64,000 nucleotides of DNA from an uncultured Syntrophobacterales bacterium. GTDB taxonomy: Bacteria > Desulfobacterota > Syntrophia > Syntrophales > UBA5619. The stretch spans positions 1-64,000 of the forward strand of contig CAIYSL010000138.1 in assembly GCA_903928915.1 (NCBI GenBank). The letters are read 5' to 3'. Positions 1-64,000 of this stretch are shown piece by piece. The notes under the pieces are model-generated. The model saw nothing but the letters and a program-made list of their open reading frames with translations. It did not search any database and was not told the origin of the DNA. Made by a program: the position numbers and the translations under genes. How positions within the stretch are numbered: the first letter of the stretch is position 1; the number at the start of each line of letters is the position of its first letter.

Positions 1-439
1 CGGAGGCCTCGTACAGGCGACGGGCCGCGTCGAGGCCGGCAAAGGTCCACAGCGTGGTGCGGCGGTATGCCTGCCGGTCGCAGAAGGAGACCGCCTCCGC
101 CAGCAGGCGGCTGCCCCAGCCGCTGCCCTGCACCTCCGGCGCGACGATGAACCAGCGGAGGTGCGCCCCCTCGGTTGCCGCCTTCAGGCCGTCGATCGCG
201 ATCGAACCGGCTACGCGATCCCCGCTGCGGAGCGTCCAGAATCCGTCACGCCGATCGTCGAAACGGCCGAGAAATTCCGCCAGTTCGGTCGCCACCTTGG
301 CCTCGAAGTACAGGCCGAACCCCCAGTGGCGGTGGTAATAGGCCGCATGCATCTCCACGACGCGGCCGATCGCCCCGGGCAGATACCCGCCGATTTCGAT
401 CTGCATTTGCACACCCCGGTGTGGATTGCCCTTGCTCAT
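1..439 (-). CDS. GNAT-family N-acetyltransferase (3' end outside window)
   Basis: About 146 residues are visible; the C-terminus lies beyond base 1. The conserved acetyl-CoA loop is present near residues 98-112 as FIVAPEVQGSGWGSRLL, with the Q-x-x-G-x-G pyrophosphate-binding pattern. It is followed by a helix and the strand TTLWTF and then by AARRLYEAS, which is typical of GNAT proteins that sit alone or behind MarR domains. The ATG at 439 is chosen by frame. A second ATG ten codons later has a better GGGG-rich upstream stretch and is an equal candidate. The substrate cannot be told from the sequence. It lies on the same strand as the formyltransferase upstream of it, with a 66-base gap. Confidence 0.75.
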   Translation of the reverse strand, partial: MSKGNPHRGVQMQIEIGGYLPGAIGRVVEMHAAYYHRHWGFGLYFEAKVATELAEFLGRFDDRRDGFWTLRSGDRVAGSIAIDGLKAATEGAHLRWFIVAPEVQGSGWGSRLLAEAVSFCDRQAYRRTTLWTFAGLDAARRLYEAS

Positions 440-505
440 GCCGCAGGACTCTATCGGAAGAAACCCGGTCTTAAAAGCGCCGATCGATCCCCCGGTTCCG
501 TCGTC

Positions 506-1426
506 TCAGGCAGCGGTGAATCGATCGCCTGGCCGGAGGCCCTGCGCTGCGGCGAAGGCGGCGGCATCCTGTTTGCCCGCCTCCGTTCGGACCTTCCCGA
601 TCCGGATCACCCCGTCCGCCGCGGCTACGCTGAGCCCCTCGCTGTCCGCGGCAACCACCTCTCCCGGCCGGCCGGAAAGGCCGGCGGCGAGCCGCTGCGC
701 CTCGAACAGCCGGACCTTGCTCCCGTTCAGGAAGGTGAAGGCCCCCGGCTGGGGGTCGCACCCCCGGATGAGGTTGTGGACCCGTTCCGCGGGCTGCCCC
801 CAATCGACCGCCGCGACCTTGTCGTTGCAGAGCGGCTCGTAGGTGGCGAGGGTTTCGTCCTGGACGAGGCGGGGCGCCCGTTCCGCCTTGATCAGATCGA
901 CGGACTCGACGATCGCCTCGACGCCGAGGGGAAAAAGCCGGTTGAAGTACAGCGACCCGGTAGTGTCCTCCGCTCCGATGGGGATCCGTTTCTGCAGGAG
1001 GATCGGGCCGGTGTCGATCCCGGCGTCCGGCCAGAATATCGTCAGCCCCGTCTCGCGGTCGCCCATGATCACCGCCCAGTTGATCGCGCTCCCGCCGCGG
1101 TGGCGGGGGAGGAGCGAGGGGTGGTAGCAGATCGTCCCCTGCGCCGGGGCCCCGACGATCGAGGCCGGGATGATGTCCGTGACAAAGGCCATGATCAGGA
1201 GGTCGGCTTGTAACGCCTGAACGGCCCGCAGAGTCTCGGCGGATTTGTATGTTTCCGGACGATGGGCGGGGATCCCCCGCAGTCTGGCGGCAGCCTCGAG
1301 GGGGTCGGGCTTCGCCCCGGCCTTCCCCTGCGGCAGCCACACGGCGATCAGGTCTTCGCCGCGGTCGGCGAGCGTTTCGAGCACCTTTGCGCCGAAGGCG
1401 GCCTGTCCCATGATGGTTATACGCAT
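506..1426 (-). CDS. Formyltransferase, 10-formyl-THF hydrolase-domain type
   Basis: This 306-residue protein belongs to the formyl-transfer fold (Fmt / PurN / FDH hydrolase). Residues 1-100 form the Rossmann-like folate-binding part. The active-site segment YHPSLLPRHRGGSAINW lies at 101-117, and FWPDAGIDTGPILLQKR at 131-147 carries the catalytic Asp. The Asn two residues before the His of methionyl-tRNA formyltransferases is replaced by Cys here. The YHPSLLPRHRG-SAINW and FW-D-G-DTG patterns are closer to the N-terminal hydrolase domain of 10-formyltetrahydrofolate dehydrogenase than to Fmt. A C-terminal Fmt_C-like domain covers about 205-300. The ATG at 1426 has the ribosome site GAAAGGAA. 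The role could be formyl-THF hydrolysis or formyl transfer to an unknown acceptor. Confidence 0.75.
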   Translation of the reverse strand: MRITIMGQAAFGAKVLETLADRGEDLIAVWLPQGKAGAKPDPLEAAARLRGIPAHRPETYKSAETLRAVQALQADLLIMAFVTDIIPASIVGAPAQGTICYHPSLLPRHRGGSAINWAVIMGDRETGLTIFWPDAGIDTGPILLQKRIPIGAEDTTGSLYFNRLFPLGVEAIVESVDLIKAERAPRLVQDETLATYEPLCNDKVAAVDWGQPAERVHNLIRGCDPQPGAFTFLNGSKVRLFEAQRLAAGLSGRPGEVVAADSEGLSVAAADGVIRIGKVRTEAGKQDAAAFAAAQGLRPGDRFTAA

Positions 1427-1455
1427 AGCTGGTTCCTTTCGCTGGGTATTGGTTG

Positions 1456-2445
1456 TCAGGGAACTTCCTGCCGGATGCGGTTCCGCTCCTCCTCGTTCAG
1501 GAGGCAGCCCGCCAGGCATTTCTCCGCGCACCGGCCATCGCACGGTTCCGTGTGGACCGTGACCGTCGCGGCGGGGAACCGCTCCTTGATCCGCCTGACC
1601 AGATCCTGGTTGAGGCGGTGCGCACGTGCCACGGTCATCTGCCCATCCACCTGGATGTGGACCTCGACGAACCGGAAGTGTCCCGCCTTGCGGGTGCGCA
1701 ACTGATGGTAGCCGTGGATGTCCGGCCGCAGGGAACAAATCCGCCGGCGAATCTCCTCCTCCTCCTCCGGGGGGAGCGTCTCGTCCATCAGCCCCCCCGT
1801 CGACTGCCGGGTAAGGTCCCAGGCCGCCTTGATGATCAGCAGGGCGACCCCGATCGCCGCGACGGGGTCGAGCCAGTGGAGCTCCACAGCGGGAAAGAGC
1901 GACTCGCCGGCCCAGATCACCGCAAGTCCGGCCATCACCCCCGCCGAGGTGTACACGTCGGTGCGCAGATGCCAGCCGTCGGCGATCAGGGCGACCGAGT
2001 CGGTCTCCGTGCCCACCGTGAAGAGCATCCGGGCTACGAAGACGTTGACAACGGCGGAGATGAGCATGACCGCCACGCCCCACCCCGCGGTCTCCATCGG
2101 GAGCGGCGCCAGGATCTTCGCGACGCTCTCCCAGATGATCCACCCCGCGGCGACGAAGATCAGGAGCGCCTCTACGGTCCCGGAGATGTTTTCGATCTTT
2201 CCGTGGCCGAAGGGGTGCTTCCCGTCTGCGGGCAGGCTGGAGGTCTTCACCGAAAACAGGGCGATGACGGCCGCCGCCAGGTCGACGCCGGAATGGATCG
2301 CTTCGGATACGACGGCCACCGAACCGATCCAGAGGCCCACGATCAGCTTCAGCACCACGAGCGTCGTGTTGGAGAAGACCGACAGGAGCGCAGCCCGTTC
2401 TTTGCGGCGTTGTGCATCCATCGGTTTGACGATCTCCCTCTTCAT
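1456..2445 (-). CDS. Cation diffusion facilitator family transporter with cysteine-rich tail
   Basis: This 329-residue protein is an inner-membrane divalent metal/proton antiporter of the CzcD/FieF family. The conserved HSGVD motif lies in TM2 (residues 51-55) and the matching HLRTD motif lies in TM5 (about 154-158); together they build the transport site. The linker DGKHPFGHGKIE (74-85) is typical of the family. The cytosolic ferredoxin-like domain follows TM6 and includes FRFVEVHIQVDG. The last 30 residues are unusual: they contain PCDGRCAEKCLAGC, four cysteines spaced C-x3-C-x3-C-x3-C. That tail is not part of the usual fold and could bind a soft metal. The substrate metal (Zn, Fe, Cd or another) is not decided by sequence. 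Confidence 0.88.
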   Translation of the reverse strand: MKREIVKPMDAQRRKERAALLSVFSNTTLVVLKLIVGLWIGSVAVVSEAIHSGVDLAAAVIALFSVKTSSLPADGKHPFGHGKIENISGTVEALLIFVAAGWIIWESVAKILAPLPMETAGWGVAVMLISAVVNVFVARMLFTVGTETDSVALIADGWHLRTDVYTSAGVMAGLAVIWAGESLFPAVELHWLDPVAAIGVALLIIKAAWDLTRQSTGGLMDETLPPEEEEEIRRRICSLRPDIHGYHQLRTRKAGHFRFVEVHIQVDGQMTVARAHRLNQDLVRRIKERFPAATVTVHTEPCDGRCAEKCLAGCLLNEEERNRIRQEVP

Positions 2446-2487
2446 CTCTTGAAATCTTCGGAAATCAAATCCCTGCGCACGCTGGAC

Positions 2488-2543
2488 ATTTTTCGACCCT
2501 GCACCTCCTCGCTTCGCTGCGGGGGCAGGGGGCCCCGAAAAAT
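2488..2543. repeat. Inverted repeat between two minus-strand genes
   Basis: The outer arms ATTTTTCG and CGAAAAAT (8 bp) enclose inner arms CCCTGC and GCAGGG. The loop contains GCTTCGC-like sequence. It can form a long hairpin in either direction. No T-run follows it in the minus direction, so it is a weak candidate terminator or mRNA-end structure for the acyl-CoA ligase operon. Confidence 0.55.
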
Positions 2544-2596
2544 CTCCCCTCAGCGCTTCCCGGGATCCGATTTCCCCGGTACGCTGCGGTCTCCCT

Positions 2597-4000
2597 TCAC
2601 GAATCGCTCTGCGGGCGGTTCATCGCCTCGCGGCACCTGGCCAGGATCGCGAGGGCCTCGAAGGGCTGCTCGATTTCCGGGAAGGTCGGGATCCCCTGGG
2701 GCTCCAGCGCCTCCTTGTACTCATCCATGCACTTCTTGTCGCCGCTGAAGGTGACGAGAATCGGTTTTTCGGGGTACTTCGCCGCCAGCTCCACGATGAA
2801 CCGGGAGTCGGGAACACCCGTCTCGGGGGTGAGCATCATCACCGCTACGACGGCGTCCGCGGCGGAATCCTTGAGCACGATCTCCATCCCCTCGCGGTAG
2901 GCGTACTCGACCCCCGTCGCGGTGGCCGCGGGCCAGATGTCCACGGGGTTGCGCATCCGGATGTAGGCGGGGCTGATCGCCTGGAGCCTGGCAACCGTGC
3001 CCGGGTCGAGGGGGGGGATCGCGAGCCCCAGCCGCACGCAGAAATCCGACAGGACCGCGAGCATAGCGCCCGAAGGCGCCAGGAAACTGACCCCCCTTCC
3101 CCGGGGGAGCGGCAGCATCGAAAGGGCCTTCCCCGCCAGGACGAGATGGGAATACTCGGAGATGCGGACGACACCGGCTTGGCGCAGCATCCCGTCGACG
3201 ATGCGGTCGGGCGAGGCCATGGCCGCCGTATGGGCGGCCGCGGCCTGCCTGCCTGCCTCGGTGGCGCCGCTGATCAGCAGGACCACGGGCTTCCTGCGGG
3301 TGACTTCCGCGGCCACCTCCAGGAAGCGGCGCGGCCGCTTGAATCCCTCGACGTAGATCAGGACTGCCGCCGTCTCCGGATCCGCCCCGAGGTACTCCAG
3401 TGCCTCTGTTTCGTCGATGTCGATCTTGTTCCCCAGCCCCACGACGCGCGCCACGCCGAAATGCTCGCCGGTCATGATCGCGCGCAGGGTGTGGGTCCCG
3501 AAGTTTCCCGTCTGGGCGATGTAGGAGACGCGGCCCGGGCGGATCTTCCCCTGAGGAAAGAAGGTCGAGGTGAAGGCCTGCGGGGTAGAGGTATGGCCCG
3601 AGGTGTTCGGGCCGAGTACCTGGAGTCCCTTGGCGGCGATGATGCGGACGAGCTCCTCCTGGATCGCGGCGCCGGCTTCGTCCACCTCGGCGAACCCGCC
3701 GGAGGAGAGGACGAAATTGCGGATCCCGCGCTCGGCGCAGTCGGCCAGCGCCCCGGGGGTGGCCGCCGCGGGGAGGATGATCACGGCCAGGTCGCAATCG
3801 GCCGGCAGGGCGGCGATGGAGGTCAGGACCCCGATCCCCAGGATCGTTCCCCCCTTCGGGTTGACGGGGTACAGCTTCCCGGGGTAGCCGTTGGCGAGGA
3901 TGTTCCTGATCACCTCGTGGCCGGGCTTCCCCGGCACGGCGGAGGCGCCGATGATCGCCACGCCGCGGGGTTCGAACAGTGCGGTGAGATCGCGCTTCAT
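2597..4000 (-). CDS. Acetate/acyl-CoA ligase (ADP-forming), CoA-binding alpha subunit
   Basis: This 467-residue protein catalyses, with the beta subunit upstream of it, acyl-CoA + ADP + Pi to acid + CoA + ATP, a substrate-level phosphorylation step of anaerobes. The N-terminal CoA-binding Rossmann domain begins GVAIIGASAVPGKPG (about 13-27), followed by YPVNPKG. GPNTSGH lies near residue 135. The succinyl-CoA-ligase-like domain follows and contains the segment AAAAHTAAMAS, where the phosphorylated His of this family is expected. The subunits are split, as in archaeal ACD enzymes, rather than fused as in many bacteria. The start codon overlaps the beta-subunit stop (ATGA), indicating translational coupling. 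Confidence 0.9.
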   Translation of the reverse strand: MKRDLTALFEPRGVAIIGASAVPGKPGHEVIRNILANGYPGKLYPVNPKGGTILGIGVLTSIAALPADCDLAVIILPAAATPGALADCAERGIRNFVLSSGGFAEVDEAGAAIQEELVRIIAAKGLQVLGPNTSGHTSTPQAFTSTFFPQGKIRPGRVSYIAQTGNFGTHTLRAIMTGEHFGVARVVGLGNKIDIDETEALEYLGADPETAAVLIYVEGFKRPRRFLEVAAEVTRRKPVVLLISGATEAGRQAAAAHTAAMASPDRIVDGMLRQAGVVRISEYSHLVLAGKALSMLPLPRGRGVSFLAPSGAMLAVLSDFCVRLGLAIPPLDPGTVARLQAISPAYIRMRNPVDIWPAATATGVEYAYREGMEIVLKDSAADAVVAVMMLTPETGVPDSRFIVELAAKYPEKPILVTFSGDKKCMDEYKEALEPQGIPTFPEIEQPFEALAILARCREAMNRPQSDS

Positions 4001-4731
4001 CGCGTGCCTCCGGGGGGCTGGTTCGGGTCTTCCGGCCGCCGGCGCCTGCCGGATGCTGCCGGAGCGGCCCGGAGCACGACCAGGGCGTCGACTGCCACGG
4101 GGGTTCCGTCGGGCCGGATCTTTACGGGGTTGATGTCGATCTCGCCGACTTCGTCGTACCGGCAGCCGATCTCCCCCAGGCCGACGATGATCCGGGCAAG
4201 GGCCTGCCGGTCCGCGGCCGCCTGGCCGCGGAAGGCCCCGAGGATCTTCGCGGTGCGGATCTCCGCCATCATCTCCAGGGCCGCGGAGGTTCCCAGGGGC
4301 GCGACGCGGAAGACCGCGTCGTCGATCAGTTCGGTGAAGATCCCGCCCAGGCCGAACATCACGCAGGGGCCGAACCGGGCGTCCCGGGTGAGGCCGCAGA
4401 CGAGCTCCCGTTCCCCCGGGACCAGCTCCTGGACGATCAGCCCCTCGCAGCCGGCGATCGCCAGCAGGCGGCGGGCCTCCTGCCGGACCTCCGCCTCCGA
4501 CTTCAGATTCAGGCTGACGGCCCCCAGCTCCGTCTTGTGCTGAATGCCTTCGCCGGCGGCCTTCAGCACGACGGGGTACCCGATCTCCGCGGCGGCGGTC
4601 AGGGCCGCTGCCGGGTCCGGGACGAACAGCTCGCGCCCGACCGGGATTCCGAACCCCGCCAGAAACCCTTTCGCCTCATGCTCGTTGAGCGCGCTCCTTC
4701 CCCCGGCGAGCGCCGCGGTGATCACGTCCAT
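3997..4731 (-). CDS. Acetate/acyl-CoA ligase (ADP-forming), ATP-grasp beta subunit
   Basis: This 244-residue ATP-grasp protein supplies the nucleotide-binding half of the ADP-forming acyl-CoA synthetase. It shows GYPVVLKAAGEGIQHKTELGAV near residues 50-71, FGLGGIFTELIDDAVFRVAPL with the conserved acidic residues, and GEIDINPVKI near the C-terminus, all expected in the ACD beta subunit. The start at 4731 follows GGGGGAG nine bases upstream. A longer reading frame extends to 4806, but its extra N-terminus looks non-coding. The gene overlaps the alpha subunit by four bases. The 210-base gap to the CoA-ester lyase has no recognised element. Confidence 0.88.
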   Translation of the reverse strand: MDVITAALAGGRSALNEHEAKGFLAGFGIPVGRELFVPDPAAALTAAAEIGYPVVLKAAGEGIQHKTELGAVSLNLKSEAEVRQEARRLLAIAGCEGLIVQELVPGERELVCGLTRDARFGPCVMFGLGGIFTELIDDAVFRVAPLGTSAALEMMAEIRTAKILGAFRGQAAADRQALARIIVGLGEIGCRYDEVGEIDINPVKIRPDGTPVAVDALVVLRAAPAASGRRRRPEDPNQPPGGTR

Positions 4732-4941
4732 CAGGGCGATCTCCCCCTTTCCGTGTCTGTTCGGGTGGTGGATGTGCCGGCCTCCGTCCCGATCGCGGGA
4801 GGTCACCCCGTCGGCGCCGTGGGCAGCCGGAGGATGGGGGCGGCAGGAGGATCAATACCACAACTGCGGTCGGCAAGGCTATCAGAAAAGGGAGCGGTTC
4901 CCGGGGACTCCCGGCACGGGGGCTTCACGGGCGGGGCAGGA

Positions 4942-5901
4942 TCATGCCCCCTTCGGGCCGGCGAGCGCCGTCGCCTTTTCGGCCTCGCGCCGGGCGACCG
5001 CCGCGGACCGCGCCAGGATGTAGTCCACATGCTTCATGTTGGCCACATCGTACATCCTGCCGTCCACGTTCACCGACCCCTTCCCCTGGGCGTAGGCGTC
5101 GTCGAGGGCCGCTTTCACCTTCCGGGCCATTGCGAGGTCCTGCTGCGCAGGCGCAAACCCTTCGTTGGCCGCCTCCACCCAGCCGGGGTGGATGAGGCTC
5201 GTCCCCGTGAACCCGAGCCATTGGGCGCGCCGGCAGGCCGCGACCATCGCCTCCCGCCCCTGCGAGATGTCGGTGAAATCGACGCCGTTTTGCGCCCCCA
5301 GGCCGTGGGCCTGCACGCCCGCGGCGCGGGCCGCGAATAGCAGCCGGTTTTCGGCATAGAAATACTGTTCGAAGTTCATTGCCGTGAGCCGGGGAAACCC
5401 CATGCTGACCGAGAGGTCTGCCTGGCCGATGTTCATCTGGGCGGTCCGGGGGGATGCCTTGGCGATGGCGTCGATGTTCACCACCCCTGCCGCGGTCTCG
5501 ACGATGAGGTCGAAATAGACCGTTCCGGCGGGGAAGCCCCGCTCCTGTTCCAGCCAGGTGACCAGCCGGTCGATTCGCTGAATCTCCTCGGCCGACTCGG
5601 GCTTGGGGATCATCACGCCGTCGAGTCCCGGGACCATGCTGGCTTCGAGGTCTTCCTCCTCGTGCTCCCGGTTGATGCGCACCTGGACTTCTGCCCCGCC
5701 CTGCCTGACGAGGGGGATGACGTCTTTCACCCGCTTCCGGGCGGAGGCCTTGTCTGCCGGGGCGATGGAATCCTCGAGGTCCAGGATGATGACGTCTGCC
5801 CCGCGGGTCCACGCCTTTGCGACGAATTTCTCCCGGTTCACCGGGACGTACAGCTTGGACCTGCGGACCACGTTCACGAGCCGGTCGTGCGCATTCGCCA
5901 T
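4942..5901 (-). CDS. HpcH/HpaI (CitE-like) CoA-ester lyase
   Basis: This 319-residue TIM-barrel protein belongs to the citrate-lyase-beta / malyl-CoA lyase family, which cleaves or condenses beta-hydroxyacyl-CoA thioesters using Mg2+. Visible family marks are RSKLYVPVNREKF near the N-terminus, ILDLEDSIAP (metal ligand region, about 55-64), VRINRE, GVMIPKPES, LIVETAAGVVN with the conserved Glu, and QADLSVSMG with the conserved Asp. The chosen ATG (5901) begins MANAHDR; a longer frame adds 20 residues that look like leader sequence. It sits upstream of the ADP-forming acyl-CoA ligase genes, so its product may feed that ATP-yielding step. The natural substrate is unknown. Confidence 0.85.
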   Translation of the reverse strand: MANAHDRLVNVVRRSKLYVPVNREKFVAKAWTRGADVIILDLEDSIAPADKASARKRVKDVIPLVRQGGAEVQVRINREHEEEDLEASMVPGLDGVMIPKPESAEEIQRIDRLVTWLEQERGFPAGTVYFDLIVETAAGVVNIDAIAKASPRTAQMNIGQADLSVSMGFPRLTAMNFEQYFYAENRLLFAARAAGVQAHGLGAQNGVDFTDISQGREAMVAACRRAQWLGFTGTSLIHPGWVEAANEGFAPAQQDLAMARKVKAALDDAYAQGKGSVNVDGRMYDVANMKHVDYILARSAAVARREAEKATALAGPKGA

Positions 5902-6018
5902 GGCGCCCCCGCTATTGAGGTGATTACAATGGAAAAACGATGAGCGTCCGGAGGAGACCACAAAACGCGCTTGAGTGTCAAGGACATTTGCGGAGCTAAA
6001 AAAAATAGAAAAATGTTC

Positions 6019-6046
6019 TTGACAGCGCGGATTTTGGGATTATAAT
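6019..6046 (+). promoter_or_regulatory. Sigma-70 promoter of the metY leader
   Basis: A perfect -35 box TTGACA (6019-6024) and a perfect -10 box TATAAT (6041-6046) are separated by 16 bases. Transcription should start near 6053, giving a leader of about 245 bases before metY. Confidence 0.9.
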
Positions 6047-6106
6047 GTCAACCAAAGTAGTAGGAATAGTAGTGATTGGCGCCGGAAAGGGAGGAACACC
6101 GGAAAG

Positions 6107-6184
6107 GTGAGACAGAGGGTAAACGTACTGAGTCTGATGATGTGCATGTGTCTTTACACCGGCCGGGGAGGTCTATTCATGTGA
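6107..6184 (+). CDS. Met/Cys-rich leader peptide (candidate attenuator peptide)
   Basis: A short frame lies inside the structured metY leader. It begins with GTG at 6107, preceded by a GGGAGG stretch 12 bases away, or with the in-frame ATG at 6137, and ends at TGA 6182-6184. It would encode 25 (or 15) residues. Its centre is LSLMMCMC and its end is GGLFM: two Cys and three Met codons fall in the five codons 6137-6151, with one more Met before the stop. The stop lies 26 bases ahead of an intrinsic terminator, and the genes downstream make cysteine and methionine. This is the layout of a ribosome-stalling attenuator. That the peptide is translated, and which amino acid is sensed, is inference. 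The competing antiterminator could not be settled by eye. Confidence 0.5.
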   Translation: MRQRVNVLSLMMCMCLYTGRGGLFM

Positions 6185-6209
6185 AGGTGTGAGACTCCAT
6201 GGATGTGAC

Positions 6210-7596
<1,387 letters not shown>

Positions 7597-7628
7597 GGGG
7601 ATCACGGATAATGGGGAGGAGGCAGACG

Positions 7629-8555
7629 ATGAAAATATATGATGACATTACCAAGACAATAGGGCATACCCCCCTGGTCAGGCTGAACCGCATGGCAAAG
7701 GAGCTGAAGGCGCAGGTGGTGGTGAAGCTGGAGTCGTTCAACCCCCTCTCCAGCGTGAAGGACCGGATCGGCGTCGCCATGATCGAGGACGCCGAGAAAC
7801 GGGGGCTCTTGAAGGAAGGGTCGGTGATCGTCGAGCCGACGAGCGGGAATACCGGGATCGCCCTTGCCTTTGTGGCGGCGGCGAAGGGATACCGCCTGAT
7901 CCTCACGATGCCCGATACGATGAGCCTGGAGCGGAGGCAGCTCCTGGGGATCTTCGGCGCCGAGTTGGTCCTGACGCCGGGCGCCGAGGGGATGAAGGGC
8001 GCCATCCGGAAGGCCGAGGAGCTGGTCGCCACGACACCCGGGGCCTTTATGCCCCAGCAGTTCAACAATCCGGCGAACCCGGAGATCCACCGCAAGACAA
8101 CGGCCGAGGAGATCTGGGCCGATACGGACGGGAAGGTGGACATCCTGGTGGCCGGCATCGGGACAGGCGGGACGCTGACCGGCGTCGCCGAGATGATCAA
8201 GAAACGGAGGCCGGGGTTCAAGGCCGTCGCGGTCGAGCCCGAGGCGTCGCCGGTACTCTCGGGGGGCCAGCCCGGTCCGCACAAGATCCAGGGGATCGGC
8301 GCGGGTTTTGTCCCCGGGGTGCTCAACCGCGGGATGATCGACGAGATCGTAACGGTCTCCAACGACAACGCCGGGATCACCGCTCGGCGTCTTGCCCGCG
8401 AGGAGGGGATCCTGGCCGGCATCTCCTGCGGCGCGGCCCTCTGGGCCGGCCTGGAGATCGCCAAGCGGCCGGAGAACGAGGGGAAGCTGATTGTGGTCGT
8501 TCTGCCCGATACGGGAGAGCGGTACCTCTCCACCTGGCTGTTCAAAGAAAGTTAA
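7629..8555 (+). CDS. cysK: Cysteine synthase A (O-acetylserine sulfhydrylase)
   Basis: This 308-residue enzyme forms L-cysteine from O-acetylserine and sulfide with [17 protein letters not shown] opens the protein. The PLP lysine is K44 in [11 protein letters not shown], the substrate loop is [11 protein letters not shown], the phosphate-binding glycine loop is [10 protein letters not shown], and [13 protein letters not shown] closes the protein as in CysK. The ATG at 7629 follows GGGAGGAGG. It lies 32 bases behind metY and 8 bases ahead of metX, so the three are probably one operon. Its partner cysE lies 7 kb downstream. Confidence 0.95.
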
Positions 8556-8563
8556 AAGGGAAT

Positions 8564-9778
8564 ATGAAAGCAGCGGCAAAAAAGAAGGCAGCGGAAACCC
8601 AGTTGGAGGTGTGTAAAGGCTCCCTTGGCGTCGTTGAGACGCGGGAATTCACCTTCGCCGAAGGGCCCGATCCGCTGAAGCTCGAAAGCGGCGAGACCCT
8701 GGGACCGATAACGCTCGCCTACGAAACATACGGGCAGCTCAACGCCGAAAAGTCCAACGCGATTCTCGTCCTGCACGCCCTTTCCGGGGACGCCCACGCC
8801 GCGGGAATCCTCAAGGAAGAATCGACCCCCGGGTGGTGGAACGCGATGATCGGACCGGGCAAGCCCTTCGACACGGACAAGTATTTCGTCATCTGCTCCA
8901 ACGTGATCGGCGGGTGCAAGGGGAGCACCGGGCCCTCTTCCCTGAATCCCCAGACCGGGAAACCCTACGGGACGGATTTTCCGTTCATCACGATCGCCGA
9001 CATGGTCGCGGCCCAGCGGCACCTGATCGACTTTTTGGGGATCGAGCGTCTGCTCTGCGTGGCGGGGGGCTCGATGGGCGGGATGCAGGTCCTCCAGTGG
9101 GTGGCCTCCTACCCGGAACGGGTCCGGTCCGCCATCCCCATCGCCACGGCGCTCAAACATTCGCCGCAGCAGATCGCCTTCAACGAGGTGATCCGGCAGT
9201 CGATCATGGGCGATCCGGCCTGGCGCGGGGGGCACTACTACGAGAGCGGCCAGCCCGAGAGGGGCCTTGCCGTTGCGCGGATGATCGGTCACATCACCTT
9301 CATGAGCGACCAGTCGATGGAGGAGAAGTTTTCCCGGAAGCTCAAGAAAGGCAAGGGCCACTTCAGCTTCAATTTCGATCCGGATTTCGAGGTGGAGGGG
9401 TATCTCCATTATCGGGGGGCGAGTTTCGTCAAACGGTTCGACGCGAACTCCTATCTGTACATCACCAAGGCGCTGGACTATTTCGACCTCTCGGGCGAAA
9501 AATTGATCGGCGGGCACGCGATCGATACCCGGTTTCTCGTCCTCTCCTTCCAGTCGGACTGGCTTTACCCCTCCTACCAGTCCCAGGAGATCGTCCGGCT
9601 GCTGAAGCGCAAACAGATTGACGCTACGTACTGCGAGTTGAAATCGACCTACGGGCATGATGCCTTCCTGGTAGAGACGGAGGGGCAGGGGACGCTGGTC
9701 AGCCATTTTCTGGAGCGGACCTACACCGGGGCGGTAAACGGGAACGGAAACGGAGGCGGAAATGGCAAGCACCGCTGA
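8564..9778 (+). CDS. metX: Homoserine O-acetyltransferase
   Basis: This 404-residue alpha/beta-hydrolase transfers acetyl from acetyl-CoA to homoserine, giving the substrate for MetY. The nucleophile Ser is in the GGSMGGMQ elbow. [14 protein letters not shown] and [11 protein letters not shown] are hallmark MetX segments, and YGHDAFLVE near the C-terminus supplies the catalytic His. MetX and HST (homoserine succinyltransferases of this fold) cannot be separated surely by eye, but the metY neighbour favours acetyl transfer. The C-terminus is a Gly/Asn tail that overlaps metW by 17 bases. Confidence 0.93.
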
Positions 9779-10385
9779 AGGCATCCGCCCCGATCACCGG
9801 ATCATCTTCGACATGATCGAGCCTTCATCGCGCGTCCTTGATCTCGGCTGCGGCAGCGGCGATCTGACCCACCTCCTGATGCGGGACAAGAATGTCTGGG
9901 TCCAGGGGATCGAGCTGGACGAGCAGGCGATCTATGAGTGTGTAAGGAAGGGGCTCCCCGTTTGTCAGAGCGACATCGAGAGCGGGCTCGCGGAATACCC
10001 CGACGGTTCGTTCGACTATGTGATCCTGAACCAGAGCCTCCAGGAGGTCCGAAAGGCCCTGTTCCTCGTCCGGGAAGCCCTGCGGGTGGGGCGCCGGGTC
10101 ATCATCGGATTCCCCAACTTTGCCCATATCAGCGCCCGGGCCTCGCTGTTCTTCCTCGGGAAGGCGCCGATGACGCCGTCGCTCCCCTACCGCTGGTACG
10201 ACACCCCCAACGTGCGGTTCCTGAGCATCAGCGATTTCCGGCGTTTCTGCCGGGACAACGGCTTCCGGGTGGAGAAGGCCTCTTTTTTAAGCGGGCATAA
10301 AAGGATCACCCTCTGGCCCAATCTCCGGGCCCTCGGGGCGATCTTCCTGCTCTCGAAGGGGAAGGCGACGACAGACAATGGATAG
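9762..10385 (+). CDS. metW: Methionine biosynthesis protein MetW
   Basis: This 207-residue class I methyltransferase-fold protein has the SAM-binding motif [11 protein letters not shown] near residues 24-34 and the MetW marks [14 protein letters not shown] and [13 protein letters not shown]. MetW is regularly paired with MetX and is needed for its full activity in several bacteria; the chemistry is not well established. The gene overlaps the end of metX and ends inside the start of hydE (8-base overlap), so the three are translated as a coupled unit. Confidence 0.92.
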
Positions 10386-11436
10386 GCAACGGATCGTCGA
10401 CTGGCTCCGCGAGGAGCGTGCGGAGAAACTTGCGCTCCTCTGGCGCGAGGCCGACGAAACGCGGCAGCGGCACGTGGGGGATGAGGTCCACCTCCGGGGG
10501 CTGATCGAGATCTCCAACCGCTGTTGCCGGGAGTGCCACTACTGCGGACTGCGGGCGGGCAACCGCGGCCTCCGGCGGTACCGGATGGCGGAGGCGGAGA
10601 TCATGGAGTGTGTGGCCCAGGCCACCGCCTACGGATACGGCACCGTAGTCATGCAGTCGGGCGAGGACGAGGGGATCACTGCCGAGTGGATGGCCGGGAT
10701 CATCCGGCGGATCCGGCGGGAGACGCCGCTGGCCGTAACGCTCAGCCTGGGGGAGCGGGCCGACGACGACCTCGCCGCCTGGCGTGAGGCGGGGGCGGAC
10801 CGGTACCTGCTCAGGTTCGAGACGTCGAACGAAGAGCTGTACGAGCGGATCCATCCCCGGCGCGGCGACGGCTGCTCCCGTATAGAAATTCTGCGTCGCC
10901 TCGCGGCGATGGGATACGAGATCGGCAGCGGCGTGATGGTCGGTATCCCCGGCCAGACCTACGAAGACCTGGCCCGGGACATCGAGCTGTTCCGCGCGCT
11001 GGATTTGGACATGATCGGCGTGGGTCCCTTCATCCCCCATCCGGGGACGCCGCTGGGGGGGGCGGTCGAGAGGTCCGTCGCACCGGCAGGACAGCAGGTC
11101 CCCGCCGACGAGCTGATGACCTACAAGACGATCGCCTTGGCGAGGCTCCTCTGCCCGGAGGCCAACATCCCCAGCACGACCGCCCTGGCGACGCTGAACC
11201 TGGCCGAGGGGCGGGAGCTGGGGCTTTCCCGCGGCGCCAACGTGGTCATGCCGAACCTGACGCCCGTGGCCTACCGGGCCGACTACGAGATCTACCCCGC
11301 CAAGGCCTGCATCCGCGAGACTGCCCAACAGTGCCAAAGTTGCCTCAGCCGCCGGATCGTCGCCCTCGGCCGGAAGGTCGGAACGGACAAGGGGGGCAGG
11401 CGGCGCGCGGTTTCGCCGGCAGCGCCGATTCTGTGA
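10378..11436 (+). CDS. hydE: [FeFe]-hydrogenase maturase-type radical SAM protein HydE
   Basis: This 352-residue radical SAM protein of the BioB/HydE/PylB group carries the C-x3-C-x2-C cluster motif CCRECHYCGLR at about 50-60. It also has LRRYRM, GTVVMQSGEDEGIT, TLSLGERADDDL, ADRYLLRFETSNEELY and IPHPGTPLGG, which fit HydE better than BioB or PylB. HydE helps build the H-cluster of [FeFe] hydrogenases, probably acting on a cysteine-derived iron complex. No hydF, hydG or hydrogenase gene is in the window. Its place between metW and a cysteine desulfurase, with an overlapping start, ties its expression to sulfur metabolism. A HydE paralogue with another job cannot be excluded. Confidence 0.82.
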   Translation: MDRQRIVDWLREERAEKLALLWREADETRQRHVGDEVHLRGLIEISNRCCRECHYCGLRAGNRGLRRYRMAEAEIMECVAQATAYGYGTVVMQSGEDEGITAEWMAGIIRRIRRETPLAVTLSLGERADDDLAAWREAGADRYLLRFETSNEELYERIHPRRGDGCSRIEILRRLAAMGYEIGSGVMVGIPGQTYEDLARDIELFRALDLDMIGVGPFIPHPGTPLGGAVERSVAPAGQQVPADELMTYKTIALARLLCPEANIPSTTALATLNLAEGRELGLSRGANVVMPNLTPVAYRADYEIYPAKACIRETAQQCQSCLSRRIVALGRKVGTDKGGRRRAVSPAAPIL

Positions 11437-11525
11437 TATACGGGCCGCTGGAGACCGGAGCGGCGCGGAGAAGACGGGGAGTGCGGCCGGTCCGGAAGGA
11501 GCCGCTGCGTCCCGCGGGAGTGCAC

Positions 11526-12698
11526 ATGGGTCAGATCTATCTGGATTACGCCTCCACGACACCCACGGACAGCCGGGTTGTCGAGGCGATGCTCCCCTAC
11601 TTCGGGGATATCTTCGGCAACCCCGCGAGCATCCACGCCTTCGGCCAGGAGGCGCTGGCAGCCGTGGAAGGGGCGCGGGCCGGGATCGCCTCCGTCCTCG
11701 GGGCCGACCCGGCGGAGATCGTCTTCACCAGCGGCGGCACGGAGAGCGACAATTTTGCACTCAAGGGGGTTGCCTACGCGAACCGGGCCCGGGGCAACCA
11801 CATCGTCACCACCGCGATCGAGCACCACGCCGTCCTGGAGACCTGCCGGGTCCTCGAGTGCGAGGGGTTCGCGGTCACCTACCTCCCCGTGGACCGGGAG
11901 GGGATGGTCGACCCGGCGGCAGTAGCCGCGGCGATCACCGACCGGACGGTCCTCGTCTCGGTGATGCACGCCAACAACGAGATCGGGACGATCCAACCCA
12001 TTGCCGAGATCGGGCGGATCGCCCGGCAGCGGGAGGTGCTGTTCCATACCGACGCGGTCCAGACCTTCGGCCACCTCCCCTTCACCGTCGGGGAACTCGG
12101 CTGCGACCTCTTGAGCGTGTCGGCCCACAAGCTGTACGGCCCCAAAGGGGTGGGGCTCCTGTACATCCGGAAGGGGACGCGGATCTGCCCGCAGATGAAC
12201 GGCGGCGAGCAGGAAAAGGGCAGACGCTCCTCCACCTTGAACGTGCCGGGGATCGTCGGTTTCGGGAAGGCGGCGGAGCTCGCCGCGGCAGAGCTCGGCG
12301 CGGAGGCGGCACGGCTGACCGCCCTCCGGGACCGTCTGATCGGCGGCCTTTTCGCCCGGCTCGCCGGGGTCCGCCTGAACGGCCACCCGACGCGGCGGCT
12401 GCCGAACAACGTCAACCTCTCCGTGGAGGGGGTGGACGGCGAGGGAATGGTCCTGAGCCTGGACATGCTCGGGATCGCCGCCGCGACCGGATCGGCCTGC
12501 TCCTCCTCCAGCGTAGAGCCGTCGCACGTCCTGGCGGCGATCGGGCTGGGGCAGGACCCGCCGCAGGGATCGCTCCGCCTGAGCCTGGGGCGGCAGACGA
12601 CCGAGGCGGATATCGATGCCGTCCTGGAGACGCTGCCCGAGGTGGTCGGGCGGCTGCGAGCCCTTGCGCCGCGGTACGGGGGAGAAGAAGCGTGCTGA
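11526..12698 (+). CDS. Cysteine desulfurase (NifS/IscS family)
   Basis: This 390-residue PLP enzyme takes sulfur from cysteine as a persulfide. It begins IYLDYASTTPTDSRVV. TSGGTESDN binds PLP, EHHAVLETC holds the stacking His, the PLP lysine is in SVSAHKLYGPKGVG, and the mobile catalytic Cys is in ATGSACSSSS near residue 320. The length and the short loop around the catalytic Cys fit group I (NifS/IscS). The ATG at 11526 gives the standard N-terminus. The gene overlaps mnmA by seven bases, so its persulfide probably feeds tRNA thiolation by MnmA and perhaps iron-sulfur assembly. Confidence 0.93.
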   Translation: MGQIYLDYASTTPTDSRVVEAMLPYFGDIFGNPASIHAFGQEALAAVEGARAGIASVLGADPAEIVFTSGGTESDNFALKGVAYANRARGNHIVTTAIEHHAVLETCRVLECEGFAVTYLPVDREGMVDPAAVAAAITDRTVLVSVMHANNEIGTIQPIAEIGRIARQREVLFHTDAVQTFGHLPFTVGELGCDLLSVSAHKLYGPKGVGLLYIRKGTRICPQMNGGEQEKGRRSSTLNVPGIVGFGKAAELAAAELGAEAARLTALRDRLIGGLFARLAGVRLNGHPTRRLPNNVNLSVEGVDGEGMVLSLDMLGIAAATGSACSSSSVEPSHVLAAIGLGQDPPQGSLRLSLGRQTTEADIDAVLETLPEVVGRLRALAPRYGGEEAC

Positions 12699-13759
12699 AG
12701 AAGGTGGCCGTCGCCCTGAGCGGCGGCGTCGATTCCGCGGTTGCCGCCCTATTGCTCAAGGCCAGCGGGTACGACGTGGCCGGCGTGACCATGTGTCTGG
12801 GGGTCGCCCCTGCCGCGGGCAAAGGGGTGAAGTGCTGCGGCCCCCGGGAGGTTGAAGACGCCCGGCGCGTCTGCCTGGCCCTCGGGATCCGCCATTATGT
12901 GGTTGACTTTGCCGACGATTTGGAGGAGAAGGTGGTCCGCCCCTTCGTCCGGGAGTACGCCCGGGGGAGGACCCCCAACCCCTGCGTGGTCTGCAACCGG
13001 TGCATCAAGTTCGGCTCGCTCCTGGCCAGGGCGCGCGCCTGGGGATTCGACGGGATCGCCACCGGCCACTACGCCGGCGTCGAGGAGACGGGCGGGGGGT
13101 ACCGGCTGAAGCGGCCGAAGGACCTCCGGAAGGACCAGACCTACTTCCTCCATGGGATTCCGCGGGAGGCGCTCAGCCGGGTCCTCTTTCCCCTGGCCGG
13201 ATATACGAAAGACGAGGTGCGGGGGATCGCGGCGCGGGCGAAGCTTCCCGTCCACGACAAGCCGGAAAGTCAGGACATCTGCTTCATCCCGGCGGAGGGG
13301 CACGAGGCCTTCCTCCGCCGCCGCGCCGTTTCCGTCGAACCCGGCGAGATCGTGGACAGGGCCGGTAGGAGCATCGGCCGCCACCGGGGGATCGCCTGTT
13401 ACACGATCGGCCAGCGGGGGGGGCTGGGGATCAGTTCCCCGGTGCCGCTGTACGTGCTGGCGATCGACGGGCCGCGAAACCGCCTTGTGGTCGGACCGAA
13501 AGGGGAGCTCGGGGCAGCGGGGCTGGAGGCGGATCAGGTAAACCGGCTGGTCGATTCGTTCCCCCCAGAGGCCTGGGCGAAGATCCGCTACGGCCACCGG
13601 GGGGCAGCCTGCCGGGTTTCCTGCGAGGGCGACCGGCTCTTCGTCCGGTTTGCCGAGCCGCAGGAGGCCGTGGCCCCGGGGCAGTCCGTCGTCCTGTACG
13701 ACGGCCCGACCTGCCTGGGCGGAGGAATCATCAAGGAGACAGAACGTGGAGATTGCTGA
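12692..13759 (+). CDS. mnmA: tRNA-specific 2-thiouridylase MnmA
   Basis: This 355-residue PP-loop ATPase adds sulfur at position 2 of the wobble uridine in tRNA-Lys, tRNA-Glu and tRNA-Gln. The PP-loop is LSGGVDSAVAALLL near the N-terminus. TPNPCVVCNRCIKFG carries the first catalytic Cys and SQDICFIP the second. ATGHYAG, KDQTYFL and YTIGQRGGLGI are also diagnostic. It starts with GTG at 12692 behind GGGGGAG; the next in-frame codons VLKKVAVALSGG fit the family N-terminus. The start overlaps the desulfurase stop, and the end overlaps nadA by 14 bases. Confidence 0.94.
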   Translation: MLKKVAVALSGGVDSAVAALLLKASGYDVAGVTMCLGVAPAAGKGVKCCGPREVEDARRVCLALGIRHYVVDFADDLEEKVVRPFVREYARGRTPNPCVVCNRCIKFGSLLARARAWGFDGIATGHYAGVEETGGGYRLKRPKDLRKDQTYFLHGIPREALSRVLFPLAGYTKDEVRGIAARAKLPVHDKPESQDICFIPAEGHEAFLRRRAVSVEPGEIVDRAGRSIGRHRGIACYTIGQRGGLGISSPVPLYVLAIDGPRNRLVVGPKGELGAAGLEADQVNRLVDSFPPEAWAKIRYGHRGAACRVSCEGDRLFVRFAEPQEAVAPGQSVVLYDGPTCLGGGIIKETERGDC

Positions 13760-14654
13760 AAAGATAGCCAAACTGAAGCGGGAGCGCCGGGCGGTAATCC
13801 TCGCCCACAACTACCAGATCGCCGAGGTCCAGGACGCAGCCGATTTCGTCGGTGACTCGCTGGAGCTGAGCATCAAGGCCTCGCAGACCGATGCGGAGGT
13901 GATCGTGTTCTGCGGGGTGCACTTCATGGCGGAGACGGCGAAGATCCTCTCGCCGGCCAAGACCGTGCTGCTGCCCGATCAGAACGCCGGCTGCCCGATG
14001 GCGGACATGATCACCGCCGAGCAGCTCCGCGGCCTGAAGGCGGAGCACCCCGGGGCAAAGGTCCTCTGCTACGTGAACACCTCGGCCGGGGTGAAGGCCG
14101 AGTGCGACCTCTGCTGCACCTCCGCCAACGCCGTGCGGATGGTGGAGGAGGTCCTGAAGGACGCCCCCGAGATCATCTTCATCCCCGACAAGTACCTCGC
14201 CGCGTTCGTGACCGGGAAGACGGGCCGGGAGTTCATCACCTGGCAGGGGTTCTGCCCGACCCACGCCCGGATCCTGCCGGAGCACATCGAGGCGGCGCGC
14301 GCCCGCCACCCCGGGGCCGCGGTGATGGTCCACCCGGAGTGCCGGCCCGAGGTGGCGGCGCTGGCGGACATCGTGATCTCCACCGGCGGGATGAGCCGGT
14401 TCGCGAAGGAGACGCCGGCCCGGGAGATCATCGTCGGCACGGAGCCGGGGATCATCCACCGCCTGGAGAAGGAGATCCCGGACAAGATCTTCCATCCTGT
14501 TTCGGAGTTCGTCTCCTGTCCGAACATGAAGAAGACCACGCTGGAAAAGGTCCTCTGGTCGCTCGAGGACATGACGCACCGCATCGAGGTGGCCGAGGAC
14601 ATCGCCGCACGGGCCCGGCGGTCGATCGAGGCGATGCTCAACGTGGGCCGCTGA
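13746..14654 (+). CDS. nadA: Quinolinate synthase NadA
   Basis: This 302-residue enzyme condenses iminoaspartate with dihydroxyacetone phosphate to quinolinate in NAD synthesis, using a [4Fe-4S] cluster. The three expected cluster cysteines are visible in VFCGVHFMAETAK, VHPECRPEV and FVSCPNMKKT. AVILAHNYQ, DFVGDSLELS and NTSAGVKAECDLCCTSAN are family marks. The start is GTG at 13746 with AAGGAG eight bases upstream, inside the last codons of mnmA. No nadB or nadC is present here. The cluster requirement may explain its coupling to the cysteine desulfurase. Confidence 0.94.
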   Translation: MEIAEKIAKLKRERRAVILAHNYQIAEVQDAADFVGDSLELSIKASQTDAEVIVFCGVHFMAETAKILSPAKTVLLPDQNAGCPMADMITAEQLRGLKAEHPGAKVLCYVNTSAGVKAECDLCCTSANAVRMVEEVLKDAPEIIFIPDKYLAAFVTGKTGREFITWQGFCPTHARILPEHIEAARARHPGAAVMVHPECRPEVAALADIVISTGGMSRFAKETPAREIIVGTEPGIIHRLEKEIPDKIFHPVSEFVSCPNMKKTTLEKVLWSLEDMTHRIEVAEDIAARARRSIEAMLNVGR

Positions 14655-14669
14655 CAGGGAGGGTCGGTC

Positions 14670-15536
14670 ATGGAAAACCGCATCGGCGTCGAGGCGCTGC
14701 ACATCGACCGCGAGGGGTGTGCACCCAGGACCGAGTGGGTCGCCCGCGAGTTTCCGTTGACGATCTTCCTGAACGGCGAACAGCTCGTCACGGTCCTCTG
14801 CTCCCCCGGCGAGCTGGAGGCGCTGGCCGTGGGATTCCTGTACAGCGAGGGGATGATCCGGACGAAGCAGGAGATCACGGCAATCACGCTCGACGCCGAG
14901 CGGGGGATCGTCCGGATCCGCACCGCCGGCGACAAGAAGGCTGACGGGAAGCTCTTCATGAAGCGGGTCCTCACCACCGGCTGCGGCCGGGGCATGGCCT
15001 TCTACAGCTACGCCGACCTGGACCGCAAGAAGAAGGTCCTGTCCGACCTGAAGGTGACGCCGGAGGAGGTGCTCAGCCTCAGCCGGCGCTTCCAGGGCGC
15101 CTCCGAGCTGTACAAGAGCACCCACGGGGTGCACAGCGCAGCCCTCTGCGACCGGCAGGAGGTCCTGGTGTTCGCCGAGGACATCGGCAGGCACAACGCC
15201 GTGGACAAGGTGCTCGGCCGCTGCCTGCTGGAGGGGATCCCCGTCAGCGACCGGATACTCGTCTCCAGCGGTCGGACCTCTTCAGAGATTCTGTTCAAGG
15301 CCTCCGGAAGCGGCATCCCCGTCCTGATCTCCAAATCGGCGCCCACCGACATGGGGGTGGAACTCGCCCGGGAGCTGGGGATCACCCTGGTCGGGTTCGT
15401 CCGCGGGGGCGGGATGAACGTCTATGCCGGGCAGGAGCGGATCGATATGCCGGGGCGGGAAACAGGCTCCGCGCCCGCCGGCAACGCGGTGTCCTCGGGA
15501 GATGCGGGTCCTGCGGCGCCACGGGATGTCCCCTGA
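14670..15536 (+). CDS. fdhD: Formate dehydrogenase accessory sulfurtransferase FdhD
   Basis: This 288-residue protein passes sulfur from a cysteine desulfurase to the molybdenum/tungsten bis-MGD cofactor of formate dehydrogenases. It shows EFPLTIFLNGEQLVTVLCSP, GFLYSEGMI, TTGCGRGM (the loop where most FdhDs have one or two cysteines), FAEDIGRHNAVDKVLG and SSGRTSSEI, all typical. The last 30 residues are a Gly/Ala-rich tail that looks unstructured. It follows nadA after 15 bases, in the same run as a cysteine desulfurase, its likely sulfur donor. No formate dehydrogenase is in the window. Confidence 0.93.
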   Translation: MENRIGVEALHIDREGCAPRTEWVAREFPLTIFLNGEQLVTVLCSPGELEALAVGFLYSEGMIRTKQEITAITLDAERGIVRIRTAGDKKADGKLFMKRVLTTGCGRGMAFYSYADLDRKKKVLSDLKVTPEEVLSLSRRFQGASELYKSTHGVHSAALCDRQEVLVFAEDIGRHNAVDKVLGRCLLEGIPVSDRILVSSGRTSSEILFKASGSGIPVLISKSAPTDMGVELARELGITLVGFVRGGGMNVYAGQERIDMPGRETGSAPAGNAVSSGDAGPAAPRDVP

Positions 15537-15542
15537 TTTCTT

Positions 15543-15597
15543 CCCCCCTCGACGGAGGCAAGGTGTTTCCTGTTACCCCTCCCCCTCGACGGGGAGG
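15543..15597. repeat. Two copies of a CCCCCTCGACGG palindromic unit
   Basis: The unit CCCCCTCGACGGRGG occurs at about 15544 and again at 15582. The second copy forms a 7-bp hairpin CCTCCCC/GGGGAGG (15578-15597) with loop CTCGAC. It lies between fdhD and cysE and has no T-tract, so it looks like a small REP-type element rather than a terminator. Confidence 0.5.
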
Positions 15598-15658
15598 AAG
15601 GGTGGGGGTGAACATGCGGACGAGAAGAAAGATGTTTCAGGAAAATGAAGGGCAGCTC

Positions 15659-16615
15659 ATGGCAACCAGCGATAAAAAAGAGGCCGCGCCGCCGCGGATA
15701 CAGACGGACAACGATTTCTCGGGGCTCGTGGAAGCGCTCTCCAGCCTGAAGAACGGCTCTACCGCGGGGCTGAAGAAGCGGTGGCAGGAGCAGGCGCTGC
15801 CGTCGCGGCAGGTGATCGGCGAGCTGATCGAATCCCTCCGCTCCGTCCTGTTCCCGGGCTACTTCGGGTTTCCCGAGCTCAAGGCGGAGAGCATCCGGTT
15901 TCACGTGGGGTCGACGCTGGACCACATCCGGCGCGGCCTGCAGGAACAGATTAAGCGGGGGCTGTGCTTTTCCTGCGAAGAGGGACCGGACTGCCTGCCC
16001 GCCTGCGACGCACGGGCGCGGGAGCTGACCGGAGAATTTCTTCGGCAGCTGCCGAAGGTGCAGCGGCTTTTGGCCCTGGACGTGTGCGCCGCCTATGGAG
16101 GCGACCCGGCGGCGGCAAACCAGGACGAGGTGATCTTCTGCTATCCCGGGCTCACGGCGATCACCAACTATCGTCTCGCCCATGAGCTCCACCTCCTGGG
16201 CGTGCCGATCATCCCCCGGATGATCACCGAGCTGGCCCACAGCGCCACGGGGATCGACATCCACCCCGGCGCGCGGATCGGAGAGCGGTTCTTCATCGAC
16301 CACGGGACCGGCGTGGTCATCGGCGAGACCTGCGTCATCGGAAGCCGCGTCTGCCTCTACCAGGGGGTCACCCTCGGGGCGAAGAGCTTCCAGGTGGACG
16401 GGGAGGGGAAGCCGGTCCGCGGGGTCGCCCGGCATCCGGTCGTCGAGGACGACGTGACGATCTACTCCGGCGCGACGATCCTCGGCCGCGTGACGATCGG
16501 CCGCGGGTCGGTGATCGGCGGGAATGTCTGGCTCGTTCACGGCGTGCCGCCGGGGAGCCGGATCACCCAGGCCCAGAGCCGCGAGGACGCCTTCGAGCGG
16601 GGCGCGGGGATCTGA
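15659..16615 (+). CDS. cysE: Serine O-acetyltransferase
   Basis: This 318-residue enzyme makes O-acetylserine for CysK. An N-terminal helical domain of about 150 residues with a small cysteine patch (CFSCEEGPDCLPAC) precedes the left-handed beta-helix hexapeptide repeats. The active-site segments are THAT-like AHELHLLGVPIIPRM, GIDIHPGARIG and FIDHGTGVVIGET, with the catalytic His residues. The protein ends in Ile (GAGI), as in CysE proteins whose C-terminal Ile docks into the CysK active site. The start at 15659 has GAAGGG eight bases upstream. Earlier in-frame ATGs at 15563, 15614 and 15632 are possible but run through the repeat. Confidence 0.9.
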   Translation: MATSDKKEAAPPRIQTDNDFSGLVEALSSLKNGSTAGLKKRWQEQALPSRQVIGELIESLRSVLFPGYFGFPELKAESIRFHVGSTLDHIRRGLQEQIKRGLCFSCEEGPDCLPACDARARELTGEFLRQLPKVQRLLALDVCAAYGGDPAAANQDEVIFCYPGLTAITNYRLAHELHLLGVPIIPRMITELAHSATGIDIHPGARIGERFFIDHGTGVVIGETCVIGSRVCLYQGVTLGAKSFQVDGEGKPVRGVARHPVVEDDVTIYSGATILGRVTIGRGSVIGGNVWLVHGVPPGSRITQAQSREDAFERGAGI

Positions 16616-16699
16616 TCCCCGCCGGCGCCCGTCGGAACTTCCGGGAAACCGTCCTGATCCATCAGACAGGAATCGCACCCCTGACCGGCACGGCCGGCG

Positions 16700-17461
16700 T
16701 CATGCGTCGATCACCTCCACGGCGGACGTATGCCGCAGACGGCCGAGGACGACCCGGCCGATTCGCTGCGGGAAGAGAGAGAGTATCCGGCGAGCCAGTT
16801 CTTCAGCCTTTTCGCGGCCCCCGGGGAGATCCACTTTGTTGATCAAGGGGATGACGCGGCTACCGGCGGGGCTTCCTTTGATCAATTCGCCCAGGAGGCG
16901 GGCGATTGCTTCTGCAGTCATCGTGCTTCCGATCGGCAGATTGAGCAGTCGGGAGGCGATGGCCGACCGAAAGACCGTTTCCTCGGCAAGGGGGCGGCCC
17001 ATTCCCTCGATCCCTATCACGGCTACCAGCAGGGTCGTATTGGCGGGTATCACCGGCTCGCCTTTGCGCGGGGCCTTGAGCGGCCGGCCGGCAGCGCCGT
17101 CGGCTTCGGTGACGATGGCCGAAACGCCATCCATACGGAACAGCTCGTCCACCCATTCGGAAGGGACGCCCGCGAGTTTAGCGTCGGGGAGCCGTTCCCT
17201 GGCCAGGAGAAGACAGCGATAACGGCTCAGCTGTTCCGCCGTCCATTTTTTCAACGCGCTCAATTCCGGTGAGAGGTGCTGAAGGAATAACCGGGAGGGC
17301 TCCGGCTCAAGAATCTTCGTCGTGGTGGTCAGGATGACTCCCGGGCGAAGCGACGCCGAGAGCTCCCTTGCCAGGGCATACAGGAGGGTGGTCTTCCCGC
17401 CCGCCCCCACGAGGCTTACCACTTCTCGCGCGCCGATGGAAAAGGCCTCTGCCAGGGTCAT
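16700..17461 (-). CDS. yqeC: Selenium-dependent hydroxylase accessory protein YqeC
   Basis: This 253-residue P-loop protein has SLVGAGGKTTLLYAL (Walker A, about 15-29), TTTTKIL, VTEADGAAGRPLKAP with an acidic Walker B, and PLINKVDLPG with a G4-like NKVD. This is the YqeC family, found with yqeB and mocA in gene sets for selenium-dependent molybdenum hydroxylases. Its chemistry is not established; it is thought to act in maturation of the labile Se-Mo site. Its ATG overlaps the mocA stop by four bases. It is the last gene of the minus-strand maturation operon. Confidence 0.85.
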   Translation of the reverse strand: MTLAEAFSIGAREVVSLVGAGGKTTLLYALARELSASLRPGVILTTTTKILEPEPSRLFLQHLSPELSALKKWTAEQLSRYRCLLLARERLPDAKLAGVPSEWVDELFRMDGVSAIVTEADGAAGRPLKAPRKGEPVIPANTTLLVAVIGIEGMGRPLAEETVFRSAIASRLLNLPIGSTMTAEAIARLLGELIKGSPAGSRVIPLINKVDLPGGREKAEELARRILSLFPQRIGRVVLGRLRHTSAVEVIDA

Positions 17462-18063
17462 GATTCACCCGGCCTCGCTCGCTTCGTATAGTTCCGATAC
17501 TCTTCGGGCGTGTCGACGTCCTGCAGGACGGCAGCGTCCTCCACGTTGATTTCCAATACATCCGCGGGGTGATTCGCCACTATCCGGCGCGCCCCCACAT
17601 CGCCCCGCAGGTGCAGGGCTTCCTGCAGGTACTGTGCGCCGAAGAGGACCGGATGTCCCGGCCGGCCTCGATAAACGGGCCTGACGATTCCCCGTTTGGG
17701 GTCGGCCTGGCGGAATGCGCGGATGACGGTGTTGATGATCTCCGGGGCGATTCCGGGCTGGTCCGCCAGGAGGACCAGAAAGGCCTCGCTTCCCGGATCC
17801 ATTGAAAGCAAACCCCGCCTGAGCGATGAAGCCATCCCCTGCCGATAGTCGGGGTTGATCACGATCGTAAGGGGAAGCGGAGGCAGGCGCGCTCCGATTC
17901 GGTCGGCTTCATGTCCCAGGACCAGGATGGTCTCATCCACAGCGGAGCGCATGATGGATTCGAGACAATGCTGCAGGAGCGTGTTTTCCTGCCATTCCAG
18001 AAGCTGCTTGGGCCGGCCCATGCGCTTGGATTCCCCTGCGGCAAGGAGGATCGCTGAGATCAT
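17458..18063 (-). CDS. mocA: Molybdenum cofactor cytidylyltransferase-like (MocA)
   Basis: This 201-residue nucleotidyltransferase begins MISAILLAAGESKRMGRPKQLL, the GT-A signature for NTP binding, and has VLLADQPGI and GRPGHPVLFG, as in MocA. It transfers CMP to molybdopterin to form MCD, the cofactor form used by xanthine-dehydrogenase-family enzymes, which fits the hydroxylase subunits encoded divergently. A start five codons upstream (18078) is possible. It lies 36 bases behind yqeB and overlaps yqeC. Confidence 0.88.
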   Translation of the reverse strand: MISAILLAAGESKRMGRPKQLLEWQENTLLQHCLESIMRSAVDETILVLGHEADRIGARLPPLPLTIVINPDYRQGMASSLRRGLLSMDPGSEAFLVLLADQPGIAPEIINTVIRAFRQADPKRGIVRPVYRGRPGHPVLFGAQYLQEALHLRGDVGARRIVANHPADVLEINVEDAAVLQDVDTPEEYRNYTKRARPGES

Positions 18064-18099
18064 GGCCGGAAAACCCACGGGAGCCTCACTGTCGGCGGT

Positions 18100-18909
18100 T
18101 CATCGGTTGTACTTCCCCATCACGGCCTCCAGGACGGCGCCGCCGATGGCGCGGGCCTTCTCGGAGACGGTGAAGCAGTGCTCCCGCGAGGCACTGGGGT
18201 CCACATCCCCCACCTTCATGTCCGGCTCCGCCATAAGGCCGTCGTGCAGGATCCCCCGCACTACTCCGGAGATGGCGGCCGCCACGGGAACGCGGCCCAC
18301 CTCCGCCACGACCTCGCCCTTCTCGACCCGGTCTCCGATCCGCTTCCCTGCCCGGAAAACCCCAGAGGCGGGGGCCCGCAGGACCCGTTCCCGGGTGTAC
18401 CCGCCGATACTGCCGGGGTTCCCCGTGTCGGGTTCGGCCTCCCCCGCTTCGATCACCCTGCCCAGGTGATGACCGCGGTTGGTCTCGATGACGACGTGCA
18501 CATCCTTTCCTGCGCGAAACCCGGGGCCGAGGCCGATGACCAGCGGGGCATCGCTCAGGGCCGTGCCGGAATTCCTCTTGGCGACGATCGCGTCCACCAG
18601 GACATCGGGCGCCAGGATCTCGCGGATGGCGCACGCGGGGTCGATGACGACCGGCACCTCCCCCTTCTCCCAGCATCGCCGGATCGCTTCCTCCCCGGAA
18701 ACCCGCCTGGCGATCATTCCTTCGACCTCGGTTTTGCCGGTGAAGACGGCTTCGCAGAAGGCGACTCGCCGGCGCACGGCGATCGGTTCGGGCAGCTCCG
18801 TAATGCAGACCCGCAATCCCGAGCGCACCAGCCGCTGAACAACGCCCGAGGCCATCTCGCCCCCGCCTTTCACCAGGATGATGAGGTCTTGCAAATGCTT
18901 TTCGGTCAC
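18100..18909 (-). CDS. yqeB: Selenium-dependent molybdenum hydroxylase system protein YqeB (EF2563 family)
   Basis: This 269-residue protein begins with a Rossmann-like segment LIILVKGGGEMASGVVQRL and later has DVLVDAIVAKRNSGT, PLVIGLGPGFRAGKDVHVVIETNRGHHLG and GNPGSIGGYTRERVLRAP, diagnostic of the EF2563 family. The family is a genomic marker of selenium-dependent molybdenum hydroxylases; the exact reaction is unknown. It starts with GTG at 18909. That GTG overlaps the stop of a truncated tctC by four bases (GTGA), so translation is probably coupled to the remnant. Confidence 0.87.
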   Translation of the reverse strand: MTEKHLQDLIILVKGGGEMASGVVQRLVRSGLRVCITELPEPIAVRRRVAFCEAVFTGKTEVEGMIARRVSGEEAIRRCWEKGEVPVVIDPACAIREILAPDVLVDAIVAKRNSGTALSDAPLVIGLGPGFRAGKDVHVVIETNRGHHLGRVIEAGEAEPDTGNPGSIGGYTRERVLRAPASGVFRAGKRIGDRVEKGEVVAEVGRVPVAAAISGVVRGILHDGLMAEPDMKVGDVDPSASREHCFTVSEKARAIGGAVLEAVMGKYNR

Positions 18910-19220
18910 TGAGCAGCTGCCTTTCCCGAACGGGGCGTGTTCCCGGTCAGGCAGATCGAGTAGCCGCCTTTCTTGGCCTTCGCCACCAGGTCGGTGCCGA
19001 TCGTCAACCCTCCGCCTGGTTTGTTCTGGACCACGACCGGAACCTTCAACAGCTTTGACATCTCCTCTGCCATGGTACGTCCTGCCACATCGTCCGCGTT
19101 CCCCGGCGCGAGAGGGAGCACCAGGTTGATGGGCTGGACGGGATAGATCTGCGCAGAGAGCTGAGGCGCAATCGAAAGCAGCGATGCCAGGACAAACAGG
19201 ATCGACAAACGTTTCATCAT
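18906..19220 (-). pseudogene. Truncated TctC (Bug-family) binding protein gene
   Basis: Only 104 codons remain. The N-terminus is intact: a signal peptide with AQ cleavage (LSIAPQLSAQ), then YPVQPINLVLPLAPGNADDVAGR, the VVVQNKPGGG motif and a degenerate GYSICLTGN in place of the usual DGYTL. The frame then ends after a few unrelated residues. Full TctC proteins are about 320 residues, so about two thirds are missing. It keeps a strong promoter (19305-19333) and a start, and leads directly into yqeB by a GTGA overlap. It now probably serves as a translated leader for the maturation operon. Confidence 0.8.
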
Positions 19221-19304
19221 GACCGTCTTCCTTCCGACTGGCTGTAGGTTTGGTTGGCTGCCCAGGACTTCTTGTTCCCTAAGACGCTGCTTTTAGGCTG
19301 TTTC

Positions 19305-19333
19305 AGCATAGGGGGGCGGTGATTGCTTGTCAA
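19305..19333 (-). promoter_or_regulatory. Sigma-70 promoter of the tctC remnant-yqeB-mocA-yqeC operon
   Basis: On the minus strand TTGACA (19333-19328) and TATGCT (19310-19305) are 17 bases apart, about 85 bases before the tctC remnant start codon. Confidence 0.8.
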
Positions 19334-19477
19334 GGGATATCTGTCCTTCCGGTTTCTCATGCCACTGGAGATTCAGTTATGAAAGCGATGGCCCGGGAAG
19401 AGCATATCGGAACTCCGGAAGAATGGGCCCGCGCCGGGTCGGTCGTGTCGACCGGCGGGGCCGCCCGGGGTTTCCTG

Positions 19478-19507
19478 TTGACAGTGACAAAGGGGTTCGC
19501 ATATGAT
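19478..19507 (+). promoter_or_regulatory. Sigma-70 promoter of the molybdenum hydroxylase operon
   Basis: TTGACA (19478-19483) and TATGAT (19502-19507) are 18 bases apart, 86 bases ahead of the FAD subunit gene. The 360-base divergent region (19221-19584) also holds the minus-strand promoter. An open frame at 19319-19597 in it has no ribosome site or recognisable domain. Confidence 0.8.
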
Positions 19508-19593
19508 CGAAACCACTGCGGAGTGCCGGCGATGGCCGGCAAGAGGAGCGGGAACGGTATGAGCGAAACCGCCGCAAGACTGGGATGGGCCGG

Positions 19594-20463
19594 ATGAACT
19601 GGAAGCGGTATGAGCGGGCGAGCGATCTGAACGGGGCGCTGACCCTGCTGGACCGGGCGGAAGGAACGGGGCGGGTCATTGCCGGCGGTACGGACCTGGT
19701 CCTGCAACTGGGGCAGAGACAGAAGAGCGCCGAACTCCTGGTCGACGTCACGGGGATCGATGAACTGCGGGGCCTTTGTGCCTCGGGGGCGTGGATCCGG
19801 ATCGGCGCGGCGGTGACCCACCGCGAGGCGGCGGCCAGCGGCCTCCTCCGGGAGGAGGCCGCGGTACTGGCCGAGGGGTGCGGCATGGTCGGCTCACCGC
19901 AGATCCGCAACATCGCCACGCTGATGGGAAACGTGATCACTGCGCAGCCAGCGGCGGACGCGGCAGTACCCCTGACGGCGCTGGGGGCGGAGCTGCGGGT
20001 CGTCTCCGCGGCCGGAGAACGGTGGGTCCCCCTGGAAGAGGCATACCGGGGGGTGGGGGAAAGCGCGATCGACGCTACGCGGGAGGTGGCCACGGAGATC
20101 CGCTTCCGCCGGCCCGGGGCCGGGGCGAAGACACGCTTCTTCCGGCTTGCCCGCCGCAAGGCCCTGGCCCTGCCGGTTCTCAACGGAGCGGTCTGCCTCT
20201 GGCGGGACGGGGATGCCGGTCGGATCCGCGAGGCCCGCATCGCCCTGGGGCCCGTGGCGGCCCGGCCCTTCCGGGCCCGGCAGGCCGAGGCCTGCCTCAC
20301 CTCCGACCGGATCACCGCGGCCCTCCTGGAGGAAGCAGCGCGTCTGGCCGCCGGAGAGGCGACCCCCCGGACGAGCCTGATCCGGGGGAGCGAGGAGTAT
20401 CGGCGGGCGATGATCCGTCTCTATCTGACCCGGACGCTCTGGGAAATGCTGGACATCGGCTGA
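19594..20463 (+). CDS. Molybdenum hydroxylase FAD-binding subunit (XdhB/CoxM type)
   Basis: This 289-residue subunit carries electrons from the iron-sulfur subunit to FAD. The FAD pyrophosphate loop is VIAGGTDLVLQL (about 30-41). The second FAD motif is SPQIRNIATLMGNVITAQPAADA (near 105-127, with the usual TxGGN changed to TLMGN). The C-terminal CO-dehydrogenase flavoprotein domain follows. The N-terminus MNWKRYERASDLNGAL fits the family; an ATG three codons earlier (19585) is also possible. There is no 4Fe-4S insertion of the 4-hydroxybenzoyl-CoA reductase type. It is the first of three subunit genes. Confidence 0.88.
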   Translation: MNWKRYERASDLNGALTLLDRAEGTGRVIAGGTDLVLQLGQRQKSAELLVDVTGIDELRGLCASGAWIRIGAAVTHREAAASGLLREEAAVLAEGCGMVGSPQIRNIATLMGNVITAQPAADAAVPLTALGAELRVVSAAGERWVPLEEAYRGVGESAIDATREVATEIRFRRPGAGAKTRFFRLARRKALALPVLNGAVCLWRDGDAGRIREARIALGPVAARPFRARQAEACLTSDRITAALLEEAARLAAGEATPRTSLIRGSEEYRRAMIRLYLTRTLWEMLDIG

Positions 20464-20549
20464 TGCGGCCGAGGGAGCGGGACCGCGATGCCTGCGGCGC
20501 TCCGGGATGAACGAAGATACGACAGGGGAACTACGGGGAAACGCACGGT

Positions 20550-21095
20550 ATGGATCACGGCGTCAAGATTCGGATGAAGGTGAACGGGCAGTGGCGGGAG
20601 GCCGAGACGACCCCGGATCGGCTGCTGATCGACCTGCTCCGCGAGGAGTTCGGATTTACGGGAACGAAGAAGGGGTGCGGCGAGGGGGAGTGCGGGGCCT
20701 GCACCGTGATCCTGAACGGCCGGCCCCTCCTGGCCTGCCTGATCCCCGCTGCGAAGGCCGAGGGTGCCGACATCCTGACCGTCGAGGGGCTGACGCCGGA
20801 GCAGGGGCTCCACCCGATCCAGCAGGCCTTCCAGGACGAGGGAGCGGTGCAGTGCGGCTACTGTACCCCGGGGATGGTGATGACGGCCAAGGCGCTGATC
20901 GACGAGAACCCCTCGCCCACGGAGGCGGAGATCAAGCGGGCGATTTCGGGCAACATCTGTCGGTGCACCGGTTACACGAAGATCGTCGCCGCAATTGTCC
21001 GGGGCGCGGCGCTCCTTAGGGGAGAGGCGGCCACCACGCCGGCCGGGGTCGACCGGGAGCGCGTCCCGCAACTCCCGCCTGTCGGGCCGGGGTAA
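20550..21095 (+). CDS. Molybdenum hydroxylase [2Fe-2S] subunit (XdhC/CoxS type)
   Basis: This 181-residue subunit has the plant-type ferredoxin cluster GCGEGECGACTVILNG (near 43-58) with the fourth Cys in LLACLIP, and the second, helical cluster in QCGYCTPGMVM and NICRCTGYTKI. Two [2Fe-2S] clusters are therefore expected. A Gly/Pro-rich tail of about 20 residues follows. The upstream gap of 86 bases holds nothing clear. The gap to the large subunit (21096-21189) holds a short hairpin. Confidence 0.92.
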   Translation: MDHGVKIRMKVNGQWREAETTPDRLLIDLLREEFGFTGTKKGCGEGECGACTVILNGRPLLACLIPAAKAEGADILTVEGLTPEQGLHPIQQAFQDEGAVQCGYCTPGMVMTAKALIDENPSPTEAEIKRAISGNICRCTGYTKIVAAIVRGAALLRGEAATTPAGVDRERVPQLPPVGPG

Positions 21096-21132
21096 GGGCG
21101 GGAGGAAAACGGTTTTCTCCCTTAGCGGGCGG

Positions 21133-21150
21133 CCCTGCCCTGCGGCAGGG
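21133..21150. repeat. Short hairpin between subunit genes
   Basis: CCCTGCC and GGCAGGG pair around a CTGC loop. There is no T-tract. It may set relative expression of the small and large subunits. Confidence 0.45.
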
Positions 21151-21189
21151 AGTTGCACACATAACCGCAGAGGTTGGACAGGTCCCAGG

Positions 21190-23445
21190 ATGAATGAGAA
21201 GAGTTGCTGCGAGGTGATCGGCCGGTCCGTACGGCGGGTCGACAGCCAGGGGAAATTGACCGGGAAGGCCCGCTATGCCGGCGACATCTCTGTCCCGGGG
21301 ATGCTCCATGCCAGGGTCTTCCGGAGCGATCGCCCCCATGCGCGGATCCTGGCGATACGGACCGCAAAGGCCCGGGCGTCTTCCGGCGTGGTCGCCGTCC
21401 TGACGCATGCCGACATCCCGGGGAAGAACGTGATCGGCCAGGTCAAGCCGGACCAGCAGGTCCTCTGCGCGGAGAAGGTCCGATTCGTGGGCGACCCCGT
21501 GGCGCTCGTGGTCGCCGAAACCGAGGCGGCGGCCGAGGCGGCGCTGGCCCTGATGGAGGTGGACTACGCGGACCTCCCGGGTGTGTTCACGCCGGAGGAG
21601 GCGCTCCGGCCCGGTGCCCCGAAGATCCATGAAGACGGGAACCTCCTGGAGGAGCACGCCCTGCGGAAGGGCGACCCCGAACAGGCCCTGGCCGGGGCCG
21701 AGGTGGTGATCCGCACCGCCTACCGCACGCAGATGGTGGAGCATGCCTATCTGGAGCCCGAGGCAGGGGTGGCGGTTTTCGAGAACGGCAGGGCGACGGT
21801 CTGGATGCCCAGCAAGTATGCCCATGCCGACCAGCGGGAACTGGCAACCGTCCTCGGTCTGGCCCCGGAGAACCTCCGGGTTGTCAACACCACCATCGGC
21901 GGCTGCTTCGGCGACAAGGTCTCCCTCTCCGCCGGATTTTTCGCGGCGCTTGCGGCGGTGAATACCGGCCGGCCCGTCCGGACGGTCTACTCCCGGGAGG
22001 AGTCCTTCATCGCCACCCGTAAGCGCCACCCCTTCCGCATCGACTACACCCTGGGGGCGAGCAGGGAGGGTAGGCTGGTGGCGGCCAAGATCGACATCCT
22101 CGCCGACGCGGGGGCCTATTCCGCATCCAGCCCCACGGTGCTGTTCAAGGCCCTGATCCACGCGGCAGGGCCTTACGACATCCCCCACGTGGGGATGAAG
22201 CTTACCTTTGCCTACACCAACAATCCGGTCGGCGGGTCGATGCGCGGCCTGGGGGTGCCCCAGACGGCATTCGCCCATGAGTCCCAGATCGACCTGCTGG
22301 CCCGCAAACTGGGGATGGACCCCTTCGAGTTGCGGCTGAAGAACGCCATGCGGCCCGGCAGCGTGACCGCCACGGGGCACGGACTGGGCGATTCGGTAGG
22401 GCTGGTCGAGACCATCGAGCGGGTCCGCCGCGAGGTAGCGGCGATCGGGACGCCGCCGGCCACGGCCACGAAGCGGTACGGCTGGGGGATCGCCTCCATG
22501 TTTTACGGGATCGGCCAGTCGGCCCGTCCCAACCCGGGGCGGGCGCGGATCGAGGTGGACGAGGAAGGCCGCTTCACCCTGTTCATCGGGATCGGTGACG
22601 TGGGACAGGGCTCATCCACGGCCATGTCCCAGATCGCCGCCGAGGTCCTCGGACGTCCCGTCGAGGAGATCCGTATCGTGGCCGGGGATACGGCCTCCTG
22701 TCCGGATTCGGGGGTCACGGCAGCCAGCCGGGTGACCTACATCGTGGGCAATGCCGTTCATATGGCCGCCGAGGACCTGTTGACCCAGATGCGGGACCTC
22801 GCCGCCGGGTTCCTGCGGAGCGCCCCCGGGAAGGTTCTGTACGATGGTAAGGCGTTCCGGACCGTGGAGGGAGCAGGGCGCCAGGTTTCGGTGGCCGAGG
22901 TTGTCCGGTCAGCACGGCAGAAGGGCGGCGAACTCTGCGGCACGGGGGTCTTCGATCCGTCCTACACGCCACTCGACCCGGAGACCGGCCAGGGCGAGCC
23001 GATGGGCACCTATGCCTACGCCACGCAGGCGGCCCTGGTGGGCGTGGACAAGGAGTCGGGGGAGGTGGAGGTCCTCAAGTTCGTCGCCTGCCACGACGTG
23101 GGACGGGCGGTGAACCCCAAAGCTGTGGAGGGGCAGATCGAGGGGGCCGTCTCCATGGGGCTGGGCTTCAGCCTCAGCGAGGAGATCCTGCTGCAGAACG
23201 GACGGATGGTCAAGCCGGGGTTCAGCCAGTACTTCCTCCCCACTGCCCTGGACATGCCGGAGATACGGTCGCTCATCGCCGAGGCGCCCGAGGCGACAGG
23301 TCCCTTCGGGGCCAAGGGCGTCGGCGAGCCGGCCTTGATTCCCACGGCGCCCGCCATCGTCAACGCGATCCACGCTGCCGCCGGCGTCCGGATTACGGAT
23401 CTGCCGGCAACGGCCGAGAAGGTGTGGCGCCTCTTTCGCCCCTGA
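21190..23445 (+). CDS. Molybdenum hydroxylase molybdopterin-binding large subunit (XdhA/CoxL type)
   Basis: This 751-residue catalytic subunit has an N-terminal aldehyde oxidase/xanthine dehydrogenase a/b hammerhead domain (about 10-115) and a long molybdopterin domain. Cofactor-loop segments are GGCFGDKVSL (usually GGGFGGK), GGSMRGLGVPQTAFAHESQ (usually AFRGFG) and GDVGQGSSTAMSQIAAEVLG. The catalytic Glu is in GAKGVGEPALIP near the C-terminus. The changed loops mean it is not a standard xanthine dehydrogenase. With yqeB, yqeC and mocA divergently adjacent, it is a candidate selenium-dependent hydroxylase acting on a purine, nicotinate-like or other N-heterocyclic or aldehyde substrate. The substrate cannot be read from sequence. 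Confidence 0.88.
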   Translation: MNEKSCCEVIGRSVRRVDSQGKLTGKARYAGDISVPGMLHARVFRSDRPHARILAIRTAKARASSGVVAVLTHADIPGKNVIGQVKPDQQVLCAEKVRFVGDPVALVVAETEAAAEAALALMEVDYADLPGVFTPEEALRPGAPKIHEDGNLLEEHALRKGDPEQALAGAEVVIRTAYRTQMVEHAYLEPEAGVAVFENGRATVWMPSKYAHADQRELATVLGLAPENLRVVNTTIGGCFGDKVSLSAGFFAALAAVNTGRPVRTVYSREESFIATRKRHPFRIDYTLGASREGRLVAAKIDILADAGAYSASSPTVLFKALIHAAGPYDIPHVGMKLTFAYTNNPVGGSMRGLGVPQTAFAHESQIDLLARKLGMDPFELRLKNAMRPGSVTATGHGLGDSVGLVETIERVRREVAAIGTPPATATKRYGWGIASMFYGIGQSARPNPGRARIEVDEEGRFTLFIGIGDVGQGSSTAMSQIAAEVLGRPVEEIRIVAGDTASCPDSGVTAASRVTYIVGNAVHMAAEDLLTQMRDLAAGFLRSAPGKVLYDGKAFRTVEGAGRQVSVAEVVRSARQKGGELCGTGVFDPSYTPLDPETGQGEPMGTYAYATQAALVGVDKESGEVEVLKFVACHDVGRAVNPKAVEGQIEGAVSMGLGFSLSEEILLQNGRMVKPGFSQYFLPTALDMPEIRSLIAEAPEATGPFGAKGVGEPALIPTAPAIVNAIHAAAGVRITDLPATAEKVWRLFRP

Positions 23446-23543
23446 AAGCGCTCCGGGTTGGTGAAATCGGAGTGGTCCCCTGATCTGCCGGGCCCCTCGC
23501 CGGGTAAGAAGTCACTGAGGGACTCACAACACCATAATTCTAC

Positions 23544-23579
23544 TTGACAAGGGTGGAAGACGATGATTAGCTACTAATC
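23544..23579 (+). promoter_or_regulatory. Promoter and palindromic operator of the Rrf2 gene
   Basis: TTGACA (23544-23549) is followed at 18 bases by TAGCTA (23568-23573). The perfect palindrome GATTAG-CTA-CTAATC (23565-23579) covers the -10 box. The position fits an operator for the Rrf2 regulator encoded just downstream, acting on its own gene. Confidence 0.6.
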
Positions 23580-23610
23580 CTATCGAGTTTATGTAAATGA
23601 ATAGGGAAAG

Positions 23611-24063
23611 ATGAGCATGAAGTTATCGACGAAAGGCCGCTACGGTGTGCGGCTGATGATCGACCTGGCTACCCATTACGGGGAGGGGCCGGTGCTGCTC
23701 CGGGAAATCGCCAAGCGGGAGGAGATCTCCGAGAAGTACCTGTCGAACCTCGTCAACCCCCTCAAGTCGATGGGGCTCCTCGAGGCGACCCGGGGAATCC
23801 ACGGCGGGTACGTGCTGGGCAAGGACCCGGCACTGATCACGATGAAGGAGATCGTCGAGGCTTTGGAGGGGTCGCTCTGCCTCGTGGACTGCGTCGAGAA
23901 ACCCGGGGCCTGCGACCGGCTCGCCGTCTGCATCGCCCGCGACCTCTGGAGCGAGGTGTCCCGGGGCATGGGAGCGGTCCTGGGGAAATATACCCTGGCG
24001 GATATGGTCAAGCGGCAAGAGGCGAAGCGGGAGCGCGCCGCACCGGACAATTACACGATTTGA
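23611..24063 (+). CDS. Rrf2-family transcriptional regulator (IscR/CymR-like)
   Basis: This 150-residue winged-helix regulator begins MKLSTKGRYGVRLMIDLA, has the recognition region EISEKYLSNLVNPLKSMGLL and the wing ATRGIHGGYVLG. Four cysteines follow at about 90-112, in SLCLVDC, GACDR and AVC. Three of them resemble the [2Fe-2S]-ligating set of IscR, so an iron-sulfur or redox signal is likely. A palindrome over its own promoter suggests autoregulation. It sits between the molybdenum hydroxylase and the methyltransferase genes and may control either. A second start two codons later is possible. Confidence 0.88.
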   Translation: MSMKLSTKGRYGVRLMIDLATHYGEGPVLLREIAKREEISEKYLSNLVNPLKSMGLLEATRGIHGGYVLGKDPALITMKEIVEALEGSLCLVDCVEKPGACDRLAVCIARDLWSEVSRGMGAVLGKYTLADMVKRQEAKRERAAPDNYTI

Positions 24064-24114
24064 CGAAGTGATGAGAACGCAGGACGGTAAACCTCGTACC
24101 CATCAGGAGGAGTA

Positions 24115-25266
24115 ATGGCCAGTCTGTCATCACGCGAACGGGTAGACATCGCGCTGTCCCATCGAGAACCGGACAGGGTCCCGATCGATCTCGGTGAAGG
24201 AAGGCAGACGAGCATATACCTGGAGCCCTATCGGAGGACCGGAGAAAGTCTGGGGCTGGGGGAAATGGAGTTCGCCCTGTCTCCGCGCGACGTAGTGGAC
24301 CGATTTGACGAACGTTTTCTCCAGGCGCTGGAGATCGATTTTCGGCGGGTGGGGCTGCGGGAGGTTCCCGAGGACAAGCACATCGAGCCCGGCGGGATGC
24401 TCAGGGACGTCTGGGGCATCGGCTGGCGAAAGGCCAAGGTGGCGGCCTTCTGGTCGCCTGTCGAGCATCCCTTGAAGAATGCGACGATGGACGACCTGCA
24501 TAAATACCCCTGGCCGGATCCGGGGGATGAGAGGCGCTTCCGGGGCATCCGGGAGCAGGCTGAGTACCTCGCCAACAACACGCCCTACGCCTTGATTGCC
24601 AAAGAGCCGGGCCACATGTATGGGGTCCTGACCCAGGCTATCTACATGCGGGGTATGGAGGACTTCTTCGTCGACCTGGCCTTGAACAAGGAGTTCGCCG
24701 TCGCGCTGCTGGACCGGATAGCCGACTACCACGTCAAGCTGTACGGCAGGTACCTGGAGGAGGTCGGTGAGTATGTCCAGATCGTACACACGAGCGATGA
24801 CCTGGGCACCCAGATGGCCCCATACTTTTCACTGAAGATGTACCGGGAGCTGATCAAGCCGAAGCAGCAACGGCTGATGGCGGACATTAAGGAAAGGACG
24901 AATGCGAGAATCCTTTACCATTCCGACGGGGCCATCTCCGCGTTGCTGGGCGACCTGGTTGAGATTGGTGTGGAAATCCTCAATCCCATCGAGGCGGCAG
25001 TAAAGGGGATGGAGCCGGCGGTGCTGAAGGCTGCCTGGGGCGACAGACTGACCTTCCACGGCGGCATAAGCCAGCAGCAGGTCCTTTCCCGGGGGACGCC
25101 GGAACAGGTCCGGGAGGAGGTGCAGAAACGCATCCGGGAGATGGGCAAGGGCGGGGGGTACATCCTGGCCGCAGCCCAGACGATCGTTCCCGAGATCCCG
25201 GCGGCCAATATCATCGAGATGTTCCGCGCGGCAAAGGCGTATGGAACCTACCCGCTGAAGAGCTGA
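24115..25266 (+). CDS. Uroporphyrinogen decarboxylase (UROD)-like methyltransferase
   Basis: This 383-residue protein has the UROD/MtaA-like TIM-barrel. It starts SSRERVDIALSHREPDRVPIDLG and ends with GGGYILAAAQTIVPEIPAANIIEM and AAKAYGTYP, typical of the broad family that moves methyl groups between substrates, corrinoid proteins and thiols. The usual zinc motif H-x-C is replaced by HSDG (YHSDGAISALLG), so the canonical Cys ligand is missing. Other family marks are NPIEAAVKGM and TFHGGIS. A corrinoid protein gene lies 1.1 kb downstream with a TctC gene between, suggesting transport and demethylation of a methylated carboxylate. The substrate is unknown. Confidence 0.82.
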   Translation: MASLSSRERVDIALSHREPDRVPIDLGEGRQTSIYLEPYRRTGESLGLGEMEFALSPRDVVDRFDERFLQALEIDFRRVGLREVPEDKHIEPGGMLRDVWGIGWRKAKVAAFWSPVEHPLKNATMDDLHKYPWPDPGDERRFRGIREQAEYLANNTPYALIAKEPGHMYGVLTQAIYMRGMEDFFVDLALNKEFAVALLDRIADYHVKLYGRYLEEVGEYVQIVHTSDDLGTQMAPYFSLKMYRELIKPKQQRLMADIKERTNARILYHSDGAISALLGDLVEIGVEILNPIEAAVKGMEPAVLKAAWGDRLTFHGGISQQQVLSRGTPEQVREEVQKRIREMGKGGGYILAAAQTIVPEIPAANIIEMFRAAKAYGTYPLKS

Positions 25267-25316
25267 GGCAGCGGAATGGTATGAGGTTTGTCTAACCTGG
25301 AATGAGGAGGCAAGCA

Positions 25317-26300
25317 ATGAGGAATGGATTATTGACGAGCGTCGTCGCTCCGCTCTGTTTGATGCTCACGTTGGGTGTTGCAGTGGGGGCGGACTATCCA
25401 ACCAGATCCATCACCATGATCAGTCCGATGGCCCCCGGCGGCGGGCATGATTTCGTCGCCCGATCGTTCAGCGCCGTGGCGGAGAAGACGCTGGGACAGC
25501 CCCTGGTCGTGGTCAACAAGGCGGGCGCCGCGGGCATGATCGGCGGACTGGCGACGGCCCAGGCGACGCCCGACGGCTACACCCTGGGTGTCACCTCCAC
25601 AAATGTGAATGCAGCCCTCCAGAAGGAGATCGCCAGCGGGAAGAAGCCGCCGTTCACCTGGAGCGATTATGCCCCCATTGCGATTTTCACCAACAGCCCG
25701 ACGCTCATCGTGGTAAACGCCGAAAGCCCGTGGAAGACGCTGGCCGACCTGATCAGGGACGCCAAGGCGAAGCCGGGCTTCTACGCCTTGGGCTCGGGGG
25801 GACTTTATGGCATGTCTCATCTGCCCGCCGAAATATTCGCCCGGGCTGCCGGCCTGAAATTCAGGCATGTGCCCTATACCGGGGGGGGGCCCACGCTGGC
25901 CGCCCTGGTGGGGAAGCACATCGATTTTGCCACCATGTATCCAGGACCGACGCTTCCGCTGGTGCAGGGCAAGAAGATCCGAGCGCTTGCCGTGCAAGGC
26001 GACCAGCGGTTGAAGGGATACCCGGACGTCCCCACGGTGAAGGAACTGGGGCTGGCTGCCGAATTCTCCGGTTGGGTCGGATTTGTCGCCCCCCAGAAAA
26101 CCCCCGTACCTATTGTGACGAGGCTCCGGGAGGTTTCGAAGTTGGTGGCCGAGGACAAGAAATTCATCGAGTTGATCGAGAGTTCCGGCGATGAAGTCCG
26201 GTTCGTCCCCGGGGACAAGATGGGCGCTTACCTGCAGTATGAATCCGAGAAGATCGCCAAAGTGATGGTGGAACTGGTCAAGGAAAGCCCGGCGAAATAG
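25317..26300 (+). CDS. TctC-family (Bug) substrate-binding protein
   Basis: This 327-residue periplasmic protein has a signal peptide ending near VAVGA, then DYPTRSITMISPMAPGGGHDFVAR, VVVNKAGAAGMIGG, DGYTLGV, and the later HVPYTGGGPTLAALVGKHIDF and PDVPTVKELG, all Bug-family marks. Such proteins capture organic acids for tripartite tricarboxylate transporters. The start at 25317 has GAGGAGG six bases upstream; an ATG five codons earlier is less well placed. No tctA or tctB membrane subunit is in the window. Its place between a UROD-like methyltransferase and a corrinoid protein suggests that it binds the methylated substrate. Confidence 0.9.
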   Translation: MRNGLLTSVVAPLCLMLTLGVAVGADYPTRSITMISPMAPGGGHDFVARSFSAVAEKTLGQPLVVVNKAGAAGMIGGLATAQATPDGYTLGVTSTNVNAALQKEIASGKKPPFTWSDYAPIAIFTNSPTLIVVNAESPWKTLADLIRDAKAKPGFYALGSGGLYGMSHLPAEIFARAAGLKFRHVPYTGGGPTLAALVGKHIDFATMYPGPTLPLVQGKKIRALAVQGDQRLKGYPDVPTVKELGLAAEFSGWVGFVAPQKTPVPIVTRLREVSKLVAEDKKFIELIESSGDEVRFVPGDKMGAYLQYESEKIAKVMVELVKESPAK

Positions 26301-26381
26301 CCTGCGCCGTTGCTGAAGCTGCCCATGATGACGCTCTGCGGACTAGGGCGATATCGGGAAGGACGGGATTGAGGAGGCTCC

Positions 26382-27008
26382 ATGACAAGCCCCACGTACT
26401 ACCAGGCCATGTCAGAGGGAAATGCAAGCCGGATCAAGGAGATGGCTCAGGAAGCCCTGGGACGCGGGGAGAGCGCCGGATCGGTCCTGGCGGGTTTGAT
26501 CGAAGCGCTGAACATCATCGGGGCGAGTTTCCGGGACGGCGAGATATTCCTGCCCGAAATGATGATCGCCGCCCGGGCGATGCATGCGGGGCTGGGGGTG
26601 TTGCGCCCCGCCCTGGCGAAATCGGCGGGACCGAGGGCGGCCAAAGTGGTGCTGGGAACGGTCCAGGGGGATCTGCACGATATCGGGAAGAACCTGGTGG
26701 GGATGATGCTGGAGGGTGGCGGTTTCGAGATCATCGATCTGGGTATCGATGTGCCTGCGGAAAGCTTCAGCGAGACTGCCCGGGAGCAGGGAGCCCAGGT
26801 CATCGCCCTGTCCGCCCTGCTCACCACGACGATGGCCCAGATGCAGGAAACCGTACGACTGATTCGTGCCGAAGGGTTGAATGTGAAGGTCGTGGTCGGC
26901 GGTGCGCCAGTCACGGCGGCCTTTGCCAGGGAGATCGGGGCGGACGGCTACGCCGAGGACGCGGCCTCGGCAGTCGGCATGGTCAGGGCAGTGCTCTCGA
27001 TGCGCTGA
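26382..27008 (+). CDS. Corrinoid (B12)-binding protein, MtaC/MtbC-like
   Basis: This 208-residue protein has the two-part fold of methyltransferase corrinoid proteins. An N-terminal helical cap of about 85 residues contains IGASFRDGEIFLPEMMIAARAM. The B12-binding Rossmann domain contains the cobalt-ligating D-x-H-x-x-G motif in GTVQGDLHDIGKNLV (His near 99), then LSALLTTTM and VVVGGAPVTAAFA. It would carry a methyl group on cobalt between two methyltransferases. The UROD-like protein two genes upstream is one likely partner. No reductive activator (RamA/RACE) is nearby. Confidence 0.92.
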   Translation: MTSPTYYQAMSEGNASRIKEMAQEALGRGESAGSVLAGLIEALNIIGASFRDGEIFLPEMMIAARAMHAGLGVLRPALAKSAGPRAAKVVLGTVQGDLHDIGKNLVGMMLEGGGFEIIDLGIDVPAESFSETAREQGAQVIALSALLTTTMAQMQETVRLIRAEGLNVKVVVGGAPVTAAFAREIGADGYAEDAASAVGMVRAVLSMR

Positions 27009-27062
27009 TTCCGCCGTTTGGGTCGTTCCCTGCAGGGGCCCCCTGGCGGTTGCAGATTTCGC

Positions 27063-27091
27063 TTGACTTGGCAGGCTCTCCGGGATAGAAG
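27063..27091 (+). promoter_or_regulatory. Promoter of the Mn2+ riboswitch leader
   Basis: TTGACT (27063-27068) and TAGAAG (27086-27091) are 17 bases apart, just ahead of the aptamer. Confidence 0.6.
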
Positions 27092-27096
27092 CTATG

Positions 27097-27180
27097 CCCC
27101 CTGAAGGGGAGTAGCTAGTGCGGGCAAGGTCAACATGCTGGCGGGATACGCCTGGCCTTGCCGTCGGCGGATGCCGATTA
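27097..27180 (+). ncRNA. yybP-ykoY (Mn2+) riboswitch aptamer
   Basis: The leader contains GGGGAGTAGCT (27107-27117), GGTCAACATGCTGG and the downstream GAGACC, matching the two conserved loops and the closing strand of the yybP-ykoY family. A helix GGGCAAGG/CCTTGCC (27122-27162) and a GGCG/CGCC hairpin sit inside. The family senses Mn2+ and commonly precedes Mn exporters and TMEM165/GDT1-like genes, as here. A terminator follows directly, so control is probably by antitermination when Mn2+ is bound. Confidence 0.78.
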
Positions 27181-27181
27181 G

Positions 27182-27227
27182 CGAGACCTTTGGTGTGACC
27201 TGTCGCACCGAGGTTTCGTTTTTTTTT
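27182..27227 (+). terminator. Intrinsic terminator, expression platform of the Mn2+ riboswitch
   Basis: The arms from CGAGACCTTTGGTG and CACCGAGGTTTCG pair over about 13 bases with G-U pairs, followed by nine Ts (27219-27227). The 5' arm shares the conserved GAGACC of the aptamer, so ligand binding can block the terminator. Confidence 0.82.
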
Positions 27228-27246
27228 GCCCGGATGGAGTTGCGCT

Positions 27247-27918
27247 ATGACGGCTTTTCTGTTTTCACTCGGTTTCGTCGTCCTGGCGGAGATGGGGGAC
27301 AAGACCCAGCTCCTGGCCATGGCCTTCGCCACCCGCTACCGCGCCTCCGTGGTCCTCTGGGGGGTGTTCGCCGCGACCACCTGCAACCATTTCCTGGCCG
27401 TGCTGGCGGGCAACTACCTCACCGACGTCGTGCCGGTGCGGTACATCCAGGTAGCCGCTGCCGCGTCGTTCATCCTCTTCGGGCTCTGGACCATCCGCGG
27501 CGACGAACTGCGGGGGGAAGACAAGCGGTTCAGCTTCTCTCCCTTCTGGTCGGTGACGATTGCCTTTTTCCTCGCCGAGATGGGCGACAAGACGCAGCTG
27601 GCCACGGTGACCCTTGCCGCCAAGTACCAGTCCGTCATCCCGGTCCTGGCCGGGACGACGATCGCCATGCTGATCGCCGACGCCATCGGCATCGTAATCG
27701 GCGTCAACCTGGGCAGGAAGATACCCGAGCGGGCGGTCAAATGGGTCGCGGCGCTGATCTTCGTCGGGTTCGGCCTCACCGGCCTGTACGAATACCTGCC
27801 TGCCGAACTGCTGTCGGCCCCGGTCGTAATCGGAGGGCTTGCGATCGTTTTCTGCTCGGTCGCCTTCCTGGGGCGGGCAGACCTTTCCCGGCTCCTCCAG
27901 CGGACCCTTTCCCCTTGA
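27247..27918 (+). CDS. TMEM165/GDT1-family Mn2+ (Ca2+) transporter
   Basis: This 223-residue, six-helix membrane protein carries the family motif E-x-G-D-K-T/S twice, in LAEMGDKTQLLAM (about 14-26) and LAEMGDKTQLATV (about 113-125). This duplicated inverted topology defines GDT1/UPF0016 proteins, which exchange Mn2+ or Ca2+ for protons. The ATG at 27247 has GGAG seven bases upstream and lies 20 bases behind the riboswitch terminator. With the yybP-ykoY riboswitch in front, Mn2+ export is the best guess. Confidence 0.9.
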   Translation: MTAFLFSLGFVVLAEMGDKTQLLAMAFATRYRASVVLWGVFAATTCNHFLAVLAGNYLTDVVPVRYIQVAAAASFILFGLWTIRGDELRGEDKRFSFSPFWSVTIAFFLAEMGDKTQLATVTLAAKYQSVIPVLAGTTIAMLIADAIGIVIGVNLGRKIPERAVKWVAALIFVGFGLTGLYEYLPAELLSAPVVIGGLAIVFCSVAFLGRADLSRLLQRTLSP

Positions 27919-27942
27919 CACCCCTTTGCCTTTTTCTATATC
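27915..27942 (+). promoter_or_regulatory. Sigma-70 promoter of the two-component system
   Basis: TTGACA (27915-27920) overlaps the transporter stop codon, and TATATC (27937-27942) follows at 16 bases. The kinase gene starts 60 bases later. Confidence 0.7.
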
Positions 27943-28002
27943 GTTCGCAAAGAAGCGAGTGGTTGCGGAGATGACGCGCACCCCGTTCCGAAAGGGTATT
28001 GG

Positions 28003-29769
28003 ATGAAGAAGGGCAAAAGTTACCGCTCCCTCTACCTGCCCGCCTGGTCGATCGTGGCTGCCGTCGTTGCCCTTCTGACGGTCATCGCCGTTTCCACCTA
28101 CCGGAATATGAGCCGGGAGACGGGGAGGATGGAAGAGTCCCTCCTGCGGGAGGGGCTGGTCATCATCCGGGCGATCGAGGCGGGCGTGCGCGCCGATTCC
28201 GCCGCCACGCCCCCCCAGGAGCAGCGGCTCCGGAAACTCGTGGCGGAGATTGCCCGCGAACCCGAGATCGCCGCCATCCTGATTTTCGACGGCGAGGGGC
28301 GGGTCCTTGCCGACAGCCGCACGCCCCCGGCCACACCGGACCGGGTAAGCGGCGCCGCCTCCTTCCGCCTGCTGCTGCGGGAGAAGGGGTTGATAACCCG
28401 ATACCGCCAGCTGCCGGAGGGGGCGCAGGTGTTCGAGGTCGTCCAGCCCTTCCGCCCCTTCACCTACCATGCCTCTCCCTCCCGGCTCGGGGCGGTGGAG
28501 GAACTGGTGGTCCAGGCGGAGCAGCCGCTGCGGCGCTGGGCCGCAGACAAGATGATCGTCCTGAGTCTCCGTCTGGAGACCTTCGCCGCGGCCCGCCGGG
28601 AGGACCGGCACCATACGCTCTTGATGGCGGCGATCCTCGTCGCCCTGGGGATCGGGGCCCTGTACTTCATCTTCGTCGTGCAGAACTACTCCCTGGTGGA
28701 CCGGTCGCTGGCGCGGATGAAGAGCTACACGGAAAACGTCGTGGAGAGCATGGCGGACGGATTGATCGCCATCGACCGTCAGGGGCGGGTCGTTACCCTC
28801 AACCGGCGGGCAGCCGAGATCTTCGGCCGGGAGCACCCGGAGGGGAGGGGCATCACCGACCTGCTGGGCAAGGATGTGGAAGGCATCCTGGGGCCTCCGG
28901 AGGCGCGGGCGCTGGTGCGCGACCGGGAGATCGAGATCCCGAGAGGGGCGGGGACGCGGATCCCGCTGAGCCTCAGCGCCGCGCCGCTCAGGGACGACGC
29001 GGGGCGGGAGCTGGGCTCGGTCATCCTGATCAAGGACATGCGGCAGATCCGGGAGCTCCAGGAGAAGGTGCGCCGCAGCGAGCGGCTGGCGTCGCTCGGC
29101 AGGCTCGCGGCCGGCGTCGCCCATGAGATCCGCAACCCGCTGAGCTCCATCCGGGGGTTCGCCCAGTACTTCCAGAGGCGGTTCAAAGGGCAGGCCGAGG
29201 AGGAAGGGTACGCCGCGGTCATGGTGGGCGAGGTGGACCGTCTCAACCGGGTGATCACGGAACTCCTAGAGTTCGCCGCGGCAAGAGAGCCGCGCCGGGA
29301 GCCGCACCTGGTTGCGGAGATCGCCGAGCATGCCCTGAACCTGCTCGCCCCCGACATCGATAGCCGGGGGGTGTCGGTGGAGCGGGAGTACGAACCGGAC
29401 CTGCCGCCCATCGCCGTCGACCGTGATCAGATCACCCAGGTGTTCATCAACGTCCTGCTGAACGCCCTCCAGTCGATGGAGGAGGGAGGAACGGTCCGCA
29501 TCGCGATTCGGCGCGCCGCCGCTCCGGCCGGCGTCGAGGTCCGCATCGCCGACACGGGGGCGGGGATCCCGGCCGAGGATCGGGAAAAGGTGTTCGAGCC
29601 CTTCTTCAGCCGGAAACGAAAAGGGACCGGCCTGGGGTTGGCGATCGTCCACCAGATCGTCGCCGCACACCGGGGGGAGGTCGGCGTGGAAAGTGAACCG
29701 GGCAGAGGGACGACGTTCAGGATAATCCTGCCGGGGAACGGGGCGGTTGTTTCCCCTCGGGCGGTCTAA
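28003..29769 (+). CDS. Sensor histidine kinase, ZraS/HydH-like
   Basis: This 588-residue membrane kinase has TM1 at about 13-32, a periplasmic sensor domain of about 175 residues, TM2 at 207-229 and a PAS domain at about 240-345 (VVESMADGLIAIDRQGRVV). A HisKA domain with the phosphorylated His in AAGVAHEIRNPLSS (near 372) and an HATPase domain with NVLLNALQSMEEGG, ADTGAGIP and GTGLGLAIV follow. There is no HAMP domain. The layout matches the ZraS group, which senses Zn/Pb stress in enterics; the signal here is unknown. The response-regulator gene follows after ten bases, so the two are co-transcribed. Confidence 0.92.
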   Translation: MKKGKSYRSLYLPAWSIVAAVVALLTVIAVSTYRNMSRETGRMEESLLREGLVIIRAIEAGVRADSAATPPQEQRLRKLVAEIAREPEIAAILIFDGEGRVLADSRTPPATPDRVSGAASFRLLLREKGLITRYRQLPEGAQVFEVVQPFRPFTYHASPSRLGAVEELVVQAEQPLRRWAADKMIVLSLRLETFAAARREDRHHTLLMAAILVALGIGALYFIFVVQNYSLVDRSLARMKSYTENVVESMADGLIAIDRQGRVVTLNRRAAEIFGREHPEGRGITDLLGKDVEGILGPPEARALVRDREIEIPRGAGTRIPLSLSAAPLRDDAGRELGSVILIKDMRQIRELQEKVRRSERLASLGRLAAGVAHEIRNPLSSIRGFAQYFQRRFKGQAEEEGYAAVMVGEVDRLNRVITELLEFAAAREPRREPHLVAEIAEHALNLLAPDIDSRGVSVEREYEPDLPPIAVDRDQITQVFINVLLNALQSMEEGGTVRIAIRRAAAPAGVEVRIADTGAGIPAEDREKVFEPFFSRKRKGTGLGLAIVHQIVAAHRGEVGVESEPGRGTTFRIILPGNGAVVSPRAV

Positions 29770-29779
29770 GGGAGCCGAT

Positions 29780-31162
29780 ATGACGGAGAAGCCGAAGATT
29801 CTCGTTGTGGACGACGAAGAGAGCCACCGGATCATGCTCCGGGCAGTCCTGCGCGCCGACGGGTATGCCGTGACCGAGGCCGCCGACGGCACCGAGGCCG
29901 TTGCGGCCGCCGAAAAAGAGGCCTTTGACGTCATCCTGATGGACATCCGGATGACGAACATGGACGGGATCGAGGCCCTGGGCGAGATCCGGAAGATCAG
30001 CCCGCAGGTTCCGGTCCTGATCATGACCGCCTATGCCTCAGTCAAGACGGCGGTGGAAGCACTGAAAACGGGAGCCTTCGATTACCTGACCAAACCGCTG
30101 GACATCGAGGAGCTGAAGGTCCTGATCGACAAGGCGATGGACCACTACCATCTCCGCAGCGAGAACCTGGTCCTCAAGGAGCGCCTCGGCGACCGATTCG
30201 ACTTCTCCCGGATCATTGCCGCAAGCCCGAAGATGAAGAACCTCCTGGAGACGCTGGCGATGGTCGCCCCCTCCGACGCCACGGTCCTGATCATGGGGGA
30301 GAGCGGCACGGGCAAGGAGGTGATCGCCAATGCGATCCACCACAACAGCCCCCGGGCCGGCGAGCCCTTCATCAAGGTCTCCTGCGCCGCCCTCCCGGAG
30401 ACGCTCCTGGAAAGCGAACTGTTCGGCCACGAAAAGGGGGCCTTTACCGGCGCCGTGGCCCGGCGCGAGGGGCGGTTTCAGCTCGCCCACGGGGGAAGCA
30501 TTTTTCTCGACGAGGTGGGCGAGATGAGCCCGGCCCTGCAGACGAAGCTCCTCAGGGTCCTCCAGGAGAAGGAATTCGAGCCGTTGGGGGGCGCCCGGAC
30601 GGTCAAGGTGGACATCCGGGTGATCGCGGCCACGAACCGGGACCTGGAAAGGGAGGTCAAGGAGGGGCGCTTCCGGGAGGACCTCTACTACCGCCTGAAC
30701 GTGGTGCCCATCGTCCTGCCGCCGCTCCGGGAGCGGCGCGAGGACATCCCGCTGCTGGCAGACCACTTCCTGGCCCTGTTCCGCGAGAAGAACGGCAAGC
30801 CGATCAAGGCGATCTCGGGCAAGGCCCTCGACCTGCTCGTCCGGTACGATTGGCCGGGGAACGTTCGCGAGTTGGAAAACGTGATCGAGCGGGCCGTGAT
30901 CCTCTGCCGCGACGAGGTCCTGGTCCCGGCCGATCTCCCGCCCCAGATCAGGATGCTTTCGGAGCAGGAGGGGGATGACCCTCCGGCGATACGCTCCGGG
31001 ATGAGCCTCGACGAGATGGAGCGGGCGCTGATCGTCAAGACCCTCGACGAAACCGGCGGCAACCGCACCCGGGCCGCGGAGATCCTCGGCATCAACCGCC
31101 GCACCCTCCAGAACAAGCTCAGACAGTACGGTCTGGCCGCCCCGCCTGCAGAAGCGCAGTGA
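29780..31162 (+). CDS. Sigma-54-dependent response regulator, ZraR/NtrC-like
   Basis: This 460-residue activator has a receiver domain with phospho-Asp D55 (VILMDIR), a sigma-54 AAA+ domain with Walker A GESGTGKE and the sigma-54 contact loop [14 protein letters not shown], and a Fis-type HTH at the C-terminus ([20 protein letters not shown]). It therefore activates sigma-54 promoters when phosphorylated by the kinase encoded just upstream. A very good sigma-54 promoter lies 450 bases downstream in front of the SurA-like/DUF2318/ABC operon, the likely target. Confidence 0.94.
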
Positions 31163-31605
31163 CCGGCGCACCTGTGCACCGATAAAAACCCCCGGCAGGA
31201 ATCAATTCCCTCCGGGGGGGCGGGATCCACAAATGCCGTCTTTGTTCTCAGTGGGAATCACATTTCCATGCACTCGGCCTTCTGCGGGTGATGATCACCA
31301 ATAGGCCCCTGGGTGGTTTATGTATTAGATTTCCACTTTCCTGAACGAATAACGCACACCGTAGACCGTCCTTTTGAGCTTGATATCGGTCTTTCCTGCC
31401 GCAGACTTTAATCGACCTCCCTCTCCTGTGGCGCCCCTGTCCGATCCGGGGTGCCGAAAACATTCCCACCTGGCCCCGGACGGCCGGCAGAGTGAGAATA
31501 AATACCGCACCGCCGGCCAAGGCCTCTGCCGCCCGCCAGCCGTTAGTTTCAATAATAAATAATGATGCCCGCATGTTATATTCATCGTCGCTCAGCGCTG
31601 CTTGC
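31163..31605. other. Intergenic region upstream of the sigma-54 promoter
   Basis: No convincing gene lies in these 440 bases. A CCCCCGG/CCGGGGG hairpin (about 31188-31220) is followed by T-rich sequence only in the minus direction. Two inverted repeats could be enhancer sites for the sigma-54 activator: GGTGAT-G-ATCACC (31287-31299) and TCCGGGG/CCCCGGA (31445-31480). A minus-strand frame ending at 31325 has a plausible C-terminus but no family match. Confidence 0.4.
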
Positions 31606-31621
31606 TGGCACGCCGGTTGCT
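31606..31621 (+). promoter_or_regulatory. Sigma-54 (-24/-12) promoter
   Basis: TGGCACG-CCGG-TTGCT matches the consensus TGGCACG-N4-TTGCW at every fixed position. The GG at 31607 and GC at 31619 have the required 12-base phase. It lies 60 bases before the SurA-like gene and 450 bases after a sigma-54-dependent regulator gene. Confidence 0.85.
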
Positions 31622-31680
31622 CCTGGTGAGCGGTAAGCGCAGCGGCGCGGAGTCGCTGCGCCGGGAAGCGGAGGAGCGGT

Positions 31681-32673
31681 ATGACGGAGCAGGCACAATG
31701 CCGCCGGTGCGGCACAGGGGCCACGGATGGGCAGGAGGAATACTGCCCGGACTGCGGCGCGGAGGTCCGCAGGAAAAGACGAAACAGCAGCTGGGGGCTG
31801 GCCAGTGCGGTGGCCGGCCTGCTGCTTGTGGGGGTGGTGTATGCCTACGGGGAGCTGAACCCCTGGGACTATTCCTGGGATGCCCTCACGGGGCGGCCCG
31901 CGGCGATCGTCAACGGCGAGCCTATCGGCCGGTCCGCGGCGCGGCAGCGGGTCGAGGCGGGAAAGCGGATGCTGGAGCGGGAGTACGGCAGGGACCTCTT
32001 CTTCGGGGAACGGGGAGAGGCGCTCCTGGCGGAGCTGGAACAGGAAGTCCTGGAGAAGATGGTGGCGGAGCGGCTGGTGGCCCAGGAGGCGCGCCGGCTG
32101 AACGTAACCATCAGCGACGCCCGGGTCGAGCAGGAGATGCACCGGATCGGCAGCGAGGTGTATGGGTCGTGGCAGCAGTGCCTGGCGAGTCTTCAGGCCG
32201 ACGGAATCTCCCCGGAGGACCTGGCCGATCAGGTCCGGAACCTGCTCCTGTTTCGGGAAGTGGGCAGGGCCAAGGCGCCTTCGGGTGACGATCCCGACCG
32301 CAGCGCCAGCCTCTGGCTCGTGCAGGCGCGGCAGACCGCCAGGATCACCCTGAGCACTGCGGTCGCCCCCCGGCGGGTCGGGCTGCCGGGAGTCGGGTCG
32401 TGCTGTTCGACGGGATACGGCAGGAGCGGCAGCGGCTGCGGGGGCAGGGGCGGCGGCTGCTCGCAAGGCTCCGTTACGGGGCCGGCGGCCCAGGAGAGCA
32501 AGGAAAAGGCGGGCGCGGCGGCGCTTGCCGAGTACCGCAAGACCGATCCGGCCGGCGAAGGGGTGGAGGCGCGGGTCACCGATTTTGGCTGTCACCTCCA
32601 GGTGGATGTGGAAAAGGGCGGCAGGGTTCTCAAATCATACGCCTATCAGGACGGACGGATTACGGAAAATTGA
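31681..32673 (+). CDS. Membrane-anchored SurA_N-like protein with zinc ribbon and Cys/Gly cluster
   Basis: This 330-residue protein combines unlike parts. A short zinc ribbon (CRRCG and CPDCG, residues 7-25) precedes one transmembrane helix (about 38-58). A SurA N-terminal-like helical domain (AAIVNGEPIGRSAARQRV to about 200) follows. A low-complexity segment at about 238-265 contains SCCSTGYG, SGCGG and GGGCSQG. A C-terminal piece with VTDFGCHLQVDVEKGG closes the protein. No peptidyl-prolyl isomerase domain is seen. The five clustered cysteines suggest metal or cluster binding outside the membrane. It is first in an operon with DUF2318 and an ABC exporter, behind a sigma-54 promoter. The function is unknown. 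Confidence 0.72.
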   Translation: MTEQAQCRRCGTGATDGQEEYCPDCGAEVRRKRRNSSWGLASAVAGLLLVGVVYAYGELNPWDYSWDALTGRPAAIVNGEPIGRSAARQRVEAGKRMLEREYGRDLFFGERGEALLAELEQEVLEKMVAERLVAQEARRLNVTISDARVEQEMHRIGSEVYGSWQQCLASLQADGISPEDLADQVRNLLLFREVGRAKAPSGDDPDRSASLWLVQARQTARITLSTAVAPRRVGLPGVGSCCSTGYGRSGSGCGGRGGGCSQGSVTGPAAQESKEKAGAAALAEYRKTDPAGEGVEARVTDFGCHLQVDVEKGGRVLKSYAYQDGRITEN

Positions 32674-32701
32674 TACACCCCGGTGAAGATGGGGAGAGGG
32701 G

Positions 32702-33262
32702 ATGGTTAGCATGTCTTACAGGTCACACAGCGGTTGGGGCATATTCCGCAGCAGCGGATCGGGAAGAACGGGACTCTCCGGGCGGGCGGCTGTTTCATCC
32801 GGCGGCGCCGGGGTGCTGCTTATGGCCATCGTCCTTGCGGGGGTGCTGGGGGGCGGCGCGCCCGAGCGTGCCGAGGCACAGCCGCCGGCCCCTGCAAACG
32901 GCGAGGTGACGTACCCGGCGAGCATGTTCGACAACGGCAAGGCGCGCCATTTCGAGTACAAGAGCGCCGACGGCGTCACGGTCAAGTACTTCCTGATCAA
33001 GAGTTCCGACGGCGTCATCCGGGCGGCCTTCGACGCCTGCGACGTCTGCTGGCGGGAAAAGAAGGGGTACGCCCAGAAGGACGACTTCATGGTCTGCCGG
33101 AATTGCGGGATGCGCTTTCCCTCCGCGCGGATAAACGTGGTCTCCGGCGGCTGCAACCCGGCACCGCTGGCGAGAACCGCCGAGAACGGCAGGGTCGTCA
33201 TCAAGGTGGCGCATATCCTGGAAGGGAAGCGCTTCTTCAGCTTAGGAGGTGGCCGGTCATGA
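32702..33262 (+). CDS. DUF2318 (Fe-S-containing) membrane-anchored protein
   Basis: This 186-residue protein has a hydrophobic signal or anchor (VLLMAIVLAGVLG, about 39-51), then the DUF2318 domain: HFEYKSADGVTVKYFLIKS, AAFDACDVCWREKKGYAQ, VCRNCGMRFPS and SGGCNPAPL. The cysteines in CDVC, CRNC and GGC are the expected metal or cluster ligands. In Campylobacter and relatives, DUF2318 proteins occur with P19/Ftr1 iron uptake and FtsX-like ABC genes. The same ABC partners follow here, with the permease start overlapping this stop (ATGA). The role in metal handling is inferred from context. Confidence 0.85.
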   Translation: MVSMSYRSHSGWGIFRSSGSGRTGLSGRAAVSSGGAGVLLMAIVLAGVLGGGAPERAEAQPPAPANGEVTYPASMFDNGKARHFEYKSADGVTVKYFLIKSSDGVIRAAFDACDVCWREKKGYAQKDDFMVCRNCGMRFPSARINVVSGGCNPAPLARTAENGRVVIKVAHILEGKRFFSLGGGRS

Positions 33263-34419
33263 CCCTCGGCGATATTGCGATAGGCAACCTGCGGCGACGG
33301 AAGGGGAAGGCCTTTTTCGTTCTGGCCGGGCTTCTGATCGGGGTCTCCACGGTGGTGGCGCTGCTGAGCCTCGTCACGGCGATGAAAGAGGACATCAACC
33401 ACAAGCTGGAGATGTACGGCGCCAATGTCCTGATCGTCCCGAAGACCGAAAACCTCTCCCTCACCTACGGCGGCCTCTCCCTCGGCGGGGTCTCCTTCGA
33501 GATGCGTGAGATCAAGGAAGAGGAGCTGGCGAACATCGCCAAGATTCCGAACGCCAACAACGTCGCCGCCGTGGGGCCGATGGTCCTGGGGCCGGTGACC
33601 GTAGGCGGCCGACAGCTGCTGATGGCCGGGGTTGATTTCCAGGCCTTCCGGGTCCTGCGGCCCTGGTGGGTCGTCAAGGGCCAGGAGCCCGACGACGGCG
33701 GGGCGCTGCTCGGCGCCGAGGCGGCGCGCCTCCTGGGGCTTGCGACGGGCGGGCGGCTGACGATCAACGGCCGCGAGCTCACCGTGTCGGGCGTCCTCGA
33801 TGTGACGGGGTCGCAGGACGACGGCCTGATCTTCGCCCCCCTGGCGATGACCCAGGAACTCCTCGGGAAGGAAGGGCGGATCTCCATGGCCGAGGTCGCC
33901 GCCCTCTGTTCGGGCTGCCCGATCCCCGAGATGGTGCAACAGATCTCCGCGGTACTCCCGGGGGCGAACGTCATGGCCATCCAGCAGGTGGTGAAGGGGC
34001 GGATGGAGACGCTCGGCCACTTCGAGAAGTTCTCCTACGGAATCTCCGGACTGGTCCTGTTGGTGGGGAGCCTGATGGTCCTGGTGACGATGATGGGGAG
34101 CGTCCGGGAGCGGACCGTAGAGATCGGCATCTTCAGCGCCATGGGGTTCCGGGGTAGCCACGTCATCCGGATCATCCTGATGGAGGCGGCGATCGTTGCG
34201 GGTCTCGCCGGCGTCCTCGGCTATCTGCTCGGGTTCGGGGCGACAAAGCTGCTGATCCCGCTGTTCGCCGAAGGCGGCCACGGCGCCCATGTGGCCTTCG
34301 ATCCGATCCTTGCGGCAGGGGCGTTCGTCCTGTCGCTGGTCGTGGGGCTTGCAGCCAGCAGCTACCCGGCCTTTACGGCGTCGCGCCTCGACCCGAACGA
34401 AGCCCTCAGGGCACTCTAG
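33259..34419 (+). CDS. FtsX/MacB-like ABC transporter permease
   Basis: This 386-residue permease has a first TM helix near 18-42 (AFFVLAGLLIGVSTVVALLS), a MacB-like periplasmic domain of about 220 residues, and three C-terminal TM helices with the FtsX-family segment VRERTVEIGIFSAMGFRGSHV. SYPAFTASRLDPNEALRAL is the classic C-terminus. CSGCP in the periplasmic domain is unusual and may bind metal. It starts four bases inside the DUF2318 gene and is followed after 14 bases by its ATPase. Confidence 0.9.
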   Translation: MTLGDIAIGNLRRRKGKAFFVLAGLLIGVSTVVALLSLVTAMKEDINHKLEMYGANVLIVPKTENLSLTYGGLSLGGVSFEMREIKEEELANIAKIPNANNVAAVGPMVLGPVTVGGRQLLMAGVDFQAFRVLRPWWVVKGQEPDDGGALLGAEAARLLGLATGGRLTINGRELTVSGVLDVTGSQDDGLIFAPLAMTQELLGKEGRISMAEVAALCSGCPIPEMVQQISAVLPGANVMAIQQVVKGRMETLGHFEKFSYGISGLVLLVGSLMVLVTMMGSVRERTVEIGIFSAMGFRGSHVIRIILMEAAIVAGLAGVLGYLLGFGATKLLIPLFAEGGHGAHVAFDPILAAGAFVLSLVVGLAASSYPAFTASRLDPNEALRAL

Positions 34420-34433
34420 GAGGATACATACCG

Positions 34434-35102
34434 ATGAAACGGATACAGGCCGAGGGGATAGAAAAACGGTACGGAACGGGCGACACCGCGGTGACCGCCC
34501 TGAAGGGGGTCAGCTTCACGATCGAGCCGGGCGAGTTCGTGTCGGTCATGGGGGAGTCGGGGTCGGGGAAATCGACGCTCCTGTCGATCGTCGGGACCTT
34601 GAACAGACCGACCACGGGGAGGCTGATGGTCGACGACGTGGACGTCTACGCCCTCGGGCAGGATGCCCGGGCCGACTTCCGGCGGGAATCGATCGGGTTC
34701 GTGTTCCAGAATTTCAACCTCTTGCCCTATCTCACGCTGGCCGAGAATGTGATGCTCCCGCTGGCGACGGTCGGGGAGAAGAAGGCACAGAAGCGGGCCA
34801 AGGCCCTTGCCGCCCTCGAACGGGTCGGCCTTGCCAGGAAGGCGGGACGCCTCCCCGGTCAGATCTCCGGGGGGGAGCAGGAGCGGGTGGCCATCGCCCG
34901 GGCGATCGTCGGCCGTCCGCCGATCATTCTCGCCGACGAGCCGACGGGCAACCTCGACTCGAAGACGGGCAAGGAGATCATGGCGATCATCAACACCCTC
35001 AACGCCGAGGGGATGACGATCATCATGGTCACCCACAACCCGGAGTATGCGGCCTACGCAAACCGGGTCCTCAGGGTGGCCGACGGCATACTCGCGCACT
35101 AG
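34434..35102 (+). CDS. ABC transporter ATP-binding protein (LolD/MacB type)
   Basis: This 222-residue ATPase has Walker [10 protein letters not shown] (about 37-45), the Q-loop [10 protein letters not shown], the signature [15 protein letters not shown] (here SGGEQ), Walker [15 protein letters not shown] and the H-loop VTHNPEYA. It pairs with the FtsX-like permease directly upstream. The set of permease, ATPase and DUF2318 resembles the export or reduction part of some metal-acquisition loci. Confidence 0.95.
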
Positions 35103-35138
35103 CCGCCGTCTACCCCGCGCAGAAACGGCGCCGGCGCT

Positions 35139-35170
35139 GCCGGGCGGTCTCTTCCTTCCTCCCGCCCGGC
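35139..35170. repeat. GC-rich inverted repeat after the ABC operon
   Basis: GCCGGGCGG and CCGCCCGGC (9 bp) pair around a 14-base pyrimidine loop. No T-tract follows. It lies in the 261-base gap between the convergent ABC operon and the Gly/Met-rich gene and may stop transcription from both sides with help of Rho. Nothing else was seen in that gap. Confidence 0.5.
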
Positions 35171-35363
35171 CGCCGGGCGCCGTATACCGGGCGGTGGTTA
35201 CGCGTAAGATGCGGTAACGGAAGCCTGGACCGGCGTAATCGTCAGCGCCCTGCCGGACCTGCGCGATCGCGGTCGGTTCGGCCATGGCCCGCGCTTCTTG
35301 AGGCGGAGGCGGGGCGCGACTGGACGGTCACGCCCCACCCAGAGGGAATCAGCCGAAGGTCGG

Positions 35364-36068
35364 TTAAAAATTCCCGAGCGGCAAGCCGAGGAGTGTGTGC
35401 ATCCAAACGCCGCCATTGTACCCATTTACCATGATGTCCATGCCGAAGCCCGCTCCCAGAGTGGTGTGGAATTTGTAGTAGCCCGGATAGGTCTCGGCGG
35501 GTTGCAGGGTGTACCCCAGGTTATTGGTATCGATAAACGTCTGGGCCGCCGCCTGCGCCTGGGCCGCGGTGAGCGCCAACTGCCTTCCCGTGGGATACCC
35601 GGAGAGGCCGTTTCCATAGCTCCCGTTGGCCATCATGGACATCCCCATCTCCTGGGTCACCACTCCCGTGAACTTGTCGGCGATCAGGTCGAAGGCCTTT
35701 CCCCCGTTCGCGTACGCGATTTCCGCCTTGTATACGGCGCCGTATTCCCAGAGCTCGGAAATCTGCAGTGCGCCGCTTGCCGTGGCGATGAAGGTCTGAA
35801 AGGCCGCTTCTGCGGCGGCAGCGCTCGCTATGGGGCGAAGCGTCACCAGGTATCCATGTCCGGCGCCGGGTCCCGGCATCCCGGTTCCTGAGGCCATTCC
35901 GTAGCCGTAGCCCGCGCCGCTGCCCATATGTGCCGTTCCCAATCCCGTGCCGGGGGCGCCGTAAGGCCCTCCCCCCATGCCCATGTGCCCTCCGCCCATC
36001 TGCGCCAAAGCGCTGCCTCCGGAAAGCAGGAAAACCATCACCGCGATCATCAAAGTTCTTTTGCTCAT
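35364..36068 (-). CDS. Exported Gly/Met/His-rich protein with tandem PepSY-like repeats
   Basis: This 234-residue protein has a signal peptide cut after ALA (GGSALAQM). A low-complexity segment rich in Gly, Met and His follows (MGGGHMGMGGGPYG, continuing to about residue 70). Two similar alpha/beta units then follow, each with a helix of the type AAAEAAFQTFIATA / AAQAQAAAQTFIDTN and strands such as YKAEIAYANGGKAFDL and FGMDIMVNGYNGG. The units resemble PepSY domains, but the match is weak. The Met/His motif suggests Cu or Ag binding, fitting the Cus-type efflux operon nearby. The ATG at 36068 follows GGAGAA; an ATG four codons upstream is possible. Confidence 0.65.
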   Translation of the reverse strand: MSKRTLMIAVMVFLLSGGSALAQMGGGHMGMGGGPYGAPGTGLGTAHMGSGAGYGYGMASGTGMPGPGAGHGYLVTLRPIASAAAAEAAFQTFIATASGALQISELWEYGAVYKAEIAYANGGKAFDLIADKFTGVVTQEMGMSMMANGSYGNGLSGYPTGRQLALTAAQAQAAAQTFIDTNNLGYTLQPAETYPGYYKFHTTLGAGFGMDIMVNGYNGGVWMHTLLGLPLGNF

Positions 36069-36226
36069 GTTCTTCTCCATTCTTCCAATTTGCAGTTGTC
36101 GTGTCTTGCAGCCTGTCCGTTTCATAATAACCCCCTCCCTCCTTTCACCGTTTTCCACGCCTGGCAGCGTCATCTCCGGACCGACTTCTTCATCGATAAG
36201 GCGATGGCGCTGCCTGTGCGTATGCG

Positions 36227-37225
36227 TTACATCATCATCATGTGCCCGGCATGAATCGTATTGTTGCGGATAGTGCCGTGCACCTTCACCCTGGCACCCG
36301 CTTTCATTGTGTCGAGCCGTCCGCCCGAACAGCCGGTTGATGCGTCGAATTCGACCCGGTGATGACCGTAGGGAGTGTAAATTGCAAAACCGCCTGCCCA
36401 CATGCCCGAGTACGAGAGATTGGTGATGAAACCCTCGATCTCGACAGGGCTGTCTTCCGCGGCGTCGAGGACCTTCCTTTCGATGTAATCCGCCGACAAT
36501 GTCGTCGACGAGGTCAGGGCGCCTCGTACAGTGACGCAATCACCGTCTTGGATTCCTCCTGCTGCCAGTTTACTGTAGTCGATCGTGAGGTTGTTGAATC
36601 TGAATGTGACACTCGTCAGGTTGGTGACCCGCCCGTTGACCTCAAAGGGAAAGCCGGCCGCCTTCCTGGTGATGCGGGTGGCCCTGATGGAGCCGTCGGC
36701 ATCGGTCAGGCCGCTGATCTCGACCGGATCGTTGACCCCGATACCGGAGAGTCCCGCAGAGCTGCCCGAAAGGCCGGCAAAAGCGGTTTGCCCATCGACG
36801 AATACCGTCTGGCCCATAACGTGCAGCGTATTCCTGCCGTGATCGATGCTGCTGACCGGCCCCGCCACGTTGGGAGCGAACACAACCCTATCGGCCTTGC
36901 CTGTCTTGCCGTCCGCATTGACACTCCCTGCGACTTTGACGACCATGCCGACTTGCAGCTCTTTTTCATCGGCGCTCACCCCGTTGAGCGTGACGGATGC
37001 GCCGGCGGTCTGAAACTCGACACCGTTCACAAAAATACTGCCCAGCGCGGTGACTGCGCCGACGCTGGTATAACCGCTTCCTCCGATTCCTCCACCGGCC
37101 AGACTCACGTCGCCGCCGCCTCCGCAGGAGGAGGCCATGACCGGAATGATGAAAAGAAGAGGCAGAAACAGCCACCGCGGTTTGAGGAATAATCTTGCGT
37201 TATATATAGGTTGTATGCGTTTCAT
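36227..37225 (-). CDS. DUF5666-repeat lipoprotein
   Basis: This 332-residue protein has a basic, hydrophobic N-terminus with a lipobox-like VMASSC (Cys near 34), followed by GGGGDVSLAGGGIGGSG. Repeated beta-strand units of the DUF5666 type follow: GAVTALGSIFVNGVEFQT, VKVAGSVNADGKTGKA, DPVEISGLTDADGSIRATRI, DCVTVRGALTSSTTLSA and VKVHGTIRNN. The last residues are HAGHMMMM, a His/Met tail that could bind copper. It overlaps the DUF6502 gene by four bases, a pairing known in other proteobacteria. Its role is unknown; an outer-membrane location is inferred. Confidence 0.78.
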   Translation of the reverse strand: MKRIQPIYNARLFLKPRWLFLPLLFIIPVMASSCGGGGDVSLAGGGIGGSGYTSVGAVTALGSIFVNGVEFQTAGASVTLNGVSADEKELQVGMVVKVAGSVNADGKTGKADRVVFAPNVAGPVSSIDHGRNTLHVMGQTVFVDGQTAFAGLSGSSAGLSGIGVNDPVEISGLTDADGSIRATRITRKAAGFPFEVNGRVTNLTSVTFRFNNLTIDYSKLAAGGIQDGDCVTVRGALTSSTTLSADYIERKVLDAAEDSPVEIEGFITNLSYSGMWAGGFAIYTPYGHHRVEFDASTGCSGGRLDTMKAGARVKVHGTIRNNTIHAGHMMMM

Positions 37226-38070
37226 ACGTTGTCTCCCTGCGTTTCTTGGGCGATACTGTCACCCACGTCTTCTTCAAAATAGTAAATGCCCAGCCCCACC
37301 CGTTTGCGGCCGCTTCCTTGCACAGCGGGGTTTGCATCGCGGTCGTGGTCTGCCAGCCACGTATCGAGTTTCTCGAGCAGGGCTTGCGCTTTTTCAGAAC
37401 TCAAACTCTTGAACTGCTCCAGAAATTCTGCGGGTATATTGTCGTAGGATACCTTGCGCTGGAAGAACGGTGGGGAATTCTTCTCCTGCAGGTTATGACT
37501 GATTGTTGCCAGCAGATCCGCTGCGTCCGTCCCGAGGATGTCGAGTTGAGCCGCTCTATCGGCGCCGGGAAGATAGGCGCGGGTCAGGAGTTTGATTGTC
37601 CCGTCTTGCTCGGGCGCGACCGCGCCTACGTTGATCAGCTCGTCGAGGACCGCTCTTACCGGCATATCGCCGCTGTACTTCCTGACCAGGCTGCTGAAAG
37701 AAACCGGTCCCTCCAACGGAAGAGGCTGAGGATTGCCCGCCTTATCGGAAAAGAGGGGATCGCGAATCCAACCGCTGATGACCCGCGTGGCGCGGTTGTA
37801 TCGCTCCGGAGCGTCCGTGACTGTGGGGATATCAAGATCGCGCAGTTTTTGCACTTCCTTGCGGGAGAGCCCGGTGATCACCGAAACCCGGGATGAGGTC
37901 TGGATACGCCCCGGAATACCGAAATCATTAAAGGCGACGTCTACATACACCCAGCGGACCAGGTCGGCAAAGAGGTGATAGGAAACACCGTTGCTGAGCA
38001 GCAAACGGACCAGCGGCCTGAGAAGTTTCAGGACAGCGCTGTTTAGGGTCTTGGCAATGGACGGAAGCAT
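37222..38070 (-). CDS. DUF6502-family protein (regulator-like)
   Basis: This 282-residue protein starts MLPSIAKTLNSAVLKLLRPLVRLLLSNG and has an HTH-like helical region with VSVITGLSRKEVQKLR (about 64-79). Further helical segments follow, and no membrane span is seen. DUF6502 genes often precede DUF5666 genes, as here (ATGA overlap). The start codon directly follows a perfect 22-base palindrome that covers the -10 box, leaving no room for a ribosome site. The mRNA is probably leaderless, and the palindrome is probably an operator. DNA binding by this protein is inferred. Confidence 0.75.
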   Translation of the reverse strand: MLPSIAKTLNSAVLKLLRPLVRLLLSNGVSYHLFADLVRWVYVDVAFNDFGIPGRIQTSSRVSVITGLSRKEVQKLRDLDIPTVTDAPERYNRATRVISGWIRDPLFSDKAGNPQPLPLEGPVSFSSLVRKYSGDMPVRAVLDELINVGAVAPEQDGTIKLLTRAYLPGADRAAQLDILGTDAADLLATISHNLQEKNSPPFFQRKVSYDNIPAEFLEQFKSLSSEKAQALLEKLDTWLADHDRDANPAVQGSGRKRVGLGIYYFEEDVGDSIAQETQGDNV

Positions 38071-38106
38071 ATTTGGGAATATATTCCCAAATAATTATCC
38101 TGTCAA
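38071..38106 (-). promoter_or_regulatory. Promoter with 22-bp perfect palindrome, leaderless start
   Basis: On the minus strand TTGACA (38106-38101) and TATATT (38083-38078) are 17 bases apart. A perfect palindrome with 11-base arms ATTTGGGAATA / TATTCCCAAAT spans 38071-38092, includes the -10 box, and ends next to the ATG at 38070. Transcription should start within about two bases of that ATG. Confidence 0.75.
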
Positions 38107-38246
38107 GAACTTATTCGTATGTTCACCGCACCGCCGGCCATAGGCCGCAGGATCAGGCCGAATGCCGGCGCGGCGGCCGGCAGAAGATTCGCCTGCCCGG
38201 CGTTCGGCGAAGAGGGGCGGCCGGGTAGGAGGGGCCAGGTGAGATA

Positions 38247-41200
38247 TCATCGCTGCTTGAACTCCCTGCCCCGCCAGATCATATAGATGGCGGGGTAGAT
38301 CACCAGCTCCAGGATCGTCGAGGTGACCACGCCCCCCACCATCGGCGCGGCGATCCGTTTCATCACGTCGGCGCCGGTGCCGTGGCTGAACATGATGGGG
38401 ATCAGGCCGGCCAGGATGACGCTGACGGTCATCAGCTTGGGGCGGATCCGCTTGACGGCGCCCTCCATGATGGATTCCCTGAGGTCCCGCAGGCTGTTCA
38501 GTCTTCCTTCCTTACGCCATTTCTCGTGGGCAAGGTCGAGGTAGAGGAGCATGACGACGCCTGTTTCGGCATCCAGTCCGGCGAGCGCGATGATCCCGAC
38601 CCAGACGGCGATGCTCATGTTGTAATTGAGCAGGTACAGCAGCCAGAACGACCCGACGAGGGAAAACGGCACTGCCAGCAGGACGATCATCGTCTTGGTG
38701 ATGCTCTGCGTGTTCAGAAAGATCAGGACGAAGATGATCAGCGCCGTGAGCGGCAGCACGACCTTCAGGCGGTCATGGGTCTTCACCAGGTACTCGTATT
38801 CGCCGCTCCACTCCAGGCGGTAGCCGTTGGGTATCTTCAGTGAGGCCACCGCTTTCTTCGCGTCGTCCACGTAGGAGCCCACGTCCCGGCCGGAAAAATC
38901 GACGTAGACGTACAGCGCCAGGAGCCCCTCTTCGCTCTTGATGGCCGTCGGCCCCTTGACGATCCGGATGTCGGCCAGCTGCCCCAGCGGCACCTGGGCG
39001 ATCTGGCGTCCGCGGTCCGCGGACGGTCCGCCCATCCCCATTGCGCTGGCGGACGAGGGGGCGCCGATTTTAAGCGGCACGAGCACCCGCTTGATCTTTT
39101 CCACGTCGTTTCTCAGCTCCCGTGCGTACCTGACGTTGACGGGATACCGCTCTCTGCCCTCCACGGTGATGGTCTGGTTCATCCCCCCCAGGGCCGTCTG
39201 GATAATCTCCTGCACGTCGTCCACGCTCAGTCCGTACCGGGCGATTGCCTCGCGTTTGATGTCGATGTCGAGAAAATACCCGGTGGTAACCCGTTCGGCA
39301 TAGGCGCTGCGTGTGCCGGGGACGTCCTTGACGGCGTTCTCCAGCTCTTTGCCGATCTTCTCCAGTTGGTCCAGGTTGGGGCCCAGCACCTTGATCCCCA
39401 CGGGCGTCCGGATGCCGGTGGACAGCATGTCGGTGCGCGCCTTGATCGGCATGGTGAAGGAATTGGCCACGCCCGGTATGGTCAGGGCGTCGTTCATCTC
39501 GTTCTTCAGGGTTTCCACGGTCATGCCGGGCCGCCACTGGGCCTCCGGCTTCAGGTTGATCACCGTCTCGAACATCTCCAGCGGCGCCGGATCGGTGGCT
39601 GTTTCGGCCCGGCCGGCCTTGCCGAATACCTGCGCCACCTCGGGGAACTTCTTCAGCAGCCGGTCCTGGAGCTGGAGCAGCTTCGCTACCTCCGTGATCC
39701 CCGCCGCGGGCACCGTGACGGGCATGTAGAAAAGTGTTCCTTCATACAAGGGCGGCATGAATTCCGATCCCAGTTTCATAAATGGGTAGGCCGTCAGGGC
39801 CATAACCACGATCGCCAGGAAAATCAACGTTTTCCGGAATCGTAGGGCCATGGACGCCACCGGCTGGTACAGCCAGCGCAAGGCGATGCTGATCGGGTTT
39901 CTGTCCTCATGCCGAATCTTTCCCCGGACAAACAGGGTCATCAGAACCGGGGTCAGGGTGATGGCCAAGAACGAGGAGAAGAGCATGGCGAAGGTCTTGG
40001 TGTAGGCCAGGGGCTTGAACAGCCTTCCCGCCTGGGCCTGGAGCGTGAACACGGGCAGGAACCCGACGCTGATGACCAGCAGCGCGAAGAACAGCGAGGG
40101 GCCGACCTCCTTGGCCGCCTCGACGATCACCTCCGTGCGGCTCCCGGGCCGCCCCTGCTCTTCCCACTCCTCGAGTTTCTTGTGGGCGTTTTCCACCATG
40201 ATGATCGAGGCGTCGACCATGGCGCCGATGGCGATGGCGATGCCGCTCAGGCTCATCACGTTGGACGTGAGGCCCAGATAGTACATGCAGATGAAGGAGA
40301 TGAGAATGGCGATCGGGAGCGTGAGGATCACCACCAGGGCGCTGGGCAGGTGGAACAGAAAGACGATGCAGACCACGCTCACCGCGACCGACAGCTTGAT
40401 GATCTCTTCCTTCAAGGTATCTATGGAACGCTCGATAAGATCCGAGCGGTCGTAGGTGGTGACGATCTCCACCCCTTTGGGCAGGCTGGGGGTGATATCA
40501 TTCTTGATCCGCTCCTTGACCCGTTCGATGACGTTGAGGACGTTTTCCCCGAACCTGACTACGACGATGCCGGCCGCCACTTCTCCCTGGCCGTCGATGT
40601 CCGCCAGCCCCCGGCGGATCTCCGGACCGAGCCTGATGTCCGCCACGTCCTTCAGCAGGACCGGCGTGCCCCGGCCGTCCACACTGACGGCGATGCCGGC
40701 CAAGTCCTTGAGGCCTTTGAGGTAGCCGCGCCCGCGGATCATGTATTCGATCCCGGAAAACTCCAGGACCCGGCCTTCCACGTCGCGGTTGCTCTTTCTC
40801 ACCGCCTCCATCACCGCCATCAGCGGGATGTTGTAGGCCGCGAGCCGGTTGGGATCGATCGTGATCTGGTACTGTTTGACGAATCCGCCGAGGCTTGCCA
40901 CCTGCGATACGCCGGGCACGCTCTCGAGAGCCAGTTTCACGTTGTAGTCCTGGATCGTGCGGAGCTCCGCCAGGTCGTGCCGGCCCGTCCGGTCGACCAA
41001 GGCGTAGGAAAAGCCCCACCCGACCGCCGTGGCGTCGGGACCCAAGACGGGATTGACGTCGGCGGGGATCTTGGCCTTCACCGCCTGCAGGTATTCGAGC
41101 ACCCGGCTTCTGGCCCAGTAGATATCCGTTCCTTCATCGAAGATGACGTAGATGAAGGAACTCCCCAGGAAGGAAAATCCCCGGACGAACTGAACTTTCG

Positions 41201-41429
41201 GCGCCGCCAGCAAGGTGGAAGTGATCGGATAGGTAATCTGGTCTTCCACCAGATCGGGGCTCCGGCCCTGCCACTCCGTGTAGATGATCACCTGCGTGTC
41301 GCTCAGGTCGGGCAGGGCGTCCAGCGGGGTTTTCGTCAAGGTCCAGTATCCCCAGAGGGCCAGGGCAGCCACCAGCAGAAAGACGATGAACCTGTTCCGG
41401 CTGCTGTATGCGATTATCTTTGCGATCAT
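38247..41429 (-). CDS. cusA: CusA/CzcA-family heavy-metal RND efflux pump
   Basis: This 1060-residue inner-membrane proton-driven pump has 12 TM helices and two large periplasmic loops. The TM4 motif AIAIGAMVDASIIMVENAHKK has the acidic residue of metal-exporting (HME) RND proteins. EFMPPLYEGTLFYMP and FTMPIKARTDMLSTGIRTP match the regions where CusA carries its Cu/Ag-binding methionines, so Cu(I)/Ag(I) is more likely than Zn/Co/Cd. It lies seven bases behind the adaptor gene. The region 38107-38246 downstream holds only GC-rich inverted repeats. Confidence 0.92.
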   Translation of the reverse strand: MIAKIIAYSSRNRFIVFLLVAALALWGYWTLTKTPLDALPDLSDTQVIIYTEWQGRSPDLVEDQITYPITSTLLAAPKVQFVRGFSFLGSSFIYVIFDEGTDIYWARSRVLEYLQAVKAKIPADVNPVLGPDATAVGWGFSYALVDRTGRHDLAELRTIQDYNVKLALESVPGVSQVASLGGFVKQYQITIDPNRLAAYNIPLMAVMEAVRKSNRDVEGRVLEFSGIEYMIRGRGYLKGLKDLAGIAVSVDGRGTPVLLKDVADIRLGPEIRRGLADIDGQGEVAAGIVVVRFGENVLNVIERVKERIKNDITPSLPKGVEIVTTYDRSDLIERSIDTLKEEIIKLSVAVSVVCIVFLFHLPSALVVILTLPIAILISFICMYYLGLTSNVMSLSGIAIAIGAMVDASIIMVENAHKKLEEWEEQGRPGSRTEVIVEAAKEVGPSLFFALLVISVGFLPVFTLQAQAGRLFKPLAYTKTFAMLFSSFLAITLTPVLMTLFVRGKIRHEDRNPISIALRWLYQPVASMALRFRKTLIFLAIVVMALTAYPFMKLGSEFMPPLYEGTLFYMPVTVPAAGITEVAKLLQLQDRLLKKFPEVAQVFGKAGRAETATDPAPLEMFETVINLKPEAQWRPGMTVETLKNEMNDALTIPGVANSFTMPIKARTDMLSTGIRTPVGIKVLGPNLDQLEKIGKELENAVKDVPGTRSAYAERVTTGYFLDIDIKREAIARYGLSVDDVQEIIQTALGGMNQTITVEGRERYPVNVRYARELRNDVEKIKRVLVPLKIGAPSSASAMGMGGPSADRGRQIAQVPLGQLADIRIVKGPTAIKSEEGLLALYVYVDFSGRDVGSYVDDAKKAVASLKIPNGYRLEWSGEYEYLVKTHDRLKVVLPLTALIIFVLIFLNTQSITKTMIVLLAVPFSLVGSFWLLYLLNYNMSIAVWVGIIALAGLDAETGVVMLLYLDLAHEKWRKEGRLNSLRDLRESIMEGAVKRIRPKLMTVSVILAGLIPIMFSHGTGADVMKRIAAPMVGGVVTSTILELVIYPAIYMIWRGREFKQR

Positions 41430-41436
41430 GGGTACC

Positions 41437-42675
41437 CTATTTTCTTCTCAACGGGGCGACACCCTTCAGCTGGGCTTCCGAGTCGATCAGGAAGTTGGCC
41501 GACGATGCCACCTTCTCCCCCGCCTTGATCCCGGCCGTCACCTCCACGAGGTCATCGATCTTGAGGCCGGTTTTCACTTCGCGCGGTTCGAACTGCCCGT
41601 CGCCCTTGTCGACGTAGGCGATCTGCCGGACGCCCGTATCGATGACCGCCTCGGACGGCACGGCGAGCCGGCTGCCGAGATTGATCCCGATCTCCACGTT
41701 GGTGAACATCTGGGGCTTCAATGCGCCGTCGGGGTTGGGGATGGTAAACCGCACCTTGGCGGTTCTGGTGTCGCTCGCCAGCGCGGGATAGATATAATCC
41801 ACCCGGGAAAAAAATTCCTTTCCCGGAACATAGCTCAATCCGATCCGGGCGGTCTGCCCGATCTTGATCAGCGGCAATTCGTATTCGTAGATGTCCGCGA
41901 CGATCCACACGCTGGAAAGATCGACCACGTCGAACAGCTTTTCCCCGGCCATGACGCGCATGCCCTGGACTACCATCTTCTGAGTGACGTAACCGCTTGC
42001 GGGGCTGTAGACGGTCAGCGTCCGGACCGGTTTGCCGGTGGCTTCGATCTTTGCGATCTGTTCGTCGCCGATGTCCCACAGCCGCAGTCGCTGTTTCGTC
42101 GCTTCCAGGAGCGTCCGGGCGTCTTTGACCAGGAGCTGCGCCGTGCGTTCATCCTTCACCCCTTGCCCCTGATTCGCCCAGCGCAGCACGTTCAAGAATT
42201 CCTGCTGGGTGGCCACCAACTCGGGGCTGAATATCTCGGCCAGCGGCTCTCCCTTCTGCACGAAGCGGCCCACATAATCGACGTGGAGTTTCTCGATCCA
42301 CCCCTCGACCTTGGTGTTGGCGGTCGCCAGGTTCTGCTCGTCGAATTCGATGCGTCCGACCGTACGGATCACCCGGGTCATCGGTAGAATCGCTGCCTTC
42401 ACGGACTTGATGCCGATCAGCTGCTGCTTGTCCGCGGGCACCTCGACGGCGGGGGCCTCCTCGGGCTGTGCGGCCGCCCCTTGCGCCTCCTTTGTCTCCG
42501 CCGGAACCGGTACCGCTCCATGCTGATGTCCGGCCGCCGGTTTGCTCTCCGGTGCACCTTTGAACAGGCCGATCCTCTCCGCCGTGCGTTTCAATTCAAC
42601 GCGGTAAAGATATGCAAGGCCGCCGGCGATGACGAGCAAACAGATGACAACGATCGTGATGTTTCGTTTATTCAT
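41437..42675 (-). CDS. cusB: CusB-like RND periplasmic adaptor
   Basis: This 412-residue membrane-fusion protein has an N-terminal TM anchor (ITIVVICLLVIAGGLAYLY, about 5-23). A stretch with HQHGAVPVPAE that could bind metal follows, and then barrel-sandwich and alpha-hairpin segments (VEGWIEKLHVDYVGRFVQKGEPLAEIFSPELVATQQEFL). GLSYVPGKEFFSRVDYIYP and the C-terminal domain GLKIDDLVEVTAGIKAGEKV complete it. It joins the RND pump and the TolC-type channel. Its start overlaps the channel gene stop by four bases. Confidence 0.92.
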   Translation of the reverse strand: MNKRNITIVVICLLVIAGGLAYLYRVELKRTAERIGLFKGAPESKPAAGHQHGAVPVPAETKEAQGAAAQPEEAPAVEVPADKQQLIGIKSVKAAILPMTRVIRTVGRIEFDEQNLATANTKVEGWIEKLHVDYVGRFVQKGEPLAEIFSPELVATQQEFLNVLRWANQGQGVKDERTAQLLVKDARTLLEATKQRLRLWDIGDEQIAKIEATGKPVRTLTVYSPASGYVTQKMVVQGMRVMAGEKLFDVVDLSSVWIVADIYEYELPLIKIGQTARIGLSYVPGKEFFSRVDYIYPALASDTRTAKVRFTIPNPDGALKPQMFTNVEIGINLGSRLAVPSEAVIDTGVRQIAYVDKGDGQFEPREVKTGLKIDDLVEVTAGIKAGEKVASSANFLIDSEAQLKGVAPLRRK

Positions 42676-44027
42676 TTTGCGTCCGCTCCAAAATCCCTTA
42701 TTACCGCCAGCCCGTCCAGCCGCGCTGCGGCCTTCTGTTTGTCCGTGAACTGCCGCCAGTACAGGAAGTCGTAATCGATGAGCGCTTTGATACGGGTGAT
42801 GACGGTTATCGCCTCCACTTTGCCGGTGACATACCCGGCGAGCGCCAGTTCGTAGTCCTGCCGTGCCTTGGGCATCAGCCCTTCCCGGTACAGCTTCATC
42901 AGGTTTTCCGTGGTCTTGACCATGGCATAGTTGTCCCGGATGGCCGAGGAAGCCATCAGCCGCGCCGTTTCAACTTCCCGCTTGGCCTCCAGGAGGGATG
43001 CCTGAGCCTCCAGAACCGCTGACCGCTGTTTAGTCCGGTAGAAAAGCGGAATGTTGATCGTCGCCGTTACGTTCCACATGTCCGGAAACTGGGGCGGCCG
43101 GGCGAAGTAGGTGGTTCCCACCGTGATGTCCGGGTAGTACTCCTTCTTCGCCATCTCGACCTTTGCCTCGGCGCCGGCCACCATTTTTTGCCGGAATTGG
43201 ATCGGCGGGTACCGTTCGTACGAGGCCGCAATCAGTTCTTCGGTGCCGCGGCCGTACGGAGCATCCAGCGGCTCCTCCGGTCTGCCGAGGGCGGCGCCTT
43301 CCTGCCTTCCCAGTGCAGCGTTGAGCATGGCCTCGAGGGAGCGGATCTTCTGGCGCTCCATCTCCTCTTTTTCGAGGAGCATGTACTTCTCCGTCTGCGC
43401 CATCAGGACTTCCTGCTGCGGCGCCATACCGGTGCTGTAGCGGGCAAGGGCTGCGTCCTCGATCCGGGCAAACAGGGTTGCCTGATCCTTCAGGAGATCG
43501 ATGTTCCGGTAGGCGAGGAAGAGGTCGTAGTAAAGTTCCCGCACCCGCACGACGGTACTCAGCCGCATCGCATCGGCCATCGCCTTCATCCCCTCGGCGT
43601 CCCGCGTCGCCATCTCGCCTTTCAGGGCGAGTTTTCCCGGGTAGGGGAACATCTGCGAGAGTTGGAACATCCACCGGGAATCGGCGGGCATGTCTTTCAC
43701 GTCCTTATTGAACGAGTAGAGCCGATCGGTCCCTTCATTTTCGTAGCCCACCATGAACATGGGATCGCTCAGGCTCTTGGCCTGGGGGATCTTGTGCTGC
43801 GACACCTCGGTTCGCGCTTCGGCCACGTGGATCTCCGGATTGTTCTTGAGCGCCTCCCGGATCAGGTCCGCGAGTCTCAGCGGCTCCTCGGCGGCAAAGG
43901 CCCTGCCGGTCGTGAGAATGAGGATGCACGACCCCGCGAGAAAGAGCGAACCCAGCAGAAGGGAGAGATACCGCGGCGCCAGTGCCAGGCTGTACGCCGC
44001 GATCGCGCGCGGCCGAAATTTCCGCAT
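42672..44027 (-). CDS. TolC/CusC-family outer-membrane efflux protein
   Basis: This 451-residue protein has a signal peptide cut near GRAFAAEE, then two tandem outer-membrane-efflux repeats with long helices (LADLIREALKNNPEIHVAEARTE and ALARYSTGMAPQQEVLMAQTE). The second repeat ends VTGKVEAITVITRIKALIDYDFLYW. Unlike CusC, no lipobox Cys follows the signal peptide. The start at 44027 has GAGG at seven bases; a longer frame reaches back over the upstream gene and is unlikely. It is the outer duct of the efflux pump. Confidence 0.88.
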   Translation of the reverse strand: MRKFRPRAIAAYSLALAPRYLSLLLGSLFLAGSCILILTTGRAFAAEEPLRLADLIREALKNNPEIHVAEARTEVSQHKIPQAKSLSDPMFMVGYENEGTDRLYSFNKDVKDMPADSRWMFQLSQMFPYPGKLALKGEMATRDAEGMKAMADAMRLSTVVRVRELYYDLFLAYRNIDLLKDQATLFARIEDAALARYSTGMAPQQEVLMAQTEKYMLLEKEEMERQKIRSLEAMLNAALGRQEGAALGRPEEPLDAPYGRGTEELIAASYERYPPIQFRQKMVAGAEAKVEMAKKEYYPDITVGTTYFARPPQFPDMWNVTATINIPLFYRTKQRSAVLEAQASLLEAKREVETARLMASSAIRDNYAMVKTTENLMKLYREGLMPKARQDYELALAGYVTGKVEAITVITRIKALIDYDFLYWRQFTDKQKAAARLDGLAVIRDFGADAK

Positions 44028-44031
44028 GACA

Positions 44032-44421
44032 TTACCTCGCATCCACGGTGAATTTTGCCTGCGCGGTCTTCCCACCCTGGGCCACTTTGACCGTCACGTT
44101 CCAGGACCCGGACATGGAAAAGTTCAGTTTCGTCTTGTACTGCTTGCCCGCCAATTCCGCATTCGTCTTGTAGTTCATCGGCGGCATGCCCGGCATGGCC
44201 GGCATGGAATACTCGACGGAAACCTTGGCGTCGGTCACGTCGGCGCCGGACTTGTCCTTGACGGCGACGGCTAAATTATTGTCGCCCGTCGTGGGTGGAT
44301 TCTTGTCGATGGTTACCACGACGGTATAATCCCCCGCCTTCTTCGTCACCGCAAAGTCCTTGGCAATCGCCAAACCGGTTATGCAAAAAAACACCATCGT
44401 CGCCAGCATCAATTTCTTCAT
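44032..44421 (-). CDS. Periplasmic YtkA/FixH-like protein with Met-rich loop
   Basis: This 129-residue protein has a signal peptide (LATMVFFCITGLAIA) and an immunoglobulin-like beta domain of the YtkA/FixH type (VVVTIDKNPPTTGDNNLAVAVKD, SGSWNVTVKVAQGGKTAQAKF). The loop YSMPAMPGMPPMNYK carries four methionines, a good Cu(I)/Ag(I) site. It leads the Cus-type operon and may deliver metal to the pump, as CusF does in enterics, though the fold differs. Confidence 0.8.
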   Translation of the reverse strand: MKKLMLATMVFFCITGLAIAKDFAVTKKAGDYTVVVTIDKNPPTTGDNNLAVAVKDKSGADVTDAKVSVEYSMPAMPGMPPMNYKTNAELAGKQYKTKLNFSMSGSWNVTVKVAQGGKTAQAKFTVDAR

Positions 44422-44465
44422 GTTCTTTCTCCTTTCGTGGTTTGCGTTGGTGCCGTGAACATGCC

Positions 44466-44500
44466 GTTATACGTAAAGTTAATCATTCCGTTTGGGAAAT
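44466..44500 (-). promoter_or_regulatory. Candidate promoter/operator of the Cus-type operon
   Basis: A -10-like TATAAC (44471-44466) has no good -35 box. Instead an imperfect palindrome ATTCCG-TTTG-GGAAAT (44485-44500) covers the -35 position, as expected for an activator site. The rest of the gap to 44788 holds GC-rich inverted repeats and a repeated GATAGTATYGGG (44655 and 44717). Confidence 0.4.
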
Positions 44501-44788
44501 CAATGGGCTAGCCCCATCGGTCCTATCTCTGTTCGGGCCGCCTCCCGCGGATGATCTATCCCCGCGGTGTGCTGCTCACCGGCCCGAAAGATTGCGCCGT
44601 CCATCCCCGGGATGAGCAAAGGCCGTGCCAGCCGTACGCAACCACCCTTGATCAGATAGTATTGGGCATTTCCCGCGCGCGGGCAAATATTGCCGTGGTC
44701 TTTTTCCCGGCAACCGGATAGTATCGGGTGCGATTTTTCTTCCCACGGGAAGAGCGGCCATAAAAGATATGGGAATATTATTCGCAGC

Positions 44789-46000
44789 ATGAGCAGAGGC
44801 AGGCAGGGCAGCGAGGCGGGCGTACGGCAGAGGCGCAGGAGAGTGCACGGGAGTCCCGCTGCGGCAGGAGAGGAATGCCGCGACCTGATCTGCCCGAGCT
44901 GTCCGAACGGCTGCCGGTTGACGATCGCCGTCCGGGGAGAGCAGGGCGTTGAGCTGCGGGGCAATGGGTGCGCCCTGGGGCTGGAATTCGTCCGCACCCT
45001 CCCCGCCGCGGGGGGGCGTGCCGTTATCGCCTGCGAACCGTCCACGCTGCACACCCGGGAGTGGCTCAAGGAGGTCGCCGCCTCCTGGGGGATCCGCGTG
45101 AAGGCCCTCCGGCCCCGGCTGATCCCCGCGGGGAGCCCCGAGCGCACGCTCTTCCGCGTCGTCGTCGAAGACGCCCAGGGCGGCCGCTTCATCCTGGAGC
45201 AGATCCCTACCGCGGCCCGCTGCGCGAAAATGCGCATCATCAGGGTGCTGGAGTTTTTGTCCGCAAAGGGTCTTGCCGGGATCACGCCGTACCGGGCCGA
45301 CGGCGACGGGGAGTACCTCCATGCCCGCGACGGGGGGCTGTGGCAGCTCGTCCCCTTCGTGGACGGCGTTCCCCTGGACCGCGAGCGGTATATCCACGAG
45401 GGGTGGCGCGCCGGGGTCCTGGCGCGGTTCCTGATCGAACTGAAGGAGGCATCCCGGGGGCTCCCCCATTCTTCGCCCGCAGAGCCCTTTTCGCTTACGA
45501 CGTACATCCGGACGCTCTGCTCCCGGATCGAACGCTGCGAACCGGCGCTGATGCCGCGGGTCGATCCAATCATCGCATTCCTGGAGCAGGGATTCATGGC
45601 CATCCATGACGCCCTGCCGACGGGATTTTGCCACGGCGATTACCACCCGCTGAACATCATCTGGGGGGAGCGCGATATCCGTTCGGTGATCGACTGGGAG
45701 TTTGCGGGGGCCAAACCGGAGGTCTACGACCTGGCCAACATGGTCGGCTGTCTCGGGGTAGAGCATCCCTCCAGCCTGGTGGGGGATCTGGTCGTGAACC
45801 TGATCGCGCAGCTGAGGGGCGCGGGGCTCTACGCCGATATCAGCTGGCGCCACTTCAGCGAGTTCGTGATCGCCCTGCGGTTTGCCTGGCTGTCCGAATG
45901 GCTGCGGAAAGAGGACCGCCAGATGATCGCCCTGGAACTCGATTACTTCGACCTGCTCATCCGCAATCACGACCGGCTCGTCCGCGCCTGGTCGCTCTGA
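44789..46000 (+). CDS. DUF1667-like cysteine domain fused to an APH-type phosphotransferase
   Basis: This protein has about 403 residues. An N-terminal section at about 48-75 has LICPSCPNGCRLTI and then ELRGNGCALGLEF, the four-cysteine pattern of DUF1667. It is followed by a kinase-like C-terminal domain with HGDYHPLNIIW (Brenner motif, near 280) and SVIDWEFAGAKPEVYDLAN, the catalytic and metal-binding segments of APH/choline-kinase proteins. The N-lobe Lys expected for ATP binding is not obvious. The start at 44789 has a weak ribosome site; an upstream ATG at 44690 is possible. The gene stands alone with no operon partner. The substrate is unknown. Confidence 0.72.
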   Translation: MSRGRQGSEAGVRQRRRRVHGSPAAAGEECRDLICPSCPNGCRLTIAVRGEQGVELRGNGCALGLEFVRTLPAAGGRAVIACEPSTLHTREWLKEVAASWGIRVKALRPRLIPAGSPERTLFRVVVEDAQGGRFILEQIPTAARCAKMRIIRVLEFLSAKGLAGITPYRADGDGEYLHARDGGLWQLVPFVDGVPLDRERYIHEGWRAGVLARFLIELKEASRGLPHSSPAEPFSLTTYIRTLCSRIERCEPALMPRVDPIIAFLEQGFMAIHDALPTGFCHGDYHPLNIIWGERDIRSVIDWEFAGAKPEVYDLANMVGCLGVEHPSSLVGDLVVNLIAQLRGAGLYADISWRHFSEFVIALRFAWLSEWLRKEDRQMIALELDYFDLLIRNHDRLVRAWSL

Positions 46001-46019
46001 GGCGCCGAGGGAGGGAAAC

Positions 46020-46050
46020 AAAAAAGGCCCGGGGATCGCTCCCCGGGCCT
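46020..46050 (-). terminator. Intrinsic terminator of the minus-strand tctC gene
   Basis: An 11-bp perfect stem AGGCCCGGGGA / TCCCCGGGCCT (46025-46050) with a TCGC loop is followed on the minus strand by TTTTTT. The hairpin can also end the convergent phosphotransferase transcript. Confidence 0.85.
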
Positions 46051-46143
46051 GCTGCGCTTCGCCCTGCGCCCGCCGGCCGCAGCGGCCCGGGCGCCCGCAA
46101 CCGGGTCTCCGGACGGCGAAAAGCGCCGGACCCGGTCACCTGG

Positions 46144-47112
46144 CTATTTCTTGTAGATCTTTCCCATCTCCTTGTGCAGTTCGTACTCCGCACGCCAGAG
46201 CTTGCCGAACTCGTCGGGCCCCAGGAAGTTGGGGACATCGCCGAAGCTCTTGATCATGGCGACTACGGCCTTGTCCTCGGTCATCTTCTTGAAGGCGGCT
46301 GCCAGCTTGTCGATGACCGGCCGCGGGGTCGCCTTGGGGGCCAGAACGCCGCGCCACATCAGGTATACCACGTCGACCCCCTGCTCCTTGGCGGTGGGGA
46401 AGTCCGGGTAGGTCGGGTTGCGTTTGTCGTCCAGCACGGCCAGCATCTTCATCTTGCCCGCCTTGATCTGCGGCAGGGCCTGGGCAGCGAAATTCGCCGT
46501 CACGTCGATGTGGCCGCCCAGGAGCGCGACCATGCAGGGCCCGCCGCCGTCGTAGGGGATGACCTTGGAGGTGATCCCGGTCTTCTTCATCAGCTCCTTC
46601 CAGGGTACGTCCGCCGCACCCCAGAGGCCGCTGTGGCCGAACTTCAGCTGTCCGGGGTTGGCCTTTGCCCAGGCGATCATCTCCTGGAGGGTGTTGAACG
46701 GCGCGTCGGCCCGGGCGACGAAGTTGTTGGCGCTGTAGTTGATCCTGCAGACCGGCTGCAGGTCGTCCGGTCCCTTCGACCGCCCCTCGATCGCGGGCAG
46801 CGTGGTGTTCCAGCCGGGGCCGCCGATCGCCAGGGTATAGCCGTCGGGCGCCGACTTGGCCACGAACTCGGAGCCGATCGCCCCGCCCCCGCCCGATTTG
46901 ATCTGGACAACCATGGGCTGTCCCAGGTAATCGTTCGCCACGCTCGTCACCGCGCGCAGCGTCAGGTCGTGGGACCCTCCCGCCCCCATCGGATTGATCA
47001 GGGTGATCGGTTTGGTAGGAAAATCTTGCGCCAGGGCGACCGGATACCCTGCCAGTGAGAGGGCCAGGATCAGGAAGCCCGCCCAGATCTTCACCGCTGA
47101 TGCCTTGTTCAT
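46144..47112 (-). CDS. TctC-family (Bug) substrate-binding protein
   Basis: This 322-residue protein has a signal peptide ending near GYPVALA, then QDFPTKPITLINPMGAGGSHDLTLR, VVQIKSGGGGAIGSEF, APDGYTLAIGG, VIPYDGGGPCMVALLGGHIDV and YPDFPTAKEQGVDV, all Bug-family marks. It starts at 47112 behind AAAGGAGGAG. It has its own promoter (47214-47242) and terminator and no tctA/tctB neighbour, so it is an orphan receptor that must share a membrane transporter encoded elsewhere or act in sensing. The ligand is probably a carboxylic acid. Confidence 0.9.
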   Translation of the reverse strand: MNKASAVKIWAGFLILALSLAGYPVALAQDFPTKPITLINPMGAGGSHDLTLRAVTSVANDYLGQPMVVQIKSGGGGAIGSEFVAKSAPDGYTLAIGGPGWNTTLPAIEGRSKGPDDLQPVCRINYSANNFVARADAPFNTLQEMIAWAKANPGQLKFGHSGLWGAADVPWKELMKKTGITSKVIPYDGGGPCMVALLGGHIDVTANFAAQALPQIKAGKMKMLAVLDDKRNPTYPDFPTAKEQGVDVVYLMWRGVLAPKATPRPVIDKLAAAFKKMTEDKAVVAMIKSFGDVPNFLGPDEFGKLWRAEYELHKEMGKIYKK

Positions 47113-47213
47113 CGATCTCCTCCTTTCAGATGACACGCCTGTTATCGTTCCCCTCCGGGAACCGGCATTCCTCCGCATATTCCGGGGGATGCCTGTTTGG
47201 TGGGGGTTGCGTC

Positions 47214-47242
47214 AGAATAGGAAATGCGGTTTGGCCTGTCAA
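47214..47242 (-). promoter_or_regulatory. Sigma-70 promoter of the orphan tctC
   Basis: On the minus strand TTGACA (47242-47237) and TATTCT (47219-47214) are 17 bases apart, about 100 bases ahead of the start codon. Confidence 0.8.
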
Positions 47243-47275
47243 GGATATTTTCTTTGCCTGCGGGTGATTTTCATC

Positions 47276-47304
47276 TTGACAGGCGAAGGGAATTCGTATA
47301 GGAA
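47276..47304 (+). promoter_or_regulatory. Sigma-70 promoter of rpsT
   Basis: TTGACA (47276-47281) is followed by TATAGG at 15 bases or TAGGAA at 17 bases (47299-47304), 40 bases ahead of rpsT. Confidence 0.65.
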
Positions 47305-47342
47305 TCACAACTTACCGAACACGACCCGAAGGAGGACGTTTT

Positions 47343-47609
47343 TTGCTTACCCACAAATCCGCGATCAAGAGAAGCAGGCAGGCGCTGAAGCGCCGTGAAC
47401 GGAACATTTCCGCGAAGTCCAGCGTCAAGACCGGGGTTAAGACCGTCCTGGAGGCGGTCGCGAAGAAGGACCCGGAGGCGGCGAAGACCGCGCTGGCAAA
47501 GGCGGCGCCCGCGATCGCCAAGGCAGCGACGAAGGGTGCGCTTCACAAGAAGACCGCGTCGCGCAAGATCTCCCGCCTGGCGAAACGGGTCAATACCCTG
47601 AAGGCATAG
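47343..47609 (+). CDS. rpsT: 30S ribosomal protein S20
   Basis: This 88-residue, very basic helical protein begins LTHKSAIKRSRQALKRRERN and ends SRKISRLAKRVNTLKA, as S20 does. It binds 16S rRNA. It starts with TTG at 47343, with AAGGAGG at good spacing. E. coli rpsT also uses a UUG start, which is part of its autoregulation. It ends six bases from the end of the convergent lptE gene. Confidence 0.95.
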   Translation: MLTHKSAIKRSRQALKRRERNISAKSSVKTGVKTVLEAVAKKDPEAAKTALAKAAPAIAKAATKGALHKKTASRKISRLAKRVNTLKA

Positions 47610-47615
47610 TCTTCT

Positions 47616-48164
47616 TCAAAATCCCGACATGATCAATCGGTATGCCCTCTCGGCTGTGTCGTCGGCCAGCTTGACGAGGGCATTTTTGCGGCTGGTCTCC
47701 GTCGCCCCGGCGGCGGTGACGAAATAGTCCCCGGTCCCGGTAAATCCATTGTCCGACCAGAGAAGCCTGCCGCTTTGCCGCTCTTCGAAGGCGAGCTCCA
47801 GTGTGACCGCGAGCCGGTCTTCGGCCGAGAGGTTGCCCGCCTTGTAGGAGAGGGGATAGGTGAGCAGGTTTTTCACCGTTCCGCGGAACACCGCGTCGGC
47901 CTCCCCGCGGCTGGCGGCCAGCCGGAAGCGGCCGTCCTGGACGAGCCGGTTGATGAAGGCGCTGCGGAAGATGTTCTCGGCATGGGCTTCGCTTGTCCGG
48001 TTCGTGAAGACATCCACAAACACGGTCCGGACCGCGGGATGGACCGATTCCCCCCCGGCGAATCGGTACCCGCACCCGGCCGGAAGAAAAGCCATCAGCA
48101 CTGCGGCCGTGTACAGGACCCACCGGTGAGACTGCCCGCTTTCCTGCCGGGATTCCCTGTTCAC
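47616..48164 (-). CDS. lptE: LPS-assembly lipoprotein LptE
   Basis: This 182-residue lipoprotein has the lipobox FLPAGC (Cys near 30) followed by GYRFAGG, the LptE signature. The strands VRTVFVDVFTNRTSEAHAENIFRSAF and RLAASRGEADAVFRGTV follow, and the domain ends LADDTAERAYRLIMSGF. It plugs the LptD barrel that inserts lipopolysaccharide in the outer membrane, so the cell is Gram-negative. It starts with GTG at 48164 behind GAGGGG, 11 bases after leuS. The leuS-lptE pairing is common in proteobacteria, but holA, often next, is absent here. Confidence 0.88.
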   Translation of the reverse strand: MNRESRQESGQSHRWVLYTAAVLMAFLPAGCGYRFAGGESVHPAVRTVFVDVFTNRTSEAHAENIFRSAFINRLVQDGRFRLAASRGEADAVFRGTVKNLLTYPLSYKAGNLSAEDRLAVTLELAFEERQSGRLLWSDNGFTGTGDYFVTAAGATETSRKNALVKLADDTAERAYRLIMSGF

Positions 48165-48175
48165 GCTCTTGCCCC

Positions 48176-50761
48176 TCACCCCTGGACGACGATGTTCACC
48201 AGCTTCTTCGGAACGTAGATCTCTTTGAGAATCCTCTTCCCCGCGATCTGTGCGGCGATCCGCTCGTCGGCCCGCGCCAGGGCCGTGATCTGCTCGCCCT
48301 CTTCGTCGGCCGGGACGGTGATCCGGCTGCGGACCTTCCCGTTGATCTGGATCACGATCGTGATCACCTCTTCCGAGGCTACGGCCGGGTCGAAGACCGG
48401 CCAGGCCACGTCGGCGAGCGCCTCCCGGCGGCCGATCAATTGCCAGAGCTCCTCGGTGATGTGGGGAACGATGGGCGCCAGAAGCAGGATGATGGTTTCC
48501 ACCGTCTCCCGCACCACGGACAGCGCCAGGGCGTCGTTGGCTGCCGGACGGGGAAGCTGGTAGAGGGCGTTGACCAGCTCCATCACGGCGCTGATCGCCG
48601 TGTTGAAATGGAACCGGTCCTCGATGTCGGAGGTGACCTTCCGGATCGTCTGATGGGTCTTGCGCCTGAGGGCCTTCAGGTCTCCCTCGAGCTCCCGGTC
48701 GCCGGCAAAGGGGGCCGCCCCGCCGATCATCTCCAGATAATCCACGACGATCCGCCAGGTCCGGGCAAGGAACCGAAACGACCCGTCGACCCCCTGGTCG
48801 CTCCACTCCAGGTCCTTCTCGGGCGGGGAGGCGAAAAGGCAGAAGATCCGGGCGGTATCGGCGCCGTAGGCCTGAATCAGGTAATCGGGGTCCACGACGT
48901 TCTTGAGCGACTTGGACATCTTTTCGGTCTTCCCGATCGCGACCGGTTTTTGGCACTGGGTGCACATCCCCTCCCGGACCTCTTCCGGGAACAGATAGCC
49001 GTGTTCGGGGCAGCGCGTCGTCTCCTTGCAGACCATCCCCTGGGTGAGGAGGTTCGTGAAGGGTTCGTCCACCCCCAGCACCCCGAAGTCGCGGAGCACC
49101 TTCGTGTAGAACCGGGAGTACAGCAGGTGGAGGATGGCGTGTTCGATGCCGCCGATGTACTGGTCGACGGGCATCCAGTAGTCCACCTTCGCCCGGTCCA
49201 GCCCGGGCCTGGCGTCGTGGCGGGCCGAGCAGAAGCGGTCGAAGTACCAGGAGGACTCGACGAAGGTGTCCATCGTGTCGGTCTCGCGGCGCGCAGCCTT
49301 GCCGCAGCGGGGGCAGGTCGTCTCCAGGAAGGGGGCATACCGGGCCAGCGGCGAGCCCCCCTCGCCGGTGAATTCCACGTCCACGGGGAGGATGACCGGA
49401 AGGTCCTGCTCCGGGACGGGAACGGTCCCGCAGTCGTCGCACAGCACCATCGGGATGGGGGCCCCCCAGTACCGCTGGCGGGAGATGCCCCAGTCGCGCA
49501 GCCGGTACTGCACCGTCTTTTTCCCCCGGCCGATCTTCTCGAGATGGGCGGCAATGGCCTCCTGGGCCTTGAGATTTTCCATCCCGTCGAAGGGGCCGGA
49601 ATTGACCAGGATCCCCTCGTCGATGTAGGCCTCGGTCATCGTCTTGACGTTCAGGGCCTTATCGTGCGGCTGGATCACCACGATCAGCGGCAGGTCGTAC
49701 TTCTTGGCGAATTCGAAGTCGCGCTGGTCGTGGGTGGGCACGGCCATGACGCAGCCGGTGCCGTAATCGGCCAGGACGAAGTTTGCCGCGTAGATCGGCA
49801 TCTTCCGCCCGGTGACGGGGTTGAGGCAGTAGGTGTCGAGGAAGACCCCCTCCTTCTCGTAGTACTCGGAGGTCCGCATCTTCTTGTCCTGCTTCTTGAT
49901 CTTCTCGACGAACTCCCGGACCGCCTCCTCGCAGGGCTTGCCCGCGGCGAGTTCCATGACCAGGGGATGCTCCGCGGCCACGAGCATGAAGGTGGCGCCG
50001 AAGATCGTGTCCTGGCGGGTCGTGAAGACCTTGATTTCCCTCGTGCCGTTGGCCATCGGGAACGCGGCCTCGCAGCCGAAACTCTTCCCGATCCAGTTCT
50101 TCTGCATCGTGAGGACCCGTTCGGGCCAGCCGGGAAGCTTGTCGCAGCAGGCCAGGAGCTCCTCCACGTACGCGGTGATCCGGAAGAACCACTGGCTCAG
50201 GAACTTTTCGCCCACCTCAGAACCGCACCGCCAGCAGAGACCGGCCTCCACCTGTTCGTTGGCCAGAACGGTTTCGCACTTGGGGCACCAGTTCACCGTC
50301 GAGCTCTTCTTGTAGGCGAGCCCCTTTTCGTACATCCAGAGGAAGAAGAGCTGCTCCCAGCGGTAGTACTCCGGTTCGCACGTCGCCAGCTCGCGGTCCC
50401 AGTCGTAGCTGAACCCCATCCGCTTGAGCTGTTTGCGCATGTTGTCGATGTTTTCATGGGTCCAGACGGAAGGGTGGATGCCCCGTTCGATCGCGGCGTT
50501 CTCCGCCGGCATCCCGAAGGCGTCCCACCCCATCGGGTGCAGGACGTTGAACCCCTTCATCCGTTTGTATCGGGCGACCACGTCGCCGATCGTGTAGTTC
50601 CGGACGTGACCGATGTGGATCCGGCCGGAGGGGTAGGGGAACATCTCGAGCAGGTAGTATTTCTTCCGGCCGGGGTCCTCGCTGACGGTGAAGATCCCTT
50701 TCTCCTGCCAGTGCGTCTGCCACTTCAGTTCGATTTCCGCGGGGGTGTACTTGATGTCCAT
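48176..50761 (-). CDS. leuS: Leucyl-tRNA synthetase
   Basis: This 861-residue class I synthetase has HIGH in [15 protein letters not shown] (near 40-54) and KMSKS in [11 protein letters not shown]. It also has the CP1 editing domain with the segment [14 protein letters not shown], zinc-ribbon CPKC/CWRC and CDDC/CPRC-type pairs, and a C-terminal tRNA-binding part ending [16 protein letters not shown]. The length is normal for bacteria. The upstream region (50762-50994) holds a long palindromic repeat and no T-box. Confidence 0.96.
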
Positions 50762-50877
50762 GGATCTGCTCCCTGATGATTTTCAAAGGGTTCGGCGCAC
50801 TTCGTAGCACATCGCGCCGCCCCTTTCAATCCATTTTCTGTCTTGATGACCCCGACAAAGCCGGGGAGTGGGACGGT

Positions 50878-50992
50878 CGCGGAAAAAGCCCGCAGGCAAG
50901 GCGCGCGAATTCCGAGGAATGAGGCGTACTTTGGTGTACGCCGCAATGACGAGGGATGAAGCGCAACGCCGCATCCGGGCTTCTCACGAGGC
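50878..50992. repeat. Long imperfect palindromic element (MITE/REP-like)
   Basis: An element of about 115 bases folds around the perfect core GGCGTAC-TTTGGT-GTACGCC (50923-50942). The outer arms AAGCCCG / CGGGCTT (50886-50892 and 50976-50982) and intermittent pairing between complete a long hairpin. It abuts the trkH stop and lies upstream of leuS. Elements of this look are scattered in some deltaproteobacterial genomes. No second copy was seen in this window. Confidence 0.65.
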
Positions 50993-50994
50993 CG

Positions 50995-52446
50995 TCATTT
51001 TTTCCAGAATTCGGGGATCAGCAGGACCAGCACCGTGTAGATCTCCAGCCTTCCGACGAGCATGCAGAAGGAGAGGATCCACTTGGCGGCGACCGGCGCC
51101 TCGCTGAAGGTGGTGGCCGGGTGGTACAGCCCGAGTCCCGGGCCGACGTTTCCCAGGGTCGTGGCCACGGCGGCGAAGGCGGAGATCATGTCCAGTCCCA
51201 GCGCCGCCAGGGAAATCGTCGCGAGGACCGCAGCGGAGAGGTACAGGACGAAGAACCCCAGGACGCTCTTCATCACATCCGGAGGGATGGTCTCGCCCGC
51301 CAGCTTGACCTGGGTCACCGCGTGGGGGTGGACGAGACGGTACAGCTCACGGTAGCCGTGCTTGAGAACCAGCATGATCCGGACGCACTTGATCGCCCCG
51401 CCCGTGGAGCCGGCCGAGCCGCCGATGAACATCAGCATGATCAGGAGCACCTGGGAGAAGGCGGGCCATTTGGAGAAGTTGTCCGTGACGAACCCCGTGG
51501 TCGTGATGATCGAAGCTACCTGGAACAGGGCGTGCTGAAAGGCCCAGCTCAGGCTGGCCGTCACGTTCAGCCTGAGGTCCAGCGTGATCAGGGCCGTGGC
51601 CAGGAGGATCGTGCCGAGGAAGAAGCGCGCCTCGCTGTCCCGGGCGAAGGCCCGGAAATTCCCCGTGAGGAGCTGGAAGTGGAGGGTGAAGTTCATCCCG
51701 GCGATGATCATGAAGACGATCAGGACCCCGTTGATGTAGGCGCTGTTGAAGAAGGCGATGCTCGAATCCTTCGTCGAGAACCCCCCGGTCGCCATGGCGC
51801 AGAAGATGTGGTTGACCGCGTCGAACACACCCATCCCGCCGAACAGCAGAAAGATGAACCCCGCGATCGTGATGATCACGTAGACGATCCAGAGGGAGCG
51901 GGCCGTCTCAACGATGCGCGGCTCCAGCTTGTCCTTGATCGGCCCCGGGACCTCCGCCTTGAACAGCTGCCGCCCCCCGACGCCGAGGAAGGGGAGGATG
52001 GCGATCGACAGGATGATGATCCCCATCCCGCCCAGCCACTGGGTGAGCGAGCGCCAGAGGAGGATCCCGTGGGGGAGGGCCTCGATCTTGTTGATGACCG
52101 TCGCCCCGGTGGTGGTGAACCCGGACATGGTCTCGAAATAGGCGTCCGTCAGGGCGGGCAGGGCGCCGTGGATCAGGTAGGGGAGCCCCCCGAAGAACGA
52201 GGCCAGGGCCCAGCCGGCCGAGACGATCAGAAACCCCTCGCGGTGGCCCAGCAGGGTCGTTCCCCCCTGCGGCCTGCCCGCGAAGAACAGCAGCAGCCCG
52301 GTGCCGGAGGTGATCAGGAGGGAAGCGATGAAGGCAGGGCCGTCCTCCTCCCCGTACAGGAGCGAGCAGGCGAGCGGGGCCAGCATCGTGAGGCCGAGGA
52401 TGACAAGGAAGGCCCCGAGGATGTGGATGACATGCTTGGCATTCAT
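50995..52446 (-). CDS. trkH: TrkH-family potassium uptake protein
   Basis: This 483-residue membrane protein has four M1-P-M2 repeats. The filter-like segments TMSGFTTTGATV (near 105-116), CAMATGGFSTKDSS, ITTTGFVTDNF and VATTLGNVGPGLG are clear, each with the conserved Gly. It forms the K+ channel-like subunit regulated by TrkA, whose gene is directly upstream and overlaps it by four bases. Confidence 0.95.
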   Translation of the reverse strand: MNAKHVIHILGAFLVILGLTMLAPLACSLLYGEEDGPAFIASLLITSGTGLLLFFAGRPQGGTTLLGHREGFLIVSAGWALASFFGGLPYLIHGALPALTDAYFETMSGFTTTGATVINKIEALPHGILLWRSLTQWLGGMGIIILSIAILPFLGVGGRQLFKAEVPGPIKDKLEPRIVETARSLWIVYVIITIAGFIFLLFGGMGVFDAVNHIFCAMATGGFSTKDSSIAFFNSAYINGVLIVFMIIAGMNFTLHFQLLTGNFRAFARDSEARFFLGTILLATALITLDLRLNVTASLSWAFQHALFQVASIITTTGFVTDNFSKWPAFSQVLLIMLMFIGGSAGSTGGAIKCVRIMLVLKHGYRELYRLVHPHAVTQVKLAGETIPPDVMKSVLGFFVLYLSAAVLATISLAALGLDMISAFAAVATTLGNVGPGLGLYHPATTFSEAPVAAKWILSFCMLVGRLEIYTVLVLLIPEFWKK

Positions 52447-53810
52447 CCGAAGTATTCCAGTTTCACGGTGAGGAGCTTCTCCAGTTGGGCGATGGCCGAC
52501 CGGGGGGTGAAGATGACGCAGTGGTCGCCGGGCCGAATGACGGAGTCACCGCCCGGGATGATGATCTCCTCGCCGCGGACGATGGCCCCGACGATGGTGC
52601 CCCGCGGAAAGTGGATCTCCTTGAAGGGGTGGTCGGTGATGTCCGACGTCTCCAGGGCGACGAACTCGAACACCTCCGCCTTCTCATCCCGGAGCGGCGC
52701 GGCGGAGATGATCTTCCCCTTCCGGATGAAGTGGAGGATCCGGCTGACCGCGGCGTGGCGGGGATTGATCACCCCGTCGATCCCGACCCTGCCGACGAGC
52801 GGGATGTAGTCGACGCGCTTGATCAGGGAGATCACCTTGCGGGCCCCCAGCTGCTTTGCCAAGAGCGCTCCGAGGATGTTGGCCTCTTCGTCGTTGGTGA
52901 CGGCGATGAAAAAATCGGTATCCTGGATGTTTTCTTCCTTGAGCAGTTCCTGGCTCGTGCCGTCTCCGTGCAGGACCACGGTCTTCTCCAGGCGGGCGGA
53001 AAGGTGCTCGCACTTGTCGCGCCGCTTTTCGATCAGCTTGACGGTGACCCCCATCCTCTCGATCGTTTCGGCGAGCATGAACCCCGTGTTCCCGCCGCCG
53101 ATGATGATGATCCGGCGGGGCGGATCGGTATCTTTTCCGAAGAACCGCAGGAGTTCCCCGGAGCGGGCCGCGTCGGCGACAGCGAAGAGATAATCTCCGG
53201 CCTCGATCACCGAATCCCCGGTGGGGACGAGGAACTTTTCGTTCCTCACCATCGAGGTGATAAGGACCTTGAGTCCCGGCGTCAGGGCGCGCAATTCGGA
53301 GAGCCGTTTTCCCACCACGGCGGCGTCCGGGTCGATGCCGAACCCGAGCAGACGGATCCGCCCTCCGGCAAAGCTGAAAACCTCCGCCGCCCCGGGGAAC
53401 TCCAGCAGGGCCGTCATCTTACGGACCGCTTCCAGCTCCGGGTTGATGCTGAGGTCGATGTTGAGGTGATCCTTGTTGCACAGCAGGCAGTCCCCGCCGA
53501 GTTCGGGATTGCGGATCCGGGCGATCCGGATCGGGATCCGGGACTGGGTGGAGGCCAGCAGGCAGGCGATCATGTTGGTCTCGTCGCTGTCCGTGACCGC
53601 CACGACCATGTCCGCATTGACGATCTCGGCGCGTTTCAGCACCTCCGGGCTGCTGCCGCTCCCGACGACGGTCTGGATGTCGAGGGTCTCGGCGATGTCC
53701 CGGAGCCGCTCCTCGTCCTTGTCGATGACGACGGTGTCGATCCCCTCATGGGAGAGGACATCGGCGATATGGTACCCGACCTCGCCGGCCCCGATGATGA
53801 TTACCTTCAT
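52443..53810 (-). CDS. trkA: Trk potassium system NAD-binding protein TrkA
   Basis: This 455-residue cytosolic protein has two RCK units, each with TrkA_N and TrkA_C domains. The first begins MKVIIIGAGEVGYHIADVL and has VVIDKDEERLRDI and TDSDETNMIACL. The second begins RRIIIIGGGNTGFMLAETIE and has TNDEEANILGALLAKQLG. Its NAD(H)-gated ring controls TrkH. It starts four bases inside the M17_N-like gene and overlaps trkH at the other end. Confidence 0.95.
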   Translation of the reverse strand: MKVIIIGAGEVGYHIADVLSHEGIDTVVIDKDEERLRDIAETLDIQTVVGSGSSPEVLKRAEIVNADMVVAVTDSDETNMIACLLASTQSRIPIRIARIRNPELGGDCLLCNKDHLNIDLSINPELEAVRKMTALLEFPGAAEVFSFAGGRIRLLGFGIDPDAAVVGKRLSELRALTPGLKVLITSMVRNEKFLVPTGDSVIEAGDYLFAVADAARSGELLRFFGKDTDPPRRIIIIGGGNTGFMLAETIERMGVTVKLIEKRRDKCEHLSARLEKTVVLHGDGTSQELLKEENIQDTDFFIAVTNDEEANILGALLAKQLGARKVISLIKRVDYIPLVGRVGIDGVINPRHAAVSRILHFIRKGKIISAAPLRDEKAEVFEFVALETSDITDHPFKEIHFPRGTIVGAIVRGEEIIIPGGDSVIRPGDHCVIFTPRSAIAQLEKLLTVKLEYFG

Positions 53811-54433
53811 TGCGGTTCTGCCCCGCGCATCCCGTCCGGACCGCCGCTGCCGGGGGCTTCCGTGCGGTCCGGCAGCCGCGTTTCGATCTCCAGGGTTTCG
53901 CCCCGGTCCGATCCGGCGCGCCTCCGGAACTGGTCGAGTCCCTGCAGGACGTCGAAGGCCTGATCGTCCTGCACCGGCACCTCCACGCCCAGCGCCGCGC
54001 GGCCCTCCGCCCCGGGGGCGCCTCCGTCGAAAAACCCCGTCAGCAGGGCTTCGGTCATGCCGGACAGTTTCAGGGGCCCCCTCCCGGCGGCGGGCACGGG
54101 GAGGGCAAGGTCGGTCGCGCCGATCCCGCTGGCCGTCCGGCCGATTTCGAACCCGGCGTTGTACAGCCGGTCGTAGGTCAGTTCGGCCAAGGTCCCCATG
54201 CCGATCAGGAGGAAGCGGGAGACGGGCAGACGCCCGGGAAAGGAGCAGGCGACCTTTTCCAGAAAATTCCCCGAGATCCGTCCGGAGGCGATCTCGGCGG
54301 AGATCCTTCCGTTGAGGCGCCAATCCACCAGGCCGCAATACCCCTTGGGCGGCCGTTCGTCGGAAAAGAATCCCAGAATCAGGGTCTCACGAGCCAGCAG
54401 ATCCGGTGAGGCCGTCGATATCGTGATCTTCAT
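53807..54433 (-). CDS. Peptidase M17 N-terminal-domain protein without catalytic domain
   Basis: This 208-residue protein has the macro-like fold of the leucyl aminopeptidase N-terminus: MKITISTASPDLLARETLILGFFSD, GLVDWRLNGRISAEIASGRISG and RFLLIGMGTLAELTYDRLYNAG. The metal-binding M17 catalytic domain is entirely absent, and the last 60 residues are a low-complexity acidic tail. It overlaps nusB by 47 bases and trkA by four. A nucleotide- or ADP-ribose-binding role is possible. Stand-alone forms occur in related bacteria. Confidence 0.72.
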   Translation of the reverse strand: MKITISTASPDLLARETLILGFFSDERPPKGYCGLVDWRLNGRISAEIASGRISGNFLEKVACSFPGRLPVSRFLLIGMGTLAELTYDRLYNAGFEIGRTASGIGATDLALPVPAAGRGPLKLSGMTEALLTGFFDGGAPGAEGRAALGVEVPVQDDQAFDVLQGLDQFRRRAGSDRGETLEIETRLPDRTEAPGSGGPDGMRGAEPQ

Positions 54434-54842
54434 CCTTCTTGCGCAGCTTTCCGTACAGGGCGTCCAAGATGCCGTTGATGAACGCCCCCGAGTTCTCCGA
54501 GCCGTAGACCTTGCCGAGGTCGATCGCCTCGTTGAGCGTTACCTTCGGCGGGATATCATGGCAGTACAACAGTTCGTACACGGCCATCCTCAGGATGCTC
54601 TTGTCCACCCGCGACATCCGGGCCATGGTCCAGTTTTCCGAGCTTCCGCCGATCAGGCCGTCGATCTCCTCCCGGTTGTTCCAGGTGCCCTCGATCAGAA
54701 AGGAGGAAAATTTTCTGGCCTCCTCCGGGGCCTCGAAATTGGCCCAGAAGCGGTCGATGGCCTCCTGGATGCCGATCCCGAGAACGTCGAGCTCATAAAG
54801 AACCTGCAGGGTTACTTCCCGTGCCTTACGCCGTTGGTGCAT
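54387..54842 (-). CDS. nusB: Transcription antitermination factor NusB
   Basis: This 151-residue all-helical protein begins MHQRRKAREVTLQVLYELDVLG and has DKSILRMAVYELLYCHDIPPKVTLNEAIDLGKVYGSE and FINGILDALYGKL, the NusB marks. With NusE it binds boxA RNA in rRNA antitermination. GAGGG precedes the ATG. The tail GLTGSAGS is unusual and overlaps the next gene. Confidence 0.94.
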   Translation of the reverse strand: MHQRRKAREVTLQVLYELDVLGIGIQEAIDRFWANFEAPEEARKFSSFLIEGTWNNREEIDGLIGGSSENWTMARMSRVDKSILRMAVYELLYCHDIPPKVTLNEAIDLGKVYGSENSGAFINGILDALYGKLRKKDEDHDIDGLTGSAGS

Positions 54843-54853
54843 GGATCCCTCGT

Positions 54854-54876
54854 GGGGTCCCCGCCGCGGGGACCCC
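54854..54876. repeat. Perfect 10-bp hairpin between ribH and nusB
   Basis: GGGGTCCCCG and CGGGGACCCC flank the loop CCG. It lies 11 bases before the nusB start with no T-tract. It may trim expression between the riboflavin genes and nusB. Confidence 0.6.
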
Positions 54877-54895
54877 GGTGAACGTTCCGTCGCCG

Positions 54896-55360
54896 TTACA
54901 ATTTCTTGAACAGGTCGACCATCTCGATGGCGGTCATGGCGGCATCCCACCCCTTGTTCCCCGCTTTGGTGCCCGCCCGCTCGATCGCCTGTTCGATCGT
55001 GTCCGTCGTCAGGACGCCGAAGGCCACCGGGACCTCGGTCTCCAGCCCCACGCTGGCGATCCCTTTGGAGACCTCGGCGCTGATGTACTCGAAGTGGGGC
55101 GTGGCGCCGCGGATGACGGCGCCCAGACAGATCACCGCGTCGAACCGCCCGCTCTTCGCCATTTTCTTGGCCGCGAGCGGTAGCTCGAACGCCCCGGGGA
55201 CCCGGACGATCTGGATATCCTTGTCCTCGGCCCCGGCCCGGGTGAGGGCGTCGACCGCCCCGTCGATCAGCCTGCCGCTGATGAAGTCGTTGAAGCGGCT
55301 GGCCGCGATGCCGAACCGCATCCCCTTGGCGATGATCTTCCCCTCGATGATTTTTCCCAT
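54896..55360 (-). CDS. ribH: 6,7-dimethyl-8-ribityllumazine synthase
   Basis: This 154-residue enzyme has [57 protein letters not shown] and [28 protein letters not shown], all RibH marks, with the active-site His in TPHFEY. It joins the dihydroxybutanone phosphate from RibBA with the pyrimidine intermediate. The ATG at 55360 has GAGGAGAG upstream. Confidence 0.95.
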
Positions 55361-55420
55361 TGATCGCTCTCCTCGCAAATCGGGTTGTGCCCGCCGGGCC
55401 CGCGGCCCGCCGCAGGGTCC

Positions 55421-56623
55421 TCAGACCTTCAGGATGTGTCCCAGCTTCGTCTTCTTCGTCTGGAGATACTGGATGTTCTTCTCGTTCGGCCGGATCTCGA
55501 TCGGGACCCGTTCGGTGATGGTGAGGCCGTACCCCTCCAGGCCGACGAGCTTCTTGGGGTTGTTCGTCAGCAGCCGCATCCGCCGCACCCCGATGTCCGC
55601 CAGGATCTGCGCGCCGATGCCGTAATCCCTCAGGTCCGCCTTGAACCCCAGGGCGATGTTCGCCTCCACGGTGTCCTTGCCCTGTTCCTGCAGTTCGTAG
55701 GCCTTGATCTTGTTCACCAGTCCGATCCCGCGCCCCTCCTGGTGCATGTACACGATGACCCCCTTGCCGGCCTCCGCCACCATCCGCATGGCCCGGTGGA
55801 GCTGATCGCCGCAGTCGCACCGCTCGGAGCCGAAGACGTCGCCGGTCAGGCATTCCGAATGGACCCGGACCAGGACCTCGTCGTCGGGGGTGATCTCCCC
55901 CTTGATCAGGGCCACGTGCTGCATGTTGTCCACGTCGTTTTCGTACACGATCAGCCTGAATTCGCCGCCGTACTGGGTGGGGAGGGTGGCGGTGGCGGCC
56001 CGGCGGATCAGCGATTCGTGCTGCAGCCGGTAGTCGATCAGGTCGGCGATGGTGATGATCTTCAGGTTGTGTTCCTTCGCGAACAGCTCCAGGTCGGGCA
56101 TCCGCGCCATCGTCCCGTCGTCCTTCATGATCTCGCAGATGACCCCGGCGGACTTCAGGCCGGCGAGGCGCGCCAGGTCGACGGAGCCTTCGGTCTGGCC
56201 GGTCCGTACCAGGACCCCCCCCCGCTTGGCGCGGATGGGAAAGATGTGCCCCGGGCTCACCAGGTCGTCGGGCCTGGCGCCGTCGGCCACGGCGGCGAGG
56301 ATCGTGGTGGCGCGGTCCTTCGCGGAGATGCCCGTGGTGACCCCCTGTTTCGCCTCGATCGACACGGTGAAGGCGGTGCCGAAGCAGGAGCGGTTGTCGC
56401 GCACCATCGGGATCAGGTGGAGCTGTTCCGCGGCCTCCTCGGTCAGGGTGAGGCAGACCAGCCCCCGGCCGTACCGGGCCATGAAGTTGATCGCCTCGGG
56501 TGTGACGAACTGTGCGGCCATGCAGAGGTCGCCCTCGTTCTCCCGGTCTTCGTCGTCGACGAGGATCACCATCTTGCCGCTCTTGATGTCGACGATCGCT
56601 TCCTTAATGCTGCTGACTCCCAT
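55421..56623 (-). CDS. ribBA: Bifunctional 3,4-DHBP synthase / GTP cyclohydrolase II
   Basis: This 400-residue protein has a RibB domain (about 1-200) with [15 protein letters not shown] and [27 protein letters not shown] RibA domain follows with [24 protein letters not shown] (zinc cysteines), [18 protein letters not shown] and RLLTNNPKK. It provides both entry intermediates of riboflavin synthesis. The ATG at 56623 gives the standard N-terminus; a longer frame to 56704 is unlikely. No FMN riboswitch was found before it. The 185-base gap to ribE holds no gene. Confidence 0.95.
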
Positions 56624-56808
56624 TGCGGTACCTGCCTCTGTTCCTTCATCTTCCACCGCCAGTCGGTGGCCATTGTTACTCATGCAGTCCTGGGTGACAC
56701 GCATGCCCTCTGCGTCACGCCGGTCACGGCCGGTGTCCGGGACGGGCTGACTCGTCTTCGCGCCGCGGAACCGGATTCTCGCCTGGTCTCAGGATCTATT
56801 TCCGTCCC

Positions 56809-57480
56809 TCATTTCAAGAAGCCATGGCGGGCGAGCAGATCCATGCCGACCCCGCCGTGCGCTGCCCCGCCGGCGGTGCCGCGGGAATCCATCCCGCCCG
56901 GAAGCAGTTTCTCCACATACCGCGCCAGGATGTCCGTTTCGATGTTCACCCGCTCCGATACCGATTTGCCCCCGAGGGTCGTTGCGGCGGCGGTGTGGGG
57001 GATGATGTTAACATAAAACAGGTTTTTTTCACAGCCGTTGACGGTGAGGCTGACCCCGTCGACGGCGACGGACCCCTTGGCGACGATGTACCGGCTGACC
57101 TCCGGATCGACCTCGAAGGCGAAAATGACCGAGCGGGAGCGGACCGTCTTCTCCCGGATCGTCCCCACGCCGTCCACGTGACCGAGCACGATATGTCCCC
57201 CGAGGGGGTCGCCGACGCGGAGCGCCTTCTCCAGGTTGACCCGGTCTCCCGCCTTGGTGTCCCTGAGGGTGGTCCGGCTGAGGGTCTCCGCCGACACGTC
57301 GGCGGTGAATCCCCCGCCGGCCAGGGCCGTCACCGTGAGACAGGCGCCGCTGACGGCGATGCTGTCCCCGATGCGGACGTCGTCCAGCTTCAGGGAGGTC
57401 TCGACCTCCAGCAGGGCGTCGTCGCCCCGGCGCGTCAGGCGCCGGACAGACCCCATGGCCGCCGCGATTCCGGTGAACAC
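56809..57480 (-). CDS. ribE: Riboflavin synthase
   Basis: This 223-residue protein has two lumazine-binding repeats: FTGIAAAMGSVRRL, GDSIAVSGACLTVT and FTADVSAETLSRTTL in the first, and GHIVLGHVDGVGTI, KGSVAVDGVSLTVN and VNIIPHTAAATTL in the second. It turns two lumazines into riboflavin. It starts with GTG at 57480 behind GGGGGG, four bases from the nrdR stop. The C-terminal tail after about 195 is Gly-rich. Confidence 0.95.
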   Translation of the reverse strand: MFTGIAAAMGSVRRLTRRGDDALLEVETSLKLDDVRIGDSIAVSGACLTVTALAGGGFTADVSAETLSRTTLRDTKAGDRVNLEKALRVGDPLGGHIVLGHVDGVGTIREKTVRSRSVIFAFEVDPEVSRYIVAKGSVAVDGVSLTVNGCEKNLFYVNIIPHTAAATTLGGKSVSERVNIETDILARYVEKLLPGGMDSRGTAGGAAHGGVGMDLLARHGFLK

Positions 57481-57484
57481 CCGT

Positions 57485-57970
57485 CTACCCCCCGTGCTTT
57501 CCGCCCTCCCCCTCCTTCTTGGCGTGGAGAAGGTCCTTCAGTTCTTCCAGAAATTCGCTGACGTCCCGGAACTGCCGGTACACCGAGGCGAACCGCACGT
57601 AGGCGACGCCGTCGAGGTTCTGGAGCTCGTACATGATCCGCTCCCCGATGGCGGAGGAGGGGATCTCCTTGTCCTGGAACTCCTGGCAGGCGCGCTCCAC
57701 CTTGTCCACCACCGCCTCGATTGCGTCGGTGCTGATCGGGCGCTTTTCGCAGGCCTTCTTGATCCCGTTGCGGATCTTTGTCCGGTCGAAGGGTTCGCGG
57801 CGGCCGTCCTTCTTGACGACCATCGGCAGCACCTCTTCGACGAACTCGTAGGTGGTGAACCGCTTCGAGCAGCCCAGACATTCCCGCCGGCGCCGGATGG
57901 CGTCGCCGTCCTTGCTGATCCGGGAATCGATCACCTTGTTCTCGCCATGGGCGCAGAAGGGGCATTTCAT
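57485..57970 (-). CDS. nrdR: Transcriptional repressor NrdR
   Basis: This 161-residue regulator of ribonucleotide reductase genes has an N-terminal zinc ribbon (MKCPFC and CLGCSKRF with RRRREC) and an ATP-cone ([23 protein letters not shown] onward). It senses ATP/dATP. It overlaps the dCMP deaminase by four bases, linking two nucleotide-pool functions. The C-terminus is a Lys/Gly tail. Confidence 0.95.
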
Positions 57971-58452
57971 CGCCGGGTCACCTCCACCTTCGCCTCGGCC
58001 AGCATCGCCTCGGCCATGTCGTCGCGGTAGTCGCCCGCGACGACGATCCGGACGATGCCGGCGTTGATGATCATCTTCGCGCAGATGATGCAGGGGTGGT
58101 TCGTGCAGTACAGGGTCGCCCCGTTTACGCCGACCCCGTGCAGCGCGGCCTGGATGATCGCGTTCTGCTCGGCATGGAGCCCCCGGCAGAGCTCGTGGCG
58201 CTCGCCGGAGGGGATGTTATTCTGCTGGCGGAGGCAGCCGATCTCCAGGCAGTGGCGCAGCCCCGAGGGGGCGCCGTTGTACCCCGTCGAGAGGATCCGC
58301 CGGTCGCGGACCAAGGCCGCGCCCACGCGGCGGCGGATGCAGGTGGCGCGGTTGGCGACGATGCCGACGATGTCGAGGAAATAGTCGTCCCACGCGGGCC
58401 GTGCGGGCGGCGTGGCCCCCTTCTGCCGGTCTGGCTGGTTCGTCCGCCGCAT
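57967..58452 (-). CDS. dCMP deaminase (ComEB-like)
   Basis: This 161-residue zinc deaminase has [12 protein letters not shown], the zinc and catalytic motif LHAEQNAI and [17 protein letters not shown] (P-C-x-x-C). It supplies dUMP for thymidylate synthesis. The first 20 residues are a basic, Pro-rich extension. It lies between glyA and nrdR. It is not RibD: the reductase domain is absent. Confidence 0.92.
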
Positions 58453-58470
58453 CGCGGGCCTCCGGGTTCG

Positions 58471-59727
58471 CTACCTGCGTTCGCGGATCCGTTCCGCGTA
58501 CAGCGGGAATTGCCCGCAGAGGCGGGTGACCTCTTCGCGGACCTCCAGCAGCCGCTTCTCGTCCCTGATGTCGCCGAGGACGTGGGCGATCATGGCGCCG
58601 ATCTGCCGCATCTGCTCCTCTTTCATCCCCCGCGTGGTCAGGGCGGGCGTCCCGAGACGGATGCCGCTCGTGACGCTCGGGCTCTTCGTGTCGTAGGGGA
58701 TGGCGTTCTTGTTGACCGTGATTCCCGACCGGTCGAGGGTCTCCTGCGCCTCCTTGCCGCTGATGCCCAGATGGGTCAGGTCGACGAGCATCAGATGGTT
58801 GTCCGTCCCTCCCGAGACGAGGCGGAAGCCGGCCGCCAGGAGCGACTCGGCCAGGACCTGCGCATTTTTCACGATCTGGGCCTGGTACCGTTTGAAGTCG
58901 TCGCTGAGCGCCTCCTTGAGCGCCACGGCCTTGGCGGCGATGATGTGCATCAGCGGGCCGCCCTGCATCCCCGGAAAGATCTTGGCGTCGAGTGCGTGGG
59001 CGAAGGGCTCCTTGCACATGATCAGTCCGCCCCGCGGTCCCCGGAGTGTCTTGTGCGTGGTCATGGTGACGAACTCGCACATCGGGACGGGGGAGGGGTG
59101 CAGGCCGGCGGCGACCAGCCCGCCGATGTGGGCGATGTCGGCCAGGATCAGCGCCCCCACCCGGTCGGCGATCGCGCGGAATTTCCCGTAATCGATCGTC
59201 CGCGGGTAGGCGCTCGCGCCGACGACGATGATCTTGGGCTGGTGCTGCATCGCCAGGGTCTCCACCTGGCCGTAGTCGATGGTTTCGGTCGCGCGGTCCA
59301 CGCCGTAGAACACCCCGCGGTAGAACCGGCCGGAGAAGCTGGCCGGGCTCCCGTGGGAGAGGTGGCCGCCGTGGGAGAGGTTCATCCCCAGGATCGTGTC
59401 CCCGGGCTCGAGCACGGAAAAATAGACGGCCATGTTGGCCTGGACGCCCGCGTGGGCCTGGACGTTCACGTGTTCCGCGCCGAAGAGCTGCTTGCTCCGT
59501 TCGATGGCCAGCCGCTCGACGATGTCGACGTACTCGCACCCGCCGTAGTACCGGGCGCCGGGGTACCCCTCGGCGTACTTGTTGGTCATGACGCTCCCCT
59601 GGGCCTCCAGGACAGCCTCGCTGACGAAGTTTTCCGAGGCGATCATCTCGAGCTTCCCCGCCTGCCGGAGCGTCTCCTGCCGGATCGCCTCCGCAACCTC
59701 GGGGTCGGCCTGCATCAAATAGGACAT
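58471..59727 (-). CDS. glyA: Serine hydroxymethyltransferase
   Basis: This 418-residue PLP enzyme interconverts serine and glycine with tetrahydrofolate. It has [53 protein letters not shown] and the PLP lysine in [15 protein letters not shown] (near 229). The start at 59727 ([11 protein letters not shown]) fits the family. An ATG at 59751 overlapping the rpiB stop as ATGA is a real alternative and would give translational coupling. Confidence 0.95.
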
Positions 59728-59747
59728 GGGTTGGTGTACTCCCTCCC

Positions 59748-60254
59748 TCATACCGGACCTCGCCGGGTGTCTTGCGCGACCACAGGCTGCTCCGTCTCCC
59801 CCTGGAGCTGCTGTTCCGTCGCCCGGATCTTGTCGAGACGCGCCTGATGGCGTCCCCCCTCGAAGGGGGTGGTCAGCCAGGCCCGGACAATCCCCTCCGC
59901 CTCGGCGGGCTCAGTCTTCCTGCCGGCTAGGACGAGGATGTTGGCGTCGTTGTGCATGCGGCTGAGGCGCGCCGTTTCCTCGTCGAGGCACAGGGCCGCC
60001 CGGACGCCGGGGAACCGGTTGGCCACGATCGCCATGCCCACGCCGGAGCCGCAGATCAGAATCCCCCGGGGAAAGGCGCCGGTGGCGACCGCCTTGGCCA
60101 CGCAGGCGGCGAAGTCGGGGTAATCGACGGAGCGGTCGCAGTCGGTGCCGGCGTCGGTGACCTCGATCCCCATCCCGGCCAGCAGCGGTTTGATCGCCTC
60201 CTTGAGGGGAAATCCGGCGTGGTCCGCCCCGATGATGATCTTCTCCGCGGTCAT
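59748..60254 (-). CDS. rpiB: Ribose-5-phosphate isomerase B
   Basis: This 168-residue enzyme has [54 protein letters not shown] with the catalytic Cys, and [15 protein letters not shown]. It interconverts ribose 5-phosphate and ribulose 5-phosphate, the latter a precursor for RibB. About 25 extra residues follow the usual C-terminus. It follows fabF after two bases. Confidence 0.95.
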
Positions 60255-60256
60255 TG

Positions 60257-61498
60257 CTATCCCTCGAATTTCTTGAAGATGAGGACGGCGTTCACCCCGC
60301 CGAACCCGAAGGTGTTGGACATGGCGGTGCGGATCTCCCGTTTCCGGGCGTGAAGGGGAACGTAGTCCAGGTCGCACTCGGGGTCCGGGTGCTCCAGGTT
60401 GGTCGTGGGCGGCAGGATTCCTTCGGCAATCGCCTGCACGCAGAGGATCGCTTCGATCCCGCCGGCTGCGCCGAGCAGGTGGCCGGTCATCGATTTCGTC
60501 GAGCTGACGGCCAGCGTCCGGCTGTGCTCCCCGAACACCGCCTTGATCGCCTCGGTCTCGAAGGCGTCGTTCATGACCGTGGAGGTCCCGTGGGCGTTGA
60601 TGTAGTCGATCTCGGCGGCATCCATCCCCGCGTTTTGCAGGGCGGCCCGCATGCACCGCTGGGCCCCTTCGTGGCCGTCGGGCGGCGCGGCCATGTGAAA
60701 GGCGTCGCTGGTGTTTCCGTACCCGACCAGCTCGCCGTAGATTCGCGCGCCCCGCGCCAGGGCGTGGGCGAGGGATTCGAGGACCATCACGCCGCACCCC
60801 TCGCTGATGACGAACCCGTCGCGCTGGCGGTCGAAGGGGCGGGATGCCTTCTCCGGTTCGTCGTTCCGCTTCGAGATGGTCCGCATGGCGTTGAACCCGG
60901 CGACGCTCATCGGGGTCACCGCCGCGTCCACGCCGCCGGCGATCATGGCGTCCGCATACCCCTCGCTGACGAGCCGGAAGGCGTCCCCGATGCCGCAGGT
61001 GCCCGAGGCGCACGCGGCCACCGGGCAGCCGATCGGCCCCTTGGCGCCGGTCCGGATGGAGACATGGCCCGCGGCGAGGTTGGCCAGCGCAGCCGGGATG
61101 GTGAAGGGGGACATCTTCCGCGGTCCGCCCGCGAGGACCGCCTCCTTCTCCTTCTCGATCGTGGCCAGCCCGCCGATCGCCGAGCCGATGATCACCCCCA
61201 GCCGCTCGCCGTTGCCCGCTCCGAGGACCGGACCGGCATCGGCCATGGCCATTTCGGAGGCGGCGATGGCGTAGAGGATGAACTCATCCACGCGCCGGAG
61301 CTCCTTCCTGTTGACGTACTGCAGCGGATCTAACCCCTTCAGCTCCCCGGCGATCTTCGTCTCGAACAGTGTCGTATCGAACTTGGTGATCGGGCCGATC
61401 CCGGATTTCCCCGCACAGACCCCCGCCCAGGTTTCCGCGACCGAGTTGCCGAGCGGCGTAACGGCGCCCATGCCCGTGATGACCACTCTATTTTTCAA
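60257..61498 (-). CDS. fabF: 3-oxoacyl-[ACP] synthase II
   Basis: This 413-residue condensing enzyme has the catalytic triad Cys in VAACASGTCGIGDA (near 163), His in INAHGTSTVMND (near 303) and His in TKSMTGHLLGAAGG (near 340). It begins NRVVITGMGAVTPLG and ends SNTFGFGGVNAVLIF. It elongates acyl-ACP. It starts with TTG at 61498 behind GGGGGAAGG, a weak start codon downstream of acpP. Confidence 0.95.
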   Translation of the reverse strand: MKNRVVITGMGAVTPLGNSVAETWAGVCAGKSGIGPITKFDTTLFETKIAGELKGLDPLQYVNRKELRRVDEFILYAIAASEMAMADAGPVLGAGNGERLGVIIGSAIGGLATIEKEKEAVLAGGPRKMSPFTIPAALANLAAGHVSIRTGAKGPIGCPVAACASGTCGIGDAFRLVSEGYADAMIAGGVDAAVTPMSVAGFNAMRTISKRNDEPEKASRPFDRQRDGFVISEGCGVMVLESLAHALARGARIYGELVGYGNTSDAFHMAAPPDGHEGAQRCMRAALQNAGMDAAEIDYINAHGTSTVMNDAFETEAIKAVFGEHSRTLAVSSTKSMTGHLLGAAGGIEAILCVQAIAEGILPPTTNLEHPDPECDLDYVPLHARKREIRTAMSNTFGFGGVNAVLIFKKFEG

Positions 61499-61525
61499 CG
61501 AACCTTCCCCCTTGCGCTCCGCCCC

Positions 61526-61771
61526 TTACTCATGCCAGACGACGCCCTTGCCCTGCAGATACTCAAGCACATCCTTGATCGTACGGATCCTTTCCAGCTC
61601 GTTGTCGGCGATCTGCACGTCAAAGGTCTCCTCCATCTCCATGATCAATTCGACGAGGTCGAGCGAGTCGGCGCCGAGATCGTCGGTGAACGAGGCCTCG
61701 GGGACGCACTCCTCGCGGGCCACATCCAACTGCTCCATGATGATGCTGATCACCTTTTCTTCCATTGTCAT
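61526..61771 (-). CDS. acpP: Acyl carrier protein
   Basis: This 81-residue acidic protein has the phosphopantetheine Ser in DDLGADSLDLVELIMEMEE (near 41). The sequence starts MTMEEKVISIIMEQL; AAGGAGG lies eight bases before the ATG. The first helices and length fit AcpP. The 188 bases upstream (61772-61959) hold no gene or clear promoter, where other genomes have plsX, fabH, fabD and fabG. Confidence 0.95.
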   Translation of the reverse strand: MTMEEKVISIIMEQLDVAREECVPEASFTDDLGADSLDLVELIMEMEETFDVQIADNELERIRTIKDVLEYLQGKGVVWHE

Positions 61772-61959
61772 GGAAAAATCCTCCTTGCTGAAAATACGCC
61801 CTGCCGCGTCGGCGGGGGGGTGCTCTTCGCCGCCCCCCGAAGGGCAGGCGCTCCTCATCTTGGCCGGGCTCCATCCGGCTCCGGCAGGGACAGTCCGGGG
61901 CGCTGATCCGTCCGCCCCGCGGGCGCGACCCGCAGAAGGGTCCGCGGATACCGGTCGGG

Positions 61960-62145
61960 CTAGGACGCCTTTTCGATCGGGACCACTTCTCTTCCCTTAT
62001 AGGTGCCGCAGTTGGGGCAGACGTGGTGGGGCAGCTTGGGCGCGTGGCATTGCGGACATGCGGAGGCGATGGCCGGTTTGAGAAAATCGTGGGCCCTGCG
62101 CATGTTCTTCCGGGATTTGGAATGTCGCTTTATTGGGTTCGGCAT
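61960..62145 (-). CDS. rpmF: 50S ribosomal protein L32
   Basis: This 61-residue protein has [21 protein letters not shown] and a complete zinc ribbon CPQC...CPNC, the C+ form. It follows the DUF177 gene after 18 bases, the usual bacterial order. Confidence 0.96.
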
Positions 62146-62163
62146 GACGGTTGACTCCTTTTA

Positions 62164-62703
62164 TTACTGGGTTTTAGGCTTGACCTTGAATTGCTTCAGC
62201 ACGCTCAGCCGCTCGTCGAAGGGTTCGGCCTCGCAGGCGCAGGTTGCCACATTCAGGTTGGTCCCGCACTGGGGGCACAGCCCCTTGCAGGCCTCCGCGC
62301 ACAGCGGTTTGATCGGGATCTGCAGCATGATCTGTTCGTAGATCAGCCGGTCCAGGTCGATCATATCCTCTTCGTAGTACGCCAGCTCCAGGTCCTCGGT
62401 GTTCAGCTCCATCTCGTCCTGCGGCTCGTCGGGGGCCGGGGAGAAGGTGTACTTGAAGGAGGCCGCGAGCGGAAACCGCGCCGCCTCCAGACAGCGGCAG
62501 CAGGGGGCCTCCGCGGAGGCGGTCACGCTCCCCTCGATGAACACGTTTTCCTTCATCCGCCTGACCGTGCAGACGATTTCGATCCGCCGGAGGGTGCAAT
62601 CGAAGGGCTCCGTCTCCGGGAGAAAGCCGCGGAACCAGGCCCCGTCCTTCTCGAACCGGAGGTTCATCCCCCCTTCGGGTATTTTGCTGACGTTGATCTT
62701 CAC
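62164..62703 (-). CDS. DUF177 (YceD-like) protein
   Basis: This 179-residue protein has the DUF177 layout. The N-terminal part contains CCRCLEAARFPLAASFKYTFSP, the acidic middle contains NTEDLELAYYEEDMIDLDRLIYEQIMLQIPIKPLC, and the C-terminus contains C-x3-C-x3-C-x2-CGTNLN and CAC, a likely zinc site. The family acts in 23S rRNA/ribosome assembly in plants and bacteria and is regularly encoded ahead of rpmF. Confidence 0.9.
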   Translation of the reverse strand: MKINVSKIPEGGMNLRFEKDGAWFRGFLPETEPFDCTLRRIEIVCTVRRMKENVFIEGSVTASAEAPCCRCLEAARFPLAASFKYTFSPAPDEPQDEMELNTEDLELAYYEEDMIDLDRLIYEQIMLQIPIKPLCAEACKGLCPQCGTNLNVATCACEAEPFDERLSVLKQFKVKPKTQ

Positions 62704-62766
62704 CGCTCCCCTCCCACAACGGGACGCGGCGACGCCCCTTCCGGGGCGCCGCGTACAAAGGGAGGA

Positions 62767-62795
62767 AGTAAATTACAAACCGGCTGTATTGTCAA
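62767..62795 (-). promoter_or_regulatory. Promoter of the yceD-rpmF-acpP-fabF superoperon
   Basis: On the minus strand TTGACA (62795-62790) and TTTACT (62772-62767) are 17 bases apart, 64 bases ahead of the DUF177 start. Confidence 0.65.
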
Positions 62796-62811
62796 GGATA
62801 ATTTATCGTCC

Positions 62812-62841
62812 TTGACAAAACCGGGGCTGCGGTCCTATATG
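62812..62841 (+). promoter_or_regulatory. Promoter of gltX
   Basis: TTGACA (62812-62817) and TATATG (62836-62841) are 18 bases apart. They imply a leader of nearly 200 bases before gltX. Confidence 0.7.
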
Positions 62842-62917
62842 GCGTGAATTCGCCGGCGAGCGCATCCCCTGCGGCGTACGCGAGCAGAGGCGAAGGGACT
62901 TTCCCCACAGAGGGGGA

Positions 62918-62954
62918 GCGAAGCGTTCCCGCAGCCTGTTGCGGGGGGCTTCGC
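62918..62954 (+). promoter_or_regulatory. Long hairpin in the gltX leader
   Basis: GCGAAGC/GCTTCGC (7 bp) and CCCGCA/TGCGGG (6 bp) stack in one stem with a small internal loop. There is no T-tract and no T-box consensus. A regulatory role is possible but not shown. Confidence 0.45.
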
Positions 62955-63041
62955 CATTTCCCGCACCGGGGGCGACCCGGCGCGGGGCCCGGGCGGGGTG
63001 TCCCCACAACCCCAGCGGGAGGATATATCGGGTGAGGGAAA

Positions 63042-64000
63042 ATGACAAGTGAGAAGATGAGAACGCGTTTTGCCCCGTCGCCGACGGGGTACCTCCATAT
63101 CGGCGGCGCCCGGACGGCCCTGTTCAACTGGCTGTACACGCGCAAGCACGAGGGGACCTTCATCCTGAGGATCGAGGACACCGACCAGGCCCGCTCGACC
63201 GAGGAATCGACCAAGGCGATCCTGGACGCCATGAGCTGGCTCGGCCTGTGCTGGGACGAAGGTCCCTATTTCCAGGCGGACCGGGTGAAGATCCACCAGG
63301 AGATGGTGGAGAAGCTGATCGACGAAGGCAAGGCCTACTACTGCACCTGCCAGCCGGAGGAGCTGGAGGCGAAGCGGAAGCAGGCCCTCGCGCAGGGGCG
63401 CAAGCCGAAGTACGACCGGACCTGCTGCGAGCGGGGGCTGGCGAAATCGGCCGATTCGGTGGTCCGGTTCCGCTGCCCCGACGTGGGGGCGACGGTCCTG
63501 CGCGACCTCATCAAGGGAAATATATCATTCAATAACGAAGAGTTGGATGACCTGATCATCGAGCGCGCCGACGGCTATCCCACCTACAATTTCGCCGTGG
63601 TCGTGGACGACGCCCTGATGGGGATCACCCACGTCATCCGGGGCGACGATCATGTGAACAACACGCCCAAGCAGATCCACCTGTACGAGGCCCTGGGGTA
63701 CGAGGTCCCCCTGTTCGGCCACGTGCCGATGATCCTCGGCGCCGACAAGGCGCGGCTGAGCAAGCGGCACGGCGCCACCTCGGTGATGGCCTACAAGGAT
63801 ATGGGGTACCTGCCCGAGGCGATCATCAACTACCTGGTCCGGCTGGGCTGGTCCCACGGCGATCAGGAGATCTTCTCGATGGAAGAGCTGATCGGCATGT
63901 TCTCCCTGGAGGCGGTGGGAAAATCGGCGGCGGTGTTCAACCCGGACAAGCTCCTCTGGCTGAACCAGCACTACATCATGTCTTACGAAGAGGAGCGGCT
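63042..64000 (+). CDS. gltX: Glutamyl-tRNA synthetase (3' end outside window)
   Basis: 319 complete codons are visible. The HIGH-type motif is [20 protein letters not shown] (about 10-29), and the KMSKS-type motif is [11 protein letters not shown] (near 238). The YYCTCQ and YDRTCC pieces resemble the zinc-binding insert. [10 protein letters not shown]-like [18 protein letters not shown] is also present. The ATG at 63042 has GAGGG upstream. It is transcribed divergently from the DUF177 gene. Confidence 0.95.

Follow-up and report, generated by a model that had tools for sequence, protein, structure and literature searches.

An APH-fold kinase fused to a cysteine head resembling that of DUF1667 proteins in an uncultured Syntrophobacterales bacterium

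Introduction

DUF1667 has been described as a small protein that adjoins FAD oxidoreductases (PMC7282089). An operon at locus L130 illustrates this arrangement: it encodes a stand-alone DUF1667 protein together with Pyr_redox, DAO+Fer2_BFD and FGGY kinase proteins, and is of the type glycerol kinase (glpK)/GlpA-like/FAD oxidoreductase/DUF1667. It bears out the expectation of a first-pass annotation that DUF1667 usually lies beside flavoproteins of the glycerol-3-phosphate-dehydrogenase type.

To our knowledge, an Fe-S redox or iron switch has been described for no characterised APH or choline-type kinase. By title and abstract, a literature search on Fe-S and aminoglycoside-phosphotransferase architectures turned up nothing relevant, and a search starting from acyl-CoA-type APH kinases (ACAD10/11, PMC11342911) yielded no direct link. 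Here, we describe a gene in a 64,000-nucleotide stretch (the window) from an uncultured Syntrophobacterales bacterium, in which a cysteine-rich head precedes an APH-fold kinase.

Results

The fusion gene is a single uninterrupted frame on the forward strand encoding 403 amino acids, from an ATG at 44789 to a stop codon at 45998-46000; its features are listed in Table 1. Codon-position GC was 0.68/0.74/0.74 over 44789-44870, without third-position bias, and coding-like (0.70/0.57/0.90) over 44870-45127. Because the former segment lacks a coding-like pattern, the start is uncertain, and the GTG at 44843, 16 residues ahead of Cys1, appears about as likely a start as the ATG at 44789; both lie upstream of the four cysteines. 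In the relative L031 (53% identity), the same single frame begins with an ATG six residues ahead of Cys1, and in L099, L101, L031 and L103 the sole candidate starts upstream of the cysteines fall within about ten residues of Cys1.

Table 1. Features of the fusion gene and its downstream flank, in window coordinates
Feature	Position	Strand	Evidence or remark
Fusion gene: cysteine head + linker + APH-fold kinase	44789..46000	+	alternative start GTG 44843
Residues 31-68, cysteine head with homology to that at the N terminus of DUF1667 proteins	44879..44992	+	32.7 bits; hhalign 97.3%
First three cysteines, C35-x2-C38-P-N-G-C42	44891..44914	+	invariant in 11/11 fusions
Fourth cysteine, N59-x-C61-x2-G64	44963..44980	+	N, C, G invariant in 11/11 fusions
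Linker and start of kinase N-lobe, residues 69-114	44993..45130	+	two alignments
APH-fold kinase domain, GSPER motif to C terminus, residues 115-403	45131..45997	+	PF01636, AlphaFold2, Foldseek
E137, predicted strand beta3	45197..45199	+	E in 52/53 family members, D in one
Catalytic loop H282-G-D284-Y-H-P-L-N289	45632..45655	+	H282, D284, N289 in 53/53 family members
Metal-binding motif D302-W-E304	45692..45700	+	53/53 family members
Palindromic terminator-like hairpin	46025..46050	- (TctC side)	11-pair stem, T-rich tail; consensus match only

Homologues of the fusion were sought in 155 genomes of the window's class, 395 of its phylum, 285 of the L031 phylum and 82 of a third phylum, and public genome contigs were scanned once with peptide patterns. 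The fusion is real: apart from the window genome it occurs in ten others, three of the same order (L002-L004) and seven of the phylum that includes L031, a MAG with the label Omnitrophica (Omnitrophota), so that the architecture spans two bacterial phyla. The first-pass annotation had called for a search for further fusions of this kind and for a check for a frameshift between two genes, and had named two ways in which the finding might fail, namely homologue starts downstream of the cysteines and absence of the fusion from all relatives. None of the three was found: the same frame recurs in the ten other genomes, which rules out a frameshift artefact, homologue starts precede the cysteines, and relatives do carry the fusion. 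An assembly or binning artefact is unlikely, since LeuS next to the fusion gene matches its counterparts in congeners at 82-87% identity. The kinase itself was found in 39 of the 155 class genomes; no plasmid relatives were found.

Opposite the kinase, an antisense frame of 481 codons (44576-46021, minus strand) has similar counterparts in GC-rich relatives and is consistent with a GC-driven shadow frame. The terminator-like hairpin lies 25 bp past the stop codon of the fusion gene.

As the first-pass annotation had proposed, a full APH-type kinase lies behind the cysteines: PF01636 matched residues 124-327 (E=2.2e-21; 77.2 bits, cut-off 23.2). AlphaFold2 modelled the kinase part with pLDDT mostly 80-98, and Foldseek placed it near the APH protein 4pdy, N-acetylhexosamine 1-kinase (NahK, 4wh2) and homoserine kinase 2ppq, at 12-18% identity. 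A sequence search of solved structures returned the APH-like protein 9fsg as its sole match (E=0.005-0.0065). No named NCBIfam kinase model matched above its cut-off, and scores were far below: 14.5 bits versus 205 for the aminoglycoside-resistance APH_3p equivalog, and 33.9 versus 271 and 26.2 versus 255.9 bits for the homoserine kinase (ThrB type II) equivalogs. E137 may be the equivalent of the lysine position in many APH kinases, and the kinase would presumably phosphorylate a small hydroxyl compound. Alignments showed that kinase-only relatives start inside the region of residues 69-114.

The head cysteines C35, C38, C42 and C61 lie in LICPSCPNGC...GNGC, residues 31-64 of the window protein being RDLICPSCPNGC...GNGC. 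A profile built from 31 stand-alone DUF1667 proteins scored 32.7-48.9 bits against the 11 fused heads (11/11), with 32.7 bits for the window head, versus 18.6 bits for the best of 11,000 shuffles in which the cysteines were kept fixed. An independent profile-profile comparison (hhalign) aligned the head with the DUF1667 head over 40 columns at 97.3% probability, and a reverse search with a fused-head profile recovered stand-alone DUF1667 proteins in many genomes.

The Pfam model PF07892 corresponds to residues 34-115 of a 120-residue stand-alone protein whose fourth cysteine is residue 33. At its cut-off of 27 bits, it matched neither the window protein nor the four headed relatives scanned whole, and it had no match in the window genome. 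A full DUF1667 domain in the fusion was therefore rejected, as the Pfam part that follows the fourth cysteine is absent. The earlier assignment to DUF1667 thus holds for the homologous cysteine head and fails for the PF07892 domain; the fusions and the DUF1667 proteins have only the cysteine head of about 40 residues in common, without the DUF1667 domain.

The Pfam DUF1667 model omits the conserved cysteine head of the stand-alone proteins, as seen on L130:5885-6244 and L134:6200-6556.

Nine head residues (C, C, P, N, G, C, N, C, G) were invariant across the 11 fusions, and the cysteines were kept in 11/11 at 45-53% overall identity. Among the three closest heads, dN was 0.08-0.19 and dS 0.49-1.5 where estimable; other pairs were saturated.

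Molybdop_Fe4S4 (PF04879) gave sub-threshold matches to the window head and to five of the six other heads scanned; the head never reached the Pfam cut-off, the best score being 20.7 bits versus 22.7. For one stand-alone DUF1667 protein, weak alignments were obtained with periplasmic nitrate reductase and formate dehydrogenase, in the Fe-S domains of both. A [4Fe-4S] site is the most likely prediction for the head, and because all heads fall below the Molybdop_Fe4S4 cut-off, this assignment draws on cysteine spacing and weak similarity. In the AlphaFold2 model the fold of the head was not resolved (pLDDT about 35-50); the underlying alignment, composed of the window protein and its related-locus proteins, was shallow for the head and included only two headed sequences.

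Phylogenetic analysis of the kinase placed all headed proteins inside one 26-row clade (support 86/90), which also includes headless kinases and GIY-YIG-domain kinases. The tree requires three or more changes of N-terminal label on well-supported branches, the simplest reading being one origin of the head followed by several losses. The earliest branches of the same-order group carry headed proteins; these are followed by a set made up mostly of GIY-YIG fusions and finally by bare kinases. Because loss of the head, or its exchange for a GIY-YIG nuclease domain, has been frequent and has left the kinase motifs intact, we favour the view that it is an accessory module, dispensable over evolution.

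Six same-order genomes (L005, L006, L008, L010, L011 and L017) carry an in-frame fusion of GIY-YIG (PF01541) to the kinase. G038 (L002/L042) encodes all three parts, GIY-YIG, cysteine head and kinase, in a single frame, and in G044 (L043:6020-6361) a separate GIY-YIG gene lies upstream of a headed kinase and overlaps it; the L043 arrangement suggests how the GIY-YIG swap and the G038 triple fusion arose. A headless sub-clade comprising L105 and L106 (also L133 and L146) carries a different N-terminal motif, MDHPTSKCSGSCKIC. Kinases of this type lie near ferritin/rubrerythrin-like genes in L146 and L133, and in L146 a desulfoferrodoxin and a flavodiiron-type protein, both confirmed by Pfam, are also nearby.

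The window protein clustered with L031 and L103 of the L031-phylum sample (support 100/94). At 44422-47342 of the window, YtkA and rpsT flank the kinase gene and one for a TctC receptor; in the congener G126 (L152), the YtkA-rpsT gap measures about 570 bp and contains neither. The kinase was absent from every searched congener, and both genes look recently inserted at this site. Because the window copy sits among Omnitrophota copies and is missing at the same site in G126, which belongs to the same genus, it is probably a recent acquisition, most likely from an Omnitrophota-type donor.

Neighbourhoods of the fusion were not conserved, and it had no constant neighbour gene; 4HBT thioesterases, ThiC, FeoB with MsrA/B, and an oxygen-stress cluster were recurrent, unlinked neighbours. 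The flavoprotein partner (E<=1e-15) had no match in 8 of the 11 fusion genomes, the window genome included, and no GlpA-like or pyridine-nucleotide oxidoreductase gene is adjacent to the fusion gene in the window. An obligatory link to the glycerol operon is disfavoured, with the partner missing from these eight genomes.

In G718 (L130:4627-10334), the fusion gene and the glycerol-type operon lie tail to tail, with 70 bp between the fusion gene and the operon's DUF1667 end. FeoB and MsrA/B lie beside the fusion gene in G584, and a desulfoferrodoxin and a flavodiiron-type protein lie near a headless kinase in G697; the neighbours in G584 and G697 are suggestive only.

Discussion

Our best explanation, to which we give a probability of roughly 0.45, is an APH-fold small-molecule kinase with an accessory, DUF1667-derived metal-binding head, likely a [4Fe-4S] switch or stabiliser. 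The N-terminal head would bind a [4Fe-4S] cluster, which might act as a redox- or iron-responsive switch of kinase activity or, alternatively, as a cluster-dependent stabiliser of the kinase. The computed part of this explanation comprises the reading frame, the head homology, the invariant cysteines, the low dN, the kinase motifs and the loss of the head; to these it adds metal binding, cluster type, a function in regulation and the nature of the substrate, which we infer. A more specific version, in which a redox- or iron-switched Fe-S cluster on an APH-fold metabolite kinase was spread between Omnitrophota-type and Syntrophales-type bacteria by gene transfer, is one that we consider unlikely as a whole.

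Four-cysteine knuckles often serve as structural zinc sites. On the main rival reading, itself rather unlikely, the head has no sensing function and is a zinc (or iron) knuckle whose sole role is structural, stabilising the N-lobe or a dimer. A compact four-cysteine module under purifying selection agrees with such a role, but the spacing C-x2-C-x3-C-xn-C is closer to the [4Fe-4S] layout of molybdopterin oxidoreductases than to a typical CxxC...CxxC zinc ribbon, Molybdop_Fe4S4 matches below threshold turn up repeatedly, and headless kinases persist. We also considered the head as a docking or electron-transfer module that replaces stand-alone DUF1667 in contacts with its flavoprotein complex, that is, the GlpA-like DAO/BFD protein and the pyridine-nucleotide oxidoreductase. 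The glpK/GlpA-like/FAD-oxidoreductase operon does house a stand-alone DUF1667 and lies close to the fusion gene in G718, and within the L031-phylum sample stand-alone DUF1667 occurs in 3 of 7 fusion genomes versus 41 of 278 others (one-sided Fisher p=0.077). Docking is nevertheless improbable, because the flavoprotein is missing from most fusion genomes despite the G718 locus; the window genome, one of those without it, also lacks a PF07892 match.

The idea that the head is a vestige or a chance extension of the N terminus, or that the true start follows the cysteines, could appeal to the non-coding appearance of the first ~27 codons from ATG 44789 and to the repeated loss of the head. It is contradicted by cysteines that stay invariant in all 11 fusions at such overall divergence, by dN well below dS, and by the candidate starts in L099, L101, L031 and L103, all of which lie shortly before Cys1, and we give it hardly any credence.

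If the metal-binding reading is true, it would provide a metal-cluster input for a large kinase superfamily concerned with antibiotic resistance and small-metabolite phosphorylation. Since relatives with and without the head occur naturally, a comparison of the two offers a direct test of what the head does. The findings show that the cysteine head of DUF1667 proteins can travel without the DUF1667 domain, as a module of its own, and this helps to delimit both of these uncharacterised parts.

Compared with known systems, the fusions share with stand-alone DUF1667 proteins a head of about 40 residues, C-x2-C-P-x-G-C...G-N-x-C-x2-G, that aligns without large gaps; after the fourth cysteine, however, the stand-alone proteins continue into PF07892, whereas the fusions have a kinase there instead. 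The head resembles PF04879 in its C-x2-C-x3-C...C-x2-G spacing, with weak matches over its first ~27 residues, but the fusions have no molybdopterin domain and never pass the Pfam cut-off. GIY-YIG fusions belong to the same kinase clade and differ in their N-terminal module, six of them being without the cysteine head. The kinase has the APH/choline-kinase fold (PF01636) and its catalytic motifs HGDxHxxN and DWE, yet it is only 12-18% identical to solved kinases of this fold, and its family is set apart from known APH kinases by a near-invariant GSPER motif and E137 and by a distinct C-terminal RFAWLSEWLRK.
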